Origin: Terriglobales bacterium
GTDB lineage: Bacteria > Acidobacteriota > Terriglobia > Terriglobales > Acidobacteriaceae
Length of the DNA: 64,000 nucleotides
Direction: 5' to 3'
Assembly (NCBI GenBank): GCA_025462725.1
Contig: JAOAPE010000001.1
Location: forward strand, 124,001-188,000
Shown: one piece after another, positions 1-64,000 of the stretch
Position numbering within the stretch: position 1 is the first letter of the stretch
Layout: every line of letters begins with the position of its first letter
The notes under the pieces: generated by a model
The model's input: the letters and a program-made list of their open reading frames with translations, nothing else
What the model was told of the DNA's origin: nothing
The model's database searches: none
Program-made: the position numbers and the translations under genes

Positions 1-453
1 ATTCCATACCGAATTTTCGCTTCTGGCGGACTCAGAAACAATCAGCTTCCCAGCTATCCGAGATGAGGCTGGCGCGAGTTGACCCCACTCAACATTGAAG
101 TTCCTTTGTGCCTTTCCTGTTGCGTGCTGGTTGATATGGAAACATTGCTGGACGGTACTGATCCCGAGCAATTCAGTCTTTAGCCAATATTTGCCACTCG
201 GAACATTTCGCATCTGCAACTTTCCATTAGAGCCAGTCTTACCAGAAAGCGGCGTGCTATCACTTCCTTCTCTTGTCATCTGAACGCTCACTCCAGCAAG
301 AGGGCTGCCCTCATGACTTACCAGGATCGTGAAATCGCGACGCATCTCTGTTGCATCGTGATTACAGAGCAATGCTAGCGAACAGGCTCTAGCCGGCAAC
401 GGCGCGGCGCAGAGAGCAATTACAAAAGCAAGAAATGTAGTTAGTTTGTTCAA
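1..453 (-). CDS. Secreted protein with carboxypeptidase-regulatory-like domain, 3' end cut by window edge
   Basis: An open frame of 151 codons runs off the left edge and has no stop inside the window. It starts with TTG (complement of 451-453), and there is no in-frame ATG before the exported segment. Residues 1-24 form a signal peptide (KLTTFLAFVIALCAAP, then a short polar stretch ending in ARAC). The mature part (SPLAGVSVQMTREGS, then GKTGSNGKLQMRNVPSGKYW) has the beta-sandwich signature of carboxypeptidase regulatory-like / SdrD B-like domains: a variable loop, then G-x-NG-x-L, then P-S-G-x-Y. Such domains occur in outer-surface and TonB-receptor proteins. Function beyond export is unknown. 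The choice of TTG rests on the signal peptide. Confidence 0.6.
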   Translation of the reverse strand, partial: MNKLTTFLAFVIALCAAPLPARACSLALLCNHDATEMRRDFTILVSHEGSPLAGVSVQMTREGSDSTPLSGKTGSNGKLQMRNVPSGKYWLKTELLGISTVQQCFHINQHATGKAQRNFNVEWGQLAPASSRIAGKLIVSESARSENSVWN

Positions 454-478
454 TGACCATCCAAAGTACGAGATGGTA

Positions 479-865
479 CTACATCCGCAATCCCATCCAG
501 CCTTCGGCGATGACGATGGAGTTTCCGGGGTTCTGCGGATCGTATTTCACTGATGTGGGCACCCCGATACGGCAGGTGTGGAGGTCAACGAACTGGCGGA
601 GGTTGGTGATGTCCTGCGAGGCTTCGTAGGAGACCCCGGCAACGTCATAGCGGTAGATGACGAGTTGCGCAGGCTTTTCGTTGACGTGCATCTCCTGCGC
701 ATCAAGCACAGTGCCGTCAGTGATGCGTCCGGCGGCGGCGATGCGAAGGCGGCGCTCGCGTTCGTATTCTTCAGGAGTCTTGCGCCGACTGCGCAGCCAA
801 GCGTAAAGCACGAGAGAAGCGATGGTGGTGGAACTGGCCAGGGCGAGAGATGCGATGCGGTTCAT
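479..865 (-). CDS. Small membrane-anchored protein, DUF3592-like
   Basis: This encodes 128 residues. An N-terminal hydrophobic segment (about residues 5-25) is followed by basic residues (WLRSRRK), so the bulk of the protein should face the side opposite a single N-terminal anchor. The soluble part carries the pattern VIYRYDVAGVSYEASQD ... GVPTSVKYDPQNPGNS, which resembles DUF3592-type domains (a Y-x-Y-x-V-x-G-x-x-Y strand, then V-x-Y-D-P-x-N-P). The role of that family is not established. It lies 25 bases from the next minus-strand gene, whose start it precedes, so the two may be cotranscribed. The family assignment is by motif recall only. Confidence 0.6.
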   Translation of the reverse strand: MNRIASLALASSTTIASLVLYAWLRSRRKTPEEYERERRLRIAAAGRITDGTVLDAQEMHVNEKPAQLVIYRYDVAGVSYEASQDITNLRQFVDLHTCRIGVPTSVKYDPQNPGNSIVIAEGWMGLRM

Positions 866-967
866 TGAGGAAGTAGCGAGACCGAGAACTTACGATTACC
901 TAGATGCAGTTTAAGGGCGACCGGTTTCGGCCGCCCGATTCGATTCTGGACGGAACACCAAATCTTG

Positions 968-1621
968 CTAGCTTCCGGCGGTGTTGGCTTTCTTCCAATC
1001 GCTCAAGAATGTTTCAAGACCTTTGTCAGTGAGCGGATGTTTGAACATCTGGTCGAGCACCTTGGCGGGAAGCGTGCCGACATGCGCTCCGGCCAATGCG
1101 GCGTTGACTACGTGCATGGGATGTCGCAGCGATGCCGCAAGGACTTGCGTCTTGTAGTCGTAATTCTTATAGATTTGGACGATGTCTTTGATGACCTGCA
1201 TGCCGTCCTGGCTGATGTCGTCGAGGCGTCCGATGAACGGGCTCACATAAGTGGCGCCGGCTTTGGCGACGAGCAATGCCTGGCTGGGCGAGAAACATAA
1301 TGTAAGGTTCGTCCGCGTGCCTTCGGTCGTGAGGGCTTTGCAGGCTTTGATGCCGTCGCGGGTCGTGGGCAGCTTCACGACGATGTTCTTGTGCCACTTC
1401 GCGTAGTCGCGGCCTTGCTGCATCATGCCGTCAAAATCTGTGGCGATGACTTCGCAACTCACCGGCCCATTCACCTCATTGCAGATGGCGATAATGGTTT
1501 CCTTGAATGGCTTGCCCTCTTTCGCGATGAGCGATGGGTTGGTAGTGATGCCGTCAAGGATGCCGAGCGCATTGGCTTCATGTATCTCAGCGAAGTTGGC
1601 TGTGTCGAGGAAGAATTTCAT
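968..1621 (-). CDS. tal: Transaldolase / fructose-6-phosphate aldolase-type enzyme
   Basis: This is a 217-residue protein of the short transaldolase subfamily (TalC/MipB/FSA type). The N-terminal signature [13 protein letters not shown] and [13 protein letters not shown] are hallmarks. The Schiff-base lysine is K83 in NIVVKLPTT. The SPFIGRLDD and [10 protein letters not shown] strands of the TIM barrel are intact. It transfers a dihydroxyacetone unit in the non-oxidative pentose phosphate pathway, or cleaves fructose 6-phosphate. The two activities cannot be separated from sequence alone, but this subfamily is usually annotated as transaldolase. Length matches the family. It acts in the cytosol. 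It is transcribed on the same strand as the VOC and FAH genes upstream, with a gap of about 55 bases. Confidence 0.93.
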
Positions 1622-1676
1622 AGGCCTATTCTAGCCCCTCTCTAAAGGTGTGCAATCGTTTTCGTCAGCTGCGGGC

Positions 1677-2054
1677 CTATTTGTGTTGCGAGACCGAAAG
1701 CATGTTTCCATCGGGGTCTTTGAACCATGCGACTTTGGCGCTGCCGTCTGGCGCAGGCCAAATGCCGAGTTCGTCTTGTCCGAAGCCTTCGAATATTTCG
1801 AACTTGACGCCTTTGTCGCGGAGATCCGTCACGAGCTTCTCAATGCCAGTGACCTGCCAGCCGAGGATGGTAAACGGCCAGGGGTCATACTTGGAAACCT
1901 TTGCGATGCGGATCATTGTGCCGTTCGCGTCAAAGACCATGGCGAATCCGTCGTCGCTGACGAAGCGAAGTCCGAGAGTGGATTCGTAGAAGGCTTTCGC
2001 CTTTTCCGCGTTCCGGGTGGGCACGAACGCGATGATGTTTTTGTTGCCCAGCAT
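1677..2054 (-). CDS. VOC (glyoxalase/bleomycin-resistance fold) family protein
   Basis: This encodes 125 residues with the vicinal-oxygen-chelate fold pattern. It begins IIAFVPTRNAEKAKAFYEST, continues LGLRFVSDDGFAMVFDANG, and ends AKVAWFKDPDGNMLSVSQH, the typical D-P-D-G-N final strand. The substrate cannot be told: the fold covers glyoxalase I, dioxygenases and antibiotic-binding proteins. It starts 10 bases downstream of the FAH-fold gene, so both are probably in one transcript. Confidence 0.85.
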   Translation of the reverse strand: MLGNKNIIAFVPTRNAEKAKAFYESTLGLRFVSDDGFAMVFDANGTMIRIAKVSKYDPWPFTILGWQVTGIEKLVTDLRDKGVKFEIFEGFGQDELGIWPAPDGSAKVAWFKDPDGNMLSVSQHK

Positions 2055-2064
2055 GGAACCTCCG

Positions 2065-2844
2065 TTATTCCACTCTATTCAATAGAGTGCCAATTCCGCT
2101 GATGGTTACTTCGACTACGTCGCCGGACTTCATGGGCGAAACGCCAGCGGGTGTGCCGGTCAGAATCAAATCGCCGGGCTCGAGAGTGATGGCAGCGGAG
2201 ATGAAACGGAGGACCACGTCGAGCCCGAAGATGAATTCGCGCGTGTTGCCGCGCTGCTTCACTTCTCCGTTGAGAGTTGTGGAGACATCCACCCCGGCGA
2301 CAACATCGATCTCATCAGTGACGATGGGGCCGACGGGGCAAAAGGTGTCAAAGCCTTTGGCGCGGGTCCACTGGCTGTCTTTTTTCTGCAGATCGCGGGC
2401 GGTGACATCGTTGGCGCAGGTGTATCCGCGGATGTATTGGCGGATGTCGTCTGTCTCAGTGAGCTTGCTGCAGCGCTTGGCGATTATGAGCGCGAGTTCG
2501 CCTTCGTAGTCCACGCGCTGCGTAAGAGATGAGGGCGGAAGCTTGATGGAGTCGCCGGGGCCAATAACGGAAGAAGGCGGCTTGAAAAAGATGAGTGGCT
2601 CGACGGGGACGTCATTTCCCATTTCGCTAGCGTGCTCGCGGTAGTTGCGGCCTACGCAGATGATCTTTGAGGGCGTGGTCGGGGCGAGAAGTTTGGCTTC
2701 AGCAAGCGCAATAGGCTGAAAATTGGAATTGGCAGCTGTGCTGAAATCGGCGTTCAGCAGAGAAGTGATCGTGTCCGCGCCATTGCGGGATTCGACTTTG
2801 CCGAATTGCGGGCCGCTGGGAGTTTGGAATCTGCAATATCGCAT
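2065..2844 (-). CDS. Fumarylacetoacetate hydrolase-family protein
   Basis: This 259-residue enzyme has the FAH catalytic domain over residues 55-257. Signature segments are IICVGRNYREHASEMG, then DYEGELALII with the metal-ligand glutamates E114 and E116, then ANDVTARDLQ with D146. ILTGTPAGV forms the C-terminal motif. The family includes acylpyruvases, oxaloacetate decarboxylases and 2-hydroxyhepta-2,4-diene-1,7-dioate isomerases, so only C-C hydrolase/isomerase/decarboxylase chemistry on a 2-keto acid can be claimed. The start ATG shares one base with the stop of the upstream lipoprotein gene (TAATG), a strong sign of translational coupling. Confidence 0.88.
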   Translation of the reverse strand: MRYCRFQTPSGPQFGKVESRNGADTITSLLNADFSTAANSNFQPIALAEAKLLAPTTPSKIICVGRNYREHASEMGNDVPVEPLIFFKPPSSVIGPGDSIKLPPSSLTQRVDYEGELALIIAKRCSKLTETDDIRQYIRGYTCANDVTARDLQKKDSQWTRAKGFDTFCPVGPIVTDEIDVVAGVDVSTTLNGEVKQRGNTREFIFGLDVVLRFISAAITLEPGDLILTGTPAGVSPMKSGDVVEVTISGIGTLLNRVE

Positions 2845-3944
2845 TATTGAGGCACCTTCTCTTGCGCTGGTTGGGACATTGGGCTTTCATTTCCGCGGGC
2901 GTCAACGGCGGTGACAGAATAGATGTATGTCTTGCCGGACGAGATTTTTTCGTCGCGATATGACGTTGTCTTGATCAGTTCCGAATTCAACTTTGCCGGC
3001 GCGGTGTTTTCGTCGCTAGCTTTGCGATAGAGATTGTAGCCCGCGATATCGCTGTCATCGTTCGGCGACCAGGTGAGGTCAATGAACTTGCGCTGCTCGA
3101 GCGCGGAGTAAACGGCTTGCAATCCGCTGGGCCGGGCAGGCGGGAAGATGTCATGCGCGATGATGACGGCTTCAGGAGAATCCTCTCCTTCAAATTCCGC
3201 GAGTTGCTTGCCATCGCGAGAGATGACCTGCGTCACTCCGATCACCTTGTAGGAGTATTTGTTTTCCCAAGTGAAGTTCTTGTCGAGCATGGATTCGGGG
3301 CCGGGCGTCGCAGGAAGTTCACCGACCTGAACGCGCGCGGGTTGTTTCTTGTCCGCCGAATCGCTGGTGCGGACAATGCGGTAAAGGTGGTTAGTCCTGA
3401 GGTTGGGAGACTGCGGTGCGGGCGGCGCAGTAAAAGATATGCGGATTGCATCCGGGAACAAGTTGGCGTCTATACGCGGCGGGGCGGGCATGCTGGGCGC
3501 GAGGAAAATGGGCAGAGCATTGGAGGGGCCAGCATTCTTATTGCGCGTGTTGTTCACCTTGACGGTGTAGGTGAGGAAATCGCGAGAGCCGCCGATGTAT
3601 CCGGCGATCTTGTCGCTGGCTTCGGCGTGTCCGGTGGAATCGGCCTTGGTGGGGACCTCCGCAACGAGATCTTTGCAACTGTTCGGCACCTCAGAGACAG
3701 CGCCTCTGCAGATTCGAGTGTTGCCGAGTTTGTTGGGATCGATTCCCTGTCCGTCAGTGGTTTCAGTGGGAACGGTCCAGCGAAGATAAACGGTGTCACC
3801 TTTGCGAACGGCCTGCAGATCGCCGACAGGCTTGGGGATATTCAGCGAGGGCGGCTGCGGAGAGCTGGGCGTGCCGCAACCGATTTCAAATGCCGCGAAC
3901 AGGACAAGGCAGAATGTCGCGAGCTTCGAAAGAGTTATGTTCAT
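2844..3944 (-). CDS. Lipoprotein with fibronectin type III-like domains
   Basis: This 366-residue exported lipoprotein has a signal peptide that ends in the lipobox FEIGC, with lipidated Cys23. It continues with a Pro/Ser linker and then repeated FN3-type beta domains. The clearest is the last, residues about 265-360, with the pattern DLTWSPNDDSDIAGYNLYRK, then SYRDEKISSGKTYIYSVTAVD. An earlier one has VYLRWTVPTET. FN3 domains usually bind carbohydrate or other proteins at the cell surface. The gene precedes the FAH-fold gene with a one-base overlap and follows the glycosyltransferase gene at 43 bases. No catalytic motif is seen. Confidence 0.82.
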   Translation of the reverse strand: MNITLSKLATFCLVLFAAFEIGCGTPSSPQPPSLNIPKPVGDLQAVRKGDTVYLRWTVPTETTDGQGIDPNKLGNTRICRGAVSEVPNSCKDLVAEVPTKADSTGHAEASDKIAGYIGGSRDFLTYTVKVNNTRNKNAGPSNALPIFLAPSMPAPPRIDANLFPDAIRISFTAPPAPQSPNLRTNHLYRIVRTSDSADKKQPARVQVGELPATPGPESMLDKNFTWENKYSYKVIGVTQVISRDGKQLAEFEGEDSPEAVIIAHDIFPPARPSGLQAVYSALEQRKFIDLTWSPNDDSDIAGYNLYRKASDENTAPAKLNSELIKTTSYRDEKISSGKTYIYSVTAVDARGNESPMSQPAQEKVPQ

Positions 3945-3987
3945 GGAAGTTGTTCATTGTAGCAATCAGCCGCGGTTGCGCGAAAAA

Positions 3988-5874
3988 CTAACGCGAGCCA
4001 GAAAGACGCGGTAGGTTTGTGAGCAGGAAATTTCCGCCGTTCTCCTTTATCACATGCAACTGCGCCTGGCCGACCAACTCAGTGATGTGCGGCAGTGTTT
4101 CGCCGGTGACGAGGAGATATGTTCGTTCGTTGGCAGTCCAGAGTTTTTGGAAGTCTGCGTCGCCGATGAATACCTGCGGCGCTTTGGGAGCGTTTGATCC
4201 GTATTCCAAATTGTTGATGCGTCCATTCAGCAGGAGCGCGCGCTTATTTGTGTAGAAGAAGACGGACGAGAAGGAATAGTAGGCGTCGGCTTCGATGAGT
4301 TTGCCTTCGGGCACCGCCATGAGCGCGTCAGCCAGCGGCTTGGAGCCGAGATAGGGATCGAAGGCGACCATGGCCACGCGGGCCGCATGGAAGAAGATGA
4401 CCATCATCAGCGCCATTGCCAATGCCGCGCGAAATTCATTCTTGCGCCAGATCCAAATTCCGACTGCGCCGATCAGCATTGCGACTCCCGCCATCACGAG
4501 CGGCACACGTAGATATGCGAACGATCGCAAGGTGAGGTCGCCCATGTGTCCCATGGAGAGTGTGTAGCGTTGCGGGTCTTGTGTGAGTGCGGAGGAGATG
4601 TCGCCAATTGCACGAATCCCGCGGACTTCGAAGAGGATTGCTGCGATGGCGACGAATGCGAGTGCTGCCGTAATCGCGACCGCTTTTGTTCCGATGCGCA
4701 CGATTGAACTTCGAGTGGCGATCGCGGAGCCGAGGAGTAGCGCGACGGCGGGATAGATCGGCAGCGAGTAATATTCCTGCGTGGTGGAGAAAGTGAAGAA
4801 AACCATGACGAAGCCGATCCAGCAGAGCGCGAGCAAGCGCGTGTGTCCGGCGCGATCTACAGGTTTGAAACTCAGGCGCGTGATGGCTGCGAAATAAAAA
4901 CTCCAAGGGAAGAGCCAGAGCAGGTGCAATCCCCAAAACCAGAGGCGGGGCACGGTGTCATAGTCGCGCGGATATCTCATGTTGAGGAACCGCAAGACGT
5001 GCTCGTTCATCAAGTAGAACCAGAGGAAGCCTTTGTAACTGCCCGGGCCGCTGTGGAGAGTCCACGCGAAGTACGGCGGATTCCGCAGGGTGGCCAGGAT
5101 GTGCCACGGTGCGGCGACGAACAGGATCATGAGCAGTCCTGAAAATGGACGGAGTTTTTTCCAGGTGCTCCAGTGAAGGAGCTGGCGGGTGATGGCGAGA
5201 TAAATGATTGCTGCGCCGATAGGAAAGACGACTGAGATGAGTCCCTTCAGCAAAAGTCCGGTGCCGAGACTCGCGGCGAATATCGCGGCCCAGAGTTTGG
5301 GGCGTGGTTCGTCCGGCTCGAGGACGCGAAGGAATGACCACATGGCGAGTGCGATGACCAGCGTGAGTTGGGCGTCCGGGATAAGGATGCGGGTGAAGAG
5401 AAATAATCCCACGCATGTGGCGATTGCTAGTCCGGAGTAGAGGCCAGCTTCGTTGCCGAAGGCCCAGGCGCTGAATCGCGCGGTTAGCCAACAGAGGATG
5501 ACGACGAGCAATGCGAGCGGCAATCTAGCAGACCAATCGTGCACGCCGAAGACGCTGTAGGACGCTGCCATTGTCCAATAGATTAGTGGTGACTTTTCGA
5601 GATACGGGACGCCGTTCAGATGCGCGGTGGTCCAATCGCCGGATTCGAGCATGTTGCGCGCGATCTGCGCTTGCACGGCATCGACGTCATCCATGAGATG
5701 TGGAGGACTGATACAGCAGCCGAGAAAAATGGCTGCCGCGAAAACAATAACGATTAGATCAAGATGGGAACGTCGGAGCTGGATTTGTCCTGCGTGCTGG
5801 AGACGGGATAAGCTGCCGGCGCGGTCTGAATGTTCCATCGTTTGATCCATAGGAATAGTGTCAGAAGACCCCAT
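3988..5874 (-). CDS. Integral membrane glycosyltransferase, ArnT/PMT (GT83-like)
   Basis: This encodes up to 628 residues. A cytosolic tail is followed by a first membrane helix (LDLIVIVFAAAIFLGCC), then the periplasmic loop with the acidic DDVDAVQAQIARNMLESGDW motif, which resembles the catalytic Asp/Glu region of GT-C enzymes such as ArnT. About ten further hydrophobic helices follow, and then a soluble C-terminal domain. ArnT-like enzymes move a sugar from an undecaprenyl-phosphate donor to lipid A, protein or glycan outside the cytoplasmic membrane. The first ATG lies about 120 bases inside the end of asnB. Internal ATGs at codons 9 and 13 are alternatives, so the true start is uncertain. 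Confidence 0.82.
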   Translation of the reverse strand: MGSSDTIPMDQTMEHSDRAGSLSRLQHAGQIQLRRSHLDLIVIVFAAAIFLGCCISPPHLMDDVDAVQAQIARNMLESGDWTTAHLNGVPYLEKSPLIYWTMAASYSVFGVHDWSARLPLALLVVILCWLTARFSAWAFGNEAGLYSGLAIATCVGLFLFTRILIPDAQLTLVIALAMWSFLRVLEPDEPRPKLWAAIFAASLGTGLLLKGLISVVFPIGAAIIYLAITRQLLHWSTWKKLRPFSGLLMILFVAAPWHILATLRNPPYFAWTLHSGPGSYKGFLWFYLMNEHVLRFLNMRYPRDYDTVPRLWFWGLHLLWLFPWSFYFAAITRLSFKPVDRAGHTRLLALCWIGFVMVFFTFSTTQEYYSLPIYPAVALLLGSAIATRSSIVRIGTKAVAITAALAFVAIAAILFEVRGIRAIGDISSALTQDPQRYTLSMGHMGDLTLRSFAYLRVPLVMAGVAMLIGAVGIWIWRKNEFRAALAMALMMVIFFHAARVAMVAFDPYLGSKPLADALMAVPEGKLIEADAYYSFSSVFFYTNKRALLLNGRINNLEYGSNAPKAPQVFIGDADFQKLWTANERTYLLVTGETLPHITELVGQAQLHVIKENGGNFLLTNLPRLSGSR

Positions 5875-7691
5875 AGCTGATATCCGGAATTGGCACGCCT
5901 TTCAAAATGATTGCTCATGAGCGATTCCAGCGCGCTCCAGCGGAAGAGCTTACTGTCTTTTACAGCCTGCTCGGTGAGCGTGTCCAGCAGGAGCGGTTTG
6001 AGCACACCGCGAAACCAGTCATGCACAGGTATATCAAATCCTACTTTTGGGCGATGCAGGATGGAGTGCGGCAACTTGTCTTTCATCAACTCGCGCAAGA
6101 GATACTTGAGCGTGGAACCTTTGATCTTCAGGCTTTCTGGCAATGATGCCGCGAACTCGACTATGCGGTGATCGAGAAACGGCGGCCGCACTTCGAGGGA
6201 GTGCGCCATGCTCATGCGATCGACTTTATAGAGGATGTCGTCAGGCAAATAGTACTGCTGGTCGAAGAACATGTAGCGATTGAGGCCGTCGCTCTTGCCA
6301 TTCCCCATGCTGGCGAGGATCTCGTTCATCGGACGGGGTTCGGCTCCGGCGAGCAGTTCTTCTTTTTCTGATTCGTCGAATGTTCCATTCCAGTAGATGT
6401 GGGCGTCTTCCGGTCGCAACAACGTTCCGCGGAGGAATCGTTTCACTTTGTATTCGAAACTGATCTTCTCGTCCGATACCGGCCAGAGCTGCATTGCAGA
6501 AAGCGCTGCGCTGCGGAGACCTGCGGGAACGCGGCGCGCGGTTGCGGCGTAATCGTCTGCGAGGTAAGTGAGGTATCCGCCGAAGAGTTCGTCTGCGCCT
6601 TCGCCGCTGAGCGCCACGGTAACGTGCTCGCGACTCATCTTCGCGAGAAACCAGACGGGCAGCGCGCCAGCGTCGGCGCTGGGTTCGTCAGAGAAATACG
6701 GAAATTGCTCGATGGCGGTGCGAAGGTCGATGTCTGTGCTGAGGTCGAATTCAGTGTGATCAGTGTTGTAATGATCAGCGGCTTCCTTGATATAGGAACT
6801 CTCGTCAAAGCTGCGTCCGCGGAAGGTGATGGAAAAGGTCTTGAGCTTGTTGCTGGTGGCCTGCGTAGCGTAGTGCAGAATCGTGGATGAATCGATACCG
6901 CCGCTGGCCCAAATGCCGAGTGGCACATCTGACACCATGTGCTCGGCGACAGATTTTTTCAGCAGCGAATCAAGTTCTTCTTTTGCCGATGGCAATGACC
7001 ATGTTGTTGTGGTCGAGGTCGGCGTGTTCTTCCAATATTGCTCGATAGTGCTCTTGCCGTCGCGCCACTCCAGCATGTGTCCGGGAAGAAGTTTGTCGAT
7101 GCCAGCGACGAGCGTGTGCGGCGCGGGAACCCAATTCAAACGCAAGAAACAATTCAGACCGTCGAGATTAATCCTGCGCTCAACTTCCGGATGACACAGG
7201 ATGGATTTCAATTCCGAGCCGAAATAAACATCCTGCCCTGCGTGATGGATGTAGAGCGGCTTAATACCCATGCGGTCGCGGGCGAGGATGAGGCGCTTGT
7301 GGGATTCCGTCCAGATGGCAAGCCCGAACATGCCGCGCAGGCGTTGCAGAAATTGTGTGTCCCACTGGAGGAATGCGCGCAGGACAACTTCTGTGTCGCA
7401 ATGTGATTTGAAGCTGTGTCCGAGCTTCTGTAGTTCGTCCCGGACTTCCTTGTGGTTGTAGATCTCGCCGTTGAAGACGATGGTCGTATCAGCGTCTTCG
7501 CTGTGCATCGGCTGATTGCCGAGAGGCGAGAGATCAATGATCTTCAGGCGGACAGCGCCGAGAGAAACATCAGCGGCTTCGAAGACACCTTGCTGGTCAG
7601 GTCCGCGATGGATCAGACACTGTGTGGCGGCCTCGATGCGGCTTCGCGGGACACTGCGATCCTTATGTGTAAAGCCGGCAATGCCACACAA
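5754..7691 (-). CDS. asnB: Asparagine synthase (glutamine-hydrolysing)
   Basis: This is a two-domain enzyme of 645 residues. Class II glutamine amidotransferases need Cys at position 2, and the TTG codon directly before CGIAGF gives exactly that. A GGAGAG ribosome site stands 7 bases upstream. The longer frame from an upstream ATG would bury the nucleophile and is rejected. RGPDQQG and FNGEIYNHKE belong to the glutaminase half. The synthase half has the PP-loop SGGIDSS, and RPPFLDHR is the typical late motif. It makes asparagine or an amidated product from Asp, ATP and Gln. Acidobacterial AsnB paralogues near glycosyltransferases often belong to envelope polysaccharide clusters; that link is inference here. 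Confidence 0.9.
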   Translation of the reverse strand: MCGIAGFTHKDRSVPRSRIEAATQCLIHRGPDQQGVFEAADVSLGAVRLKIIDLSPLGNQPMHSEDADTTIVFNGEIYNHKEVRDELQKLGHSFKSHCDTEVVLRAFLQWDTQFLQRLRGMFGLAIWTESHKRLILARDRMGIKPLYIHHAGQDVYFGSELKSILCHPEVERRINLDGLNCFLRLNWVPAPHTLVAGIDKLLPGHMLEWRDGKSTIEQYWKNTPTSTTTTWSLPSAKEELDSLLKKSVAEHMVSDVPLGIWASGGIDSSTILHYATQATSNKLKTFSITFRGRSFDESSYIKEAADHYNTDHTEFDLSTDIDLRTAIEQFPYFSDEPSADAGALPVWFLAKMSREHVTVALSGEGADELFGGYLTYLADDYAATARRVPAGLRSAALSAMQLWPVSDEKISFEYKVKRFLRGTLLRPEDAHIYWNGTFDESEKEELLAGAEPRPMNEILASMGNGKSDGLNRYMFFDQQYYLPDDILYKVDRMSMAHSLEVRPPFLDHRIVEFAASLPESLKIKGSTLKYLLRELMKDKLPHSILHRPKVGFDIPVHDWFRGVLKPLLLDTLTEQAVKDSKLFRWSALESLMSNHFERRANSGYQLWGLLTLFLWIKRWNIQTAPAAYPVSSTQDKSSSDVPILI

Positions 7692-7910
7692 TTCGGTTCT
7701 CTCCGAAGGCTCCGCCGCACTCAGAAACGGAGAAAAAGGGATAGCTGCTTCATTGAAGTTTAACAGATGAGCAGAACTGTCCATTTTGACCGCAACCGCG
7801 AGGTGAGCAAAGAATCCGGCAAGCAACTCTCGCCCAGAGAAAATCAGCATCTATCTGACCAGCGGTTACAGCCAGAATCGAAGTTGCTGAAGACCGAGCC
7901 AGGAGGAGCT

Positions 7911-8456
7911 ATGACATCAAGAACGGTTTATTGCCTAGTGGACAGCGGGAGCCAGGCAGAGCAGGTGGTGGAACAGTTAAAAGATGCGGCGTTCACCAGC
8001 CAGGACATTTCAGTGATCATGCCGGACAACAGCGGCACGAAGTTTCTGTCGCCGGAATTCTCGAGCAAGGCACCGGAAGGCGCTGTGGCCGGAGCGGGAA
8101 CCGGAGTGGTGTTGGGGGGCGTGCTGGGTTGGCTTACGGGAATCGGCGCATTGGCGTTGCCGGGATTTGGTCCCTTGCTGGCCGCGGGGCCGCTGATGAC
8201 GGCACTTGCAGGAGCGGCTGCGGGCACAGCCGTGGGCGGACTTGCGGGAGCGCTGATCGGATTGGGAATTCCCGAGAGCGACGTCAACCGCTTCGTTGGC
8301 CGAGTTCAAGAAGGCTGTGCGTTCATCGCTGTGCGCGTGGATGATAGCGAGATGTCTTCGCGAGCGCGACATGTGTTTGAATCTTTCGGCGCATCAGAGA
8401 TTGCGGAAGTGGGAATCGACGATAAAAGTCAGGGCGAAGAACGCAAGATTGCCTAG
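7911..8456 (+). CDS. General stress protein 17M-like (YflT-type) domain protein
   Basis: This encodes 181 residues starting at an ATG with a strong AGGAGG site 5 bases upstream; an ORF opening 144 bases earlier lacks one. The N-terminal half (TVYCLVDSGSQAEQVVEQLK, then DISVIMPD) matches the alpha/beta YflT/GS17M domain. The middle, residues about 60-115, is very rich in Gly and Ala with hydrophobic runs (VVLGGVLGWLTGIGALALPG), as in glycine-zipper membrane segments. The C-terminus (CAFIAVRVDD, then ARHVFESFGASEIAEVG) returns to the N-terminal fold. Homologous proteins are induced by stress, but no molecular role is proven. A hairpin terminator follows closely. Confidence 0.75.
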   Translation: MTSRTVYCLVDSGSQAEQVVEQLKDAAFTSQDISVIMPDNSGTKFLSPEFSSKAPEGAVAGAGTGVVLGGVLGWLTGIGALALPGFGPLLAAGPLMTALAGAAAGTAVGGLAGALIGLGIPESDVNRFVGRVQEGCAFIAVRVDDSEMSSRARHVFESFGASEIAEVGIDDKSQGEERKIA

Positions 8457-8473
8457 ATGGCCCGTGCATGAAA

Positions 8474-8520
8474 AAAACCGCCGGTGCGCTACTTGCAATC
8501 GCGTGCAGGCGGTTTTCGTT
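8474..8520 (+). terminator. Rho-independent-like terminator after the GS17M-like gene
   Basis: A perfect 9-base inverted repeat (AAAACCGCC / GGCGGTTTT) encloses a 25-base loop and starts 17 bases after the stop codon. The descending arm ends in a T run, TTTTCGTTT. Confidence 0.65.
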
Positions 8521-8730
8521 TGCGCGCCAAAGGCTGCTGCTCTCGATTGAGGCCAGCAGGAGATTGTCACACAGCATCATAGGAATCACTGCTCAAGTGC
8601 TTCCCCGCCGCTGTATTCGCGCCTCTCTGACGTGGAGCACGGAAGTAACCGCACTTTAGTTTCCGGGCAGGCATTTACGAATATTGGGGTTTGTGGTCAA
8701 ATCCAGAGTCGCAGAGTTCGAGGAGGCCAG

Positions 8731-9306
8731 TTGCAACTGAACGACAACCTGATGTTTGCACGGACTTTTCTGCGGTCGCCCAAGATGTTAGGCTCCGCGA
8801 TCCCGAGCTCCCGATATCTCATCTCGCACCTGCTGCGCCACTTCGATTGGCAAAAGGCGAAGACCGTGGTGGAATACGGCCCCGGTGTGGGAACGATCAC
8901 TCGGCAGATGCTGCGCAACATGAGTTCCGATGCGAAGCTGCTCGCGATCGAGAGCAATCAGGAACTGGCTGAGCATTTGAAAGAAAATATTGACGACCCC
9001 CGGCTGCACACACGGCTCACGTCAGCGGCGAATGTCCGCAAGGCGCTGAATGGAATGCGCATTGATGCGGCGGATTACGTGATCTCGGGGATACCGTTCA
9101 GCACTATTCCGCGAAAAGAACGGCTGACCATCCTGCGGAATACGTGGAAATCGCTGCGTCCGGGTGGAGTGTTCCTCGTTTATCAGTTCAGCGGAGCGGT
9201 GTTGCCATCATTGGAAGAAGTCTTCGGCCCCGTGCATCAGGAGTTTGAACTGCGAAACGTTCTTCCCGCAAGGATATTCCGGTGCGAGAAGAATGGGGCG
9301 AAGTAG
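8731..9306 (+). CDS. Class I SAM-dependent methyltransferase, phospholipid N-methyltransferase-like
   Basis: The frame opens at a GTG about 100 bases upstream, but the first segment has no family character. A TTG at this position follows an AGGAGG site by 4 bases, and an ATG seven codons later is also possible. The protein begins LMFARTFLRSPKMLGSAIPS, typical of PmtA-like enzymes and KsgA-related N-methyltransferases. Motif I is VVEYGPGVGTITRQML, the acidic motif II is LLAIES, and ISGIPFSTIP sits at motif IV (N/D-x-P-F type). The likely substrate is a phospholipid head group such as phosphatidylethanolamine; an rRNA adenine is less likely. It is convergent with the S41 protease gene, 13 bases away. 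Confidence 0.75.
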   Translation: MQLNDNLMFARTFLRSPKMLGSAIPSSRYLISHLLRHFDWQKAKTVVEYGPGVGTITRQMLRNMSSDAKLLAIESNQELAEHLKENIDDPRLHTRLTSAANVRKALNGMRIDAADYVISGIPFSTIPRKERLTILRNTWKSLRPGGVFLVYQFSGAVLPSLEEVFGPVHQEFELRNVLPARIFRCEKNGAK

Positions 9307-9319
9307 CAGCCCGGCGAAA

Positions 9320-10648
9320 TCAGTTCTTTCCTGCTTCCGTCATTTTCACTGAGACTTTGTCCACAACTGGCAGATCCAAGGCTTTTCGGGCAGCGGCGAC
9401 GGCCACGTGCAAACAGGTGTCCCGTTCCTCGAAGAGGTCTTTGCCAGTAGGTAAGCAAAATTGATCAGGAGCAACGCCCGTTTTTTCGAGCACTTGCCCA
9501 TCTGCCATGACCACCTTGCCCATTGCGATCTCGATGTTGTACGGGACTACCCTGTCAGTCCCGACCTCCTCGGAGAAAATTCGGGCTGAATTCACGCGCC
9601 CCGGAGAGTGGTCGCCGATGATGACAGCCCTCTTGCTCAATTGAAAATGCTTGGCGAACATCTCTGCGGCACTTCCGCTGCGGCTGTCAATCAATATGAA
9701 CATGGGGCCGGTGAAGTTTCCTTTGCGCGCTTTAATGATCAGCGGCTCAGTCTTGTTGCGATACTCGACTTTGCCCATCTCTGATTGTGCTGATTGGAAA
9801 AGACCGCTGAAACTTTTGAGCGTGTCCTGAACACCGCCGGGATTACCGCGCATGTCCACAATAATGGCCTTAGAGCCTTTTACCTTGTCGTACATGCCAT
9901 CCAAGAACTCGCTGTTGTACAGGAATTCCCGGATCTGGATGTAACCGATCCCGCCGTCGTAGTTCGCTGAATGCCAGATCTCTTCCGCGTTTTCGTCCTC
10001 AACAATGAGGTCCCAGATATCGCCCAGACGATTGACCGCATCAAGCACAGTCGGTTTGGCATCTTTGATAGGTTCCAATCGAACATTCCTGGGTTCTTCG
10101 CCATCTGCTTGAACGACCAGATCCATTGCGATCACGGGACGGAGTCTACGCATATCGAGCATCATCAGGTCAAAGCTTCCGCGCTCGGCAGGATGGCCGT
10201 TGATCTTCAGAATGCGGTCACCAATCTTGAGTCCGGCTCTCATTGCTGCGCCATTTTTCTTTAACTCATAAATGCGGGCTTCATTCCCAAAGGCCTTGGC
10301 TTCGAATCCGTATTTGTAGGAAGTAGCACGGGCAGGGGGAATGAAAAAAGTGTGCGAGTCTTTAAGCTTGTCCACCATGATGAAAATGGAAGTGATCATC
10401 TCGCCAACGGATTTGGCCCCTTCGATACGTTCCCTGGTCTGGTTCAACAACGCTGGCCAATCCATGCCATTCATCTTTGGATCGTAGTAGTTTTTCTCGA
10501 GTTCCTTGGCGACCTGCTTCGCGATGTCTTTCATGCGACCGCGTTCACTGCCAAGTTCATCAGCGGCGGCGGGCAAGGACAGCGACATCATTATGGCGAA
10601 GACAACAATGAGCGCTGCAATCCGGCGGCAGACTTGTGTCAATCTCAT
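9320..10648 (-). CDS. Exported S41-family (C-terminal processing type) peptidase
   Basis: The chosen ATG follows AAGGAG by 6 bases and starts a clean signal peptide (IAALIVVFAIMMSLSLPAAA); an ATG 17 codons earlier lacks a site. The product is 442 residues. After the signal comes a helical N-terminal region and a PDZ-like domain (AAMRAGLKIGDRILKINGHP, about residues 130-195). The S41 core follows, with GYIQIREF, VDMRGNPGG and the catalytic-serine segment RSGSAAEMF (Ser about 326). The family cleaves C-terminal tails of envelope proteins, or acts as tricorn-like peptidases. A Lys partner was not firmly placed. It probably acts in the periplasm. Confidence 0.87.
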   Translation of the reverse strand: MRLTQVCRRIAALIVVFAIMMSLSLPAAADELGSERGRMKDIAKQVAKELEKNYYDPKMNGMDWPALLNQTRERIEGAKSVGEMITSIFIMVDKLKDSHTFFIPPARATSYKYGFEAKAFGNEARIYELKKNGAAMRAGLKIGDRILKINGHPAERGSFDLMMLDMRRLRPVIAMDLVVQADGEEPRNVRLEPIKDAKPTVLDAVNRLGDIWDLIVEDENAEEIWHSANYDGGIGYIQIREFLYNSEFLDGMYDKVKGSKAIIVDMRGNPGGVQDTLKSFSGLFQSAQSEMGKVEYRNKTEPLIIKARKGNFTGPMFILIDSRSGSAAEMFAKHFQLSKRAVIIGDHSPGRVNSARIFSEEVGTDRVVPYNIEIAMGKVVMADGQVLEKTGVAPDQFCLPTGKDLFEERDTCLHVAVAAARKALDLPVVDKVSVKMTEAGKN

Positions 10649-10718
10649 CAAGAACTCCTTTTGGTTCGGCCTGTTTTTCAGAGGTGTGGATATTAACAAA
10701 ATGTAGGAACGAGAACAC

Positions 10719-11304
10719 TTACATTCTGCAGTACTGGTTTGCTTTTTCGTGCACGAATTCTGGAAGCCCGTCCTGTGCGCGAAGCAATAACAAACTGTCC
10801 ATGAGAGGCCAGTGCAGGTCAGGATGCTGCTGCAATATTGCTTCGTAGGACCGCAACGCCCCTAGAAGTCCAGCATGATAGACGGCGAGTTGGTCCTTCA
10901 CCTTTTCGGGGTGCTGCACAAGATAAGCCGCGCCGCTGAATGAAATCTGCTGCGACAGCGCTGCCGCATAGCGATAGTTGTCATCCTGGAAACAATTCAT
11001 CTCCACGGCTGTACCAATTGGCGAGCGTGTATTGCGCTTCAGGGCTGCCATGTTCAGCGGCGAGCTTCAGCCAGCTTGCAAACTGCTTCTTGTCTTTTGG
11101 GAGGAGAATGCCCGTGCGATATCCGGCGGCAAGCAGCATTTCAGCATCAACTTCGCCTCGCTCTGCCAACAGGGTTGTAGCTTGGAGTTGTTCGGGCGTG
11201 AGAGCGCGAAGACGGTTCTCATACTGCCACCATCTCGAATAGTTCTGCGCCAGTGATGTGCAGGACAGCAGAACCGCAATCAGAATTCCGACAATGAATC
11301 TAAT
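10719..11304 (-). pseudogene. Broken Sel1-repeat exported protein (lost start codon plus frameshift)
   Basis: Two overlapping frames together give one exported Sel1-type protein. The 5' frame starts at ATT and reads RFIVGILIAVLLSCTSLAQ, an ideal signal peptide, with a GAGG site 9 bases before the ATT; there is no ATG, GTG or TTG at that place. It continues WLKLAAEHGSPEAQYTLANW, a canonical Sel1 repeat, and hits TGA soon after YSRGDELFPG. The second frame resumes with DDNYRYAAALSQQ and runs to a normal stop. Dropping one G from CCAGG near 10984 joins them as DELFP-DDNYRY. Either the gene is decaying, or the sequence has an error plus a rare ATT start. Confidence 0.6.
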
Positions 11305-11440
11305 CGGCGTGTTCCTCGCCCAGACCGCGGCGGAAGTTTAGCACAGTGATTTAGCGGATTTCTCTTTTATTCTGACTGAGTGCAGGGCATCCGTTACAAT
11401 CCTCGCTCTGAACAACCTCACATGGAGCACTACAAAAATC

Positions 11441-12832
11441 ATGCGAAATACTGCGTTCGCTCGTCGCCGAACTCTCTTCTCTTTCGTTGCCAGTCTCTTA
11501 TTAATGGTGATCGCTACGCCGGCAATGGCGCAATACACTGACATCACCGCGCTGAACGATCTAGGCGGACCGGCAGAGTTCGCGCGCCGCCGCCAGGAAT
11601 TAGCGAAGCAGGCGAAGACCGGATACATCCTGCTGTTCGCGAAGCTGCTTCTTCCGCAAGCGGACCACTACCGCGAAGACAACGATTTTTATTACTTCAC
11701 GGGGATTGCGGATCCGGGAGCGGTCTTGTTGATGGACGTTGCTTCGAACCGCACCGTCCTTTTTGAGCCGCAGCAGGGTGAGCGCGAGAGCCGTGTGTAT
11801 GGCAAAAACCTTTTGTCACTGACGCCGGCCGAGCGAACCAAGCTGGGCTTCCCGGCTGTTCTGCCATTGACGGCACTCCAAGGCGCGCTCGGTGGAGCAC
11901 TGGGCAGGACGGGCGAACAGGACCTCTGGCTGCGCTTGGGATTCGCCGATAAACCGGATGGCGCCCGCCAGGAGACTGCGCGCGACTACGTGACTGAATA
12001 CGCGCATCCCTTCGGGAATCCGTTGCCGGGTGACCGTGGCGTCTTCAAGCGCCTTGCAGAAATGTTTCCTGCCGCACACCAGCGAGATATGACTCCTTTC
12101 ATTGACGCAATGCGCTACATCAAAACTCCGCAAGAGAGTGCAGTGCTGCGGCGCAATGGAAAGCTCAGCGCGGATGGAATTCGCAGAGGAATGGCGCGCG
12201 CGTATCCGGGGATTTACGAATACCAGATTGAAGCGGAAGCCAGCTACGTCTTCAGGAATTCGGGAGCGCAGGGCATTGCGTATCCGGCGATCGTGGGTGC
12301 GGCCGCGAATGGAACGACCTGGCATTATTTTTCTGATCGCGACCAGACGAAACCCAACGACCTGATCGTGTTTGATTACGCAGCCGACTTAAATCACATG
12401 ACCATGGACATCACGCGCACCTTCAATGTCAGTGGAAAGTTCACGGCGGAACAGGCGAAGTGGTATGCGGTGGATCTGGAGTCGCAGAAGGCAGTGATTG
12501 CCATGCTGAAACCGGGCAACACATATCAGCAAGCAGCGGATGCGGGTAAGGCTGTATTTGAAAAGGCGGGGGTTGGCGAGCAATGGCGTGGGTTTCCCGG
12601 CCACACGGTTGGACTGGCGACCCACGATGTTGTCGGAACCAGCGGGCCCATTCGCGCAGGACAAGTGGTAACTGTCGAGCCGATCATCGAATTTCCGGAG
12701 AAGAACATGCACTTCCGGATCGAGGACACAATCTTGATCACGGATGGTGAACCAGAAATATTGTCGGCAGCCGTTCCCAAGGAAATGGGAGAAGTTGAAA
12801 AGCTGGTGGGAAGCGAAGTCAAAAAGCCGTAA
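11441..12832 (+). CDS. pepP: Exported Xaa-Pro aminopeptidase (M24B)
   Basis: This 463-residue protein has a signal peptide in residues 1-32 (FVASLLLMVIATPAMAQ). It is followed by the AMP_N domain (YILLFAKLLLPQADHYREDN, then FYYFTGI) and the pita-bread M24 domain from about residue 210. The five metal ligands are recognisable: the two Asp in FDYAADLNHMTMDITRTF, His in FPGHTVGLATHD, Glu in VTVEPIIEF, and Glu in FRIEDTILIT. It removes N-terminal residues ahead of proline; a signal peptide places it in the periplasm or outside. It is the first gene of a plus-strand run and is followed by a terminator, so it is probably its own unit. Confidence 0.92.
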   Translation: MRNTAFARRRTLFSFVASLLLMVIATPAMAQYTDITALNDLGGPAEFARRRQELAKQAKTGYILLFAKLLLPQADHYREDNDFYYFTGIADPGAVLLMDVASNRTVLFEPQQGERESRVYGKNLLSLTPAERTKLGFPAVLPLTALQGALGGALGRTGEQDLWLRLGFADKPDGARQETARDYVTEYAHPFGNPLPGDRGVFKRLAEMFPAAHQRDMTPFIDAMRYIKTPQESAVLRRNGKLSADGIRRGMARAYPGIYEYQIEAEASYVFRNSGAQGIAYPAIVGAAANGTTWHYFSDRDQTKPNDLIVFDYAADLNHMTMDITRTFNVSGKFTAEQAKWYAVDLESQKAVIAMLKPGNTYQQAADAGKAVFEKAGVGEQWRGFPGHTVGLATHDVVGTSGPIRAGQVVTVEPIIEFPEKNMHFRIEDTILITDGEPEILSAAVPKEMGEVEKLVGSEVKKP

Positions 12833-12851
12833 ATAGTTTTGAGCTACTCTG

Positions 12852-12876
12852 ACCGGCGCTGCGGCGCCGGTTTTTC
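12852..12876 (+). terminator. Rho-independent terminator after pepP
   Basis: ACCGGCGC and GCGCCGGT form a perfect 8-base stem with a 4-base loop, followed directly by TTTTTC, about 20 bases after the stop codon. Confidence 0.85.
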
Positions 12877-12945
12877 TTGCTCAGGGTCGTCAAGGTTGAC
12901 AGCTGTGCTGTCCACCTATTAAATCTGGGCACTCGGTAATCAACT

Positions 12946-14349
12946 ATGCCCAAGTCTTCTGTCGCGGTGGTCCTCTTCGTTTGTTTCGTCCTTTCCTCAA
13001 CCGCAGCCGTGGCAGCGGGTAGTGCATCCAGAAAAAATCCCAAGTCGGCAGATGACCGCAAGGCCAACGCCGAGATGGCCGATCAAGTGCGCCAGGAATT
13101 CCTTCACGCGTGGAGCGGGTACAAGAAGTACGCATGGGGACACGATGAGCTGCGTCCGCTGACGAAGACTTACCGCGACTGGCACTCAGTCTCGCTTTTG
13201 ATGACACCGGTGGATGCGCTCGACACGATGATCCTCATGGGACTGAAGGATGAGGCTCGAACGACGCGCGAGTACATCGCCAAGAATCTCTCGTTCGATC
13301 AAGATATTGAAGTTAAGAATTTTGAGATAACCATCCGTATGTTGGGCGGACTGCTCAGCAGTTATCAGCTCACCGGCGACAAGCGCCTGCTGGCGATGGC
13401 GCAAGATCTCGGTGACCGCCTTCTGCCCGCGTTCAATTCCCCAACGGGAATGCCTTACATGTTCGTGAACCTGAAGACCGGGAAGACTCGTGGCGCGGTG
13501 AGTAATCCGGCAGAGATTGGGACGCTGCTCATCGAGTTCGGGGCGTTAAGCAAACTTACCGGAAAGCCTGTGTATTTCGATAAGGCCAAACGCGCACTGG
13601 TGGAACTCTACAACCGCCGATCCCCGATCGGATTGGTAGGCTCGACAATCAATGTGGAGACAGGCGTGTGGACAGATCCTGCGAGCCACGTGAGTGGGGG
13701 CATCGATTCGTATTACGAATACTTGCTCAAGTGTTCGATCCTTTTTGATGACAAGGATTGTTCGGGCATGTGGCACACGAGTATTGCGGCATTGAATAAG
13801 TATGTTGCCGACGACACCACCAATGGACTCTGGTACGGCACCGTGGACATGAATACCGGAGCGCGAACTGCGACCCATTTCGGAGCGCTGGATGCGTTCT
13901 TCCCTGCTGTGCTGGCGCTCGGCGGCGATATCGATCGAGCGAAGCGATTGCAGGAATCCAGCTATAAGATGTGGACGACCTTCGGCATTGAGCCTGAAGA
14001 GTTGGATTACTCGACGATGAAGGTGACGTACGGCGGGTATCCGCTACGTCCGGAGATCATGGAGTCGGCTTACTATCTGCATCATTATACGAACGACCCG
14101 CGCTATCTCGAGATGGGGCGCACGATCTTCGGCAGCCTGGTCAAATATTGCAAGACCGAAGCCGGATACGCGGCGATGAAAGACGTCCAAACGAAAGAAC
14201 AGAAGGACAACATGGAGAGCTTTTTCTTTGCTGAGACGTTGAAATATTCCTACCTTCTCTTCGCTCCGGCAAAGACCCTCGACTTGGATACGGTCGTTTT
14301 TAATACCGAAGCCCATCCCATCAGGAACACATGGTCAAAGCGTAAATAA
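12946..14349 (+). CDS. Glycoside hydrolase family 47 (class I alpha-1,2-mannosidase-like), exported
   Basis: This 467-residue protein has a signal peptide (VVLFVCFVLSSTAAVAAG). It shows the GH47 signatures in order: YAWGHDELRP, TPVDALDTM, FEITIRMLGGLLSSY (acid E127), GGIDSYYEYLLK, LRPEIMESAYYL, MESFFFAETLKYSYLLF and FNTEAHP, whose Thr coordinates the catalytic Ca2+ in known enzymes. GH47 hydrolyses alpha-1,2-mannose and is best known from the eukaryotic ER and Golgi; bacterial members exist but are few. All major motifs are intact, so activity is likely. The predicted export suggests use on external mannans or glycoproteins. An independent promoter region follows the pepP terminator. Confidence 0.92.
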   Translation: MPKSSVAVVLFVCFVLSSTAAVAAGSASRKNPKSADDRKANAEMADQVRQEFLHAWSGYKKYAWGHDELRPLTKTYRDWHSVSLLMTPVDALDTMILMGLKDEARTTREYIAKNLSFDQDIEVKNFEITIRMLGGLLSSYQLTGDKRLLAMAQDLGDRLLPAFNSPTGMPYMFVNLKTGKTRGAVSNPAEIGTLLIEFGALSKLTGKPVYFDKAKRALVELYNRRSPIGLVGSTINVETGVWTDPASHVSGGIDSYYEYLLKCSILFDDKDCSGMWHTSIAALNKYVADDTTNGLWYGTVDMNTGARTATHFGALDAFFPAVLALGGDIDRAKRLQESSYKMWTTFGIEPEELDYSTMKVTYGGYPLRPEIMESAYYLHHYTNDPRYLEMGRTIFGSLVKYCKTEAGYAAMKDVQTKEQKDNMESFFFAETLKYSYLLFAPAKTLDLDTVVFNTEAHPIRNTWSKRK

Positions 14350-14424
14350 CCGGAATGCAGCGCACCCACAACGGAAAACTCGACTCCAAGAGAGGTGTCG
14401 CGCCCATTGCAAGGAGATCGAAAG

Positions 14425-15783
14425 ATGAAGATTGCACGCAGACTTTCCTTGGCCGTCATTTTGTCTGCAGCACTGGTTGGCATCATCCACTCGCAGACAT
14501 CGAAGCGCAGTTCCGCACCTCCGGCATCACGCACCGTGATCACGGGGAAAGCTGCTTTCGAGGATTACCGCAATCAGAAACCGGGGACGTTCCGCAAGAT
14601 CACGGTGGCTGATCTGCCGGAACCGTTTGCGACGGATTCCGTGGACAACGGTCCTGAGCTGATTCCCCGTCCAGCGGGCGCATTGCCGCAGGCGCTTCCC
14701 GGGTTCAAAGTGGAACTGTATGCAGAAGGATTGAAAAACCCGCGGCTTATTCGCACAGCTCCGAATGGAGATGTTTTTCTCGCTGAAAGTTATGCGGGGG
14801 AGATCAAGGTCTTTCGCGGCGTTGATGCGAATGGCAAGGCTAGCACCGTGGAGACCTTCGCTACGGGCCTGAACAAGCCATTTGGGATCGCGTTCTATCC
14901 GCTGGGTAGTGATCCGAAATGGATTTACGTGGGGAATACGGATGCTGTGGTGAAGTTCCCTTATCAAAGCGGCGACTTGAAATCGCGGGGCAAGGTGGAA
15001 AAAGTTGTCGATCTGCCGGGTGGCGGCCTGCTGCGTGGCGGCGGACACTGGACGCGCGATGTCGCATTCTCAAAAGATGGAAAGAAAATGCTCGTGTCGG
15101 TGGGCTCGCGGTCGAATGCTGATGATGCGGATACTCATCCCGCGGAGAAGCATCGTGCGGACGTGCTCGAGTACAACCCCGATGGCAGCGGATTCCGCGT
15201 GTATGCATCAGGCATTCGCAATGCTGTGGGAATCGCGGTGAATCCAACAACGGGAGAGTTGTGGGGCTCCGTGAACGAACGAGATGGCCTTGGGGACGAT
15301 CTGGTACCGGATTACATCACTCACATCCAGGATGGCGGATATTACGGTTGGCCGTGGTACTACATGGGCGGACATCAGGATCCGCGGCTTAAGGGGACCC
15401 ATCCCGAATTGAAAGACAAGGTCATCACTCCTGATGTGCTGCTTCAGCCGCACTTTGCGTCATTGGAGATGACCTTCTATGACGGCCACCAGTTTCCGTC
15501 CGAATATAGCGGCGACATTTTTGCAGCGGAACATGGATCATGGAACCGCAGCAAGCGCTCCGGATATGAAGTGATCCGGGTGCCGCTAAAGGACGGTCAC
15601 GCCAGCGGAGAATATGAAGACTTTCTCACCGGATTTTACACGGCAGAGGGGCAGGTCTGGGGGCGTCCGGTGGGAGTGACTGTGGCAAAAGACGGGGCAC
15701 TGCTAGTGAGCGACGACGGATCGAATTCGATATGGCGGGTGAGCTACGAGGGAAAAGTGCCGAGTCCATCGAAGCGAAAGTGA
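14425..15783 (+). CDS. Exported PQQ-type sugar (glucose/sorbosone-like) dehydrogenase
   Basis: This 452-residue protein starts at an ATG with AAGGAG 9 bases upstream; it lies 75 bases after the GH47 stop. The signal peptide is LSLAVILSAALVGIIHSQ. The beta-propeller begins around residue 90 with PGFKVELYAEGLKNPRLI. Later blades hold FATGLNKPFGIAFYP, the GGHWTRDVAFSKDGKKMLVS segment and ASGIRNAVGIAVNP, as in L-sorbosone dehydrogenase and soluble glucose dehydrogenases. The family oxidises aldoses with PQQ in the periplasm. The PQQ-contacting residues were not individually verified. No pqq biosynthesis gene is in the window. Confidence 0.85.
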   Translation: MKIARRLSLAVILSAALVGIIHSQTSKRSSAPPASRTVITGKAAFEDYRNQKPGTFRKITVADLPEPFATDSVDNGPELIPRPAGALPQALPGFKVELYAEGLKNPRLIRTAPNGDVFLAESYAGEIKVFRGVDANGKASTVETFATGLNKPFGIAFYPLGSDPKWIYVGNTDAVVKFPYQSGDLKSRGKVEKVVDLPGGGLLRGGGHWTRDVAFSKDGKKMLVSVGSRSNADDADTHPAEKHRADVLEYNPDGSGFRVYASGIRNAVGIAVNPTTGELWGSVNERDGLGDDLVPDYITHIQDGGYYGWPWYYMGGHQDPRLKGTHPELKDKVITPDVLLQPHFASLEMTFYDGHQFPSEYSGDIFAAEHGSWNRSKRSGYEVIRVPLKDGHASGEYEDFLTGFYTAEGQVWGRPVGVTVAKDGALLVSDDGSNSIWRVSYEGKVPSPSKRK

Positions 15784-15862
15784 GTGCAACAAAGTAGGAC
15801 AACCTACATCGACAATCAGGCTTCCTTTCACGTAACGCGACCTTTGCGTTCCGGAGCTTAGG

Positions 15863-16348
15863 ATGAAATTTCGTCTGGGTAGCCGTCTTCTTGCGGTCGT
15901 TCTCATTCAAGCTGTTCTCTGCGCAGACGCGCTGGCGATCCGCGCGAACCCAGTCGTGCAAGCTCCGGAATCGATCAAGTTCAACCGCCTGCTCGGCAAA
16001 CTGGGCGAGGGTACGGATTCGCTGGTCGCAGTTCGACTGAAGGACAAATCTGCGCTTGCCGGATATCTAGCCGAGATCAACAAAGATTCGTTCCTACTGG
16101 TGGACACGAAGACTGGAGCGGAAAATCGCGTCGCTTATTCGCAGATCAATCGGTTGCAAGGAGTTAATCTGCAAACCGGCGCGCAAGTGAGCCATGGGTT
16201 GGGAATCCGAGGCAAGCTGGTTAAAGCCCTTACGCTGCTGGTTCCTGGCCGGCGGGTGCAACGCAACGGACTGTTTGGGACGTCGGCTCTGCTGATAGGG
16301 ATCGTGATCGGGATCATTCTTGCGATTGTGCTGACGAAATCACTCTAG
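15863..16348 (+). CDS. Exported protein of unknown function with C-terminal membrane helix
   Basis: This encodes 161 residues. A signal peptide (LLAVVLIQAVLCADALA) comes first, then a central beta-rich part (VAVRLKDKSALAGYLAEINK, then FLLVDTKTG) reminiscent of Sm-like or PRC-type small barrels that bear on 'LKDGS..G.I..I..D.F.L'. A terminal hydrophobic helix follows (FGTSALLIGIVIGIILAIVL). The topology suggests a periplasmic domain fixed by its C-terminal anchor. I do not recognise a named family. It lies 79 bases downstream of the sugar dehydrogenase gene and may share its transcript. Confidence 0.6.
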   Translation: MKFRLGSRLLAVVLIQAVLCADALAIRANPVVQAPESIKFNRLLGKLGEGTDSLVAVRLKDKSALAGYLAEINKDSFLLVDTKTGAENRVAYSQINRLQGVNLQTGAQVSHGLGIRGKLVKALTLLVPGRRVQRNGLFGTSALLIGIVIGIILAIVLTKSL

Positions 16349-16522
16349 TCTGTTTCGACAACCGTGCAACATTTGGAACTCGCAGTGGAGTTTCTACTCT
16401 CGCAATCTGTTCTCAAGACTTTATTTCGCAATTTTGGCTGATTCTTGGGAACAGCTTTTCGGCAATCAACGTGCAGTAAATGTTTTCCCCCGAGTTTATT
16501 TCTGGAGAAAAATATCGCACTC

Positions 16523-17167
16523 ATGGTCATCCGAAAGCACGCAGAGAAAGTGCGCGTTACGTTTGTTGAAAGCAAAGCAGCGGTTCGCAATTGGACTGCA
16601 GTAGCTGCGTCACACGCGAGCAGATTATTCGGCCCCATGTGGCGATTTGGGAGCGCCAGAGCGCGGACTGTCGATCGCTTTTGGCAGACACTTACTCTGG
16701 CGCGGCGGTTCTACCCGAACCTGCAGGTCGCTCCCGATCGAGTTGCAGTGTCGACGCCGCTTCTGGGCGAAGACGCTTTCGATCCGTGGATCGTGCGTTC
16801 ACTGCCCCGACGGATGCATGCGTTGATCCGTTTTCGCGTGGCTATCCGGATCGGTTCGGCTGTCCGAGCAGAACAGGCTGCGGCATTATGCCGAGCGGAA
16901 GGATGGGACACCGAACAATTGGGAGCGGCATCGGCAGGATATGACTGGAGCGCGTTCAGTGAAATCGAACGATTGGTGCTTCGCTATACTGACGACCTCA
17001 CCCGCACACCGATGGACGTGGACATGGGAACTTTGCGCGCCATCCAGCGGCAATTATCCAGCGACCAATTGATCGAGTTAGCAGCGTCGATCGCACAGGA
17101 GAATTTCAAAGCCCGATTTCACAGTGGAGTGGGAGCAAGCCGTGCGGTTGCAGAGCCCGCTGCTTAG
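16523..17167 (+). CDS. Carboxymuconolactone decarboxylase/AhpD-fold protein lacking the CxxC pair
   Basis: This encodes about 214 residues; the start is one of several ATG/TTG choices. The conserved core runs MHALIRFRVAIRIGSAVRAEQ ... WSAFSEIERLVLRYTDDLTR ... LSSDQLIELAASIAQENFKARFH, which is the AhpD-like alpha-helical fold. Canonical AhpD peroxidase partners carry CxxC in the helix here occupied by IGSAVRAEQ, and only a single Cys (AALCRAEGW) is present, so thiol peroxidase chemistry is unlikely. It may act as a hydrolase/decarboxylase relative or as a non-enzymatic protein. Its stop lies 18 bases from that of the convergent isomerase gene. Confidence 0.7.
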   Translation: MVIRKHAEKVRVTFVESKAAVRNWTAVAASHASRLFGPMWRFGSARARTVDRFWQTLTLARRFYPNLQVAPDRVAVSTPLLGEDAFDPWIVRSLPRRMHALIRFRVAIRIGSAVRAEQAAALCRAEGWDTEQLGAASAGYDWSAFSEIERLVLRYTDDLTRTPMDVDMGTLRAIQRQLSSDQLIELAASIAQENFKARFHSGVGASRAVAEPAA

Positions 17168-17185
17168 ACGAATACGACTGTCTGG

Positions 17186-18331
<1,146 letters not shown>

Positions 18332-18425
18332 TCTTGTTCCGCAGAGACATTTAATGACAGTCGTTGCGTTTTCGGCAAATCAATTCGCAGAAGCTTTTGC
18401 AAAATGCAGGAGTAGTATTTGTTGC

Positions 18426-19157
18426 GTGAAGAAATCAGCAAGAAAACGGGGCCCTCACGCGAGCGCAAAATCAGTGCGGACACTAGCGATTGATGTTGGG
18501 GGCACCGGCATCAAGTCGGTGGTTCTCGACGGAAATGGCAAAGCAGTTTCGGAATTCCTACGGTTGGAAACACCGCATCCGGCGACACCGAAAGCCATTC
18601 TCTCAACGATCGCGGATCTGGCGAAGCGGTCAGCGAAGTTCGATCGGGTAGCGCTCGGATTTCCCGGCGTTGTTCGAAATGGCGAGATTGTCACTGCTCC
18701 GCATCTGCATGACAAGTGGATTCGCGTTCATCTCGATAAGCAGCTTCGCAAATTATTGCGTAAGCCCGCGCGTGTGGCCAATGATGCAGCCGTCCAAGGG
18801 TTCGCCGCGATATCAGGCGAAGGTATCGAGATGGTGATTACGTTGGGGACTTCAATGGGGTCGGCGCTTTACGTTGACGGACACGTTATCCCCAATGAAA
18901 TGGGACACCATCCGTTTCGAAACTCAAAGACTTACGAGGACGAAGTCGGAAATGCGGTGCTGGAGAATATCGGCAAGAAGCGGTGGAACAAGAAGCTGAG
19001 CGCCGTCATCGAGATGCTGGAAAAGACATTCAACTATGATCGCCTCTACATCGGTGGCGGGAACGCAAAAAAGATCACATTGAAGCTGCCACCCAACGTG
19101 CGTCTGATCGACAACAAAGATGGGCTGTATGGTGCGATCGAGTTGTGGAAGAAGTGA
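18426..19157 (+). CDS. ROK-type kinase, polyphosphate-glucokinase-like
   Basis: This encodes 243 residues from a GTG; longer frames would run back into the divergent isomerase gene. The phosphate-binding motif LAIDVGGTGIKSVVLDGNG is of ROK/PpgK type. Other motifs are GFPGVVRNGEIVTAPHL, ANDAAVQGFA with the base Asp, LGTSMGSALYVDG, and NEMGHHPF, followed by TYEDEVGNAVLENIGKKRW. That resembles polyphosphate glucokinases rather than zinc-binding ROK regulators: the CxCGxxGC zinc motif is missing. It probably phosphorylates glucose or an amino sugar. Being divergent from the GlmS-like isomerase gene, it may supply its hexosamine phosphate substrate; this is inference. Confidence 0.8.
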   Translation: MKKSARKRGPHASAKSVRTLAIDVGGTGIKSVVLDGNGKAVSEFLRLETPHPATPKAILSTIADLAKRSAKFDRVALGFPGVVRNGEIVTAPHLHDKWIRVHLDKQLRKLLRKPARVANDAAVQGFAAISGEGIEMVITLGTSMGSALYVDGHVIPNEMGHHPFRNSKTYEDEVGNAVLENIGKKRWNKKLSAVIEMLEKTFNYDRLYIGGGNAKKITLKLPPNVRLIDNKDGLYGAIELWKK

Positions 19158-19255
19158 TTGAGCCCTAGAACACTGGCGAGAGTTGGCGTTCAGGCACATC
19201 CTGAGTTCCGCAATTTACTGGCAACGCGGCACTCTGGCCAGCACTCAAATTGAAA

Positions 19256-20917
19256 ATGAAACTCCGGGCCCAGGTTCCGTTCGCCTCGCTTCTGGCAGTT
19301 GTCCTCGTTACGATTGCTTCAACCGGATGCGGTGGCGGATCACAAGCCGCAACTCCAACACCACAGTCCGGCCCTCCGGTACAAGCTGATCAGGTTACAG
19401 TCACGCTGGCAGGAGCGGGCGCGGGTACCGTTACCAGCAGCCCTTCCGGGATTAGTTGCGGCACAGGGTGCACTGCATCATTCGGCGACGGGAGTACCGT
19501 GCAATTAACCGCATCCCCTGCAACAGGTTCCACATTTGCAGGTTGGGGGGGCGCGTGTAGCGGAACCCAACCCTGTTCATTGACATTAAAGGGCGCGACT
19601 GCAGTCACGGCAACTTTCAGCAAGAGTCTGGGGCTGGCCTCGATCAATCACATTGTCTTCATGCTGCAGGAGAACCGCGGCTTCGAGCATTATTTCGGCT
19701 CTTTGGGCCAGTATCGAGCGGCCCACGGATATGGAGCAGCTACTGACATTGACGGCCTCACGTTCGATGCGCAAGGCGTTGCACAAAATCAAAATCCTAC
19801 CGTGGATGGCACCGGCGTGATCTCGTCGTTTCACCTGATCACGCAATGCGTTGAAAATTCCAGTCCCTCATGGGAGGAATCGCACATTGATTTCAACCGG
19901 CATGACCCTAGTTCCAGCACGGCGCTGTTGGATGGATTCGTTGCCGTGGCTGGAAATGGCGCAGTAAACAACGGCTTTCATGACACGGCGGGTAAGCGTG
20001 TAATGGGCTATTACACTGATGCCGACCTGCCCTACTACTACTTTATGGCCTCCAATTTCGCCACATCTGACCGCTGGTTCTCTCCGGTGATGTCCCGTAC
20101 ACATCCAAATCGGATGTATATGATCGCCGCAACTTCACAGGGCCACGTGTATCCCATTCCACATGGGGGAGCGCAACTCACGGCAAAACCGATTTTCCAA
20201 TTGCTGGATGAGAACCATATCTCCTGGAAAATTTATGTGACCGATCAGATCCGCGGAACCTCTCTTGTCCAGAACAGCTACGTGAATATGTTCACCTATT
20301 CCAATCAGCCGCTCCCTAATGTCGTGCCAATCTCGGAGTATTTGACCGATGTGGCCAATGGCACTTTGCCGCAAGTAGCGATGATCGAAGGCGGTTATGA
20401 CAGCGGAAGAGACGAACATCCCGATATCGATCCCAATTTCCCAGGTGCCCCGATCCAACAAGGCGCGGCATATGTGGCCAGCCTGATCAATGCGTTCATG
20501 GGCAGCCCGTCATGGAAAGATTCAGTATTCATTCTCTCTTACGACGAATTTGGCGGATTTTACGACCACGTTCCGCCTCAGGCCGCCGTCAGTCCAGATG
20601 GCATTGCGCCCACTGATTTTACGGCTACTGATCACCAAAAATTCAACGACGACTTCACGCGAACGGGATATCGCGTCCCGATGATCGTGATCTCCCCGTT
20701 TACGAAAAAGAGTTTCGTTTCGCACACGGTTCGCGACTACACAGCGATACTGAAGCTCATCGAGACAAGATTCAGCCTGCCAAGTTTGACTGCGCGCGAC
20801 GCGGCCCAGGACGATATGACGGAATTTTTTGATTTCGCCGCAGTCCCGTGGGCGACTCCGCCGGCCGCACCCAGCCAGCCTCCTGCAAGTGCTTGCTATA
20901 CGGACCACTTGCCGTAG
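19256..20917 (+). CDS. Phospholipase C/acid phosphatase-type phosphoesterase lipoprotein with N-terminal InlB-like repeat
   Basis: This 553-residue lipoprotein has a signal peptide ending in ASTGC (lipid Cys). Next come a Pro/Thr-rich linker and one divergent InlB B-repeat domain (VTLAGAGAGTVTSSPSG, then FAGWGGACSG). From about residue 125 the phosphoesterase domain of PLC/AcpA type begins: INHIVFMLQENRGFEHYFGS with the catalytic-site Asn-Arg, then SPSWEESHIDFNRH, then YDEFGGFYDHVPPQ. The C-terminus includes RVPMIVISPF and TAILKLIETRF. Known relatives hydrolyse phosphatidylcholine, or dephosphorylate at acid pH. It probably sits on the outer face of the envelope. The linked repeat may bind the wall. 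Confidence 0.85.
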   Translation: MKLRAQVPFASLLAVVLVTIASTGCGGGSQAATPTPQSGPPVQADQVTVTLAGAGAGTVTSSPSGISCGTGCTASFGDGSTVQLTASPATGSTFAGWGGACSGTQPCSLTLKGATAVTATFSKSLGLASINHIVFMLQENRGFEHYFGSLGQYRAAHGYGAATDIDGLTFDAQGVAQNQNPTVDGTGVISSFHLITQCVENSSPSWEESHIDFNRHDPSSSTALLDGFVAVAGNGAVNNGFHDTAGKRVMGYYTDADLPYYYFMASNFATSDRWFSPVMSRTHPNRMYMIAATSQGHVYPIPHGGAQLTAKPIFQLLDENHISWKIYVTDQIRGTSLVQNSYVNMFTYSNQPLPNVVPISEYLTDVANGTLPQVAMIEGGYDSGRDEHPDIDPNFPGAPIQQGAAYVASLINAFMGSPSWKDSVFILSYDEFGGFYDHVPPQAAVSPDGIAPTDFTATDHQKFNDDFTRTGYRVPMIVISPFTKKSFVSHTVRDYTAILKLIETRFSLPSLTARDAAQDDMTEFFDFAAVPWATPPAAPSQPPASACYTDHLP

Positions 20918-21064
20918 ACCGGACTCGCGAGCGTCTCAATCGGATTGGCGTGCCTGCAGAGATTGCAAACCGCAGCGACGGTTTTTGCTCTGGGACTTGT
21001 TGGATCTGTGCTGTTCAGCTACAAATTATCTACACGGCTGAATACTCTCTGCGGGCTTGGATTA

Positions 21065-22963
21065 ATGAAACTCCGAACCACTTCTTGGGCTCTTCTTGTT
21101 GTAATCGTCTTAATCGCCATCGCGGCTTTTTGGCAGATTTGGCGCAACCAAGGCTCTGGGTTGCAAACCGGATACACAAAATATGAGTTTCGAATCCCGA
21201 TGCGGGACGGCGTAAAACTCTTCACTGCTGTTTACGTCCCGAAGGATTCTTCGCAGCTGTTTCCATTCCTGGTGTTTCGCACTCCGTATGGCGTCGCGCC
21301 GAATGGCCCAGATCAGTTCCCGGCCCGTTTGGGTCCGAACGAAGAGTTTGATAAAGCGGGATACATCTTTGTTCTTCAGGACGTTCGAGGGCGATACCAA
21401 TCGGAGGGACAGTTCGTTGAGGTGCGTCCGCATATCGAGCATCCTTCGCCAAAGGACACGGACGAGAGCACCGATATGTATGACACTGTGGAATGGCTAC
21501 TCAAGAATGTGAGTAGGAACAACGGAAAAGTGGGAATCTGGGGATTTTCTTATCCGGGCTTTTTCGTTTCAGCCTCGATCGTGGACTCGCATCCGGCGAT
21601 CAAGGCTGCATCGCCCGAAGCCCCTGTAACGAACCTCTTCGAAGGGGACGACGCCTATCACGGAGGCGCGTTCATGCTCGCCGCTCAGTTTGAGTTCTAT
21701 TCCACATTCTTCAAGCCTCCCAGCGGTGGACCAGAAGTTCCGCCGAGAGATTGGCAGCCATTCGAGTTTGGCACCCAGGACGGCTACAAATATTTTCTGG
21801 AACACGGCCCTGGCCTCCAGCGTATTGCCGCCTTGATAAAGAACCCCTATTTTGAGGAGCCAATGATCCACGACACCGATGGCGACTACTGGCGAGCACG
21901 AGACATTTCAAAGCACATGCATGGGATTAAATGCGCGGTCTTAACCGTAGGTGGATGGTTTGACACCGAGGACCTGGCAGGAACGCTTCGTACCTATCAT
22001 GCAATCGAAAAGCAAAATGCGGGAGCAGAGAACGCGCTCGTGATGGGCCCGTGGAAGCATGGCGATTGGTCTCGCCTGAGTAAGAGTGGGTCTGCAAGTG
22101 TTCGATACAGCGCGGCAGAATATTATCGGCAACAGATCGTGTTCCCCTTTTTTGAGTACTACTTGAAAGGAAAGGGAAATCCTAAGATTGCAGAAGCGAA
22201 TGTCTTCGACACGGGGAGCAATGCATGGAAGCAGTACGAAAACTGGCCTCCCAAAAGCTCGCTGCAGAAGACGATCTATTTGCACGCAAACGGCAAGCTC
22301 TCGTTCATCCCTCCTGCCGCGTCGGAAGCTTCATTCGATGAATACGTGAGCGATCCCACACGTCCGGTGCCCTACATTCCATATCAAGCTACCGATGTTG
22401 CGGCGGAATACATGTTCGCTGATCAGCGATTCGCTTCGAAGCGGAAGGACGTTTTGACTTACGTCAGTGACCCACTAGAGCAGGACGTCACCCTTGCGGG
22501 GCCGGTATCGCCTCATCTTTCAGTTTCGACGAGCGGCAGTGACTCCGACTTCGTTGTGAAGCTGATAGACATCTTCCCTGGAGACGATCAGTCCCCAGCA
22601 GTTCAAGAACGAAAAAATTTGGAACTGCCCGTTGAAGCGAAATCGCCTGGGTATGCAGAACTCGTGCGAGGGGAGCCGTTCAGAGCAAAGTTCCGCGAGT
22701 CACTTTCTAACCCGCAATCCCTGACGCCAAATACGGTGACCGCAGTTGCTTTCGATATGCCGGACGTGAACCACACATTCAAGCGGGGACATCGCATATC
22801 CGTGCAGATTCAGAGTTCGTGGTTTCCACTCACAGACTTAAATCCACAAAAATTTATGACCATTCCGGAAGCGAAGCCCTCTGACTTTGTGAAAGCAACG
22901 GAGCGGGTGTATCACACGCCGCAAGCGGCATCGGGGATTGTGGTGCAGGTGATGCCGCAGTAG
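21065..22963 (+). CDS. CocE/NonD-family hydrolase with N-terminal signal anchor
   Basis: This encodes 632 residues from the ATG that directly precedes a hydrophobic anchor (WALLVVIVLIAIAAFW); the frame itself opens 40 codons earlier. The alpha/beta-hydrolase part carries IPMRDGVKLFTAVYVPKD, GYIFVLQDVRGRYQSEGQF, the nucleophile elbow IWGFSYPGFF (Ser), and GGWFDTEDLA near the acid. The C-terminal jelly roll contains PVSPHLSVSTSGSDSDFVVK, then FKRGHRISVQIQSSWFP. The family cleaves esters, amides or X-Pro peptides (cocaine esterase, glutaryl-7-ACA acylase, PepX). The substrate is unknown. It acts outside the cytoplasmic membrane. Confidence 0.88.
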   Translation: MKLRTTSWALLVVIVLIAIAAFWQIWRNQGSGLQTGYTKYEFRIPMRDGVKLFTAVYVPKDSSQLFPFLVFRTPYGVAPNGPDQFPARLGPNEEFDKAGYIFVLQDVRGRYQSEGQFVEVRPHIEHPSPKDTDESTDMYDTVEWLLKNVSRNNGKVGIWGFSYPGFFVSASIVDSHPAIKAASPEAPVTNLFEGDDAYHGGAFMLAAQFEFYSTFFKPPSGGPEVPPRDWQPFEFGTQDGYKYFLEHGPGLQRIAALIKNPYFEEPMIHDTDGDYWRARDISKHMHGIKCAVLTVGGWFDTEDLAGTLRTYHAIEKQNAGAENALVMGPWKHGDWSRLSKSGSASVRYSAAEYYRQQIVFPFFEYYLKGKGNPKIAEANVFDTGSNAWKQYENWPPKSSLQKTIYLHANGKLSFIPPAASEASFDEYVSDPTRPVPYIPYQATDVAAEYMFADQRFASKRKDVLTYVSDPLEQDVTLAGPVSPHLSVSTSGSDSDFVVKLIDIFPGDDQSPAVQERKNLELPVEAKSPGYAELVRGEPFRAKFRESLSNPQSLTPNTVTAVAFDMPDVNHTFKRGHRISVQIQSSWFPLTDLNPQKFMTIPEAKPSDFVKATERVYHTPQAASGIVVQVMPQ

Positions 22964-22970
22964 GAGGGAT

Positions 22971-23047
<77 letters not shown>

Positions 23048-23079
23048 ACACTTTCGAAAGACATTGTACCGCTACGACG

Positions 23080-24528
23080 CTACAGGATGTAACGCGACAG
23101 ATCCTGGTCTTTGACGATATCGGCCAGCATCTTCTTCACGTATGCGGCATCGATAGTCACGTTCTTGTTCTCAACCTCTGATGCGGTAAAGCTGATCTCG
23201 TCCAGCGTCTTTTCCATGATGGTGTGCAGACGCCGCGCGCCGATGTTCTCAGTAGTCTCATTCACGCGGAATGCAAAACGGGCGATCTCATCCAGCGCAT
23301 CGCTTGTGAATTCCAGTTTCAGTCCTTCAGTTTCAAGCAGCGCCGTGTATTGCTTCACCAGCGATGACTTTGGCTCGGTCAGGATTCTAATGAAGTCTTC
23401 CATCGTGAGTGACTGCAATTCCACACGGATGGGGAAACGTCCTTGCAATTCCGGGATCAGATCACTGGGCTTCGAAACGTGAAATGCGCCCGCGGCCACG
23501 AAGAGGATGTGGTCGGTGCGCACCATGCCGTATCGCGTGTTCACGGTGGTTCCTTCGACGATAGGCAGGATGTCACGTTGGACGCCTTCGCGCGAAACAT
23601 CAGGACCGTGTCCGCCTTCGCGCCCGGCTATCTTGTCAATTTCGTCCAGGAAGATGATTCCGGATTGCTCGACGCGGTCGACGGCCGTACGGGTGACCTG
23701 GTCCATGTCAATCAGGCGCGTCTCTTCTTCCTGAATGAGATATTCGAATGCCTCTGACACTTTCATCTTGCGCTTCTTCGTGCGCTGGCCGAAGAGACTG
23801 GGCAGCATGTCTTTCAGGTTGATGTCCATCTCTTCAACGCCTTGGTTGGAGATGATCTCGAAAGACGGAGAATTGCGCTCGCGGACATCGAGTTCGACAA
23901 TACGCTCGTCGAGTTTGCCTTCGCGCAGTTGCTGGCGAAGTTTCTCGCGAGTGCGATGTTGCGAATCGCCCCCAGAATTGGAATTTGAGTGCGATGCGAC
24001 GCCCGGAATCTCTGCGGAAGATGATATGACGGCGTCGGGAATGGAACTCTGATTTGTGGTGGGCTGCGAGGGCGGAAGCAGTGCATCGAGCAATCGCTCT
24101 TCCGCATTTAACTCTGCTTTGTCCTGCACGTCTTCGAGTTTCTCTTCGCGGACCATGTCAATGGCGACTTCGACCAAATCGCGGATCATGGATTCCACAT
24201 CACGTCCGACGTATCCGACCTCAGTGAACTTCGAAGCTTCCACTTTCATGAAAGGAGAATTCGCCAACTTCGCCAGACGACGCGCAATCTCCGTCTTGCC
24301 CACGCCCGTGGGCCCGATCATGATGATGTTCTTAGGCATGATCTCTTCCGCCAACTCCGGCGAAAGCTTCTGGCGGCGCATGCGGTTACGCAGGGCGATG
24401 GCGACTGCCCGCTTCGCCTGATGCTGCCCGACTACGTATTTGTCCAACTCAGTAACGATCTCGCGCGGAGTGAGCTCATCCAACGCTATCGCTTGTTCAT
24501 CTGCTGTTGCGGGTAAGTAAATCGCCAA
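23080..24528 (-). CDS. hslU: ATP-dependent protease ATPase subunit HslU (ClpY)
   Basis: This 482-residue AAA+ unfoldase has Walker A GPTGVGKT (72-79), Walker [12 protein letters not shown], and sensor/arginine-finger regions such as [12 protein letters not shown]. It ends in the DLSRYIL tail that docks into HslV. The I-domain carries a low-complexity insert at about residues 152-193 (Pro, Ser, Thr, Asn, Gly), which makes the protein about 40 residues longer than the usual 440. HslU hexamers feed unfolded proteins into HslV in the cytosol. It is the third gene of a line hslV, DUF3052, hslU and is followed by tRNA-Arg. Confidence 0.96.
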
Positions 24529-24564
24529 CTTTAATGCTCCTGATGATTCCAGCGCGTTGCGGCG

Positions 24565-24984
24565 CTACTTCCTGTCCTTGACCGGGATGACAAATTTCAA
24601 TCCCGACCAGATTTCGTTTATCGCGCAGACCTTGATATCTACCAACCCGATCGCAAGCCCGCAGTCGCGGATGATGTTCTCGTTGAGGTCAGTTTCTACT
24701 CCAGATGCTCTCTTCGGCCATGCAGTCCAGATCATTCCGGATTGCGTGATCTTAGATTTCAACTTCGGGAGTTGCTTTTCGAGTGTCGCCTGATTTTTCA
24801 AAAAGACGAGCACCACGTTCAACGCTCCGGGCCTGCTCTTTTCTTCGGCGGAAACGAACTCTACATCCGCTGGAAGGCCGATTAACTCTTTCGGAAATGC
24901 GAGCGGCTCATTCACCAAGGCCACACGGTCGCCGGACTTGATGCCAAACTTTTGCACAAGCGGAGTTCCCGAATATCCCGCCAA
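24565..24984 (-). CDS. DUF3052-family protein between hslV and hslU
   Basis: This encodes 139 residues. The sequence (AGYSGTPLVQKFGIKSGDRV, then LPADVEFV, then LVFLKNQATLEKQLPKLK, SGMIWTAWPKRASGVETDLN, VGLVDIKVCAINEIWSGLKF) matches the DUF3052 pattern, whose function is not established. There is no membrane segment or signal. It begins 8 bases after the hslV stop and ends 36 bases before hslU, so it lies within the protease operon. A link to proteolysis is possible but unproven; it may be a passenger. Confidence 0.85.
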   Translation of the reverse strand: MAGYSGTPLVQKFGIKSGDRVALVNEPLAFPKELIGLPADVEFVSAEEKSRPGALNVVLVFLKNQATLEKQLPKLKSKITQSGMIWTAWPKRASGVETDLNENIIRDCGLAIGLVDIKVCAINEIWSGLKFVIPVKDRK

Positions 24985-24992
24985 TCCAACTC

Positions 24993-25535
24993 CTATAATT
25001 CTTCGATCGTAATCACATCGTTGGTGTAGATGCAGATGTCACCGGCGATCTTCATCGCTTCTTCTGCGATCTTGCGCGCAGAAAGCTCAGTGTTCTTGAT
25101 CAATGCCCGCGCGGCTGCCGTGGCATAAGCTCCGCCGCTGCCGATTGCCGCAATCCCCTCATCCGGTTCGATAACGTCTCCACCGCCGCTGATGAGAAAT
25201 GTTTGATTCACATCCGCGACTATGAGCAGAGCTTCCAAATGGCGAAGGATCTTGTCCGTCCGCCAGTCCTTGCCTAGCTCTACAGCCGAGCGGCTGATGT
25301 TTCCGCTGTACTGCTCGAGCTTGGCCTCGAATCGGCCGAAGAGATTGAATGCGTCTGCCGTGGAGCCGGCGAAGCCAGCGATGATCTTGTCGTTGTAAAG
25401 CCGGCGGACTTTCTTTGCCGAATGTTTGATGACGCCCTCGCCGAGCGTGACTTGTCCGTCAGCGGCAACCACGACTTTGCCGTCGCGGCGCACACAAAGG
25501 ACGGTGGTTGACCGTATAGCTTGCCTTTTTGCCAT
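24993..25535 (-). CDS. hslV: ATP-dependent protease peptidase subunit HslV
   Basis: This is a 180-residue proteasome-like peptidase. The catalytic threonine is expected at the start of [20 protein letters not shown], after a propeptide MAKRQAIRS that is longer than the single Met of E. coli. Further motifs are the active-site Lys in [11 protein letters not shown], the [10 protein letters not shown] strand and [18 protein letters not shown]. It forms a double ring and degrades proteins unfolded by HslU. It is the first gene of the minus-strand operon; a divergent ogt gene starts about 115 bases upstream, so promoters for both should lie in that gap. Confidence 0.97.
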
Positions 25536-25650
25536 ATGCGTAATCTCTGATTATACGGGTTTTTGCGGCAGAGGCACGGATGGCCGAAATCGGACTTCAA
25601 TAGCAAGATTCGGAATGCGAAGGGAGCCACCATCCTCTAGAATTTGGCCT

Positions 25651-26253
25651 ATGAAGCGGACTAAAGAAAAAAGAAAATGCTCGATGCACCAGTTCCCTAC
25701 CCCTATCTGTGACGTTGTTGCTGCAGTGAACTCGAGCGGCAAAGTGATATTTCTCTATTTTCTTGGGAATCGCGATCGCGATCAGTTGGTTGCGGAACTG
25801 GAGTCATGGGGCTATGAAGCTGAGTGCAATGCTGAGGCTGCAGCGGATGTTGAACGCCAGGTCAGCGAGTACTTCAGTGGCACTCGTAAAGTTTTTGATC
25901 TGGCTCTCGCGCCGGAAGGCACTCCATTTCAGCAGCGGGTGTGGCAAGAACTGCTGACCATCCCCTTTGGCGAGACGATGAGTTATGGTGAACTCGCTAC
26001 TCGAGTGGGTAATCCGAAGGCTTCGCGGGCAGTGGGTGGTGCGAACGGGGAGAATCCTATTTCGCTGATCATCCCTTGCCATCGTGTGATCGGGACGGAT
26101 CGCTCGCTCACTGGCTACGGTGGCGGACTCAATGTCAAAGAAGCGCTGTTGAATCACGAAGGAGCGAAGTTTACTGCGGGATCACGACCGCGGAGTGCGA
26201 CGAAAGAACCGTTGCAAGCTGAACTTGGGCTCGCCGTCAGCCATGAAAATTAA
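25651..26253 (+). CDS. ogt: Methylated-DNA--[protein]-cysteine S-methyltransferase
   Basis: This encodes 200 residues. The C-terminal DNA-binding/transfer domain is TPFQQRVWQELLTIPFGETM, then YGELATRVGNPKASRAVGGAN, then the acceptor motif IIPCHRVIG with Cys143. It takes O6-alkyl groups from guanine in a single-turnover reaction. The N-terminal domain is the usual ribonuclease-like lid. Families normally end after LLNHEG; here about 30 extra residues follow, and they overlap the 3' end of the convergent DoxX gene by 72 bases. The ATG at the chosen position is the first in the frame beyond the hslV promoter; a Met 11 codons later is the alternative. Confidence 0.92.
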   Translation: MKRTKEKRKCSMHQFPTPICDVVAAVNSSGKVIFLYFLGNRDRDQLVAELESWGYEAECNAEAAADVERQVSEYFSGTRKVFDLALAPEGTPFQQRVWQELLTIPFGETMSYGELATRVGNPKASRAVGGANGENPISLIIPCHRVIGTDRSLTGYGGGLNVKEALLNHEGAKFTAGSRPRSATKEPLQAELGLAVSHEN

Positions 26254-26673
26254 GAAGAGCAGCAGCGGACAGATGTGATCGAGTTGCGCACCGAGATATT
26301 GCCAGACGCGCGCGTTGGCACCCACGCCGTTCCACTCTGACAGCAACAGATTCAGCATCATGAATACGCCGCCCACGGCAGCTGGCCTGACCATCACTCC
26401 CGTGACCAGAGCGATTCCCACCATTAGTTCTCCAGCGCCGAATAAATATCCGAACGCAGTGGCGTGCGGCATAACCACTTTCTCCAGGAATGGCCTATAC
26501 CAGTGCACGACCATGTTGCCGTCGAGAAATCCGGAGAGGTATTTCTGCATGCCACCGTGCGCGAATTCCGGGTCGGCGATCTTGTATTCACCGAACAGAA
26601 TGAAGATCACGCCCATGACCACGCGCACTAGCGCAATCATCCATTTCAGTCCGCGTTGAGACCCGTCGCGCAT
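26182..26673 (-). CDS. DoxX-family membrane protein
   Basis: This encodes 163 residues with four hydrophobic helices: LKWMIALVRVVMGVIFILFG, ATAFGYLFGAGELMVGIALV, VRPAAVGGVFMMLNLLL and LDHICPLLLFLIFM. The GAGELMVGIAL motif is characteristic of DoxX-type proteins. Members take part in thiosulfate-quinone oxidoreduction in archaea or in redox stress in mycobacteria, but most have no known role. The 3' end overlaps the ogt coding region on the other strand. No neighbour hints at a pathway. Confidence 0.82.
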   Translation of the reverse strand: MRDGSQRGLKWMIALVRVVMGVIFILFGEYKIADPEFAHGGMQKYLSGFLDGNMVVHWYRPFLEKVVMPHATAFGYLFGAGELMVGIALVTGVMVRPAAVGGVFMMLNLLLSEWNGVGANARVWQYLGAQLDHICPLLLFLIFMADGEPKFSLQRFFRRTPRS

Positions 26674-26769
26674 CTCAGAATCATACCCCTGGAATTTCCA
26701 CGCGCGCAGTAACCGCAGTTGTACTCCCTTCGTGCGAGGCTGCTCCGATACAATCCTCCTTCACCCTAG

Positions 26770-28008
26770 ATGGAACTCAAGGCCAAGCGCACGCTCATAA
26801 TCCTTTCGATCGCAGAGTTATTGGCGATGTCACTGTGGTTCGCCGGAACTGCGGTGTTGCCGCAACTTGCTCAAATCTGGAAAGCGGATTTAGGCGTGAG
26901 CGCGTGGCTCACCTTGGCCGTGCAGTTGGGGTTTGTGGTTGGAGCTTTGTTGCTCGCCACGTTTAATATTTCGGATGTCTTTCACGCGCCCCGCGTGCTC
27001 GCCGTCAGCGCAGTTGCCGGAGCACTTTTCAACGCTGGCTTCGCATTCACCGCCGACCACAATATTGCGCTCGCGATAATTCTGCGGTTTCTTACAGGAG
27101 CAACGCTTGCAGGCACTTATCCCACCGGCATGAAGATACTCGCGGGATGGTTTCGTCAGGGACGCGGCTTAGCTCTCGGCATTCTCGTAGGTGCACTGGC
27201 GATAGGCTCTGCGCTTCCGCACGGGGTGAATGCGGTTAAAGGCATTGGTGCGGAGAGCTGGCGATTGGTCGTGCTCTCGAGCAGCGTGCTGGCCCTGATT
27301 GCAGCTGCGCTAGTTGCTTTTTTCGTTAACGAGGGACCGTACGCTGCGGCATCACCGCCGTTTGAATTCCGGCAAGTCACGGAGATACTTTCATTCCGCA
27401 ATCGCAGATTGGGACTCGCGAATCTCGGCTACCTGGGACATATGTGGGAGCTCTACTCTCTTTGGGGTTGGGTGGCGCTTCTGCTGAGGCAATCGGCAAT
27501 CGCCAGTGATGCACAGACACAATCCATAAAAGCGCTTTCGTTCATGGTGATCGCAGTGGGTTCGATCGGGTGTTGGTGGGCAGGACACGCCAGCGATCGC
27601 GCCGTGCCTAATCGATTGGCGCTAATCTCGGATCATCAGAGCCGAGTGCGACAGCGCTCACGCGTGACTATCATCGCAATGGGAGTTAGCGGCATCTGCT
27701 GTTTGCTTACGGCCGCGCTATTTCGCCACTTTTACATTGTCGTTGCGATTTCAATCATCTGGGGAATTTCCGTAGTTGCCGACTCCGCGCAATTTTCCGC
27801 GATCATCAGCGAAGTCTCTGACCCGCGATACGTTGGAACCGCGCTCACCCTGCAAACCGCCATGGGCTTCCTGCTTACCGTAATATCGATTCGGCTGACC
27901 GCAGCTATTGGCGAACGTGCAGGATGGCAGTGGGCAGCGGCAAGTCTGGCGATCGGGCCGGCGATGGGGATTTGGGCGATGGTGAAGCTGAATAGCGCGA
28001 GCGAGTGA
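26770..28008 (+). CDS. Major facilitator superfamily transporter
   Basis: This encodes 412 residues with about 12 predicted helices, starting LIILSIAELLAMSLWFAGTA, with charged loops between them. The loop after helix 2 is short, and GATLAGTYPTGMKILAGWFRQGRGLALG matches the helix 4-5 region of nitrate/oxalate-like or sugar-phosphate MFS porters (G-x-x-W-F-x-x-x-x-R-G). A substrate cannot be named. It is convergent with the iron-permease-like gene, 5 bases apart, and has its own start preceded by about 95 bases of intergenic DNA. Confidence 0.85.
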   Translation: MELKAKRTLIILSIAELLAMSLWFAGTAVLPQLAQIWKADLGVSAWLTLAVQLGFVVGALLLATFNISDVFHAPRVLAVSAVAGALFNAGFAFTADHNIALAIILRFLTGATLAGTYPTGMKILAGWFRQGRGLALGILVGALAIGSALPHGVNAVKGIGAESWRLVVLSSSVLALIAAALVAFFVNEGPYAAASPPFEFRQVTEILSFRNRRLGLANLGYLGHMWELYSLWGWVALLLRQSAIASDAQTQSIKALSFMVIAVGSIGCWWAGHASDRAVPNRLALISDHQSRVRQRSRVTIIAMGVSGICCLLTAALFRHFYIVVAISIIWGISVVADSAQFSAIISEVSDPRYVGTALTLQTAMGFLLTVISIRLTAAIGERAGWQWAAASLAIGPAMGIWAMVKLNSASE

Positions 28009-28013
28009 CGTGG

Positions 28014-28499
28014 TTACGTGGATTTTTTTGGCTTATTGGAACTCACAGGTTGTCGCCGTTCACATTCCGCGCGGATACGCATGTAGTACTGGTCGAGCGC
28101 TTTTAGTTCTTCATCGCTCAATTTTTCGACGTCAATCAATTCATTGTGGGCGTGGGTACCAGCATGGATAAGTTCATTCAACTTAAGATGGAGAGCCTTG
28201 GCGTCGCGATTCTGCGTATTCTGGATGAGGAAGACCATCAGAAATGTCACGATGGTCGTTCCGGTGTTGATGATGAGCTGCCATGTGTCTGAGTAGCCGT
28301 ACATGGGCCCAGTGACCGCCCACACCATGATCACTCCAATCGCCAGAAGGAAAGTGATTGGCGAACCCATTGCGGCAGAAGCCTTCGCGGCAAAGTTAGA
28401 AAACCAGAGGCTTACACCAGCGCGCTTCGCGGATTCCGACCGCGCAATATCTACCGCCCGTGGCGGACGCTCGTCTTTCTTAGGCTGAGTTGCAGGCAT
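28014..28499 (-). CDS. Low-affinity iron permease (Fet4-like) domain protein
   Basis: The ATG with GGAGG 5 bases upstream gives 161 residues; a longer frame upstream lacks family features. The pattern KASAAMGSPITFLLAIGVIM ... TWQLIINTGTTIVTFLMVFL ... IQNTQNRDAKALHLKLNELI is that of the Fet4 low-affinity iron permease domain, common as a stand-alone small membrane protein in bacteria. Two helices and an amphipathic cytosolic C-terminus are seen. Iron transport has been shown in fungi, not for these short bacterial forms. It follows the aldo/keto reductase gene at 62 bases. Confidence 0.82.
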   Translation of the reverse strand: MPATQPKKDERPPRAVDIARSESAKRAGVSLWFSNFAAKASAAMGSPITFLLAIGVIMVWAVTGPMYGYSDTWQLIINTGTTIVTFLMVFLIQNTQNRDAKALHLKLNELIHAGTHAHNELIDVEKLSDEELKALDQYYMRIRAECERRQPVSSNKPKKST

Positions 28500-28561
28500 A
28501 GCACCTCCACTTTGAGAGATGCTCGCAGATGGGTCAGCGTTGTAGCTGGAGAGCAACTTGC

Positions 28562-29551
28562 CTAGCGATTGACGGAGTTCATCATTGTCTCTGGATAGCG
28601 CGGGCCTGCAGCTACTCCGCGCGGAGCGACTTCGTCTATTCGCCGCAAATCCTCCTGCGTGAGCTGGACGTCTACGGCTGCCACGTTTTCTTCGATGTAC
28701 TTGCGTCGCTTGGTCCCGGGTATGGGAACAATCTCTTCGCCTTGCGCCAGCACCCATGCAAGCGCCAGTTGCGAAGCCTGCGCGTTCTTCTCGCGCGCTA
28801 ACTGCTCGATTCGTCCGACCAGGTCGAGGTTCTTGTGGAAGTTCTCGCCTTGGAAGCGCGGCGAGCTGCGGCGGTAATCATCGTGCGCCAGATCCTCATA
28901 GCGTTTGATCTGCCCGGTGAGGAATCCTCTTCCGAGCGGGCTATACGCGACGAATCCGATGCCCAACTCTCTACAGACTTTGAGCACTTCATCTTCCGGA
29001 TCACGCGTCCAAAGTGAATACTCGCTTTGTAGCGTTGTGATGGGATGAACTTTATTCGCGCGCCGCAGAGTTTGCGCATTGGCTTCAGATAGTCCCAGAT
29101 GCCGCACTTTGCCTTGCTGCACAAGTTTCGCCATGGCGCCTACGGTGTCTTCGATCGGAGTCTCAGGATCAACGCGATGTTGGTAGTAGAGGTCGATCGT
29201 TTCAATGCCGAGGCGTCGCAGGCTTGCCTCACATGCCTGCTGCACATACTCCGGCTTTCCGTTGATGCCGCGAATGGTCGGATCATCTGCGCTGCGAACG
29301 ATGCCGAATTTCGTCGCAATGACTACTTTGTCGCGCTTGCCTTTAATCGCACGTCCGACGAGTTCTTCATTCTTGAAGGGGCCGTACATGTCAGCGGTGT
29401 CGAACAGAGTCACGCCGAGTTCCATGGCACGATGGATAGTGGCAATTGATTCATCGTCGTCGCGCCCGGCATAGAAATCGGACATTCCCATGCAGCCGAG
29501 TCCGATGGCAGAGACTTGAAGTTCTGCGGTTCCGAGCTTTCGATATTTCAT
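28562..29551 (-). CDS. Aldo/keto reductase
   Basis: This is a 329-residue TIM-barrel oxidoreductase. The opening [20 protein letters not shown] and catalytic region [20 protein letters not shown] (Asp, Tyr) are typical, as are VIATKFG (Lys) and [11 protein letters not shown] (His). The late part [20 protein letters not shown] binds the NADP phosphate. It reduces aldehydes or ketones with NADPH; the exact substrate is unknown. It lies 20 bases downstream of the amidohydrolase gene, so these form a transcription unit. Confidence 0.93.
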
Positions 29552-29571
29552 TCGTTGCCTCCTAGGCGCGC

Positions 29572-30900
29572 TTACTTCTGCTCAGACCGAAAAACCTTGC
29601 CGTCTTTCATGACGAAGCGCACATCCTTTAGAACGCTGACGTTGGTCAAAGGATCGCCGTTTACCGCCACTACATCGGCGAGCGCTCCGGGCGCTATCAC
29701 GCCCAGTTGTCCGTTCATGTCGAGCAGGTCTGCCGCGCGCGAAGTCGCTGCCTTGATGGAATCCATCGGGGTCATTCCGAATTTCACCATCACTGGGAAT
29801 TCCTGTGCGATGGGCTCAGACCATGAGAATCCGCCGACGTCAGTGCCGAATGCGATCTTCACTCCCGCTTTGTAGGCTTTGTTCAGTGAGGCTCCATGCA
29901 CCTCAGCACGCTTGCGGTCGCGCTTACCCTCGGCGGTGTTCTCGTCTGCCCAATGCGAGTAGTACACAGCCATCGTGGGGCAATACCATGTTCCCTGTTT
30001 CAACATCTGCGCGATGTTCGCGTCAGTCAGTTCTAAACCGTGCTCGATGGAATCGCATCCGCCGTCGAGAGCGCGCTGCAGGCCGACTCCGTTGTATGCG
30101 TGGCACGCAACCTTCTTTCCCCATCCATGCGTCTCGTCAACCACGGCTTTGATCTCGTCAAGTGTGAGTGTGGCCTGGGATTGTAGATTGCCTTTGTTGT
30201 CCGTCCAGGAGCGATGCGTCATGTACACCTTGATCCAGTCGGCGCCATTGTCGAGTTGCTCACGCGCAGCCTTGCGCGCTTCTATGGGACCGTCGATCAA
30301 CTGTGAGCCTTTTGGGACGACGATATCGGGGTTGTAACCTTCAAGTGGATATCCGCCGGTCGTCGATATGGCCCGTGTGACTGCGTAAATCCGCGGTCCG
30401 GGGATGATGCCTTCATTCACGGCACGCTTGATTCCCACATCGCCGTACCCTGCGCCTTCGGTTTCGAGATCGCGAATCGTGGTGAAACCCTGCTCGAGCG
30501 CGCGACGCGCCGAAATTGTCGCCCGTGCCGCCCGATAGGCAATGGGATAATTCAGCAATTGCACGTCATATCCACCCTCGGCAGGATCTTCGCCTTGCAG
30601 AAAGAGATGTGTATGCGCGTCGATCATTCCGGGAAGAACTGTTGCTCGGGAGAGGTCGATAGTCTTTGCGTTTGCGTTCGCGCTCGGAGCTTTGAATGAA
30701 GCGGCGTCGCTGACGCTCTCAATGCGATTGCCGCGAATGACGATCACTTGGTCACGCTTGGCTGTATCTGACTTGCCGTCGATCAGTACGCCGGCGCGAA
30801 TTATGGTGACTGCATCAGACGCAGGCGCGGCAGGCTTCTGCGCCCAGCATAACGAGCCAATCATTAACAAGATTGTCAGGATAATCTGTTTGGTCTTCAT
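29572..30900 (-). CDS. Exported amidohydrolase (imidazolonepropionase/prolidase-like)
   Basis: The start is an ATG three bases after GGAGGAG; it begins a signal peptide ([16 protein letters not shown]). The 442-residue product has the composite amidohydrolase fold: an N-terminal strand domain ([20 protein letters not shown]), then [13 protein letters not shown] with the HxH pair, [12 protein letters not shown] and [10 protein letters not shown] with the further His ligands, and FGTDVGG with the Asp. The last strand domain ends [20 protein letters not shown]. The family includes exported Xaa-Pro dipeptidases and organophosphate hydrolases. Secretion suggests scavenging. Confidence 0.88.
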
Positions 30901-30966
30901 ACTCTCCTCCATCTGCTGGCGCAAATGTTAACAGAAGAGTTGCACTCGGAAGCTATTCAGGGCGTC

Positions 30967-31563
30967 TCAACGCTTGGCCCATGGCTTTGCGCCACCGGTA
31001 TGTTCGCCGGTGCGGACGTCAATGACAAACTCCACTTCTTTGTTCTGCTCCGCATCCCACGCCATGCCGAAGATGTGGTTGGTCGCAACCTGAGTGACGG
31101 TGATGCCGTCCCAAGAAAGGCGCTCGCTCTTCCATAGCGCCTTTTCCGCACCATAGGCGAACATGTGCGTGAAATCTGTGAAGACGATCAGCTTGTGGTC
31201 TGCGAATACGCGCGTGTCGGTGATGGGATTGGGCTGGAGACGAACCCAGTTTTTACCCCGATTGGCGGGCTTGAGGACGTATCCATAGCCGGCGGAAACC
31301 ACGGCCAGCGACTCGCCATCTGGCCACGCATAGATGCCGCTGCCCAACTCGTCGCCTGCGAAACCGCGGGCGAAACTACCCACCCACGGAGCGGAGTCCG
31401 CGGGAGTAATTTTCAACGTGAGCGCCTCGACATCTTCGCCGCCGTCAGGAATGCGAACGGGAGGCTCGCCGATGCTGACGAATTTCCCAGTTGATTCCAG
31501 AATCTCGACTTGGTAATTGTGCGGGAAGTCGCGGGCGATAGTGACGTTCGCTGTGGTGGTCAT
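30967..31563 (-). CDS. Conserved-looking protein of unknown function
   Basis: This encodes 198 residues with no signal peptide and no membrane segment. The content is beta-rich with Trp and Tyr at strand ends (WVGSFARGFAGDELGSGIYA, then WPDGESLAVVSAGYGYVL, then RVFADHKLIVFTDFTHMFAY), as in propeller-like or 'quinoprotein' repeats, but no known domain is recognised. Its ATG comes 2 bases after the gltX stop, and a GGAGGAG site lies within the end of gltX, so it is translated with gltX. It may bind a ligand or act as an accessory protein; nothing more can be claimed. Confidence 0.65.
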   Translation of the reverse strand: MTTTANVTIARDFPHNYQVEILESTGKFVSIGEPPVRIPDGGEDVEALTLKITPADSAPWVGSFARGFAGDELGSGIYAWPDGESLAVVSAGYGYVLKPANRGKNWVRLQPNPITDTRVFADHKLIVFTDFTHMFAYGAEKALWKSERLSWDGITVTQVATNHIFGMAWDAEQNKEVEFVIDVRTGEHTGGAKPWAKR

Positions 31564-31565
31564 CG

Positions 31566-33077
31566 CTATTTCATCTCCTCCTTTACGAATTTGGCCACAC
31601 GCTCACGGACGCTCAGAACGTGAGCAGGCAAATTGAGCGAGCTGCCGGTTTCAATGATGGGAATCAGTTTGTCGAACTCCGGTCCGGAGTGTGAACCGGT
31701 GATGACGATGCGGATGGGATGAAACAGTTCTTTTCCCTTTGCGCCTGTCTCGGCTTTCACCTCATTGATGATGGCCTTGAAGCGCTCTGCGGAGATCGGC
31801 CCGGCCTCAGCCTCTACCTTGTTCGCGAAAGCAGAAAGCACAGCATTGGACTTTTCCAGTCCGAGGACTTCGGCGTTGTCCGAAGCGGCGATTGCGGCAG
31901 ATGCGTCGTAGCGGAAAATCATCTCGGCGCGTTGCGGAAGGTCTTCGAGTTTGTCCACCGATGGCACGAGTAACGCAATAACTTTCGCCAGCCACCCGCG
32001 GGAGGCCGCGTCCAGGTCAGCAGAAATGAATCCGGATTTTGCAAAGAATGGGACGGACAGATCCAAAATCCGCTCCGGCGTGCTCTGCGCGATGTAATGC
32101 CGATTCAGCCAGTACAGCTTTTGCATATCAAAGACTGCAGGTGATGGCGTCACCCGTTCCAATGAAAACTCTTTGACCAGTTCCTGTGGTGTGAATGTCT
32201 CGCGCGTCCCGCCGGTCGGAGCCCATCCCAACAGCGCCAGGTAGTTGACCAGCGCTTCCGGCAATACACCCATCTCGCGGAAGTTCGCGATCGACGTAGC
32301 TCCATGCCGTTTTGACAGCCGTTCCCGATCAGCGCCGAGAATCGTCGAAAGATGCGCGAACTCCGGTACTGTCCAGCCCAGCGCTTCGTATAACGCCACT
32401 TGCTTTGGAGTGTTCGACAAGTGATCATCGCCGCGTATGACGGTGGTGATCTTCATCTCGGCGTCGTCGATCACAACCACGTAGTTGTAAACCGGCATTC
32501 CGGATGAGCGCACAATGATGGGATCGCTGACTACTTCGTTTGAGAACTCGACATCTCCGTGCACGATGTCATGAAACCTTATGGGACGCTCCGGGATGCG
32601 CAGCCTGATTGCCGCGGCTTCTCCATTCGCGCGACGCTTCTGCGCCTCTGCCGGATCAATCGCGCGACATTTGCCGGAGTAAATCGGCGATGTATGCTCA
32701 GCCATGGCGCGCTTGCGGTCAGCTTCCAACTCTTCCGCGGAACAGAAACAGAGGTATGCCTTGCCCTCTTTCAGCAGCCGCTCGGCGTAGTCATGATAGA
32801 GCTGCATCCGGTCAGACTGCCGATACGGGCCGTACTCGCCGCCGACATCCGTGCCTTCGTCCCAATCAAGGCCAAGCCATTTCAAATCGCTGATAAGTTG
32901 ATCTTCGTATCGCGTTTCACTGCGCTCGACGTCAGTGTCTTCAATGCGCAGGATGTTCGTGCCGCCGCGCTGCCGGGCGAAGAGCCAATTGAAGAGCGCC
33001 GTGCGCGCGTTGCCAACATGCAGCTGTCCTGTTGGTGAGGGCGCAAATCTTACGCGGACTTTGGGTTCTATAGGCAC
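31566..33077 (-). CDS. gltX: Glutamyl-tRNA synthetase
   Basis: This encodes 503 residues. The class I signature is [20 protein letters not shown] (HIGH variant HVGN at 20-23), and the second signature is RLSKR at 253-257. [16 protein letters not shown] and ALYEALGW are conserved in GlxRS. The C-terminal anticodon-binding part is complete ([20 protein letters not shown]). It charges tRNA-Glu with glutamate; in bacteria lacking GlnRS it may also charge tRNA-Gln for GatCAB, which cannot be told here. Length fits. It starts the minus-strand run gltX-unknown gene-amidohydrolase-reductase. Confidence 0.97.
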
Positions 33078-33314
33078 AGATTGATGTTAGCAGAAGGAAC
33101 ATTCCTGAAATGCGCGGCGGCGCGAGTGTAATTCAGAGTCTCTGGTTGAAAAGTTTTCCTAGGCCGATCACCTCAGCATTCCCCATAAGGGTTACGCCAA
33201 AAGACTGATTCAAATGCTCAGAGCAAGTGTTTACCATCTCTTCAGAACACGGAACCAGAGTTGCATAGGTGTTCATATACCCCCGGGAAAATCCATAAGT
33301 AAGGAGTCAGATAA
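33078..33314. other. Intergenic region, no gene seen
   Basis: About 240 bases separate divergent gltX and the small plus-strand gene. I see an AAGGAG site at the downstream end serving the small gene. There is a possible ECF-like GGAACC element near 33250, but no matching -10 at the usual distance, so no promoter is called. Confidence 0.4.
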
Positions 33315-33569
33315 ATGCGTTTGCGGTCACTTTCACTAAAGGCCAAAGCCATTGGCACGTTCGGTGCCGTCGTTGCTGTTTCGCTGATCTGGAGAAAGCT
33401 TGGTGTGCCAGAAAAATCGAGCGATGCGGCGATCATGGCTGAGGAACTCAAGAAGGTTCTGCTCTATGCAGTGCCGTCCGTGATGGCCACACAGTTCATC
33501 TCGGACAAAGTTGATTCCGGCATCTTCCGTTGGCTAGACGACGGCGGTCATGCCTTGCCCATCGACTAA
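33315..33569 (+). CDS. Small protein of unknown function
   Basis: This encodes 84 residues with a well-placed AAGGAGT site 8 bases before the ATG. Residues 8-26 (LKAKAIGTFGAVVAVSLIW) are moderately hydrophobic, after a basic N-terminus, and could form a signal or membrane anchor. The rest is mixed (EELKKVLLYAVPSVMATQFI, then SGIFRWLDDGG). A strong terminator follows 43 bases after the stop, so the gene stands as a single unit. That framing and the ribosome site support a real gene. I recognise no family. Confidence 0.6.
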   Translation: MRLRSLSLKAKAIGTFGAVVAVSLIWRKLGVPEKSSDAAIMAEELKKVLLYAVPSVMATQFISDKVDSGIFRWLDDGGHALPID

Positions 33570-33612
33570 ATAGCACGACTGACGACTTGAACGACATATT
33601 GCATTCATATAA

Positions 33613-33644
33613 GAAGCCGCCCTCTCAGGCGGCTTCGGCTTTTT
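33613..33644 (+). terminator. Rho-independent terminator after the small gene
   Basis: GAAGCCGCC and GGCGGCTTC form a 9-base stem with a 6-base loop, followed by GGCTTTTT. It can also serve as the stop for the convergent HTH gene only weakly, since the other strand lacks a T run. Confidence 0.85.
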
Positions 33645-33658
33645 AGCAATGAAGTGTT

Positions 33659-33952
33659 CTAAGATCGCGAGCGCCACGCACTCAAAACCTTGTAACTCGG
33701 GGTCGCTGTAACGGTTTGCTTACTGGACGCGAGCAACTTCCTCTTGATCAGCCATCCGACTGCGGCTTGCGCTGAACTTTTCGATACTCCGACGTTCTCA
33801 GCCAACTCCTGATAGCTGATACGGACATCTGCCTTGCGGCGTTTGTGTTCACCAGCGAGCCATAAATAAACCAGAAAACTCACTGGTCGGCGGTCATGGC
33901 CCACAAGGTCGCGCATCAAGACATCGACGATGTACTCATCAATCAAAAGCAT
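33659..33952 (-). CDS. Small helix-turn-helix (winged) protein
   Basis: From the ATG chosen, 97 residues; the longer frame upstream would overlap the VOC gene on the other strand. The body IDEYIVDVLMRDLVGHDRRP, then FLVYLWLAGEHKRR, then ISYQELAENVGVSKSSAQAA, then WLIKRKLL is a winged-helix DNA-binding domain with clear turn-helix (ENVGVSKSSAQ). It may regulate transcription, perhaps of the divergent VOC gene, whose start is 91 bases away; that is inference. No effector domain is present. Confidence 0.72.
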   Translation of the reverse strand: MLLIDEYIVDVLMRDLVGHDRRPVSFLVYLWLAGEHKRRKADVRISYQELAENVGVSKSSAQAAVGWLIKRKLLASSKQTVTATPSYKVLSAWRSRS

Positions 33953-34043
33953 AGCTATACCGGCGTTTACTATAGCATTCACTAGCAGATTGCAGTGGAA
34001 AACTGCGGCAGTTATGCTTCTGGTCTCAGAAAGGAAGTGCAAA

Positions 34044-34409
34044 ATGATTCGTGGGATAAAGTTTGTGGGCATCCCGGTTCGCAATCAGGACGCATCGCTA
34101 AAGTTCTATACCGAAAAACTTGGATTCAAAGTTACGACGGACCAGCCAATGGGCGGCGATCAACGCTGGATCGAACTGATGATCCCCGGCGCTGACTCGG
34201 GATTGTCATTGTTTACGCCACCGGGCCATGAAGACCGTGTGGGGAAGTTCCAGTCAATATCGTTCTGGTGTGATGACGTGATGGCGACGGCCAAGGTGCT
34301 GAAATCGAAAGGCGTTGAGTTCGCTGCGGAGCCACGCAAAGAAGCTTGGGGAACGATGGCCATCATTAAAGATGTGGACGGCAATCAGTTCGTGCTTTCG
34401 CAAAAGTAA
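34044..34409 (+). CDS. VOC (glyoxalase-fold) family protein
   Basis: This encodes 121 residues from an ATG with AAGGAAG 7 bases upstream. The pattern GIKFVGIPVRNQDASLKFYT, then LGFKVTTDQPMGGDQRWIEL, then ISFWCDDVMATAKVLKSKGV, then IIKDVDGNQFVL is the beta-alpha-beta-beta-beta fold of glyoxalase/dioxygenase proteins. The substrate is unknown. It is divergent from the HTH gene and convergent with pgi, from which a hairpin separates it. Confidence 0.87.
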   Translation: MIRGIKFVGIPVRNQDASLKFYTEKLGFKVTTDQPMGGDQRWIELMIPGADSGLSLFTPPGHEDRVGKFQSISFWCDDVMATAKVLKSKGVEFAAEPRKEAWGTMAIIKDVDGNQFVLSQK

Positions 34410-34428
34410 ACTCTACTGGAAAATCAAG

Positions 34429-34455
34429 AGCCGCCCCGAGAGGCGGCTTTCGTTT
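34429..34455 (+). terminator. Hairpin terminator between VOC gene and pgi
   Basis: AGCCGCC and GGCGGCT make a 7-base stem with a 6-base loop, and TTTCGTTTT follows on the plus strand. It lies between two converging genes. Confidence 0.75.
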
Positions 34456-34456
34456 T

Positions 34457-35833
34457 CTATGCCTTCTTCGAACCGAACTTCTCGGCGTAATCCTCAAAGC
34501 CTTTTCGTCCCATCAATCCATTCGTGATTTTCTTCGCGAGTTCCACCCCCGGTTGGTCGAAGGCGTTAATGCCGTAGAGCTCGCCGCAGAAGGCCGTCTG
34601 GAATTCGAGCAGTTGGAAGAAAGCGCCTATGTAGTATTCGTCCACGCGCGGAAGTACCCATCGGCAATTCGGACGCCCTGCTTCGGTCAGCGCAGCTTCC
34701 GTCGCCGTGCGTTCCGCATGGAAGAGCGTGGATAACTTCTTACCTGCCAAATAGGCGACAGCATCGTATTGCAGAAAATTCTTCGTCTCGGGAATCTTGA
34801 TCTCGGTTCGGTACTTGTCCACCGCCCAGAAGGTGATCATTTTGTCATTCGGACCTTCCGCGTAAAGCTGCACCTGCGAATGCTGGTCAGTGACGCCGAG
34901 AGCGGCTACCGGCGTTTGTCCGGTGTGGACGACCTCGCCTTGCCGATTTACCCGCTTGCCGAGACTCTCCGCCCAGAGTTGCCGATACCAGAACGCCGAG
35001 CCCCACAGATACGCAGAATATGCGAAGACGATTTCTATCTTCTTACCTCTTTTGGTGTCGAGCGCGTGATGCACCAACGCTGACTGCAAGGCAGGATTGG
35101 TCTCCAGCTTGCGCGACCAAGATGCCTGATTGGCATCGTGAGCGCCGTGCAGTAGCTTTTTGATGTCCAACCCTATGAGCGCCGCCGGTAGAAGTCCCAC
35201 AGGAGTGAGCACGCTGAAGCGCCCGCCAACATCAGCGGGAACATAAAACGTTTGGTACTTCTCTGCTTTTGCAATGGCGAGCAGGTCACCCTTGTGCTCG
35301 TCAGTCACTGCGACGAAGCGTCCGACAGCTTTCTTTGCGCCAATGGCCTTTACTATCCACTCATGCACGATGAGGAAAGTGGAGAGAGTCTCCGCTGTTC
35401 CGCCAGATTTCGCGATAACGCAAACAGCGGTCTTCTTCGGATTCAGGTTCTCGAGAAACGCGGAGACAAATCCCGGATCCACGTTGTCCATTACGTAAAG
35501 CTTGGGACATTTCTTTTTGTCCACCTGCACAGGATGCGGCCCGCGGATCGCGGTATCCAACGCATATGGCCCCAAGGCTGAGCCGCCGATTCCCAGCACC
35601 AGCACGGCGTCCACTTCGCTTCGCAAACGGCTGGCGAATTTCTCAACCGACTTGGCCGTGTTCTGGTCCATGGGCAGGTTGGGAAAGCCAACCTCGCCTG
35701 AATCGACGCGCTTGCGGAATCCAACGACGGCATCGAGGCCAACTTGCGCGTCAAAGTCTGAGGGATCGAGTCCGTGATCGCCAACCGCGCTCTTCAAGGT
35801 ATGTTGTGCGTTGAATCGAATGGGAACATTCAT
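34457..35833 (-). CDS. pgi: Glucose-6-phosphate isomerase
   Basis: This encodes 458 residues from the ATG behind GGAG (8 bases); a frame opening 38 codons earlier has no family likeness. PGI motifs present are GIGGSALGPYALDTAIRG, CVIAKSGGTAETLSTFLIVH, GGRFSVLTPVGLLPAALIG and the late Gln/Lys region FDQPGVELAKK. The enzyme interconverts glucose 6-phosphate and fructose 6-phosphate in glycolysis/gluconeogenesis. The length is shorter than E. coli PGI (549) and close to the compact type of Gram-positives. It may connect with the transaldolase in sugar-phosphate flow, though not genetically. Confidence 0.95.
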   Translation of the reverse strand: MNVPIRFNAQHTLKSAVGDHGLDPSDFDAQVGLDAVVGFRKRVDSGEVGFPNLPMDQNTAKSVEKFASRLRSEVDAVLVLGIGGSALGPYALDTAIRGPHPVQVDKKKCPKLYVMDNVDPGFVSAFLENLNPKKTAVCVIAKSGGTAETLSTFLIVHEWIVKAIGAKKAVGRFVAVTDEHKGDLLAIAKAEKYQTFYVPADVGGRFSVLTPVGLLPAALIGLDIKKLLHGAHDANQASWSRKLETNPALQSALVHHALDTKRGKKIEIVFAYSAYLWGSAFWYRQLWAESLGKRVNRQGEVVHTGQTPVAALGVTDQHSQVQLYAEGPNDKMITFWAVDKYRTEIKIPETKNFLQYDAVAYLAGKKLSTLFHAERTATEAALTEAGRPNCRWVLPRVDEYYIGAFFQLLEFQTAFCGELYGINAFDQPGVELAKKITNGLMGRKGFEDYAEKFGSKKA

Positions 35834-35990
35834 TCGTCGTACTCCGCTTTGTTCTGAATTGTGATTGGCCGGAATTCTGGGTAACCGAATAGATGGAAAA
35901 CCGCGGAAGAAAGCTGTCTCAAATATGGCAACAAGCTTCCAGCGCAATGATTAAACAGGAAAGCAGGTATTTGTGGAAGGGGGAGTGGCC

Positions 35991-36338
35991 TTAGCGCACA
36001 TTCGGTTGAAACATGACGATTGCGAAAACTCGCGTGATCACGCCAGCAAAGCTGATTCCTATCAGCAGCAACACCCAACGGAATTTTAACCAGGTATCCC
36101 GCAGTTCGGAAAGCTGAGCGAAGACATCCACCAGGTAAGCGGCGCAGTATGCCACATTCGCCAAGACAGCGAGCACGAACATATACAGGGCGAAGTCCAG
36201 AGTTATTACCGCTTTGGATTGCGGCAGCCCTAATGCAAAGTAACTGAGCACAATCATTGCCGAAACGGCGTTATAGACGAGCCTCCGCGGCTCCCAGTAC
36301 CGAATGGCTTCCGTCAGTGACTCCTTAAATGTTGCCAT
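35991..36338 (-). CDS. Small three-helix membrane protein, unknown function
   Basis: This encodes 115 residues with three hydrophobic helices (VYNAVSAMIVLSYFALGL, LDFALYMFVLAVLANVAYCA, FRWVLLLIGISFAGVITRVF). Charged residues are few, and the amphipathic N-terminus (LTEAIRYWEPRRLV) lies outside the membrane. No family is recognised. It starts 19 bases after the stop of the RDD-type membrane protein gene, so the two are probably coexpressed, and the RDD protein is its best-supported neighbour. Confidence 0.6.
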   Translation of the reverse strand: MATFKESLTEAIRYWEPRRLVYNAVSAMIVLSYFALGLPQSKAVITLDFALYMFVLAVLANVAYCAAYLVDVFAQLSELRDTWLKFRWVLLLIGISFAGVITRVFAIVMFQPNVR

Positions 36339-36357
36339 GGTCGCTCAGGGAAATTTC

Positions 36358-37599
36358 TCAGCTCTGCCTCAGATATGTCCTCGTCATGCGATCATGCCAG
36401 CCGAGATTATCTTCATCCACCATCGCCCAGAAGAATCCCATACCCAGTGACACGCAGCAAAGCATCATCGCAAATGCGCGGGACGCGCGGGTCTTGCGCA
36501 TGGGCACGCAACCTTCAAAGCTGCTCAACTCCAGTTGCGCCATCAGCATCCCCGGAGTCATGCCTGAAAACACCAGGAAGAGGTAATGATAGATACCCCA
36601 CAATGTTGCAGGCAGCAGGATTGCGATCATCAGCGCCGTACGACCTTGCGGCACGAACTTTGCCACGCTGAGAACGACCATGCTGAAAAGCGCGGCGGCT
36701 GTCAGTACTAGTACGCCGTCGGTCACACTTGAGAGCACGCGTGGACCTAGTGGAGCTACTTGCAAAGGCAACTCCAGCGCTGACTCTGCTTCCTCATACT
36801 CCCGCACCCAATCAGGGAGCTCTTGATCAGCGTCAAGTTGGATCGTCGCCAGCGGTGGTGGCGCAGCTTCGATCACTGGCTCGGGCACATCCAGAATGCG
36901 CGGTGTTGTGATGGGCTCTGCCAATTCCTCAGCAAACAGGTTTTGCTCCATTGGAGCGCGAGGAAACTCAATCAGATTGCTGTCGGTTTCAAGTTCCGCT
37001 CTGCGGTCTGGAATCGCGCTGGTTCTCATGGCGATGCGTTCGTACATCCGCGGGGGGTCAGGCAGAATTGCGGCTATCGGCTCAATCTCCGTTTCAATCC
37101 CTGCATGAAGCTGGATATCAGGCTCTTCTTCGACTTCGACCGAATCAAAGTCAATCTCGTGAACTCGCCGCGTCAATTCTGTTTCCTCGATTTCTGTGGA
37201 AACACAGGCTGACGCCGAAAGACTCGGCATGAGCGCGTCCATTACTGCTGTCTCAAACCCCAGACTGAGTGATGCCTCCGGATCGAAACGTCTCTTCCGC
37301 TTCGCGCGATGCGCTTGCACTCTTGAAGCGACTTCATCGCGCCATACGGAACTGCCCGGCGCGCCGTGAAAGTCTTCGGGCATTTCTGCCACTGCGACCT
37401 GCGACATCGGGATTCGTTGCGCTACATATTGCGTCGGGGATGATTGCGAGACGGGCGCAGCACTGTCTCTGCGATTCAGAAATCCGAGATCGAAGGATTC
37501 CGTGCCATCACGGACAGGGATTCGTTCTTCGGCAGAAGCGCCGGAGTACGAGGGGGCCGGAGCGCACATGCAGCTATCGCCGCAACGTGGACAAGGCAT
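36358..37599 (-). CDS. RDD-family membrane protein with N-terminal cysteine cluster
   Basis: This 413-residue protein begins MPCPRCGDSCMCAP, a compact Cys cluster that may bind zinc or iron. A long, acidic, low-complexity region follows (residues about 40-275). A C-terminal RDD domain (residues about 285-410) has the helices GVLVLTAAALFSMVVLSVAK, TALMIAILLPATLWGIYHYL and FSGMTPGMLMAQLELSSFEG, the last with the family G-x-T-x-G motif. RDD proteins are often ion antiporters or accessory membrane proteins; none is experimentally close. It is divergent from lptD at about 100 bases. Confidence 0.8.
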   Translation of the reverse strand: MPCPRCGDSCMCAPAPSYSGASAEERIPVRDGTESFDLGFLNRRDSAAPVSQSSPTQYVAQRIPMSQVAVAEMPEDFHGAPGSSVWRDEVASRVQAHRAKRKRRFDPEASLSLGFETAVMDALMPSLSASACVSTEIEETELTRRVHEIDFDSVEVEEEPDIQLHAGIETEIEPIAAILPDPPRMYERIAMRTSAIPDRRAELETDSNLIEFPRAPMEQNLFAEELAEPITTPRILDVPEPVIEAAPPPLATIQLDADQELPDWVREYEEAESALELPLQVAPLGPRVLSSVTDGVLVLTAAALFSMVVLSVAKFVPQGRTALMIAILLPATLWGIYHYLFLVFSGMTPGMLMAQLELSSFEGCVPMRKTRASRAFAMMLCCVSLGMGFFWAMVDEDNLGWHDRMTRTYLRQS

Positions 37600-37697
37600 A
37601 CGGGTTTTGGAGACGCAGAGCAGCGGAGGTATTCAAGATGCAACGCACAAACTTTTGCGCTGCTAGGACGCAACATGCTAACTTCGTTTCGTCCCTC

Positions 37698-40127
37698 ATG
37701 ATCTTCCGCATTAAGAGAGTTATCACGACAGCTTTCGTTTGTCATCTCCTTCTTGCATTCATGCTGTTGACCAGCCAGTTGCTGGCCGCTCGAACTTCTC
37801 CGCGAACGAAACACTCGCATCAACAGAAGGATTCCGCCGCGCAAAAGAATCCAGCGCCTTCGCCGCAATCACCCGCTCCTCCTGCCGATTCAAAGTTTCA
37901 AGGTTTCAGCGCAGATCAAGGCGAAGAAGTCGTCATAAGTTCCAAGGGGCCACAGGAAAAAGATAAAGACGTTTACCACCTGCGCGATGACGTTCAGATC
38001 GACTATCGCGATTTCACCTTGCACGCCGATGACGTGATCTACAACGCCGCCACTGGCGACGTCACTGCAACAGGGCATGTGGCCTTTGACGGCGGCCTTC
38101 GTGACGAACATCTCGAGGCCACACGAGGGGAGTTCAACATCCGCACGTTTGTGGGAAAGTTTGAGAATGTTCTCGCAACCACGGGGATGAAGTTCAAGGG
38201 AAGGAATATCACCCTGACGAATGCCGAGCCATTCACCTTCACTGGAAAGCTAGTGGAGATGAAAGGCAAAGACCACTATGTGGTCCACAACGGCAGCGTG
38301 ACGTCGTGTGCACTTCCGGATCCAAAATGGACGTTCAACGCCGAGCGTATTGAAGTAGACCTAGGCGGCACAGCGCGGCTCTATCACAGCACTTTTCGGC
38401 TGAAGAACATTCCAGCATTTTATTTCCCTTATGCCGCACATCCCACTACGGCTAACGGTCGTCAGAGTGGGTTTCTGGTGCCTACTTTTGGAGCGTCATC
38501 GAAAAAAGGCACTATCGTCGGCGACTCATTTTATTGGGCCATCAACCGCAGTATGGACGCGACCATCGGCGCTCAATATTACAGTTCTCGAGGCTGGGAA
38601 CAGAACGGAAGTTTTCGCGCGAAGCCAAGCCAGAAGTCCTTCATCGAATTCAGCTATTTCGGCGTGCTCGACCGGCAAAATCAAGGTGGAGAGGAAGCCA
38701 AGCTGAATGCGGAGACGACCTTTGCTCATGGGGTCCGCGGCGTCACCTCTATCGACTATCTCAGTTCGTACGTCTTTCGACAGGCCTTCACAGAGAATTT
38801 TTCACAGGCTGTGAACTCGGAGGTGCGGTCGATAGCATTTCTTTCAAAGTCTTATCGCAACTTCTTCTTTAACACCGCTGCGGCACGTTATCAAAATTTT
38901 CAAAGCACCATACCCGGTGACGTGATTCTCATATTGCATGTCCCGGGCTTCGAGACCTCGAGTGTGGACAGGCGACTTAAGAAAAGTCCCTTATTTTGGT
39001 CCTATGATGCCGCTGCTGAAGGGGTTTCCCGCCGTGAGCCAGGATTCAAGACTGATAACCTTGTCTCTCGCTTTGATCTGCAACCGCGTCTTTCCATCCC
39101 TCTCTTCTTCCAAGGATGGACTTTCCGTCCTGAGATCGCCATGCGTAACACCTACTACTCGCAACGCCAAGCTGGACCCAACGGGCCCGTGACGGACCAA
39201 AGCCTTAACCGCCGCTCCATCGAAGCTGCCGTTGAAATGCGTCCTCCCACAATCGGACGTATCTTCGAGAAGCCCCTTTTGGGTTACCGAATCAAACACA
39301 CTTTGGAGCCGCGATTTACCTATCGCCGCGTGAATGGCGTTTCCGGGTTCCAGAACATCATCCGCTTCGATGAACGCGACATTCTCAGCGACACCAACGA
39401 GATTGAATACGCGTTAGTGCAGCGCTGGTTCAGCAAGAGGGTCAAGACTGACGCGAATTGCGCCACCGGCTCGGCTGATTCGGCAAAGTGCCAGAACCAA
39501 TCGCGCGAGCTTCTCAGTTGGGAGATCGCTCAGCGTTACTATTTCGATCCAACTTTTGGCGGCGCCATCGTCAATGGCAAGCGCAATGTTTTAACCACCA
39601 CCGCCGAGTTCACCGGAATCGCATTTCTGACCGAGCCCCGGAAGTTCTCTCCTATCATTTCAAAACTCCGCGCCCAGGCCACCGAACATGTGGACGGATC
39701 CTGGCAGTTGGACTATGACACCGTTCAGGGCCGGATCAACGCCACCACTTCCTTCATCAACTATCACGTGGGAGATTATTTCTTCGGCGGCGGCCACGCG
39801 TTCCTTCACGCTCCGGGCGAGATATTTATGACCACTCCGGTTCCGTCGCCGGATAAATTCAACCAGTTCCGCTTCATCGTCGGATATGGCGGGCCGAACA
39901 AACTTGGCTGGAGCAGTGCTGCCAGCGTCGGATTCGACGCCAATCTCCACTTCCTGCAGTACGGATCATTCCAGGCATCGCACAATTGGGATTGCTGCGG
40001 AATCAGCACAGAGTATCGCCGCTATGCGCTCGGCACGGTGCGCAATGAGAACCAATTCCGCTTCGCCTTCACGCTCGCCAACATCGGCACATTCGGAAAC
40101 CTCAAGAGACAGCTATCGCTGTACTGA
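37698..40127 (+). CDS. lptD: LPS-assembly outer membrane protein LptD
   Basis: The chosen ATG gives 809 residues with a signal peptide (VITTAFVCHLLLAFMLLTSQ); a Met 20 codons earlier is possible. The N-terminal OstA/LptA-like beta-jellyroll (VYHLRDDVQIDYRDFTLHAD, then YNAATGDVTATGHVAFDGG) is followed by the C-terminal barrel (AYFYPYAAHP-like stretch FYFPYAAHPTTANGRQSGFL, then LQPRLSIPLFFQG). Its C-terminus has the short aromatic barrel end. LptD with LptE inserts LPS into the outer leaflet, hence the organism has LPS or a close analogue. No lptE, surA or pdxA neighbour is present, although a PpiC-type foldase lies 1.6 kb downstream. Confidence 0.93.
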   Translation: MIFRIKRVITTAFVCHLLLAFMLLTSQLLAARTSPRTKHSHQQKDSAAQKNPAPSPQSPAPPADSKFQGFSADQGEEVVISSKGPQEKDKDVYHLRDDVQIDYRDFTLHADDVIYNAATGDVTATGHVAFDGGLRDEHLEATRGEFNIRTFVGKFENVLATTGMKFKGRNITLTNAEPFTFTGKLVEMKGKDHYVVHNGSVTSCALPDPKWTFNAERIEVDLGGTARLYHSTFRLKNIPAFYFPYAAHPTTANGRQSGFLVPTFGASSKKGTIVGDSFYWAINRSMDATIGAQYYSSRGWEQNGSFRAKPSQKSFIEFSYFGVLDRQNQGGEEAKLNAETTFAHGVRGVTSIDYLSSYVFRQAFTENFSQAVNSEVRSIAFLSKSYRNFFFNTAAARYQNFQSTIPGDVILILHVPGFETSSVDRRLKKSPLFWSYDAAAEGVSRREPGFKTDNLVSRFDLQPRLSIPLFFQGWTFRPEIAMRNTYYSQRQAGPNGPVTDQSLNRRSIEAAVEMRPPTIGRIFEKPLLGYRIKHTLEPRFTYRRVNGVSGFQNIIRFDERDILSDTNEIEYALVQRWFSKRVKTDANCATGSADSAKCQNQSRELLSWEIAQRYYFDPTFGGAIVNGKRNVLTTTAEFTGIAFLTEPRKFSPIISKLRAQATEHVDGSWQLDYDTVQGRINATTSFINYHVGDYFFGGGHAFLHAPGEIFMTTPVPSPDKFNQFRFIVGYGGPNKLGWSSAASVGFDANLHFLQYGSFQASHNWDCCGISTEYRRYALGTVRNENQFRFAFTLANIGTFGNLKRQLSLY

Positions 40128-40189
40128 TACTCCTGCTTTTCAGCATATAAGTTGCAATTGTTTTGCTATCTAGCCGCCCGCGCTTCTAC

Positions 40190-40219
40190 TTGAACCCAAC
40201 AGAATCAACAACTTACAAT
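40190..40219 (+). promoter_or_regulatory. Sigma-70-like promoter for the 90-residue protein gene
   Basis: TTGAAC and TACAAT stand 18 bases apart on the plus strand, with transcription expected near 40226, about 55 bases before the ATG. This is a motif match only. Confidence 0.45.
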
Positions 40220-40281
40220 AGTCCAACTTGGGAACGACGATTGCTATGGTTAGTTAGTAGTAATTCCTAGTTGGGGGACAT

Positions 40282-40554
40282 ATGCAGATTTCGTCAATGG
40301 AAAGCGAGATCAGCAATGAGGCCAAACGATTGGTCCAGTGCATGTCAGTTCAATGTCCTTGCGGCAACTGGATCTTCATCGGAATCGCCGGCCACCTTCG
40401 GCGCGCATCGGATGTGCGCTTCTGGCCGGAATTGAAATGTCCTACTTGCGTTGACTCCTTCACCGCGAACCAAGAGAATCTGGAATTGGTCTCAGTGCCA
40501 CTCTTGGTTTTCGAGCGTGGCTACTGCGGTCCTGAAGCCATCTATCGTTCGTAG
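40282..40554 (+). CDS. Small cysteine-containing protein of unknown function
   Basis: This encodes 90 residues, with a GGGGGA ribosome site 3-8 bases upstream and a sigma-70-like promoter in front. It has CPCGNW and, 28 residues later, CPTC, which look like the two knuckles of a zinc ribbon, with an earlier Cys nearby. The rest has no repeat or membrane part. It lies between lptD and a DsbA-like protein; a role in redox or metal binding is suggested only by the cysteines. No family is recognised. Confidence 0.55.
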   Translation: MQISSMESEISNEAKRLVQCMSVQCPCGNWIFIGIAGHLRRASDVRFWPELKCPTCVDSFTANQENLELVSVPLLVFERGYCGPEAIYRS

Positions 40555-40642
40555 AACCCACAAATTCGCATCTTCTCTGATGTGCACGTCATCCGCGCGT
40601 CTGCGCTGCATGAGATAATCTTGGGTTGCTGCTGTATCGCAT

Positions 40643-41626
40643 TTGAGGTCTCATCAAGTGACATTGATTTCCCCTAACTGGCTCCGAAGCTCACTATTTG
40701 TGGTGCTTCTGGCGGTCGGATGTTCCGCCCAAGCTCCTGCGCCTTCGACAGCACCGGTCTCGGATGCTGACCGCCGAATCTCCAACCACATCCGCAGTCA
40801 GTACAGCGTTCCACCAAATGTGGACATCACCTTGGGAGCTCGCAAACCCAGTGACTTGCCGGGTTATGAAACCTTGCCCGTTACACTCGAAAGTGGCACT
40901 CGCAAGACCAGCATCGATTTCCTGATATCAAAAGACGGTAAAACACTCGCGCGCCTGGACAAGGTGGACGTCAGCTCTGATCCGGCAAGCAAGATTGACC
41001 TTACGGGACGCCCGATTCGCGGTAACAAGGACGCCAAGGTCACGATCATCAACTATGACGATTTCCAATGTCCTTTCTGTTCACGTATGCACCAGACGCT
41101 GATTAAAGACGTTCTCGGAGCTTATGGAGATAAGGTTAGGATCATTTACAAGGATTACCCGCTTTATCAGATTCATCCCTGGGCGACTCATGCGGCCGTG
41201 GATGCGAATTGTCTAAATCAGCAAAGCACGCCCGCTTATTGGGGATTTGCCGATAACGTGCACTTGAACCAGCACGAGATCGCCGGCGAGAAGCGTCCTT
41301 TTTCTGAGCAGCTTGCGGAGCTTGATCGTCGCGCAATCGAGCAAGGAAAGAAGAATGGCGTGGATGCGACCAAACTTCAGGCTTGCATCAAGGCCCAAGA
41401 TGAAACCGCAGTGAAGGCCTCCAGCAAGGAAGGTGATGATCTCGGTGTGGATTCAACCCCCACTCTTTTCATCAATGGCGAAAAAATCTCCGGCGCTGTT
41501 CCTCCTGAGATTTTGACCCAGATCATTGATCGCGCTTTGCGCGCGGAGGGTGTCGCGATACCTGCGAAGGCGCCCGCAACTGCGGAGTCAACGCCTACGA
41601 CTCCGCCGGTCGTATTGAAGAAATAG
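40643..41626 (+). CDS. Exported DsbA-family thioredoxin-fold protein
   Basis: The frame opens at a TTG; a GTG five codons later (VTLISPNW) is the other choice. The signal peptide reads LRSSLFVVLLAVGCSA, with a Cys that could be a lipobox. Residues 45-120 form an N-terminal helper domain. The thioredoxin domain carries CPFC (Cys143, Cys146) in NYDDFQCPFCSRM, HPWATHAAVDANCL in the inserted helical domain, and the cis-Pro in GVDSTPTLFINGE. It oxidises or reduces substrate thiols in the periplasm. A Pro/Thr-rich tail ends the protein. A PpiC-type foldase gene follows at about 100 bases. Confidence 0.9.
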   Translation: MRSHQVTLISPNWLRSSLFVVLLAVGCSAQAPAPSTAPVSDADRRISNHIRSQYSVPPNVDITLGARKPSDLPGYETLPVTLESGTRKTSIDFLISKDGKTLARLDKVDVSSDPASKIDLTGRPIRGNKDAKVTIINYDDFQCPFCSRMHQTLIKDVLGAYGDKVRIIYKDYPLYQIHPWATHAAVDANCLNQQSTPAYWGFADNVHLNQHEIAGEKRPFSEQLAELDRRAIEQGKKNGVDATKLQACIKAQDETAVKASSKEGDDLGVDSTPTLFINGEKISGAVPPEILTQIIDRALRAEGVAIPAKAPATAESTPTTPPVVLKK

Positions 41627-41722
41627 GCCAAACAGGCTGTCTGCTGCCGAATGCCGCATTATTTTGTAGAATACTTGCACCCAATCCCAAGGTTATTGCA
41701 GCCTCAGCTTGGCTGGCGTCTC

Positions 41723-42823
41723 ATGTCCCAATTTTCTGGAGGTAACTTGCAGAACATTCGTTCTTACACTCGACGGTCCATTGCTGGACTGCTCTTCCCT
41801 TCCTTGCTGGTGCTCACTGCGTTTTCCGGGTGCAACCGCAATGAAAGCAGTGGCGATGCGCTTGCCCGTGTGAACGGGGAGAAGATTCTTCGCGCGGATG
41901 TGGACAAGTACTACGCCAATCAGACAGCTGGCTCTCCGCAGCAACCTGTTGGCGAACAGGCGGACAGCCTGCGTTTGAATATTCTCAAGCAACTGATTGA
42001 CGACGAGATCATGATGCAGCGGGCGCGCAAACTCGGCCTGCTTGCCACTGACGAAGAAGTGGATGCGAAGTTCACCGAATTCAAGTCGCCATACACCCAA
42101 GAGGAATTCGACAAGCGCTTGAAGGAAAAGAATGTCACGCTGGACGACTTCAAGCGCGACCTCCGCCGTGGCCTTACGGTCGAAAAGGTCTTCAACAAGG
42201 AAGTCACTTCTAAGATCAACATCACTGATGGCGATATCACGAAGTACTACAACGAACATAAAGCAGAATTCAATCTGATTGAGCCGCAGTTTCATCTGGC
42301 GCAGATCGTCGTCACTACCTCGCCTGCTCCCGTAAACAACGGCAAGAACGATAAGGCGCAGAACGAACCAGAAGCCAAGAAGAAGATTCAGATGCTCATG
42401 AACCGCATCGAGAGTGGAGAAGACTTCTCCACCGTCGCGATGAATTATTCAGAACAGACCAACACCTCCACGAACGGAGGTGATATGGGCTTTATCCCGG
42501 AATCGTCGTTGAAAGCCGACCTGCAAGCAATGCAGGCCATTTCCAAACTAAAAATTGGCCAGAACACAGAACCTATTCCCGCGTACGGAGAGGGCCACAA
42601 GCTTGTTGGGTACCGCATAGTGAAGCTGATCGCCCGCGAACCCGCCGGACAGCGCGAGCTTGCCGATCCCCGCGTGCAAGGGAACATCCGGCAGCAACTA
42701 CGCGACCGTCGCGAACAGCTGTTACGCGCAGCGTATTACGAGGTCGTCCGCAACGAAGCAAAAGTTGAAAACTATCTTGCCGACGAGTTACTGAAGAACA
42801 CGGGCGCAGCGACAAAGAAATAG
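41723..42823 (+). CDS. Peptidyl-prolyl isomerase/foldase (SurA/PpiC-type lipoprotein)
   Basis: The ATG chosen gives 366 residues; a TTG eight codons later follows a GGAGG site and is also possible. A signal peptide ends near a lipobox-like FSGC. The SurA N-terminal chaperone part starts ARVNGEKILRADVDKYYANQ, includes LKQLIDDEIMMQRARKLGLL and DEEVDAKFTEFKSPYTQEEF, and the PPIC parvulin domain follows with FHLAQIVVTTS, GEDFSTVAMNYSEQ and GGDMGFIPESSL. It assists folding of outer membrane proteins. Coexistence with lptD and a DsbA-like protein suggests an envelope-biogenesis grouping. A strong hairpin follows. Confidence 0.9.
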   Translation: MSQFSGGNLQNIRSYTRRSIAGLLFPSLLVLTAFSGCNRNESSGDALARVNGEKILRADVDKYYANQTAGSPQQPVGEQADSLRLNILKQLIDDEIMMQRARKLGLLATDEEVDAKFTEFKSPYTQEEFDKRLKEKNVTLDDFKRDLRRGLTVEKVFNKEVTSKINITDGDITKYYNEHKAEFNLIEPQFHLAQIVVTTSPAPVNNGKNDKAQNEPEAKKKIQMLMNRIESGEDFSTVAMNYSEQTNTSTNGGDMGFIPESSLKADLQAMQAISKLKIGQNTEPIPAYGEGHKLVGYRIVKLIAREPAGQRELADPRVQGNIRQQLRDRREQLLRAAYYEVVRNEAKVENYLADELLKNTGAATKK

Positions 42824-42838
42824 ATTCATTCGTCTCTC

Positions 42839-42882
42839 AAAGTAAAAGACCGCTTGGTTTCCCCTGCGGTCTTTTACTTTTG
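42839..42882. terminator. Strong bidirectional terminator between PpiC-type gene and blaR1-like gene
   Basis: A perfect 15-base inverted repeat (AAAGTAAAAGACCGC / GCGGTCTTTTACTTT) with a 12-base loop lies between two converging genes, so it can stop both transcripts. Confidence 0.88.
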
Positions 42883-42889
42883 TAAGAGC

Positions 42890-45781
42890 TTAGAGCGAAG
42901 CTTGCTTGTACCCTACCGCTGCGAGTGCCTGATTGCGGTCGTACTCAGAACGGATGCCCCGCGCTGCACGAATGTACTCTTCCCGGAGGTTCCCTTCCAA
43001 GTGCTTGCTGGCCGCAGCAACGCCCAACACCCGCGCCGCCTCGTAATCAGACTTGATGCTTGGAACAGATTGGATGACTCCCAGTAGCGCCGAGTCGTCG
43101 GACTTCCGCGCACCCAGGAATGACACCAAAGTGCGCGCGTGTTCGTAGTCCGACTTGATAGCGTTCACGCTGGCGAGGAAATCGGCTTGCGTGCTGGCGT
43201 CCACCAGGTTGCGGCCGGCCATCTGCACCAGCACTCGGGCGTGTTCGTAATCGGACTTAAGTTGCGAAGCCGATTGCAGCAACCCCCGCATCATGTCCTT
43301 GGGAATTGTGCCGTACTCGAAGAAAGCCATCAGCACCCGCGCATGCTCATAATCAGACTTAATGCGCGAGACTGAATCAAGGATGGTCTTGCTGAGATCC
43401 GCAGAGACCTGCCCCTTTTGGAAGAACGCCATCAGCACGCGGGCGTGTTCGTAGTCCGATTGCAGCGTGTCAATCGCTGCCACGAATGCCGCGCGTTGTG
43501 ACGCATCTTGCAGCGGATACTTGCCTGCGATTCCCATCAGCACCCGGGCACACTCGTAATCAGAACCCATCTCCCCGGCCCGTGCCATTGTCAATGACAA
43601 CTCGTCGGACTTTAGATCGACATCTTGAATCAGCTTCAGCAGGTATGTGGATCGTGCATAGTCGGTCTCCATGTAGGAGACCTCTTCCAGCACGCGCTTT
43701 GCGCCGCCTTCCTGCATCAACTTAGGAAATCTTTTCTTGATGCCCGTCGCGCTGTGCCGGTCCATGGCAACCAAGAAATTCGCCAGCCACTTCCGCCCCG
43801 TTGCATCAAACTCCCGGTTAGTGTTGTTGACTGACCACAAGTATTCCAGCCGGCCGCTCGCCGTTGGTCGAACGACGAGCCGGTAAATCTCGCATTCCGA
43901 TCCTGAGCCTGTTACTTTCGTCGCCCAACCTGCGACGGTGCAATACGCAGCACTGCCGTGCATTCGAGCCGTGATGTCGACGTAGCCGCCAGACGAGATA
44001 CTCTGGAAGTCTGTGAAGTCGCTGTTGAAGCTAATTTCGCCTTCTGACTCGAGAGATAATCCGCAACCATCGCCCGACCATTTGATCTGCCATGACTGCA
44101 CCTTTCCGTTGTTGTTCTGCAGGCTTTCCTTTGACGAGCCCGCTACGCATTCGAACCCTGTCTTTTTATTTGCAGGCGGCGTAGCTGCTGCAGTTTGCTG
44201 TCTTGACCCTTCCCGAGTTGCTGCCAGTGGCGCACGCAAATACGAGCCTTCTACTCCGCCGCCGACTCCTGGCACCACTCCGGCGACTATGCCACCATGG
44301 GCACCCGCAGCAACTCCACCTCGAACTCCACCAGAAACGCCTCCGGCAATGCCTGGATTCGGACCGCCGGGAAGGTAAGTCGTACCAGCATCTGGAGCCG
44401 GTGTGGGCCGCGCTTCGCTAGCCTTTCCGGCTGCTGCCGCTACGGGAGCAGGTCCCACTCCGCTTGACTGTGCTGCAGCGGCGGAGACTGGCGCAAGCGT
44501 AGGTTCCGCAGCATCAGAGGCGTCGCCAACTTGCGCGGGCGCTGCGGCGGGTGATGAGGTGGTCGCTTTCGGCTGCTTCTTCTGAGTGTCGGATTGAGTT
44601 ACGGAGCCCGCAGGGCTCAACGCCGCTAATGGCAGCACCAGTGCTACCGCGACTACCGCGACGGACAACGCGGTTGCGCGAGAGATTCTCTGTCTGCTCA
44701 ACTTCGGATTTAGGAGTGCCACTAGTCTTCCTTCCAATTGCGATTTGCGAGCCATTGCCAACGCAACAGCGTAGTGCTCTGATTTCCGGAAACTGCTGAC
44801 CATGGTCAGTAGATCGTTCGCGTACTCCGATGGCGCTGACCCCGAGGCCAGCACGTAATCGTCACAGGCGCGCTCGCGCTCGAATCTCACGCGCTGGGAG
44901 GCCATCCACGCCAGAGGATTAAACCAATAGACAGCGCAGGCCAGGTGCGAGATCGATTGCGTAAGTGCATCGAGCCGAGCGATGTGCGCCATCTCGTGGC
45001 GGATCACCGCGTTTTTGCGCATCGTGCTCCACTCGTTGGAGTCGCCGGGCAGCACGATCTTGGGGTAGATCACGCCGAAGGTCAGCGGCACTTCCGTCTC
45101 GGAACTGCATAGCAGGGTGACTGGTCTGCGGATCTGCAACTGTTCGCGCGCAGATTCTGCCAGCCTGATCCAGTCGCTTTCGATAACTGGTGTGGCGTCT
45201 TTCATCAGGCGTCGCACTTTGAGAGTGCCCAGGAAGTAGTAGCCGAGCCAGAAGGCAATTCCGGAAATCCATCCCGCCAGTGCGATTGCCGACCAGGAAA
45301 TGGAAGGGCTTGTGGCGGACTGGAGTGGGACTGTGCTCTGCGAAGAATGTTTAGACTCGACGTTTGTATTTGGCTTTGCGTTCGAGGCAATTTCAGCCGA
45401 TGAACTCGCTTGGGCTGTATTCGGCCGCGGACTGCGCGTGGACTTTCGATCGATCACTCTCTCGCTATCATTATTTTGAGATTCGATCACAGTTGAAGCG
45501 GCAGGCGGAGTAACAATGGTTGTAGTCTCGCTGGGTCTTGATACGGTAGGCAGCACGCGCCATGCGGGAACCACCGCGGGAAGAAATAGGACTGCAACCG
45601 CTGCGACGCTGGCTACTACCCAGATCATGTGCCGCAGTGCGGCTGAGCGGTTGCGGAGCAAGCTTGCCCCCGATGTGGCGATCACGAGAATGATGCTGCC
45701 CTTGATCGTCGCTTCCAATAAACGCGCCAGCACCGTGCTCGATTGCAAATCTGAAATGAAGTTGCCGGACGATATCATCAT
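42890..45781 (-). CDS. BlaR1-type M56 metallopeptidase sensor with eight C-terminal SDYE repeats
   Basis: This 963-residue protein has four membrane helices in the M56 part (e.g. HMIWVVASVAAVAVLFLPAV at 51-70). The zinc site HEMAH is at 262-266, and the third ligand is in RERACDDY. A last helix at 371-390 precedes the outside part. That begins with an Ala/Pro linker and a Gly-Gly-Val-rich section (472-512), then a beta domain, then eight degenerate copies of about 35 residues with the core KSDYEHARVL. BlaR1 proteins sense a signal outside and cut BlaI-type repressors inside. No beta-lactam-binding PBP domain is seen, so the signal differs. It starts 2 bases after blaI. Confidence 0.88.
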   Translation of the reverse strand: MMISSGNFISDLQSSTVLARLLEATIKGSIILVIATSGASLLRNRSAALRHMIWVVASVAAVAVLFLPAVVPAWRVLPTVSRPSETTTIVTPPAASTVIESQNNDSERVIDRKSTRSPRPNTAQASSSAEIASNAKPNTNVESKHSSQSTVPLQSATSPSISWSAIALAGWISGIAFWLGYYFLGTLKVRRLMKDATPVIESDWIRLAESAREQLQIRRPVTLLCSSETEVPLTFGVIYPKIVLPGDSNEWSTMRKNAVIRHEMAHIARLDALTQSISHLACAVYWFNPLAWMASQRVRFERERACDDYVLASGSAPSEYANDLLTMVSSFRKSEHYAVALAMARKSQLEGRLVALLNPKLSRQRISRATALSVAVVAVALVLPLAALSPAGSVTQSDTQKKQPKATTSSPAAAPAQVGDASDAAEPTLAPVSAAAAQSSGVGPAPVAAAAGKASEARPTPAPDAGTTYLPGGPNPGIAGGVSGGVRGGVAAGAHGGIVAGVVPGVGGGVEGSYLRAPLAATREGSRQQTAAATPPANKKTGFECVAGSSKESLQNNNGKVQSWQIKWSGDGCGLSLESEGEISFNSDFTDFQSISSGGYVDITARMHGSAAYCTVAGWATKVTGSGSECEIYRLVVRPTASGRLEYLWSVNNTNREFDATGRKWLANFLVAMDRHSATGIKKRFPKLMQEGGAKRVLEEVSYMETDYARSTYLLKLIQDVDLKSDELSLTMARAGEMGSDYECARVLMGIAGKYPLQDASQRAAFVAAIDTLQSDYEHARVLMAFFQKGQVSADLSKTILDSVSRIKSDYEHARVLMAFFEYGTIPKDMMRGLLQSASQLKSDYEHARVLVQMAGRNLVDASTQADFLASVNAIKSDYEHARTLVSFLGARKSDDSALLGVIQSVPSIKSDYEAARVLGVAAASKHLEGNLREEYIRAARGIRSEYDRNQALAAVGYKQASL

Positions 45782-45783
45782 GG

Positions 45784-46179
45784 CTATCTGCCCTCCGACT
45801 TTGCTTGTTTGATCAACTTTTTCAGGCGCGCCACATCACTGGCGGACAATTTCGAATCCGGCAATTCCAACAGCGATGCCGCTGCTTCAGACGCCGACCC
45901 TCCGAAGAATGTATGCACCATGTGCCGTAGCGCGGAGTGTTGTGCCTGCTGTTGGCCTGCGGTCGGCAGATACACGTAGCGAAGCCCGTCCTGCTGATGA
46001 TGTACGTAGCCTTTGTCTTCCAACAGCCCGAGCATGCCGCGAACCGAAGAATACGAAGGTGGATCCGGCAATTCCTTCAGCACCTCAGCTACTGACGCCT
46101 TCCCTAAACGAAAGACGATATCCATGATCTGCCGCTCGCGGCGTCCTAATTCAAGATGTGGCTGACCCTTCACCATTGC
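45784..46179 (-). CDS. blaI: BlaI/MecI/CopY-family transcriptional repressor
   Basis: This encodes 131 residues from the ATG with AAGGAG 6 bases upstream; a frame opening 18 codons earlier would run through the operators. The winged-helix part is LGRRERQIMDIVFRLGKASV, then VLKELPDPPSYSSVRGMLGL, then KGYVHHQQDGLRYVYLP, as in BlaI. The C-terminal dimer helices are SALRHMVHTFFGGSASEAAA, then LSASDVARLKKLIKQAKSEG. The repressor is expected to bind the two palindromes upstream and be cleaved by the M56 sensor encoded by the next gene. It is the first gene of this two-gene operon. Confidence 0.93.
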   Translation of the reverse strand, partial: AMVKGQPHLELGRRERQIMDIVFRLGKASVAEVLKELPDPPSYSSVRGMLGLLEDKGYVHHQQDGLRYVYLPTAGQQQAQHSALRHMVHTFFGGSASEAAASLLELPDSKLSASDVARLKKLIKQAKSEGR

Positions 46180-46189
46180 TGCTCCTTCT

Positions 46190-46203
46190 GCTAACTGATT
46201 AGC
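46190..46203. promoter_or_regulatory. Operator palindrome 1 upstream of blaI
   Basis: GCTAA-CTGA-TTAGC is a perfect palindrome (extendable to TGCTAA / TTAGCA) lying just downstream of the predicted transcription start and about 10 bases before the blaI start codon. BlaI-type repressors bind such dyads. Confidence 0.7.
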
Positions 46204-46205
46204 AG

Positions 46206-46223
46206 GTGCTAGTACATTAGCAC
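46206..46223. promoter_or_regulatory. Operator palindrome 2 over the blaI -10 region
   Basis: GTGCTA-GTACAT-TAGCAC has perfect 6-base arms and overlaps the -10 hexamer. Its centre is 18 bases from that of the other dyad, which has the same TGCTA half-site. Together they suggest autorepression by BlaI. Confidence 0.7.
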
Positions 46224-46241
46224 ATGCAAGCAACGTGTCAA
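46214..46241 (-). promoter_or_regulatory. Promoter of blaI-blaR1
   Basis: A perfect TTGACA (complement of 46236-46241) is followed after 16 bases by TAATGT, with TGC directly before it as an extended -10. It lies 35-60 bases upstream of the start codon and is overlaid by the operator palindromes. Confidence 0.65.
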
Positions 46242-46290
46242 GGGCTAAGGAATATTTATTTTTGGTTATTACAGTTGGGGTGGAGGATTG

Positions 46291-46815
46291 TTATTCGATG
46301 ATGGCCAGAGCGTCGCCAGCATTCACAGTGGCGCCTTCGGCGACCATGATCTTCTTCACTATGCCCTTCTTGGGCGACTTCAATTCGTTCTGCATCTTCA
46401 TCGCTTCAATGACGATGACGCCTTGCCCGGCTTCCACTTCGGTGCCTGCGGGCGAGATGATCCGCACCACTTTTCCCGGCATGGGAGCTGATATCTTCTT
46501 GGGGCCATCGGTCGCTCCAGCCTTTGCTCGCCTCGCCTTCAAAGACCGCGGATCCCGCACCTCGACCGTGTAACGCGTCCCACCAACTTGTATCTGCATC
46601 TCGCCATTTGAGCCGTCTCGATGGATTTCGTAGGAGCGACTCCCGACTAGCACGGAGAGCACGTCACGCTCAGGATTTTGCGAATCCAACCCAGGATTAA
46701 ATTCTTCGCCGTTCACCCTGCAGATCAGCTTGTCACTGTCCTTCGCGCGCGAAAGCTCTACGCTAAAAGTCTGCGTTTGGCCGTCCTTGGCTGTAACTGT
46801 GATGTCGTAGGTCAT
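46291..46815 (-). CDS. Biotin carboxyl carrier domain protein of acyl-CoA carboxylase
   Basis: This encodes 174 residues. The C-terminal 75 residues form a biotinyl domain with the acceptor lysine K140 in EAMKMQNEL. The N-terminal part (ELSRAKDSDKLICRVNGEEF, then SYEIHRDGSNGEMQIQVGGT) resembles the region that precedes the carrier in methylmalonyl- and pyruvate-type carboxylases. PMPGKVVRI is the first hallmark of the fold. The upstream carboxylase gene ends 6 bases before, so the two subunits are cotranscribed. It carries CO2 from the biotin carboxylase to the carboxyltransferase. Confidence 0.92.
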   Translation of the reverse strand: MTYDITVTAKDGQTQTFSVELSRAKDSDKLICRVNGEEFNPGLDSQNPERDVLSVLVGSRSYEIHRDGSNGEMQIQVGGTRYTVEVRDPRSLKARRAKAGATDGPKKISAPMPGKVVRIISPAGTEVEAGQGVIVIEAMKMQNELKSPKKGIVKKIMVAEGATVNAGDALAIIE

Positions 46816-46821
46816 TGGGCG

Positions 46822-48339
46822 TTATCTCAGCGCCTCTTGGCGAGCGGTCTTCTTCCACGCTCCATTTTCGTTCGCGCTCGATTGCGTCCCGTTCTTCGCT
46901 GCCGCAGCGCCGTTTGTTCCGCTTCCATTCATCGCAAAGATCGCTGCTGCGACTGCGGCGATTTTCAGGTCGTCAGCGGAGGATGGCAATGTTTTCGATC
47001 TAGCAGACAACAGCCTCTCCAGATACCCCGTATCGATCCGCGCAGCGCAGAAGTCGGCGTCGCGCAGGATTTTCCTGAAGAGCGCCAGGTTGGTTTTAAT
47101 GCCGGCAACGAAATATTCGTCCAGCGCACGTAGCATGCGGCCAATTGCCATCTCACGAGTCGGAGCATATGCGATCAATTTCGAGAGCATGGGATCGTAG
47201 TCGAGCGGCACGTTCCAACCTTCATATACGCCGCTGTCCTCGCGAATTCCAGGGCCGGACGGCGTCATCAGCCGTGTGATCTTGCCCGGCGACGGAAAAA
47301 AATTGTTGTCTGGATCTTCAGCATAGATGCGGCATTCGATCGCGTGTCCGCGAAGGACGACGTCTTCCTGCTTGAACGGAAGTTTCTTGCCTGCTGCCAC
47401 TTGGATTTGCAAATGAACAAGGTCGAGTCCTGTCACCAACTCGGTCACGGGATGCTCCACCTGCAAACGCGTGTTCATTTCGAGGAAATAAAAGTTTTTC
47501 TGCGCATCGACGAGAAACTCGACTGTGCCCGCATTGGTATAGCCCGCGGCTTTGGCGACCTGAACCGCGGTCGCACCCATCTTGCTTCGCATCTCTGCAT
47601 CAACTATCGGCGATGGCGCTTCTTCAATCACCTTTTGGTGCCGACGCTGCACTGAGCACTCACGCTCGCCGAGATAGACTACGTTTCCGTGCTCGTCGCC
47701 GAAGACTTGAACTTCGATGTGTCGCGGCCGGTCAATGTATTTTTCTATATAGACTTCGCCGCTGTTAAACGCTCTCGCAGCCTCGCTGCTCGCGCCTTCG
47801 TAAGCGCTTTTCAACTCCGCCGCAGACGCCACCAGCCGCATTCCCTTGCCACCACCGCCGGCAGCAGCCTTCAGCATTACCGGATATCCAACTTTTTCAG
47901 AGACTGAGGCGGCTTCGTCGAGAGTGAGGCCTTTGGAACTTCCCGGCACGAATGGCACTCCCGCAGCTTCCATCGCGCGACGCGCACTCGTTTTCGAACC
48001 CATGATGTTCATCGCCGCTGCTGTGGGTCCGATGAACTTTACGCCCGCTTTGTCGCAAGCTTCGGCGAAGGCGGCATTCTCTGAAAGGAATCCATAACCC
48101 GGATGTACTGCGTCCGCACCTGACTTCTTCGCGACTGCCAGGATCTTCTCGAGGTTGAGATAAGATTCCCTCGCCGCTGCAGGCCCGATCGCATAGGCCT
48201 CATCAGCCTTACGCACATGCAGTGCATTGCGGTCCACGTCTGAATAGACGGCAACGGATGCGATGCCCAACTCCCGGCATGCGCGGATGATGCGCACTGC
48301 TATCTCTCCGCGATTGGCTATAAGGATTTTCTTGAACAT
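46822..48339 (-). CDS. accC: Biotin carboxylase subunit of acetyl/propionyl-CoA carboxylase
   Basis: This is a 505-residue ATP-grasp enzyme. Signatures are FKKILIANRGEIAVRIIRAC, then HPGYGFLSENAAFAEAC, the Gly-rich lid KAAAGGGGKGMRLV, RRHQKVIEEAPSP, FLEMNTRLQVEHPVTE, and the C-terminal RMLRALDEYFVAGIKTN. A long Ala/Asn/Gly tail follows. It carboxylates biotin on the carrier protein using ATP and bicarbonate. Sequence alone does not decide whether the complex acts on acetyl-, propionyl- or another acyl-CoA. It is preceded by the TPR operon, whose terminator lies 50 bases upstream. Confidence 0.93.
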   Translation of the reverse strand: MFKKILIANRGEIAVRIIRACRELGIASVAVYSDVDRNALHVRKADEAYAIGPAAARESYLNLEKILAVAKKSGADAVHPGYGFLSENAAFAEACDKAGVKFIGPTAAAMNIMGSKTSARRAMEAAGVPFVPGSSKGLTLDEAASVSEKVGYPVMLKAAAGGGGKGMRLVASAAELKSAYEGASSEAARAFNSGEVYIEKYIDRPRHIEVQVFGDEHGNVVYLGERECSVQRRHQKVIEEAPSPIVDAEMRSKMGATAVQVAKAAGYTNAGTVEFLVDAQKNFYFLEMNTRLQVEHPVTELVTGLDLVHLQIQVAAGKKLPFKQEDVVLRGHAIECRIYAEDPDNNFFPSPGKITRLMTPSGPGIREDSGVYEGWNVPLDYDPMLSKLIAYAPTREMAIGRMLRALDEYFVAGIKTNLALFRKILRDADFCAARIDTGYLERLLSARSKTLPSSADDLKIAAVAAAIFAMNGSGTNGAAAAKNGTQSSANENGAWKKTARQEALR

Positions 48340-48390
48340 GGCAATGAGAAGGCTTCGAACATTCTAAATGACGCTGCTCGACGCAAACAA

Positions 48391-48418
48391 AAAGCCCCTT
48401 CTACAACGAAGGGGCTTT
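48391..48418 (-). terminator. Rho-independent terminator of the tonB-exbBD-TPR operon
   Basis: On the minus strand AAAGCCCCTT and AAGGGGCTTT form a 10-base stem with an 8-base loop, followed by TTTGTTTG, about 20 bases after the TPR gene stop. Confidence 0.88.
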
Positions 48419-48438
48419 CATGTTTTCTGGTTGCTGAT

Positions 48439-49278
48439 TTACTGTTTGGGCTGATCCAGCACAATGCCGTGTTGCTCATTGGCTTTCTCGGCCTTGGCTT
48501 TCTTGGTATCCATGGTCTTCTTTACCATTTCATCAGCCAGCTGCAGATCGGCCTTGCGCGCGTCGAGGTCATCGCAATGAAGGTCAGCGCGTTCGCGATA
48601 TAGAAGGTTCAGGTACGCCATTGCATCGTCATAATCCTTGCGTAGCGTGATTGCCTTCTCCAGCATCTGAACGCCTTCGTCCACTTTTTCCTGGTTCTTT
48701 GTTTTCAGCTCTTCGCAGACTTTCTTGTCCTTGATCGGATCCTCCGGTTTGAGGCCGAGGCGCTGCCGTGCTTCCATACGGGGCACATAGCTCTGCGTCC
48801 AGTCGATGACGGCAACGGAGTAATAATTCTCCGGATCGTTAGGATCGAGTGCGATGGCCTTCTTGTTGAAAGCCTTGGCATCGTCAAACTTCTTCATGTT
48901 GAAGTAGAGTGAAGCCAATCCCTTGGTGCTGAGGACTTGCGTGGTCTTGGGTGCGTCGGACGAGTCCAGCACCTTCTTGTATTCCTCAATCGCGCAGTCC
49001 GCCATGCGTACGTTTTCCGGATTATCGCCTCCCGGAACGTATTGCGCCACGCAGGCAGTTGCCAGATAAAGTTTCGCGACGTTGAGGTCCGGATCGAGAG
49101 CGATGGCGTTCTTGAACCGCTCGATCGCTGTTTCGAACTTGCTTGCCTTGTATGCCTGCACGCCTTTATTCAGCTGGTCACGGGCGCGCAGCTTGGTGCA
49201 TCCCGAAGTTGCCAGCAGCATGGCGATAGCAGCGATGCTGACTGTCAGCTTCCCGATCAGGTTTTGCGTTTGCTTCAT
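48439..49278 (-). CDS. TPR-repeat lipoprotein of the Ton operon
   Basis: The ATG chosen gives 279 residues with a lipoprotein signal (LTVSIAAIAMLLATSGC). TPR units follow: LNKGVQAYKASKFETAIERF, then AIALDPDLNVAKLYLATACV, then LASLYFNMKKFDDAKAFNKK with AIALDPNDPENYYSVAVIDW, and a last one with EKAITLRKDYDDAMAYLNLL. It lies 140 bases downstream of exbD and is the last gene before the terminator. TPR proteins of this type often occur with Ton motor genes in Acidobacteria and may act as periplasmic scaffolds; that is inference. A frame start 25 codons earlier lacks the signal. Confidence 0.85.
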   Translation of the reverse strand: MKQTQNLIGKLTVSIAAIAMLLATSGCTKLRARDQLNKGVQAYKASKFETAIERFKNAIALDPDLNVAKLYLATACVAQYVPGGDNPENVRMADCAIEEYKKVLDSSDAPKTTQVLSTKGLASLYFNMKKFDDAKAFNKKAIALDPNDPENYYSVAVIDWTQSYVPRMEARQRLGLKPEDPIKDKKVCEELKTKNQEKVDEGVQMLEKAITLRKDYDDAMAYLNLLYRERADLHCDDLDARKADLQLADEMVKKTMDTKKAKAEKANEQHGIVLDQPKQ

Positions 49279-49418
49279 GCGGCTTCCAATCTCCTTGCCG
49301 CTAGAGTGGGTGGGGGGTGTTCTGTTCCTGCCTCTAGGGCGTTCTCTCTTCAATGTTTCAGAAAATGAGGCGCAATCGTGCTGCGCCTCGATTCAACTCA
49401 TAACTTCCATGACAACGC

Positions 49419-49862
49419 CTATTGACCAGCTTCAACCTTCGCCGTGATCAACCCGATCTTCATGCTAAGGTCGGCTGAGTGTGCAATGTCAATGACCTGC
49501 GCCACGTCTGAGAAGCTCAGCTTGTCATCACCTTTTACGAACAGCACTTTTTCAGCGCGGGTCTTGTAGATGTCTGCCAATCGGCCTTCCAGGTTTTCCC
49601 AAGTGACGTCGTCCTGATTGATCTTCAGTGATGGCTTGTCGCCGGCGCGTATCGGGGCTAACACCTGCACCACGACGGTGCGGTCCGTTTCCGGCTGTTC
49701 TTTTTTGTCCTTCGGCGGCTGCGGTACTAGCGCATCCAATCCTTTAGGCGTGAGCGGTGTGATCACCATGAAGATGATCAGCAGTACCAGCAGCACGTCC
49801 ACCAACGGAGTCACGTTGATGTCCGCCTTCTGTGCTCCTGCGCCTCCAATTGCCATTCCCAT
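49419..49862 (-). CDS. exbD: ExbD/TolR-family biopolymer transport protein (second copy)
   Basis: This 147-residue protein has one N-terminal helix after the ADINVTPLVDVLLVLLIIFM signature, whose Asp is the proton-relay residue, and a periplasmic domain (TVVVQVLAPIRAGDKPSLKI, then LSFSDVAQVIDIAHSADLSM). It is 40 bases downstream of the other exbD. Two ExbD paralogues in tandem are common in this phylum; one may work for a TolQR-like function. Confidence 0.92.
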   Translation of the reverse strand: MGMAIGGAGAQKADINVTPLVDVLLVLLIIFMVITPLTPKGLDALVPQPPKDKKEQPETDRTVVVQVLAPIRAGDKPSLKINQDDVTWENLEGRLADIYKTRAEKVLFVKGDDKLSFSDVAQVIDIAHSADLSMKIGLITAKVEAGQ

Positions 49863-49902
49863 GACTAAAATCTCCTAAGACTACTTGTACTGTGTGCGAG
49901 CG

Positions 49903-50382
49903 TTATTGTCCGCCGCCCGGTGCAGCTCCGGTCGCGGTTGCTGGTGGTACTGCGCCACCGGCTCCGGGCTTCGTGATTTGCTCTGTCAACAATCCCACCT
50001 GGTCCACACCAGCAGCGCGGACGTCATCCACCACTTCGACCACGGCGCCGTAATGTGCGCGTCCGTCTGCCTTAATGTAGATTTTCTTGTCTGTGCGGCT
50101 GCTTAACTTGTCCTGTACCTTTGCGGTCAGCTCAGACGCCGACACCTGTTGGGTGTCGAAGTAGATCTTGCCGTCGCGCTCTACCGCAACCAGCACAGCA
50201 TCTTCCTTGTCTGCATCTTCCATGGCGATTGGGTTCTTGGTTTTCGCCAAGTCCACGTTCACGCCTTTTTGCAACATGGGGGTGATGACCATGAAGATGA
50301 TCAACAACACCAACATCACGTCCACCATGGGCGTGACGTTGATGTCGGAGTTATACGATCCGGTTTTTTTTGCCATTGCCAT
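49903..50382 (-). CDS. exbD: ExbD/TolR-family biopolymer transport protein (first copy)
   Basis: This encodes 159 residues. The same signature, SDINVTPMVDVMLVLLIIFM, carries the conserved Asp, and the periplasmic part is KDKLSSRTDKKIYIKADGRA. A Gly/Pro/Ala-rich tail (GAGGAVPPATATGAAPGGGQ) ends it, unlike the other copy. The gene begins 35 bases after exbB and ends 40 bases before exbD2, so the Ton motor genes form one operon. Confidence 0.93.
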   Translation of the reverse strand: MAMAKKTGSYNSDINVTPMVDVMLVLLIIFMVITPMLQKGVNVDLAKTKNPIAMEDADKEDAVLVAVERDGKIYFDTQQVSASELTAKVQDKLSSRTDKKIYIKADGRAHYGAVVEVVDDVRAAGVDQVGLLTEQITKPGAGGAVPPATATGAAPGGGQ

Positions 50383-50417
50383 TTACTTAGGCTCCAATTC
50401 AGTTTTGCCGAAGCAAA

Positions 50418-51179
50418 CTATTTGCTGGCGCGGCCGCTACGTTTGATGAAGTAGTCCACCAGTTCACTGGAGGAGTTGTCCATCTCAACATCGAACGCTT
50501 CCACTTTGCCGGTGAAGTAGTTGAACATCATGACGGCCGGGATGGCGACGAACAATCCCACTGCGGTGGTCACGAGCGCTTCCGAGATACCGCCTGCGAC
50601 TGATGCCAATCCAGCAGCTTTCGTTTCGCTAATCTTCTTGAACGCGGTCAAAATACCGACGACCGTGCCAAGCAGTCCGACGAACGGTGCCGTTGAGCCG
50701 ATAGTAGCCAAGCTGCTCAATCCGCGCTTCAGTTCAGCGTGGACGATCGCTTCTGCACGTTCCAAGGCGCGCTTGCTGGCTTCCACCTGCTCACCGGAGA
50801 TCTCATTTGAGTCCGAGTGCGCGCGGAATTCCTGCAAACCAGCGGTGACCACTTTCGCCAAGTGGCTCTTCTTGTTGCGCTCCGCGATGCGGATCGCTTC
50901 TTCGATCTTGCCATCGCGCAAGGCGCCGGCGACTGCCGGAGCGAATGCACGCGATTGTTTGCGGGCTGCGTTGAAGGCAATGTAGCGATCGATCATCACG
51001 CCGATCGACCAAGCCGACATGATGAACAGGATGACCACCACGGTTTTGCCGAGGGGGCCCATCTGGTTCCACAAGTGGATCGGGTCCCAGCCCACTGACT
51101 CTTGTGCTGCGTCCTGGAACATGGCGAGGGTTGCGGGAATTACAACGCTTGCTTTAGCTGCTAAAGTTTCGAATACCAT
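50418..51179 (-). CDS. exbB: MotA/TolQ/ExbB proton-channel family protein
   Basis: This 253-residue protein has three helices: TVVVILFIMSAWSIGVMIDR, then APFVGLLGTVVGILTAFKKI, then ALVTTAVGLFVAIPAVMMFN. GLLGTVVGI and GISEALVTTAVGLFVAIPA are the family hallmarks. It forms the pentameric channel round the ExbD dimer and powers TonB from the proton gradient. It is preceded by tonB (224 bases) with a strong AGAGGAG site. Confidence 0.94.
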   Translation of the reverse strand: MVFETLAAKASVVIPATLAMFQDAAQESVGWDPIHLWNQMGPLGKTVVVILFIMSAWSIGVMIDRYIAFNAARKQSRAFAPAVAGALRDGKIEEAIRIAERNKKSHLAKVVTAGLQEFRAHSDSNEISGEQVEASKRALERAEAIVHAELKRGLSSLATIGSTAPFVGLLGTVVGILTAFKKISETKAAGLASVAGGISEALVTTAVGLFVAIPAVMMFNYFTGKVEAFDVEMDNSSSELVDYFIKRSGRASK

Positions 51180-51403
51180 GAGTTGAATTTCTCCTCTAGA
51201 ACTTTTTCCATCTCAAATCTGTGATTGAAAGACTGAACAATGGCCGTTATTTCTTTATCGAACCTGGATAAAAATCTTTCTGATTCCTAACACTTACACT
51301 GCCTGCATCCAGCTACTCTGAATACGCACTCAACTAGGATGCAAATTGCTCGCTTCCCGACGTGCCCCGCCTAAGCTAAGTTGCTGTCGTACTCCGCAGT
51401 CTT

Positions 51404-52135
51404 CTAACCGCCACCCATGGTGAAGTTCACGGTGATCTGGGTATCTACCTCAACCGGATCGCCGTTCAACATGTAAGGCTTATATCGCCACTGCCGGACG
51501 GCATCCATCGCTGCCGGCACCAGCATCGGGTGACCGCTGACCAATCGCAAATTCTCAATCGCGCCGCTCTTGCTGATGGTTGCTGCCAGCACCACTGACC
51601 CGGTTATTCTGGCCGATTTTGCAATGGCCGGATACACCGGTTTTGGCTGACTCAGTGCGTTTCCTTGCAATACGCCTTGGGAGATGCGCACTTTCTGCGG
51701 GGCCACCTTCGGAGGCGTTGCATTTACGCCGCTAAGTACACCACCTAGCACTCCGCCGGCAGATCCACCCGGGACTCCGCCCATGACTCCGCCCATTACG
51801 CCAGCACTTTGCGGGGCAGGGGCTTCATCCTCAACGATTTTCTCAATCTTCTTAGGGATTTTGGTGGGAGTGCGCAACGCGCCGTCTACGATGTCAGTCG
51901 TAATCTTTTTGTGGACAATGACTTCAGCGGGCGGTGGAGGCGGTGGAGGCGGCGGCGGTGGAGGCGCCACCAGCATGGTCATCAATTGCTTTGTCGGCAG
52001 GGCTTCTGTGTAGATCAACGGAATCAATATCATGATCCCGATCAATCCAAACTGAATCCCAAACGACAGCATCGTGGTAAGACCTCTCTTGGTCTTGATC
52101 CTACCTGCTGATTCTACAAGGCTGTCTTCAAACAT
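51404..52135 (-). CDS. tonB: TonB energy-transducing protein
   Basis: This 243-residue protein has an N-terminal anchor (SFGIQFGLIGIMILIPLIYT). A run of 13 prolines lies at about residues 59-71, and a Gly-Gly-Val segment (GVMGGVMGGVPGGSAGGVLG) follows. The C-terminal TonB domain contains VYPAIAKSARITGSVVLAAT and VRQWRYKPYMLNGDPVEVDT. The latter motif couples to outer-membrane receptors. It starts the operon tonB-exbB-exbD-exbD-TPR. The proline run is unusually pure; TonB more often has Pro-Lys and Pro-Glu repeats. Confidence 0.93.
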   Translation of the reverse strand: MFEDSLVESAGRIKTKRGLTTMLSFGIQFGLIGIMILIPLIYTEALPTKQLMTMLVAPPPPPPPPPPPPAEVIVHKKITTDIVDGALRTPTKIPKKIEKIVEDEAPAPQSAGVMGGVMGGVPGGSAGGVLGGVLSGVNATPPKVAPQKVRISQGVLQGNALSQPKPVYPAIAKSARITGSVVLAATISKSGAIENLRLVSGHPMLVPAAMDAVRQWRYKPYMLNGDPVEVDTQITVNFTMGGG

Positions 52136-52245
52136 CCCCTTAACTCCATTCCGGGACTATCTCTACTACTAATAGACACCGGTTCCGGCCGTTTTGCTCC
52201 CACCTGGGGGTTGGGATTTTATCCGGCTCGGTATTGCCTTATATT

Positions 52246-52261
52246 CCCGCCTCGCAGCGGG
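52246..52261 (-). terminator. Possible weak terminator hairpin downstream of secF
   Basis: CCCGC and GCGGG enclose a 6-base loop about 20 bases after the secF stop, followed on the minus strand by AATATAA instead of a pure T run. It may separate the sec and ton operons. Confidence 0.35.
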
Positions 52262-52279
52262 CACCAAACTGTACTGACC

Positions 52280-53242
52280 CTATGCTCTGACCTTGTCGCG
52301 GCGGGCTTCTGGCCTTGCCGACGACCGGCCCTGTTTCTCAGCTCTTGTTTCCTGATACGCAACCAGCATAGGGGCAGCTACTGCGATCGAGGAATATGTA
52401 CCGATTAAGATGCCTATAACCAGGGCAAAGGAGAACCCATGTAGGACTTGGCCACCAAACAAATACAGGGAAATCACGGTCAAAAACGTCAATCCGGAGG
52501 TCAGGATGGTCCTGCTGAGTGTCTGGTTGATGCTCTTGTTCACCACTTCTCTCATGGTTTCGCGACGGCTCAATTTCAGGTTCTCGCGAATACGATCGAA
52601 AACGACGATTGTGTCGTTCATCGAATAACCAATGAGTGTAAGAAGGGCGGCGATAACGGTAAGGCTTATCTCCGTATTCGTCAAGGAGAAGACGCCTATG
52701 GTGAACAGCGTGTCATGGAAAACAGCAACGACCGCCGCTACGCCATAGATCAATTCAAAGCGGAAGGCCAAGTAGATCAACATTCCGGCCAGTGAATAGA
52801 GCGTTGCCAAAAGCGCCTGGGTTCGGAGTTGCGATCCAACCTGCGGTCCTACTACGCTGCCATCGCGGATCTGGAATTTGCCAGCCAAGGGCGAATTGCT
52901 AAGCGCCTGGAGGATCGTCCGTTTGCCGGCATCTAACGCATTTTCATCTGCGGCACTCTGCTCCAACGCAACTATGAATTCGTTGTTGGAGGCTGGCCCA
53001 ACCCCCTGGATACGGGCATCCTTCACGCCTGCTTTGGTCACAGCATCGCGGATCTGGTCCTGATGAACGGCCTCAGAAAACTTCACGGTGATGATGGTGC
53101 CGCCCTTGAAATCAACGCCTAGCGGAATGCCATGCCAGAAAAATATGGACAACAATCCGGCCACCGTCACTATGAGCGAGAATCCTAGGAAGTACCACTT
53201 CTTTGAGATCCAATCTACGTTTACATCTCGAAATAATTCCAC
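52280..53242 (-). CDS. secF: Protein-export membrane protein SecF
   Basis: This 320-residue protein has six helices. It has the P1 domain (IPLGVDFKGGTIITVKFSEA) and the conserved last helices (SLTVIAALLTLIGYSMNDTI, VFDRIRENL and FALVIGILIGTYSSIAVAAP). It pairs with SecD in proton-driven late translocation steps. It lies 88 bases after the secD stop, with a degenerate tandem repeat in between. Confidence 0.97.
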   Translation of the reverse strand: MELFRDVNVDWISKKWYFLGFSLIVTVAGLLSIFFWHGIPLGVDFKGGTIITVKFSEAVHQDQIRDAVTKAGVKDARIQGVGPASNNEFIVALEQSAADENALDAGKRTILQALSNSPLAGKFQIRDGSVVGPQVGSQLRTQALLATLYSLAGMLIYLAFRFELIYGVAAVVAVFHDTLFTIGVFSLTNTEISLTVIAALLTLIGYSMNDTIVVFDRIRENLKLSRRETMREVVNKSINQTLSRTILTSGLTFLTVISLYLFGGQVLHGFSFALVIGILIGTYSSIAVAAPMLVAYQETRAEKQGRSSARPEARRDKVRA

Positions 53243-53304
53243 TTTGTTTTCCCTTGGCGCTTCTACGGATCAAGTAAGTTCCGCTTGCGTCGGTTCTGTT
53301 TTTA

Positions 53305-53330
53305 AATCACAAATTACAAATCGCAAATTC
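53305..53330. repeat. Degenerate AT-rich tandem repeat directly after the secD stop
   Basis: Units of about 8 bases (CACAAATT, ACAAATCG, CAAATTC) repeat immediately 3' of the secD stop codon on the minus strand. They are not a normal terminator and lie within the secD-secF gap. Confidence 0.45.
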
Positions 53331-54965
53331 TTAAATGCTTAATGCTTCTCCGCGCTGCTTGTTCTTCAATATCGCATCGAAAATCACGCGTGAGACGAAT
53401 ACCGCCGTAAATAGGTTTGCTGCCAGACCGAATGCCAAGGTCACGGCGAATCCACGAATTGGCCCGGTGCCGAAGAGGAACAAGATCAATGCGGAAACGA
53501 TCGTGGTGATGTGCGTATCAATGATCGTGACCCAAGCTCGTGCGAAGCCCTGATCGACCGCCTGTGCCGGCAATTTGCCGAGCCGCAGCTCTTCTCGTAT
53601 GCGCTCAAATATCAGGACGTTTGAATCGACGCCCATACCGATCGTAAGGATCACGCCTGCAATCCCCGGCAATGTCAGTACTGCTCCGCTGTATCCCATG
53701 AAGCCCAACAGGATGATTAAGTTCAGGAACAGTCCTAGGTTCGCGTTGATGCCTGCACCGTGGTAGTAAAGCAGCATGAACATGACGACCAGCGCCATTC
53801 CCACGATCGAGGCTGTGACTCCTGCCCGGATGGAATCCAACCCGAGTGATGCGCTGACTGTACGGTCTTCGAGATAATGAATGCTTGCTGGCAAGGCACC
53901 CGAGTTAAGGATCAGCGCCAGATCGGCCGCTGATTGATCGGTAAAGTTGCCGTGGATATTTCCCTGATCGTGAATCTCGCCTTGGATGGTCGCCGCTTCC
54001 CGGACTTTGTTGTCCAGCACTACCGCGAGCAGGTTACCGATATTCGCTGCCGTGAATTGGCCGAAACGTCGTCCAGCTTCTCCGGTAAGAATGAAATTCA
54101 CATCAGGACGTCCGGCATCATCGCGTCCAACTTCTGCGCGGCGCACATCGCGGCCTGAAACCACTGAACTCCGCGAGACGACATAGAATCCGTCCGCGCC
54201 ACCTTTTGCAGCGCTCGTTCCCTTAAGAATGATCTTGTCGACTAAACTTCCAGCGCTTTGCAACGCCTCTGCTTCGGTTGCGAACGGCCCGCCGTAAGCT
54301 TGCTTCAATTGCAGCATCGCCGTGGATTGAATGATGTCCTTAACGCGCGTCGGATCATCCACACCCGGAAGCTGCACAAGTATCTGATTCTCGCCCAATC
54401 CGTGCTTCTGGATGGTAGGCTCGACAACTCCTAACGTATTCACGCGCGAGTCAATCGTTTGCATCGATTGGTCCACCGCGCGGCTCTTGATGTCGCGCAC
54501 GATGCTCGGCTTCATCGTCAATATAAGCGCGCCGTCTGGTCCGGATGAAAGGTCGTATTCCGCGAGGGATTCAGCGGCCATGTCACGCACGGCGCTTGTC
54601 TTATCTGAAGGGACACCCTTGATCGTGACCTGGTCAACGCGATCCACTGGCTTTGACACTTCTGTGAACTGAATGCCCTTGGTCTTCAGATCATCGCGGA
54701 GACGCTCGACAGCCCGCTCTGTCTCTGAGTTCACGGCTTCATCCACCATCACTTGTAGGATCAAGTGAGTGCCACCCTTGAGGTCGAGCCCCAAGCGAAT
54801 GTTTTCTTGGATACCTGCCAGCAGCGCCGCTCCAACACCGCGCTGCGAGGCCTTCTTCATGGAATCAATGCTCTTCGCCGGATCTTTGCCCAGGAAAATT
54901 CCCCACAAAAACACGAGCATGATCCCAATGATGACGCCGGTCTTAACTCCCAGATTCTTTCGCAT
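53331..54965 (-). CDS. secD: Protein-export membrane protein SecD
   Basis: This 544-residue protein has six helices. The N-terminus carries an anchor and RLGLDLKGGTHLILQVMVDE, the P1 hallmark. The large periplasmic part continues to TLGVVEPTIQKHGLGENQIL. The C-terminal SecDF core includes LNLIILLGFMGYSGAVLTLP, TIGMGVDSNVLIFERIREEL and VALILFLFGTGPIRGFAVTL. The membrane-embedded Asp of GVDSN is the proton relay. It is 46 bases after yajC. Confidence 0.97.
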   Translation of the reverse strand: MRKNLGVKTGVIIGIMLVFLWGIFLGKDPAKSIDSMKKASQRGVGAALLAGIQENIRLGLDLKGGTHLILQVMVDEAVNSETERAVERLRDDLKTKGIQFTEVSKPVDRVDQVTIKGVPSDKTSAVRDMAAESLAEYDLSSGPDGALILTMKPSIVRDIKSRAVDQSMQTIDSRVNTLGVVEPTIQKHGLGENQILVQLPGVDDPTRVKDIIQSTAMLQLKQAYGGPFATEAEALQSAGSLVDKIILKGTSAAKGGADGFYVVSRSSVVSGRDVRRAEVGRDDAGRPDVNFILTGEAGRRFGQFTAANIGNLLAVVLDNKVREAATIQGEIHDQGNIHGNFTDQSAADLALILNSGALPASIHYLEDRTVSASLGLDSIRAGVTASIVGMALVVMFMLLYYHGAGINANLGLFLNLIILLGFMGYSGAVLTLPGIAGVILTIGMGVDSNVLIFERIREELRLGKLPAQAVDQGFARAWVTIIDTHITTIVSALILFLFGTGPIRGFAVTLAFGLAANLFTAVFVSRVIFDAILKNKQRGEALSI

Positions 54966-55011
54966 AGACTATTCAGATACCTTAGGTTTTTGATTTCGCT
55001 GACTTCTTGCT

Positions 55012-55371
55012 CTAGCTGCTCGCTTCTTCCGTAACCACCGTCACTACTGCGCTTTTCACTACTTCGATACGCAGGTTGTCGGGCGGCACTCGCAGGTGAA
55101 AACTGTCGTCCTTCACCGCGATAATCGTGCCTTTGATGCCACCACTTGTGACAATCTTGTCGCCACTCTTTAGTGTTTCCAGCATTGCCACCCACTTCTT
55201 TTGCTTCGTCTGTTGCGGCCTGATCAACAGGAAATAAAAGATTGCAAAGATGAAAACCAGCGGAAGTAAGCCGACGATTCCGCCAAAACCGCCCCCACTG
55301 GCCTGTACCAGCAGTACGGCTACGGGAACGCGTTCAAGACCTGCCACACCGAGGGCGAACAATTCTTTCAC
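55012..55371 (-). CDS. yajC: Preprotein translocase subunit YajC
   Basis: This encodes 119 residues with one helix (FGGIVGLLPLVFIFAIFYFL) and the canonical LIRPQQTKQKKWVAMLETLK stretch, then GDKIVTSGGIKGTIIAVKDD. It joins SecDF. The tgt-yajC-secD-secF order is the classical arrangement. It has 20-30 more residues N-terminal to the helix than the E. coli protein. Confidence 0.94.
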   Translation of the reverse strand: MKELFALGVAGLERVPVAVLLVQASGGGFGGIVGLLPLVFIFAIFYFLLIRPQQTKQKKWVAMLETLKSGDKIVTSGGIKGTIIAVKDDSFHLRVPPDNLRIEVVKSAVVTVVTEEASS

Positions 55372-55534
55372 TTACCTTCTTAATTGGAATGTGTGGCCAC
55401 TGAATTACACCTGACCTGGGTGCAGCCGGAATCTTTTCGGCTCCTTGCACGCATCTACCGCGCAACTTGGCTTTTCTTCTTTGGTCCTGCGGGAAAGTTC
55501 CTTCTGTTGAATGATTTGGCTCGTCGGCTGGGTG

Positions 55535-55562
55535 CCCCATCCTTGCGCCGCAAGGGTTGGGA
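55535..55562. repeat. Intergenic GC-rich hairpin between tgt and yajC
   Basis: CCTTGC-GCC-GCAAGG is a perfect stem, extended by CCCAT opposite GTTGGG with a bulge. It stands in about 215 bases of otherwise featureless DNA between tgt and yajC, and may be a dispersed intergenic element or a transcript-stabilising hairpin. No second copy is in the window. Confidence 0.4.
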
Positions 55563-55589
55563 ATGCGACCGTCAGACTACTGCTTCATC

Positions 55590-56756
55590 CTACTTTTTCT
55601 CGGTATCTCTTTCGCGTGTCGCAGCCGCAAGCGAACGCACACTAGAAAGTAGTCCGGGGAGTTCCCCAAGCCTTATAGCATGACGTACAGCGCGCATAGT
55701 GTCAAGATAGTGGGCCAGATTATGGACGGTATTCAACAGTCCTGCAAGCCCTTCTCCCGCAACAAACAAGTGTCGTAAGTACGCCCGCGTGTACCGGGCA
55801 CACACCCAGCATCCGCACTTCGGGTCCAGCGGACCTTGGTCCTGTGCAAAACGGCTGTTTTTGATATTTAGCCGACCCTCTGACGTGAAAAGCAGACCAT
55901 GCCGTGCCGCACGGGTAGGAAGCACGCAGTCCATCATGTCCACGCCCATGGCGGCGTACTCGACAATCTCCTCTGGATACCCGACACCCATCACATACCG
56001 CGGCTTGTCCTCTGGCAGATGCGGCAAAGTCGCTTCAATGACCTCGCGGGTCAAATGCCTCGGCTCGCCAACGCTCAAACCACCAATCGCATATCCCGGA
56101 AAACCGATATCAACGGTTCGCCGCGCCGATTCGATCCGCAAATCTTCGTAGGTTCCGCCTTGCACGATACCGAAGAGCGCCTGCGTTGCTCGGAGAGCCT
56201 CTCCCCATGGCACTCCATCTTTTTTCTTCTCAAAATGCTCTTTGCTCCGCCTCGCCCAACGCGATGTCATCTCCATCGACATCTGCGCCCGCGATCTCTC
56301 CGCCGGATACTCCGTGCATTCATCGAACGCCATGATGATGTCCGCACCTAGCGAGATCTGCGCTTCCATCGCACTCTCCGGCGTGAACATGTGGGACGAA
56401 CCGTCCAAATGCGACCGGAACTTGACGCCCTCTTCAGTCACTTTTCGCAGTTCGTTCAGGCTGAAGACCTGGAATCCGCCGGAGTCGGTGAGAATCGCGC
56501 GATCCCATGACATGAACCGGTGGAGCCCACCCATGCCCCGCACCTGCTCCGCTCCCGGGCGCAGATAAAGGTGGTACGTATTGCTGAGCAGTATCTGAAC
56601 GCCAAGTTCTTCGAGGAGATGTTGGGGAACGCCTTTTACGGTCGCCAGTGTGCCCACGGGCATGAAGACAGGAGTCTCCACCTCGCCATGTGGCGTGAGC
56701 ATGCGTCCGGCACGCGCGGTGCCGCATGTTTTTTCAACTGTGTAGGAAAAGGACAC
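55590..56756 (-). CDS. tgt: Queuine tRNA-ribosyltransferase
   Basis: This 388-residue TIM barrel opens with GMLTPHGEVETPVFMPVGT-type sequence (GRMLTPHGEVETPVFMPVGT). It contains ILLSNTYHLYLRPGAEQV and the catalytic-Asp segment LTDSGGFQVFSL. The zinc ligands are in CGCWVCARYTRAYLRHLFVA (Cys, Cys, Cys, His), then NTVHNLAHYL. It exchanges guanine 34 for preQ1 in tRNAs with GUN anticodons. It leads the sec operon; no other queuosine genes are present. Confidence 0.97.
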   Translation of the reverse strand: MSFSYTVEKTCGTARAGRMLTPHGEVETPVFMPVGTLATVKGVPQHLLEELGVQILLSNTYHLYLRPGAEQVRGMGGLHRFMSWDRAILTDSGGFQVFSLNELRKVTEEGVKFRSHLDGSSHMFTPESAMEAQISLGADIIMAFDECTEYPAERSRAQMSMEMTSRWARRSKEHFEKKKDGVPWGEALRATQALFGIVQGGTYEDLRIESARRTVDIGFPGYAIGGLSVGEPRHLTREVIEATLPHLPEDKPRYVMGVGYPEEIVEYAAMGVDMMDCVLPTRAARHGLLFTSEGRLNIKNSRFAQDQGPLDPKCGCWVCARYTRAYLRHLFVAGEGLAGLLNTVHNLAHYLDTMRAVRHAIRLGELPGLLSSVRSLAAATRERDTEKK

Positions 56757-56790
56757 TCAGGAGGGATTGTAAATGGTTCTGGCGAACCGT

Positions 56791-57201
56791 TCAGTTCACG
56801 CGCTGCGTGTTCACGGCTGGCTCTAACTTTGCTATCACGGCGCTTGCAACTGCTTCTGTGTCCACCTTGCTGTCAAAAATCTCATTCAGGCGGTTGTTTA
56901 TCGTGGATTGGATCGCCAGCACATCTTTCGCATTGCAGGTCATACCGATGTACATGGCCTCTGACAGCTTTCGCATAACGCCGCCCAGCGCCCACCCATC
57001 GCCTTCTTCTGATATTCGGGAGTTGATGATTGCGACTCCGAATTCATGTTGCGTGACCGCAAGCAGCGCCGTAGCCAGATCTCGCGCCACGATGCAGGCA
57101 ATTCCCTTCGCCGTTAGCGCGTGCTGCAACTGGGTCAAGAATGCCATGTTGGGATTTACCAACAGGGCCAACAGAGGAAGTCCCTTGGAGCGTTTACCCA
57201 T
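56791..57201 (-). CDS. Degenerate (pseudo-)receiver domain protein
   Basis: This encodes 136 residues with the shape of a CheY-like domain (LALLVNPNMAFLTQLQHALT, then IACIVARDLATALLAVTQHE, then FGVAIINSRI). The acidic pocket is gone: VNPN replaces the DD pair, and Asn60 replaces the phosphorylated Asp. No conserved Lys follows. It should not be phosphorylated and may act by binding. It overlaps the upstream true receiver gene by 8 bases (57194-57201), so the two are translationally coupled. Confidence 0.7.
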   Translation of the reverse strand: MGKRSKGLPLLALLVNPNMAFLTQLQHALTAKGIACIVARDLATALLAVTQHEFGVAIINSRISEEGDGWALGGVMRKLSEAMYIGMTCNAKDVLAIQSTINNRLNEIFDSKVDTEAVASAVIAKLEPAVNTQRVN

Positions 57202-57628
57202 TTGCGTTCGCCCCCATTCTCTTTGTTACTTTCGCGCGACGATTCCCGCGCCGCGCCAGCATCGTCAACAATGCAGATTTCAAATCATCGAGATCAACAG
57301 GCTTTGTGACTAGATAATCAACGCGCATTTCTAGGGCCAGAGTTGAGTTTTCGACATTCGCGTATCCGGTACAGATCACCACAATGGGACGCGGACTCAA
57401 CTCCTGTGCCGCCCGGGCAACATCCAAGCCGATGTCGTCCTTCTCCATGTTGAGGTCGGTAATCACTATGTCCGCGCGAAACCCACCCGTGAACATGGCC
57501 AGCGCCTGTTTTGCGCTGTAGGCGACGGAAACAACATATCCCTCAGCCTCAAACACCATCTGCAGGGTTCGCGCTACATTGATCTCATCATCAACAAGAA
57601 GAATGGTATATACGTTCGACATAGACAA
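57194..57628 (-). CDS. Single-domain response regulator receiver
   Basis: This 144-residue CheY-like protein has Asp13-Asp14 in LLVDDE, Asp58 in VITDLN as the phosphorylation site, Thr87 and Lys109 in LVTKP. No DNA-binding or enzyme domain follows; a basic tail (RRGNRRAKVTKRMGANANG) ends it. No histidine kinase is in the window. Its partner is probably the pseudo-receiver, whose gene overlaps its stop. Confidence 0.88.
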   Translation of the reverse strand: MSMSNVYTILLVDDEINVARTLQMVFEAEGYVVSVAYSAKQALAMFTGGFRADIVITDLNMEKDDIGLDVARAAQELSPRPIVVICTGYANVENSTLALEMRVDYLVTKPVDLDDLKSALLTMLARRGNRRAKVTKRMGANANG

Positions 57629-57793
57629 AGATGGCGAAAACCTTCGACTGCGTATCTACTGATTATTTACTTCAGATTGCAAGGCCCGCGTGATGGGGAA
57701 GTCCCAGAAAGAACCGCGCCCCAGAGGGAGGCACTGTGTTTATTCCCGTCTCACACGAATTCGGATGCTACTACTCTGGTTGGAGTTGCTCAG

Positions 57794-58468
57794 CTAGAAG
57801 CTGGCTTCCACGATCTCGCCGGGCGTTCTCAGCACCTCGAACTGCCTCAGTGCTTCCTGCAATACCCGCTTGTGCTTGTCCCGTTCACCCGCGCTGCCCA
57901 GCACGAATCCAGGCTTACTCCCCACCGGATATATCGCTCGGGGCGGACGCATCAATTTAGTCTCACCCGGCACCGCTGTGATGACCACCGTTGGGATTCC
58001 CCGCGACTCGATCTCCCGCTGCACCGCTACCACTACACGATGGCACATCGGGCATCCGCCCGTGAGCACCACGCCTTCCGCCTGCGACCGCTCGATCTCG
58101 GCCGCAATCGCGGGGGCCACTTGCTCGTACATCAGCTTCAGGTTGGTCGTGAATCCACGGAAGCCAATGTTCTTGTTTCCTACCCGCTTGATCACGCCTT
58201 CCTTTGCGAGCTCCTGCAGGAGCTCCATCGGGAACACCGTGTTCGCATCCTGCTGCGCTTGCGACTCGTCGTAGTGTCCATGCTTAAATCGCAACTCCGC
58301 GTGTTTCAGATCGCCCGGCAAAATTCGGTACGAATCATCGGTGTCATCGCCGAATGGCGCCTGCCCTTCCAAATACACGCCGGTTGATGACACCAATGCG
58401 ATCGTCATGTCGCTTAGCTTGCAAGTGACCGGCGTATACGGAACACACTTTCTCGACATGGTAAACAT
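57794..58468 (-). CDS. GrdB/PrdB-like family protein lacking selenocysteine
   Basis: This encodes 224 residues. The fold and order (IALVSSTGVYLEGQAPFG, then DDSYRILPGDLKHAELRFKH, then HYDESQAQQDANTVFPMELL, then GVVLTGGCPMCHRVVV) agree with the B-protein family of glycine/sarcosine/betaine/D-proline reductases. In those proteins the active motif after the VILT strand contains selenocysteine followed by Cys residues. Here only Cys139 and Cys142 (CPMC) remain and no UGA is seen. This and similar Cys-only relatives have unknown substrates. A small membrane-tailed gene precedes it by 3 bases. Confidence 0.65.
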   Translation of the reverse strand: MFTMSRKCVPYTPVTCKLSDMTIALVSSTGVYLEGQAPFGDDTDDSYRILPGDLKHAELRFKHGHYDESQAQQDANTVFPMELLQELAKEGVIKRVGNKNIGFRGFTTNLKLMYEQVAPAIAAEIERSQAEGVVLTGGCPMCHRVVVAVQREIESRGIPTVVITAVPGETKLMRPPRAIYPVGSKPGFVLGSAGERDKHKRVLQEALRQFEVLRTPGEIVEASF

Positions 58469-58471
58469 AGA

Positions 58472-58879
58472 TTAGATGTGCTTGAAAATCGTATAACAAC
58501 CAACAACCGTACTGGCGATCAGAAACAACAACAGTGCAAAAACGAGGATAGAGCTCACAATCTCTTTTGCCCGCTCCGATGTGCTTTCTTCGACTTTTGG
58601 TAAATCAACGTTCTCTGTCCTTGCGACTCGCGAAAACTTAACGCTGTCTTTTGCAAATAGATAATCCCAATCTGCGTCTATCGCATATGAGTCAGGATTT
58701 TTGCTCGGCGCAATGGAGGCTTTGATGCATTCAATTCCAAGCCGAAGATAACCATTCTTGCTGGCAAGTATCTCAAGCGGGTCATCGTCATACTTCATTA
58801 TGACGCGAACTTTGGCGTCAGCTTTTGGAACCGATTGCTCTAGCTCCTGGATAATCTCGTTAATGCGAGTCTCGTCCAT
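58472..58879 (-). CDS. C-tail-anchored protein of unknown function
   Basis: This encodes 135 residues. A soluble, charged domain (VRVIMKYDDDPLEILASKNG, then WDYLFAKDSVKFSR) is followed by a C-terminal membrane helix (ILVFALLLFLIASTVVGCYT). There is no signal peptide. It sits between the FlK-like thioesterase gene (its stop is 1 base from the start of this one) and the GrdB-like gene, so the three may be translated in sequence. I recognise no family. Confidence 0.55.
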   Translation of the reverse strand: MDETRINEIIQELEQSVPKADAKVRVIMKYDDDPLEILASKNGYLRLGIECIKASIAPSKNPDSYAIDADWDYLFAKDSVKFSRVARTENVDLPKVEESTSERAKEIVSSILVFALLLFLIASTVVGCYTIFKHI

Positions 58880-59269
58880 CTACCTCGCCAACTTCATCTT
58901 CTCCATGAATTTCCCCACACTCACAAACGCGCGATGCACATGCCCTTCGCCGATCTGCTGGTTCTCATCCTTCGCCGTCACGCGGAAAATATGAAAACGT
59001 CCATCAATCTTCTCCAGCACAGCCTCGGCGATCACAAGGCTCCCCACACCCGTCGGTGCACGGTGCGACACATTAATGTGTGTCCCGACCGTGATCTCAT
59101 CACCGTCGCAGAAGTCTTTCGTAGCCTCAAAGCAGGCGAACTCCATGAGCGTGATCATGTTCGGCGTGGACAGCACCGGTGGCAGCTCCCCATGCGCGGC
59201 TAGCGTGTGCTTGAACTCAACTATTCTCTGGACTTGCGCCCGCGTGCCGATCGGCACCTCTCTTGCCAT
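58880..59269 (-). CDS. FlK-type hot-dog thioesterase
   Basis: This encodes 129 residues. The hot-dog fold has LPPVLSTPNMITLMEFACFE, then VGTHINVSHRAPTGVGSLVI and GEGHVHRAFV. The catalytic residues of fluoroacetyl-CoA thioesterase FlK (Thr42, Glu50, His76) correspond at a constant offset of seven to Thr35, Glu43 and His69 here. It probably hydrolyses a small acyl-CoA; fluoroacetyl-CoA specificity cannot be inferred. A PD-(D/E)XK-like gene lies 14 bases upstream. Confidence 0.85.
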   Translation of the reverse strand: MAREVPIGTRAQVQRIVEFKHTLAAHGELPPVLSTPNMITLMEFACFEATKDFCDGDEITVGTHINVSHRAPTGVGSLVIAEAVLEKIDGRFHIFRVTAKDENQQIGEGHVHRAFVSVGKFMEKMKLAR

Positions 59270-59283
59270 GCACTTTTTCCTTC

Positions 59284-60096
59284 CTAAACGGGAGCAATGC
59301 CGTATTTGTCATTTAGAAATTTTCTCAAAGCCGGCGGCACTGTGGCTGAAAGTTCCTGCCATGTCAGCACCAAGCAGCGAACACGCAACTCCGCGGGAAT
59401 AACGGCGCGTTGCACCGAGTGCCACGCTTCTCGCAAGTCCGGACGCCGCGCATCCAACATCACGCAAAACCGCATTCCCATTGCATATGCAGCCAAGACA
59501 TTCCGGATCAATTGATACGACATGAATTCTTCGTCCACTTGGGGCAGCCGCTTTACTTCGAATACTTCGCGAAAATCGCGATAGCGCTCCATGATTTCAA
59601 CACGCTTGGTCTGAAAACCTGTTTCCGTCAACTTGGATTCGACCAGCAGGTCATCCAATCTCATATCCACTTCAGTCTGATCTGTTCTCGAACCTTTTAG
59701 CGGCACGCGAGCTTTGACGCCGAACTGCGGCGAGGCGTCGCTTCTGATATTCAGGAGCGCGCGCAGCGATTCCGACTGCAACACGCCTGGATAACAAAAG
59801 ACATTCATCAGCAAAGCATCGGAACTGTTGCTAGAATCCAATTCCTTCCAGGGACCGTGGTCAGAGACCGGTAGCGCCTTTCGCTGGGAGTGAACTTTGT
59901 TGAACCGACAACTCCACTCTGCATTTCCCACGATGGCCTTGTAGCTGGACTTATAAAAATTCCCGTGGCCTGCCTGTGTGCGCGGATAGGCGATGGTTGG
60001 AGTCGACCCATAACTCTCGCAATACACCAGTGATTGCTTCTTCGCGTATTCCAGATTCCGTTGGCTCAGTTCCCGACGGAGTGCTGCTGAGTACAT
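59284..60096 (-). CDS. PD-(D/E)XK-like nuclease-fold protein
   Basis: This 270-residue protein has no signal or membrane segments. A possible nuclease core is TEVDMRLDDLLVESKLTE: Asp144, then Glu153-Ser-Lys155, as in the (D/E)-x-K motif of restriction-like nucleases, with Glu142 near. It is preceded by a Lys/Arg-rich N-terminal half and followed by a helix-rich C-terminal half. It may be a DNA nuclease or a restriction-type enzyme without a methylase partner: none is nearby. The neighbours are the thioesterase (14 bases) and the carboxyltransferase (9 bases). A structural-prediction check is needed for the family. Confidence 0.5.
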   Translation of the reverse strand: MYSAALRRELSQRNLEYAKKQSLVYCESYGSTPTIAYPRTQAGHGNFYKSSYKAIVGNAEWSCRFNKVHSQRKALPVSDHGPWKELDSSNSSDALLMNVFCYPGVLQSESLRALLNIRSDASPQFGVKARVPLKGSRTDQTEVDMRLDDLLVESKLTETGFQTKRVEIMERYRDFREVFEVKRLPQVDEEFMSYQLIRNVLAAYAMGMRFCVMLDARRPDLREAWHSVQRAVIPAELRVRCLVLTWQELSATVPPALRKFLNDKYGIAPV

Positions 60097-60105
60097 GCTA
60101 CGTCC

Positions 60106-61680
60106 CTAAAGTGGAATATTCCCGTGCTTCTTCGGCGGGTTCTTGTCCCGCTTCCCCTGCAACATCTCCAACGCATCAATCAACTTCTTGCGCGTCTCTC
60201 TCGGCTGAATTACCGCGTCCACGTAGCCCTTTTCCGCCGCTACATATGGATTCGCAAATCGCTCGCGGAACTCGTCAATCTTCTCGGCACGCAACGCCGC
60301 GACCTGCTCCGCATTTCCTGCCTTCTCCAGTTCCCGCTTGTAAACGATGTTTACCGCCCCTTCGGGGCCCATCACCGCGATCTCCGCCGTTGGCCAGGCG
60401 AAATTCATGTCCGTGCGGATGTGTTTTGACGACATCACGCAATACGCTCCGCCATAGGCCTTGCGCGTGATCACCGTAATCTTCGGAACAGTCGCTTCCG
60501 CGAAGGCGTACAGCAACTTCGCTCCATGCCGGATGATCCCCCCGAATTCTTGCACCGTTCCCGGCAAGAATCCGGGGACATCTTCAAACGTGATCAGCGG
60601 AATGTTGAATGCATCGCAGAAACGCACGAACCTCGCGGCTTTCACCGATGCATTGATGTCTAGCACTCCCGCGAGAAACGCGGGCTGATTCGCAACTACA
60701 CCTACGGATCGTCCATTCAATCGCGCAAATCCCACAACGATGTTCTTCGCATAGTGGTCATGCACTTCGAAAAAGTAGCCATCGTCCATCACCCCCTGGA
60801 TCGCATCCTTAATGTCATAAGGCTGGTTCGATTCCGAAGGAACGAGAGTATCGAGTTCCACATCGGCGCGATCGATGGGATCAGTGCATGCCTTGCGCGG
60901 CGGATCATCAATATTGTTCGACGGCATGAAGCTCAGCAGCTCGCGGATCATCGACAAACATTCCGCATCATCGTGCGCGATGAAATGCGCCACGCCCGAT
61001 GTCTCATTGTGCGTAGTCGCGCCGCCGAGTTGCTCCTTCGTGACCTCTTCGTGCGTCACCGTCTTGATCACATCCGGCCCGGTCACGAACATGTAAGACG
61101 TCTTGTCCACCATCACAGTGAAATCGGTGATTGCCGGCGAATACACCGCTCCGCCCGCACACGGTCCCATGATTGCCGATATCTGCGGAACCACTCCGCT
61201 CGCCAGAGTATTGCGTAAAAAAATATCCGCATACCCCGCCAACGACATCACGCCTTCCTGAATCCGCGCGCCCCCGGAATCATTCAATCCGATAACCGGC
61301 GCACCTACGCGCATCGCGGTATCCATGATCTTCACGATCTTGCCGGCATTCGCTTCCGATAACGATCCACCAAACACGGTGAAGTCCTGCGCGAACACAA
61401 ATACCAGTCGCCCTTCGATGCGCCCATATCCGGTGACGAAGCCGTCGCCAAAGATCTTCTGCTTCTCCATGCCGAAGTCCTGGCAACCGTGTGTGACCAT
61501 TTTGTCCAGCTCTTCGAATGTGCCCTCATCAAGCAGAAACTCGATGCGCTCCCGCGCAGCCATCTTGCCTTCTTTGTGCTGCCGCTCGCGACGCTCCGTC
61601 CCGCCGCCGGCTTCCGCCAGCGCATCACGACGCTTCAGCTCTTCGAGCTTCTGTTCCAATGTCTTGTTATGTGGGCTCAT
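60106..61680 (-). CDS. Acyl-CoA carboxylase carboxyltransferase subunit (PccB/MccB-type)
   Basis: This 524-residue crotonase-fold protein has both halves. The N-terminal part includes [20 protein letters not shown], then [20 protein letters not shown]. The C-terminal part contains [20 protein letters not shown]-like sequence ([20 protein letters not shown]), then [20 protein letters not shown], then [15 protein letters not shown]. It transfers CO2 from biotin to propionyl-CoA, acetyl-CoA or methylcrotonyl-CoA. It lies 12 kb from its probable partners (biotin carboxylase and carrier), so the complex is split. Confidence 0.94.
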
Positions 61681-61842
61681 GCGGGAGAATTATAAACAGT
61701 CCGGAGTTGGATGAAGGAGAGATGTCGCAGGACGCTTTACTTACGTTAAACGATCGTCGGCATTGCAGAACAGAATCGGACAAGAGTCATCCCGCCTGAT
61801 CTGTTCTGATCTTTCTTTTATCCGCGGTTCGGTTTCGCTTTT

Positions 61843-61881
61843 GCCTTTGACTGAGAGCTGAGAGCCGACAGCTGCTGGTTC
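61843..61881. repeat. Degenerate tandem repeat at the stop of the 256-residue exported protein gene
   Basis: The bases after the stop codon (read on the minus strand: GAACCAGCAGCTGTCGGCTC, then TCAGCTCTCAGTC) repeat CTCAGCTCTCAG-type units. It is one of three such post-stop tracts in the window. Confidence 0.4.
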
Positions 61882-62652
61882 CTAGTTCGCCGCTCCCAAA
61901 TCTCTCCACTTGTATTTCTTGCCGTCCCAGAAGATCACTGAGCCAGACGACTCGGTCGCGTCCAGACTTAAGGCCGCAATCGGAGGCTGCTTCTTCTTCG
62001 CCAGTATGCGCGTGATGGACAAACTATCGAAAGGAAGATTCACGACAACAAATTTCGACTTCGGCACCGGCGCGCGCCATGCCTGCGCTCCAGAACCATG
62101 AATGATGCAAACGATGAAGTTCTGCGCTGGGTCTACGCTGTTCAGAGTCGCCGTGATCTTCGGATCGCCGAATCCGTAATAAGAAAAATACGGATCCACA
62201 ACCGTGTAGTTGAAATCAAGTTGCCGGGTCAGCGGCTTGCTGCTGCGCGTCACGATCACAGCATCTTCAATTCCGTCGCCATCTAGATCGGCCGTCAGGA
62301 ACATTACCCAGTTGTCCACCACGGGCTTCACATATTTGAACCCGGAACTTTTCCCCGCTGAGAGTTCAAAGTCCGGCCCAAACTGCGCCTTCACAATCGC
62401 TGCAAGATCATCGGGGATTTTCTGTTGCTTCGCTGCATCGGGAGGTGGCGTGTATGCCGCTGGATGTCCCAGGTCAGACTTGGCCTTTCCGTCCTCGAAC
62501 ATCTCCGCCGAATAGCCTTGCGGATTGTCCTTGCTCGGCATCTGCTGCCCGCTCGCCTGCTTTGCTACCGGAGTCACCGGTGAAGCAGGGTTGGTCGTAT
62601 TTTGCGCGAACGCCACCGCCGACAAGAACACTACTCCCATTGCAAATCGCAT
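61882..62652 (-). CDS. Exported protein of unknown function
   Basis: This encodes 256 residues with a signal peptide (FAMGVVFLSAVAFAQ). A Pro/Ser/Thr-rich linker follows to about residue 75, with a soluble beta-rich part (VMFLTADLDGDGIEDAVIVT) containing D-x-D-G-D-G-x-x-D, the calcium-loop pattern of FG-GAP/VCBS-like repeats. The remainder (FVVVNLPFDSLSITRILAKK, then ATESSGSVIFWDGKKYKWRD) is of mixed strand character. It may be a periplasmic or outer protein binding calcium or ligand. No named family is recognised. Confidence 0.6.
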   Translation of the reverse strand: MRFAMGVVFLSAVAFAQNTTNPASPVTPVAKQASGQQMPSKDNPQGYSAEMFEDGKAKSDLGHPAAYTPPPDAAKQQKIPDDLAAIVKAQFGPDFELSAGKSSGFKYVKPVVDNWVMFLTADLDGDGIEDAVIVTRSSKPLTRQLDFNYTVVDPYFSYYGFGDPKITATLNSVDPAQNFIVCIIHGSGAQAWRAPVPKSKFVVVNLPFDSLSITRILAKKKQPPIAALSLDATESSGSVIFWDGKKYKWRDLGAAN

Positions 62653-62701
62653 GTTGCTACTCTATCGCGCTCTGATTTAGTTGCAAGGGAAAAGGCTGGT
62701 A

Positions 62702-63178
62702 TCAACTTGGGTTCGCCGGCAGATACCGTTTCCATTCATCCGACTCAGCAACTCGCTTTACCAATTCATTACGCGACGAGAGTAACTGAATCAGGAAACG
62801 GCGCACGAAGATTTTCTCTGCGATTACTCCTAACACTCCCAGCGGAGAACGAACGTTTAGCTCATCACGCATGACGGTATGCTGTCCTCGATCTTCAAGA
62901 AAGTGCTGATGCTCAAAGCTGGCAAACCTTCCATTCACCATGACGTCCCGAAAGTATGTTGGCCGCTTGTATTCGCTGATATAGCTGGTGTGTGTAACAG
63001 GAATGCCGAAAATCTTTGTGCGCCAAGTGATCGTTTGCCTTTCACTAATGAGGCCAGTAGTAACTCCCGCTATCGCGGTGTGCGCGGGTTTCATCTGCAC
63101 ATGCAAGTCGATGCTGCGCGAAAGGTCGAAGCACCGTTCGATCGGGGCATTTACCGTTGTTTCGAAACGGAGGATCAC
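62702..63178 (-). CDS. SRPBCC/START-like lipid-binding fold protein
   Basis: The GTG chosen gives 158 residues and starts ILRFETTVNAPIERCFDLSR, the typical first strand and helix of SRPBCC cyclase/dehydrase proteins. RQTITWRTKIFGIPVTHTSY, then YFRDVMVNGRFASFEHQHFL, then LGVLGVIAEKIFVRRFLIQL complete the helix-grip. The pattern resembles 'cell division inhibitor SulA'-mis-annotated START proteins. Ligand unknown. An ORF start 26 codons earlier is rejected for lack of fold. Confidence 0.75.
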   Translation of the reverse strand: MILRFETTVNAPIERCFDLSRSIDLHVQMKPAHTAIAGVTTGLISERQTITWRTKIFGIPVTHTSYISEYKRPTYFRDVMVNGRFASFEHQHFLEDRGQHTVMRDELNVRSPLGVLGVIAEKIFVRRFLIQLLSSRNELVKRVAESDEWKRYLPANPS

Positions 63179-63485
63179 TCGCCCGCGATCCTCGCGATTG
63201 ACACGTCGTGCTCGGCAGATGTCCACCCCAAAAATCCGGCGGACACGGCAGACCAATGACTGCGAGTTATGCTTATTTTCGGCTTGGTAGCGGTTCGCAC
63301 GATGTAGGAGTGTTTCATCCGCTACGAATTGTAAATGCAGTCAGTACAGGGGAGTAAATACTTGCGGTATTCGTTCTCGAATTTTCTTGATTGTTATTCT
63401 GCAGGTAGCTGAGAGATCCGCTTCTTGGCTTTTTTGTAAACGCCCATCAATTAACGACTGAATGCTAAGTGCTGAATGCTAACTG
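63179..63485. other. Intergenic region of about 300 bases
   Basis: No gene is seen. The right part, 63450-63485, holds a tandem repeat next to the stop of the Gly/Tyr-rich gene; the rest shows no clear promoter, terminator or RNA structure. Confidence 0.5.
63450..63485. repeat. Degenerate 15-base tandem repeat at the stop of the Gly/Tyr-rich gene
   Basis: On the minus strand TTAGCATTCAGCAC recurs after about 14 bases as TTAGCATTCAG, directly after the stop codon TAG. It resembles the post-stop tracts near 53.3 and 61.8 kb in position, not in sequence. Confidence 0.5.
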
Positions 63486-64000
63486 CTACTTCATCCCCGG
63501 CAACAAGAACAGCACACCATTTGCGTCGTTCGCTCGCTTCGTCGCCGCCAGATCAACCTGCGCGACAGGAATCTTCGATGCTGCTTTTTCGTCTAGCAGC
63601 CAAATCGTTTGGCCCACCACTGCATAGTTGTGAATTTGCATCTTGCGGCCATTTCGCAACACCAACGTGGCATTCAGCGGAAGCTCTTGCACACTCGCCT
63701 TCGGGTTCGCCTGGGCTGCAGCTCTCGCCGACTCGCTCTCCCGCGCATCCAGTTCCGCACGCAACCGTTCTACCTCGCCACTCAGATCCTTGACTTGCTG
63801 AGCCATCGCACCTTGCTCATAAACCGACGTATACCCACTCTCATTTTGCCCGCTAGTGTAGGGCGATGTCTGCTGATAATCGCTGTACGATTGCTCGTAG
63901 TCCCCGTAATACGGGTAGTAGGGATAGTACCCAACGATTGGGATTCCAGAATTAAAGAACGGTGACCCCGCGAATCCTCCACAGAAGCCGCCGCCGAAAC
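63486..64000 (-). CDS. Gly/Tyr-rich protein with coiled coil, 5' end cut by window edge
   Basis: The C-terminal 171 codons are present, and the start is outside the window; a Met at 63806 inside the frame is not the beginning. The visible part begins FGGGFCGGFAG, then a Tyr-rich stretch (IVGYYPYYPYYGDYEQSYSD), then a helix with heptads (VKDLSGEVERLRAELDAR). A beta-rich terminal domain follows (LNATLVLRNGRKMQIHNYAV, then VGQTIWLLDEKAASKIPVAQ). This resembles exported, surface-type proteins of Acidobacteria. Function unknown. Confidence 0.7.
   Translation of the reverse strand, partial: FGGGFCGGFAGSPFFNSGIPIVGYYPYYPYYGDYEQSYSDYQQTSPYTSGQNESGYTSVYEQGAMAQQVKDLSGEVERLRAELDARESESARAAAQANPKASVQELPLNATLVLRNGRKMQIHNYAVVGQTIWLLDEKAASKIPVAQVDLAATKRANDANGVLFLLPGMK

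Follow-up and report, generated by a model that had tools for sequence, protein, structure and literature searches.

A BlaR1-type membrane protease whose outside part bears no penicillin sensor raises the question of what such a receptor senses and which genes it controls, since BlaR1 itself has, to our knowledge, been investigated almost wholly as a sensor of penicillin. The locus that raises it lies in a 64,000-nucleotide stretch of DNA from a Terriglobales soil bacterium (contig JAOAPE010000001.1; hereafter the window), where a 963-amino-acid open reading frame at positions 42890-45781 on the minus strand constitutes an M56 protease gene. All features of this gene and of its operon given below are on the minus strand and are numbered by the window.

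The protease half retains the BlaR1 catalytic residues and membrane pattern

In a Pfam search of the window protein, Peptidase_M56 (PF05569) was matched over residues 22-356 with an E value of 1.5e-32, and this match, taken with the transmembrane and charge pattern, places the M56 (BlaR1-type) membrane metalloprotease region at residues 1-392 (44606..45781). When the region was aligned by phmmer with Staphylococcus aureus BlaR1 (8exs), residues H201, E202, H205, E242, D246, and R294 of BlaR1 were found to correspond to H262, E263, H266, E303, D307, and R352, all of which are invariant across the 9 close relatives compared. The intact M56 zinc site claimed by an earlier, sequence-only reading of this DNA is thus present, as the HEMAH motif at residues 262-266 (44984..44998), together with the full BlaR1 catalytic set. 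We take E242 of BlaR1 to be the third zinc ligand, with E303 as its counterpart in the window protein. Roles for most of the listed BlaR1 residues have been described (PMC9834060).

Hydropathy and flanking charges predicted four transmembrane helices, near residues 15-42, 46-81, 160-184, and 364-397, whose cytoplasmic ends are flanked by positive charges, and an outside loop at residues 81-160. From these positions and charges, the zinc site is predicted to lie in the cytoplasm and the C-terminal tail outside, as in BlaR1, and the pattern agrees with the N-out, C-out arrangement of that protein (PMC9834060). Catalytic site, membrane topology, and the blaI partner described below all fit the earlier assignment to the BlaR1-type proteases. 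As that assignment also held, a PBP-like domain is absent: no PBP, transpeptidase, or beta-lactamase family of Pfam or NCBIfam matched the window M56 protein, by which a penicillin sensor concealed in the tail was ruled out, and the NCBIfam BlaR1 model, which has a cut-off of 400 bits, scored only 113.

The outside part consists of a linker, a beta domain, and a predicted repeat solenoid

The protease region is followed by an Ala/Pro-rich extracytoplasmic linker (residues 393-542; 44156..44605) that is poorly conserved between relatives. The Gly-Gly-Val stretch noticed earlier is a section of this longer linker, at about residues 472-515 (44237..44368), and it is restricted to three same-genus genomes (those of the window, L032, and L033), the linkers of other relatives being Pro/Ala-rich.

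Alignments and models delimit a beta domain, or stalk, at residues 543-660 (43802..44155); the sequence-only reading was silent on this separate domain, as it was on the adjoining blaI gene and the operator. Cys 545 and Cys 573 of the domain are conserved among close relatives. An extra Cys pair, 614 and 630 (about 43892-43942), lies in an insertion of about 21 amino acids that is specific to the window protein. Modelled alone, the domain reached a pLDDT of 90.5, and because this model found no strong structural match (best E of 0.027 in Foldseek, best Z of 5.2 in VIA), we label the modelled domain undescribed and do not claim it as a new fold. A conserved connector (RFPKLMQEGGAKRVLEEV, residues 661-702; 43676..43801), helical in the model and with invariant R/GG/VL/E columns in the alignment of relatives, leads from the beta domain to the repeats.

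Both lag-34 periodicity and modelling define eight 34-amino-acid SDYE repeats, predicted to be alpha hairpins, over residues 703-963 (42893..43675). The lag-34 autocorrelation, expressed as a mean BLOSUM score, was +0.80 compared to a best value of -0.25 among 300 shuffles, and the repeat anchors fall at residues 706, 740, 775, 809, 843, 877, 911, and 945. The eight units that had been proposed were all recovered, but the core KSDYEHARVL ascribed to them is exact in two only; SDYEHARVL is found in three units, the first unit has a degenerate TDYA, and the last has SEYD. Across 57 close-family units the D never varies and the Y, E, R, and L hardly do; the 34-residue repeat signature is I-x-S/T-D-Y-E-x-A/S-R-x-L. 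Tandem DNA repeats that would account for the array were not found by TRF, which argues that the repeat copies are old.

Structure prediction of the outside part had been set beforehand as a test, and the AlphaFold2 model of residues 543-963, computed with an alignment of 14 relatives as input (pLDDT 88, pTM 0.82), presents the beta domain and then regular alpha hairpins, with no known ligand domain. The superhelix suggested earlier for the repeat array accordingly takes the form, in the model, of a regular alpha-hairpin solenoid. Helix A of the model starts one residue past the S/T of the SDYE-type motif in 8 of 8 units, so each SDYE motif is, as modelled, a helix N-cap; its S-x-x-E is a pattern known as a capping box.

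No PDB entry matched the tail model in Foldseek at an E value of 0.001 or below, and a PDB sequence search returned no solved structure related to the tail (best E of 0.15). VIA-align matched the model to HEAT/ARM-type solenoids with Z scores up to 15.7 (VPS35, rmsd 6.2 over 313 residues), a likeness that we ascribe to a common helical-repeat arrangement and not to kinship. In Pfam, the window protein had no HEAT, ARM, or TPR profile match, nor did the family listings of the A2 members show one; in the distant relative L093, HEAT_2 was seen at an E value of 0.059 only. DUF4476 (PF14771) matched 3 of 14 members, always below cut-off (best E of 0.011); this match and those to HEPN_LA2681 and BT_3657-like, which likewise fell below cut-off, were local. 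For neither the beta domain nor the SDYE repeats was a Pfam or NCBIfam family found. The likeness to HEAT/ARM/TPR alpha solenoids is that of a predicted superhelix of two-helix units, and the fold match is generic; the window repeats gave no match to these families in Pfam and bear their own 34-residue signature.

A tandem operator is confined to the blaI-M56 promoter

The blaI repressor gene (45784..46176; Penicillinase_R, PF03965, E value of 3e-26) precedes the M56 gene on the same strand, with 2 bp between them; its mechanical open reading frame begins at TTG 46233, and its start was assigned to ATG 46176. The promoter of the pair has a -35 hexamer, TTGACA (46236..46241), 3' of which TGCTAN6TAGCA occurs twice, 18 bp apart. 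Motif conservation identifies these two sites as predicted BlaI operators, operator 1 (TGCTAATGTACTAGCA, 46207..46222) over the expected -10 region and operator 2 (TGCTAATCAGTTAGCA, 46189..46204) immediately before the blaI start. Of the SDYE-class relatives that were compared, nearly all have TTGAC(A) directly upstream of the tandem operator, and relatives with an intact promoter share the tandem site. The canonical BlaI box, TACA-TGTA, was looked for upstream of blaI and is absent there.

In the whole 4.33-Mb genome of the window, TGCTARNNNNYTAGCA has two occurrences, both at the blaI-M56 promoter, and this promoter was also the only place where a tandem pair was found when up to 3 mismatches were allowed. 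Thirteen of 200 same-family genomes carry the tandem site, one per genome, 12 of them upstream of blaI-M56-SDYE and 1 upstream of blaI-M56-ankyrin. Across the whole genome no exact operator was found at a beta-lactamase or PBP2a gene. Because the exact motif is confined to the blaI-M56 promoter, BlaI appears, as judged from these sites, to regulate chiefly its own operon, which would then be the strict regulon; if so, the circuit may have the receptor as its output.

BlaI controls several genes elsewhere, mycobacterial BlaI being an example, and a wider regulon, using operators of divergent, single, or half form that escape the strict motif, might be suspected from three one-mismatch sites in the window genome. 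None of the three is at a clear promoter, however, and relaxing the operator to 2 mismatches or fewer gave 67 sites in this genome, fewer than the 177 of the reversed control, so a wider regulon via the relaxed operator was rejected; in relatives, the additional exact single sites numbered 0-2, which is inside the range of the reversed-pattern control. We regard such a regulon as unlikely.

No conserved operon partner was found among the relatives compared, and in most main-clade relatives the next downstream gene is on the opposite strand. In the window, a SurA-like PPIase gene (41651-42823) is convergent with the M56 gene, and past it lie a DsbA-like gene and LptD; the SurA-like neighbor is present in 3 of 3 same-genus genomes with the receptor and is not retained beyond the genus.

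An alignment of BlaI shows Ser-Leu at the cleavage site where known BlaI proteins have Phe at P1'; as Phe is not evident there, cleavage at this position is not assured. In L042 (genome G082), an M56 protein bears an SDGD variant of the repeats, and the region upstream of its blaI (10437-10829) holds a different paired palindrome, AACTATTAATTTAATAGTT, which, as a sequence pattern, suggests co-evolution of BlaI and operator.

Different modules occupy the proposed sensor position

At L103 (5769-8189), the M56 protease and the beta domain are joined to a transpeptidase domain (PF00905, E value of 1.4e-46). Since this transpeptidase follows the same beta domain, the SDYE array would occupy the sensor position, and the earlier description of the repeats as standing instead of a penicillin sensor was apt. 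Together with the lack of a penicillin domain, the predicted solenoid at this place supports the interpretation of the tail as a non-penicillin sensor. L103, which is from another Acidobacteriota family, is possibly a true beta-lactam receptor.

It may be asked whether the window receptor nevertheless reports beta-lactams or cell-wall damage indirectly, with a PBP or wall enzyme as the partner that its solenoid binds. Its BlaI/M56 ancestry and the transpeptidase version at L103 would agree with this, as would the SurA-like gene in the genus, an envelope-folding gene; but the window protein has no beta-lactam-binding domain, no second operator serves a beta-lactamase or PBP gene, and the SurA neighbor is not retained outside the genus. 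We consider indirect sensing of this kind improbable.

Ankyrin repeats are a known protein-binding solenoid. At L170 (2920-4959), a BlaI-paired M56 protein carries them outside (PF12796, E value of 4.6e-22) under the same tandem operator; it is unusual for a BlaR1-type protein to have ankyrin repeats at its periplasmic position. A census of 60 genomes supplied sixteen further same-family M56 loci, chosen chiefly because their frames are long, and every one of the 16 adjoins BlaI, with outside modules that comprise DUF4097, TonB_C, DUF3738/TIGR03435, coiled coils, and GVTPEY repeats. The last form a second tandem-repeat class on BlaI-paired M56 proteins (L203, L205, L208, and L213), with units of 28-29 residues, a core of GVTPEYV, and no Pfam family.

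The module is found on several M56 lineages and in exported proteins

The tail is present in 12 of 150 same-family genomes (7 of 79 genera), and a phylum-wide alignment search hit 46 of 396 genomes, in many of which only the beta domain matched. Genomes in which the tail was located include Acidobacteriota, a Myxococcota-type MAG, Rudaea cellulosilytica, and a Chitinophagales MAG. Sorted by local HMMs, the loci fall into proteins with M56, beta domain, and SDYE repeats, adjoined by BlaI; proteins with M56, beta domain, and a coiled coil or other tail, also with BlaI; and exported proteins of beta domain and repeats, with signal peptides or a lipobox and neither M56 nor BlaI. The BlaI-M56 pairing is retained in nearly all loci that combine M56 with the beta domain. 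The signal peptides or lipobox of the stand-alone copies argue that the module is located outside the cytoplasm, and the lack of M56 and BlaI in the exported copies argues that it also has a role beyond the BlaI-M56 pair. Three stand-alone exported proteins of beta domain and SDYE repeats (L090:6214-10065, L091:2286-7151, and L056:1960-6275) are beside MacB/FtsX-type permeases, one of them also beside an ECF sigma gene.

In a tree of 43 M56 domains, that of the window groups with 11 other SDYE receptors (95/90); SDYE-type tails occur on other M56 branches too, and the starred branches force at least 3 changes, so module and protease were joined or parted more than once. The undescribed module of beta domain and SDYE repeats is thus spread over several distinct lineages of M56 (Acidobacteriota, Myxococcota, and Rudaea). 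Nothing on the SDYE module or on diverse M56 sensors was found in the openly searchable literature.

A proposed receptor for a non-penicillin envelope signal

The computed domains, catalytic residues, topology pattern, predicted solenoid, operon, and conservation and restriction of the operator are best explained, with a probability of roughly 60%, by a self-regulated two-gene signalling unit of the BlaI/BlaR1 type with a helical solenoid, not a penicillin-binding domain, as its sensor. The receptor probably senses an envelope signal other than penicillin. The M56 protease would be an inner-membrane protein whose zinc site faces the cytoplasm, and the flexible linker after the last transmembrane helix would reach into the periplasm, bearing the beta domain and then the SDYE solenoid; there the solenoid may be bound by a protein, a peptide, or another envelope ligand. 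By analogy, we infer ligand-driven activation and BlaI cleavage: the change in the ligand-bound solenoid would be passed to M56, BlaI would be cleaved and leave the two tandem operators, and expression of the blaI-M56 operon would rise.

The restriction of the strict operators to blaI-M56, which makes the receptor the sole known product of the switch, also fits the main rival idea, in which the solenoid is itself the working part, a periplasmic scaffold or chaperone anchored in the inner membrane and dosed by BlaI feedback, and the protease mainly removes BlaI or other proteins. That no other gene is regularly co-transcribed and that the module is also exported alone, in three cases beside the permeases, are consistent with it. 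The M56 catalytic residues and the BlaI pairing are strictly kept, however, and unrelated modules, one of them penicillin-binding, are at the same place in other M56 proteins, which favors a sensor slot; we find the scaffold idea doubtful, if a little less so than the wider regulon. Returning to a signalling unit with a solenoid sensor, we put forward more tentatively that in Acidobacteriota and some others BlaI/M56 may serve as a general receptor chassis for periplasmic protein or peptide signals, with swappable solenoid arms (SDYE, ankyrin, and GVTPEY), and that the SDYE version may be a closed circuit, acting directly on its own operon and on no other target, with the receptor as its output.

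With BlaR1/MecR1 of staphylococci and bacilli (MEROPS Peptidase M56), the window protein shares the equivalents of the M56 catalytic residues, the transmembrane pattern, an outside C-terminal module, and a BlaI gene, but it has the beta domain and the 34-residue repeat solenoid and no transpeptidase-like sensor, and its system belongs to a Gram-negative periplasm, with no beta-lactamase or PBP2a target found. For lack of the penicillin-binding sensor domain and of an operator at a resistance gene, we do not file it as BlaR1. Mycobacterium tuberculosis BlaR is a BlaR1 homologue without a penicillin sensor or an equivalent sensor domain (PMC9834060); the window protein likewise has no penicillin sensor, whereas it bears an elaborate outside module. 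The Acidobacteriota M56 proteins with DUF3738/TIGR03435, TonB_C, DUF4097, or ankyrin are alike in being BlaI-paired with an exchanged outside module, from which the SDYE module differs and is absent from family libraries. The locus is thus a BlaI/M56 receptor variant with an undescribed sensor module.

Altogether, the results suggest that the BlaI/M56 protease-repressor pair reads outside signals other than penicillin, its sensor slot being filled by repeat solenoids. The family offers a defined, undescribed module of beta domain and SDYE repeats together with a predicted operator, which would be a direct reporter in a search for the ligand, and the natural series of exchanged sensors is useful for the study of M56 activation across the membrane. 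As a further observation, the genome of L044 has a second M56/BlaI pair (7588-9135), whose 327-amino-acid M56 protein is without an outside module and whose genes are beside a TonB-dependent-receptor-like gene.
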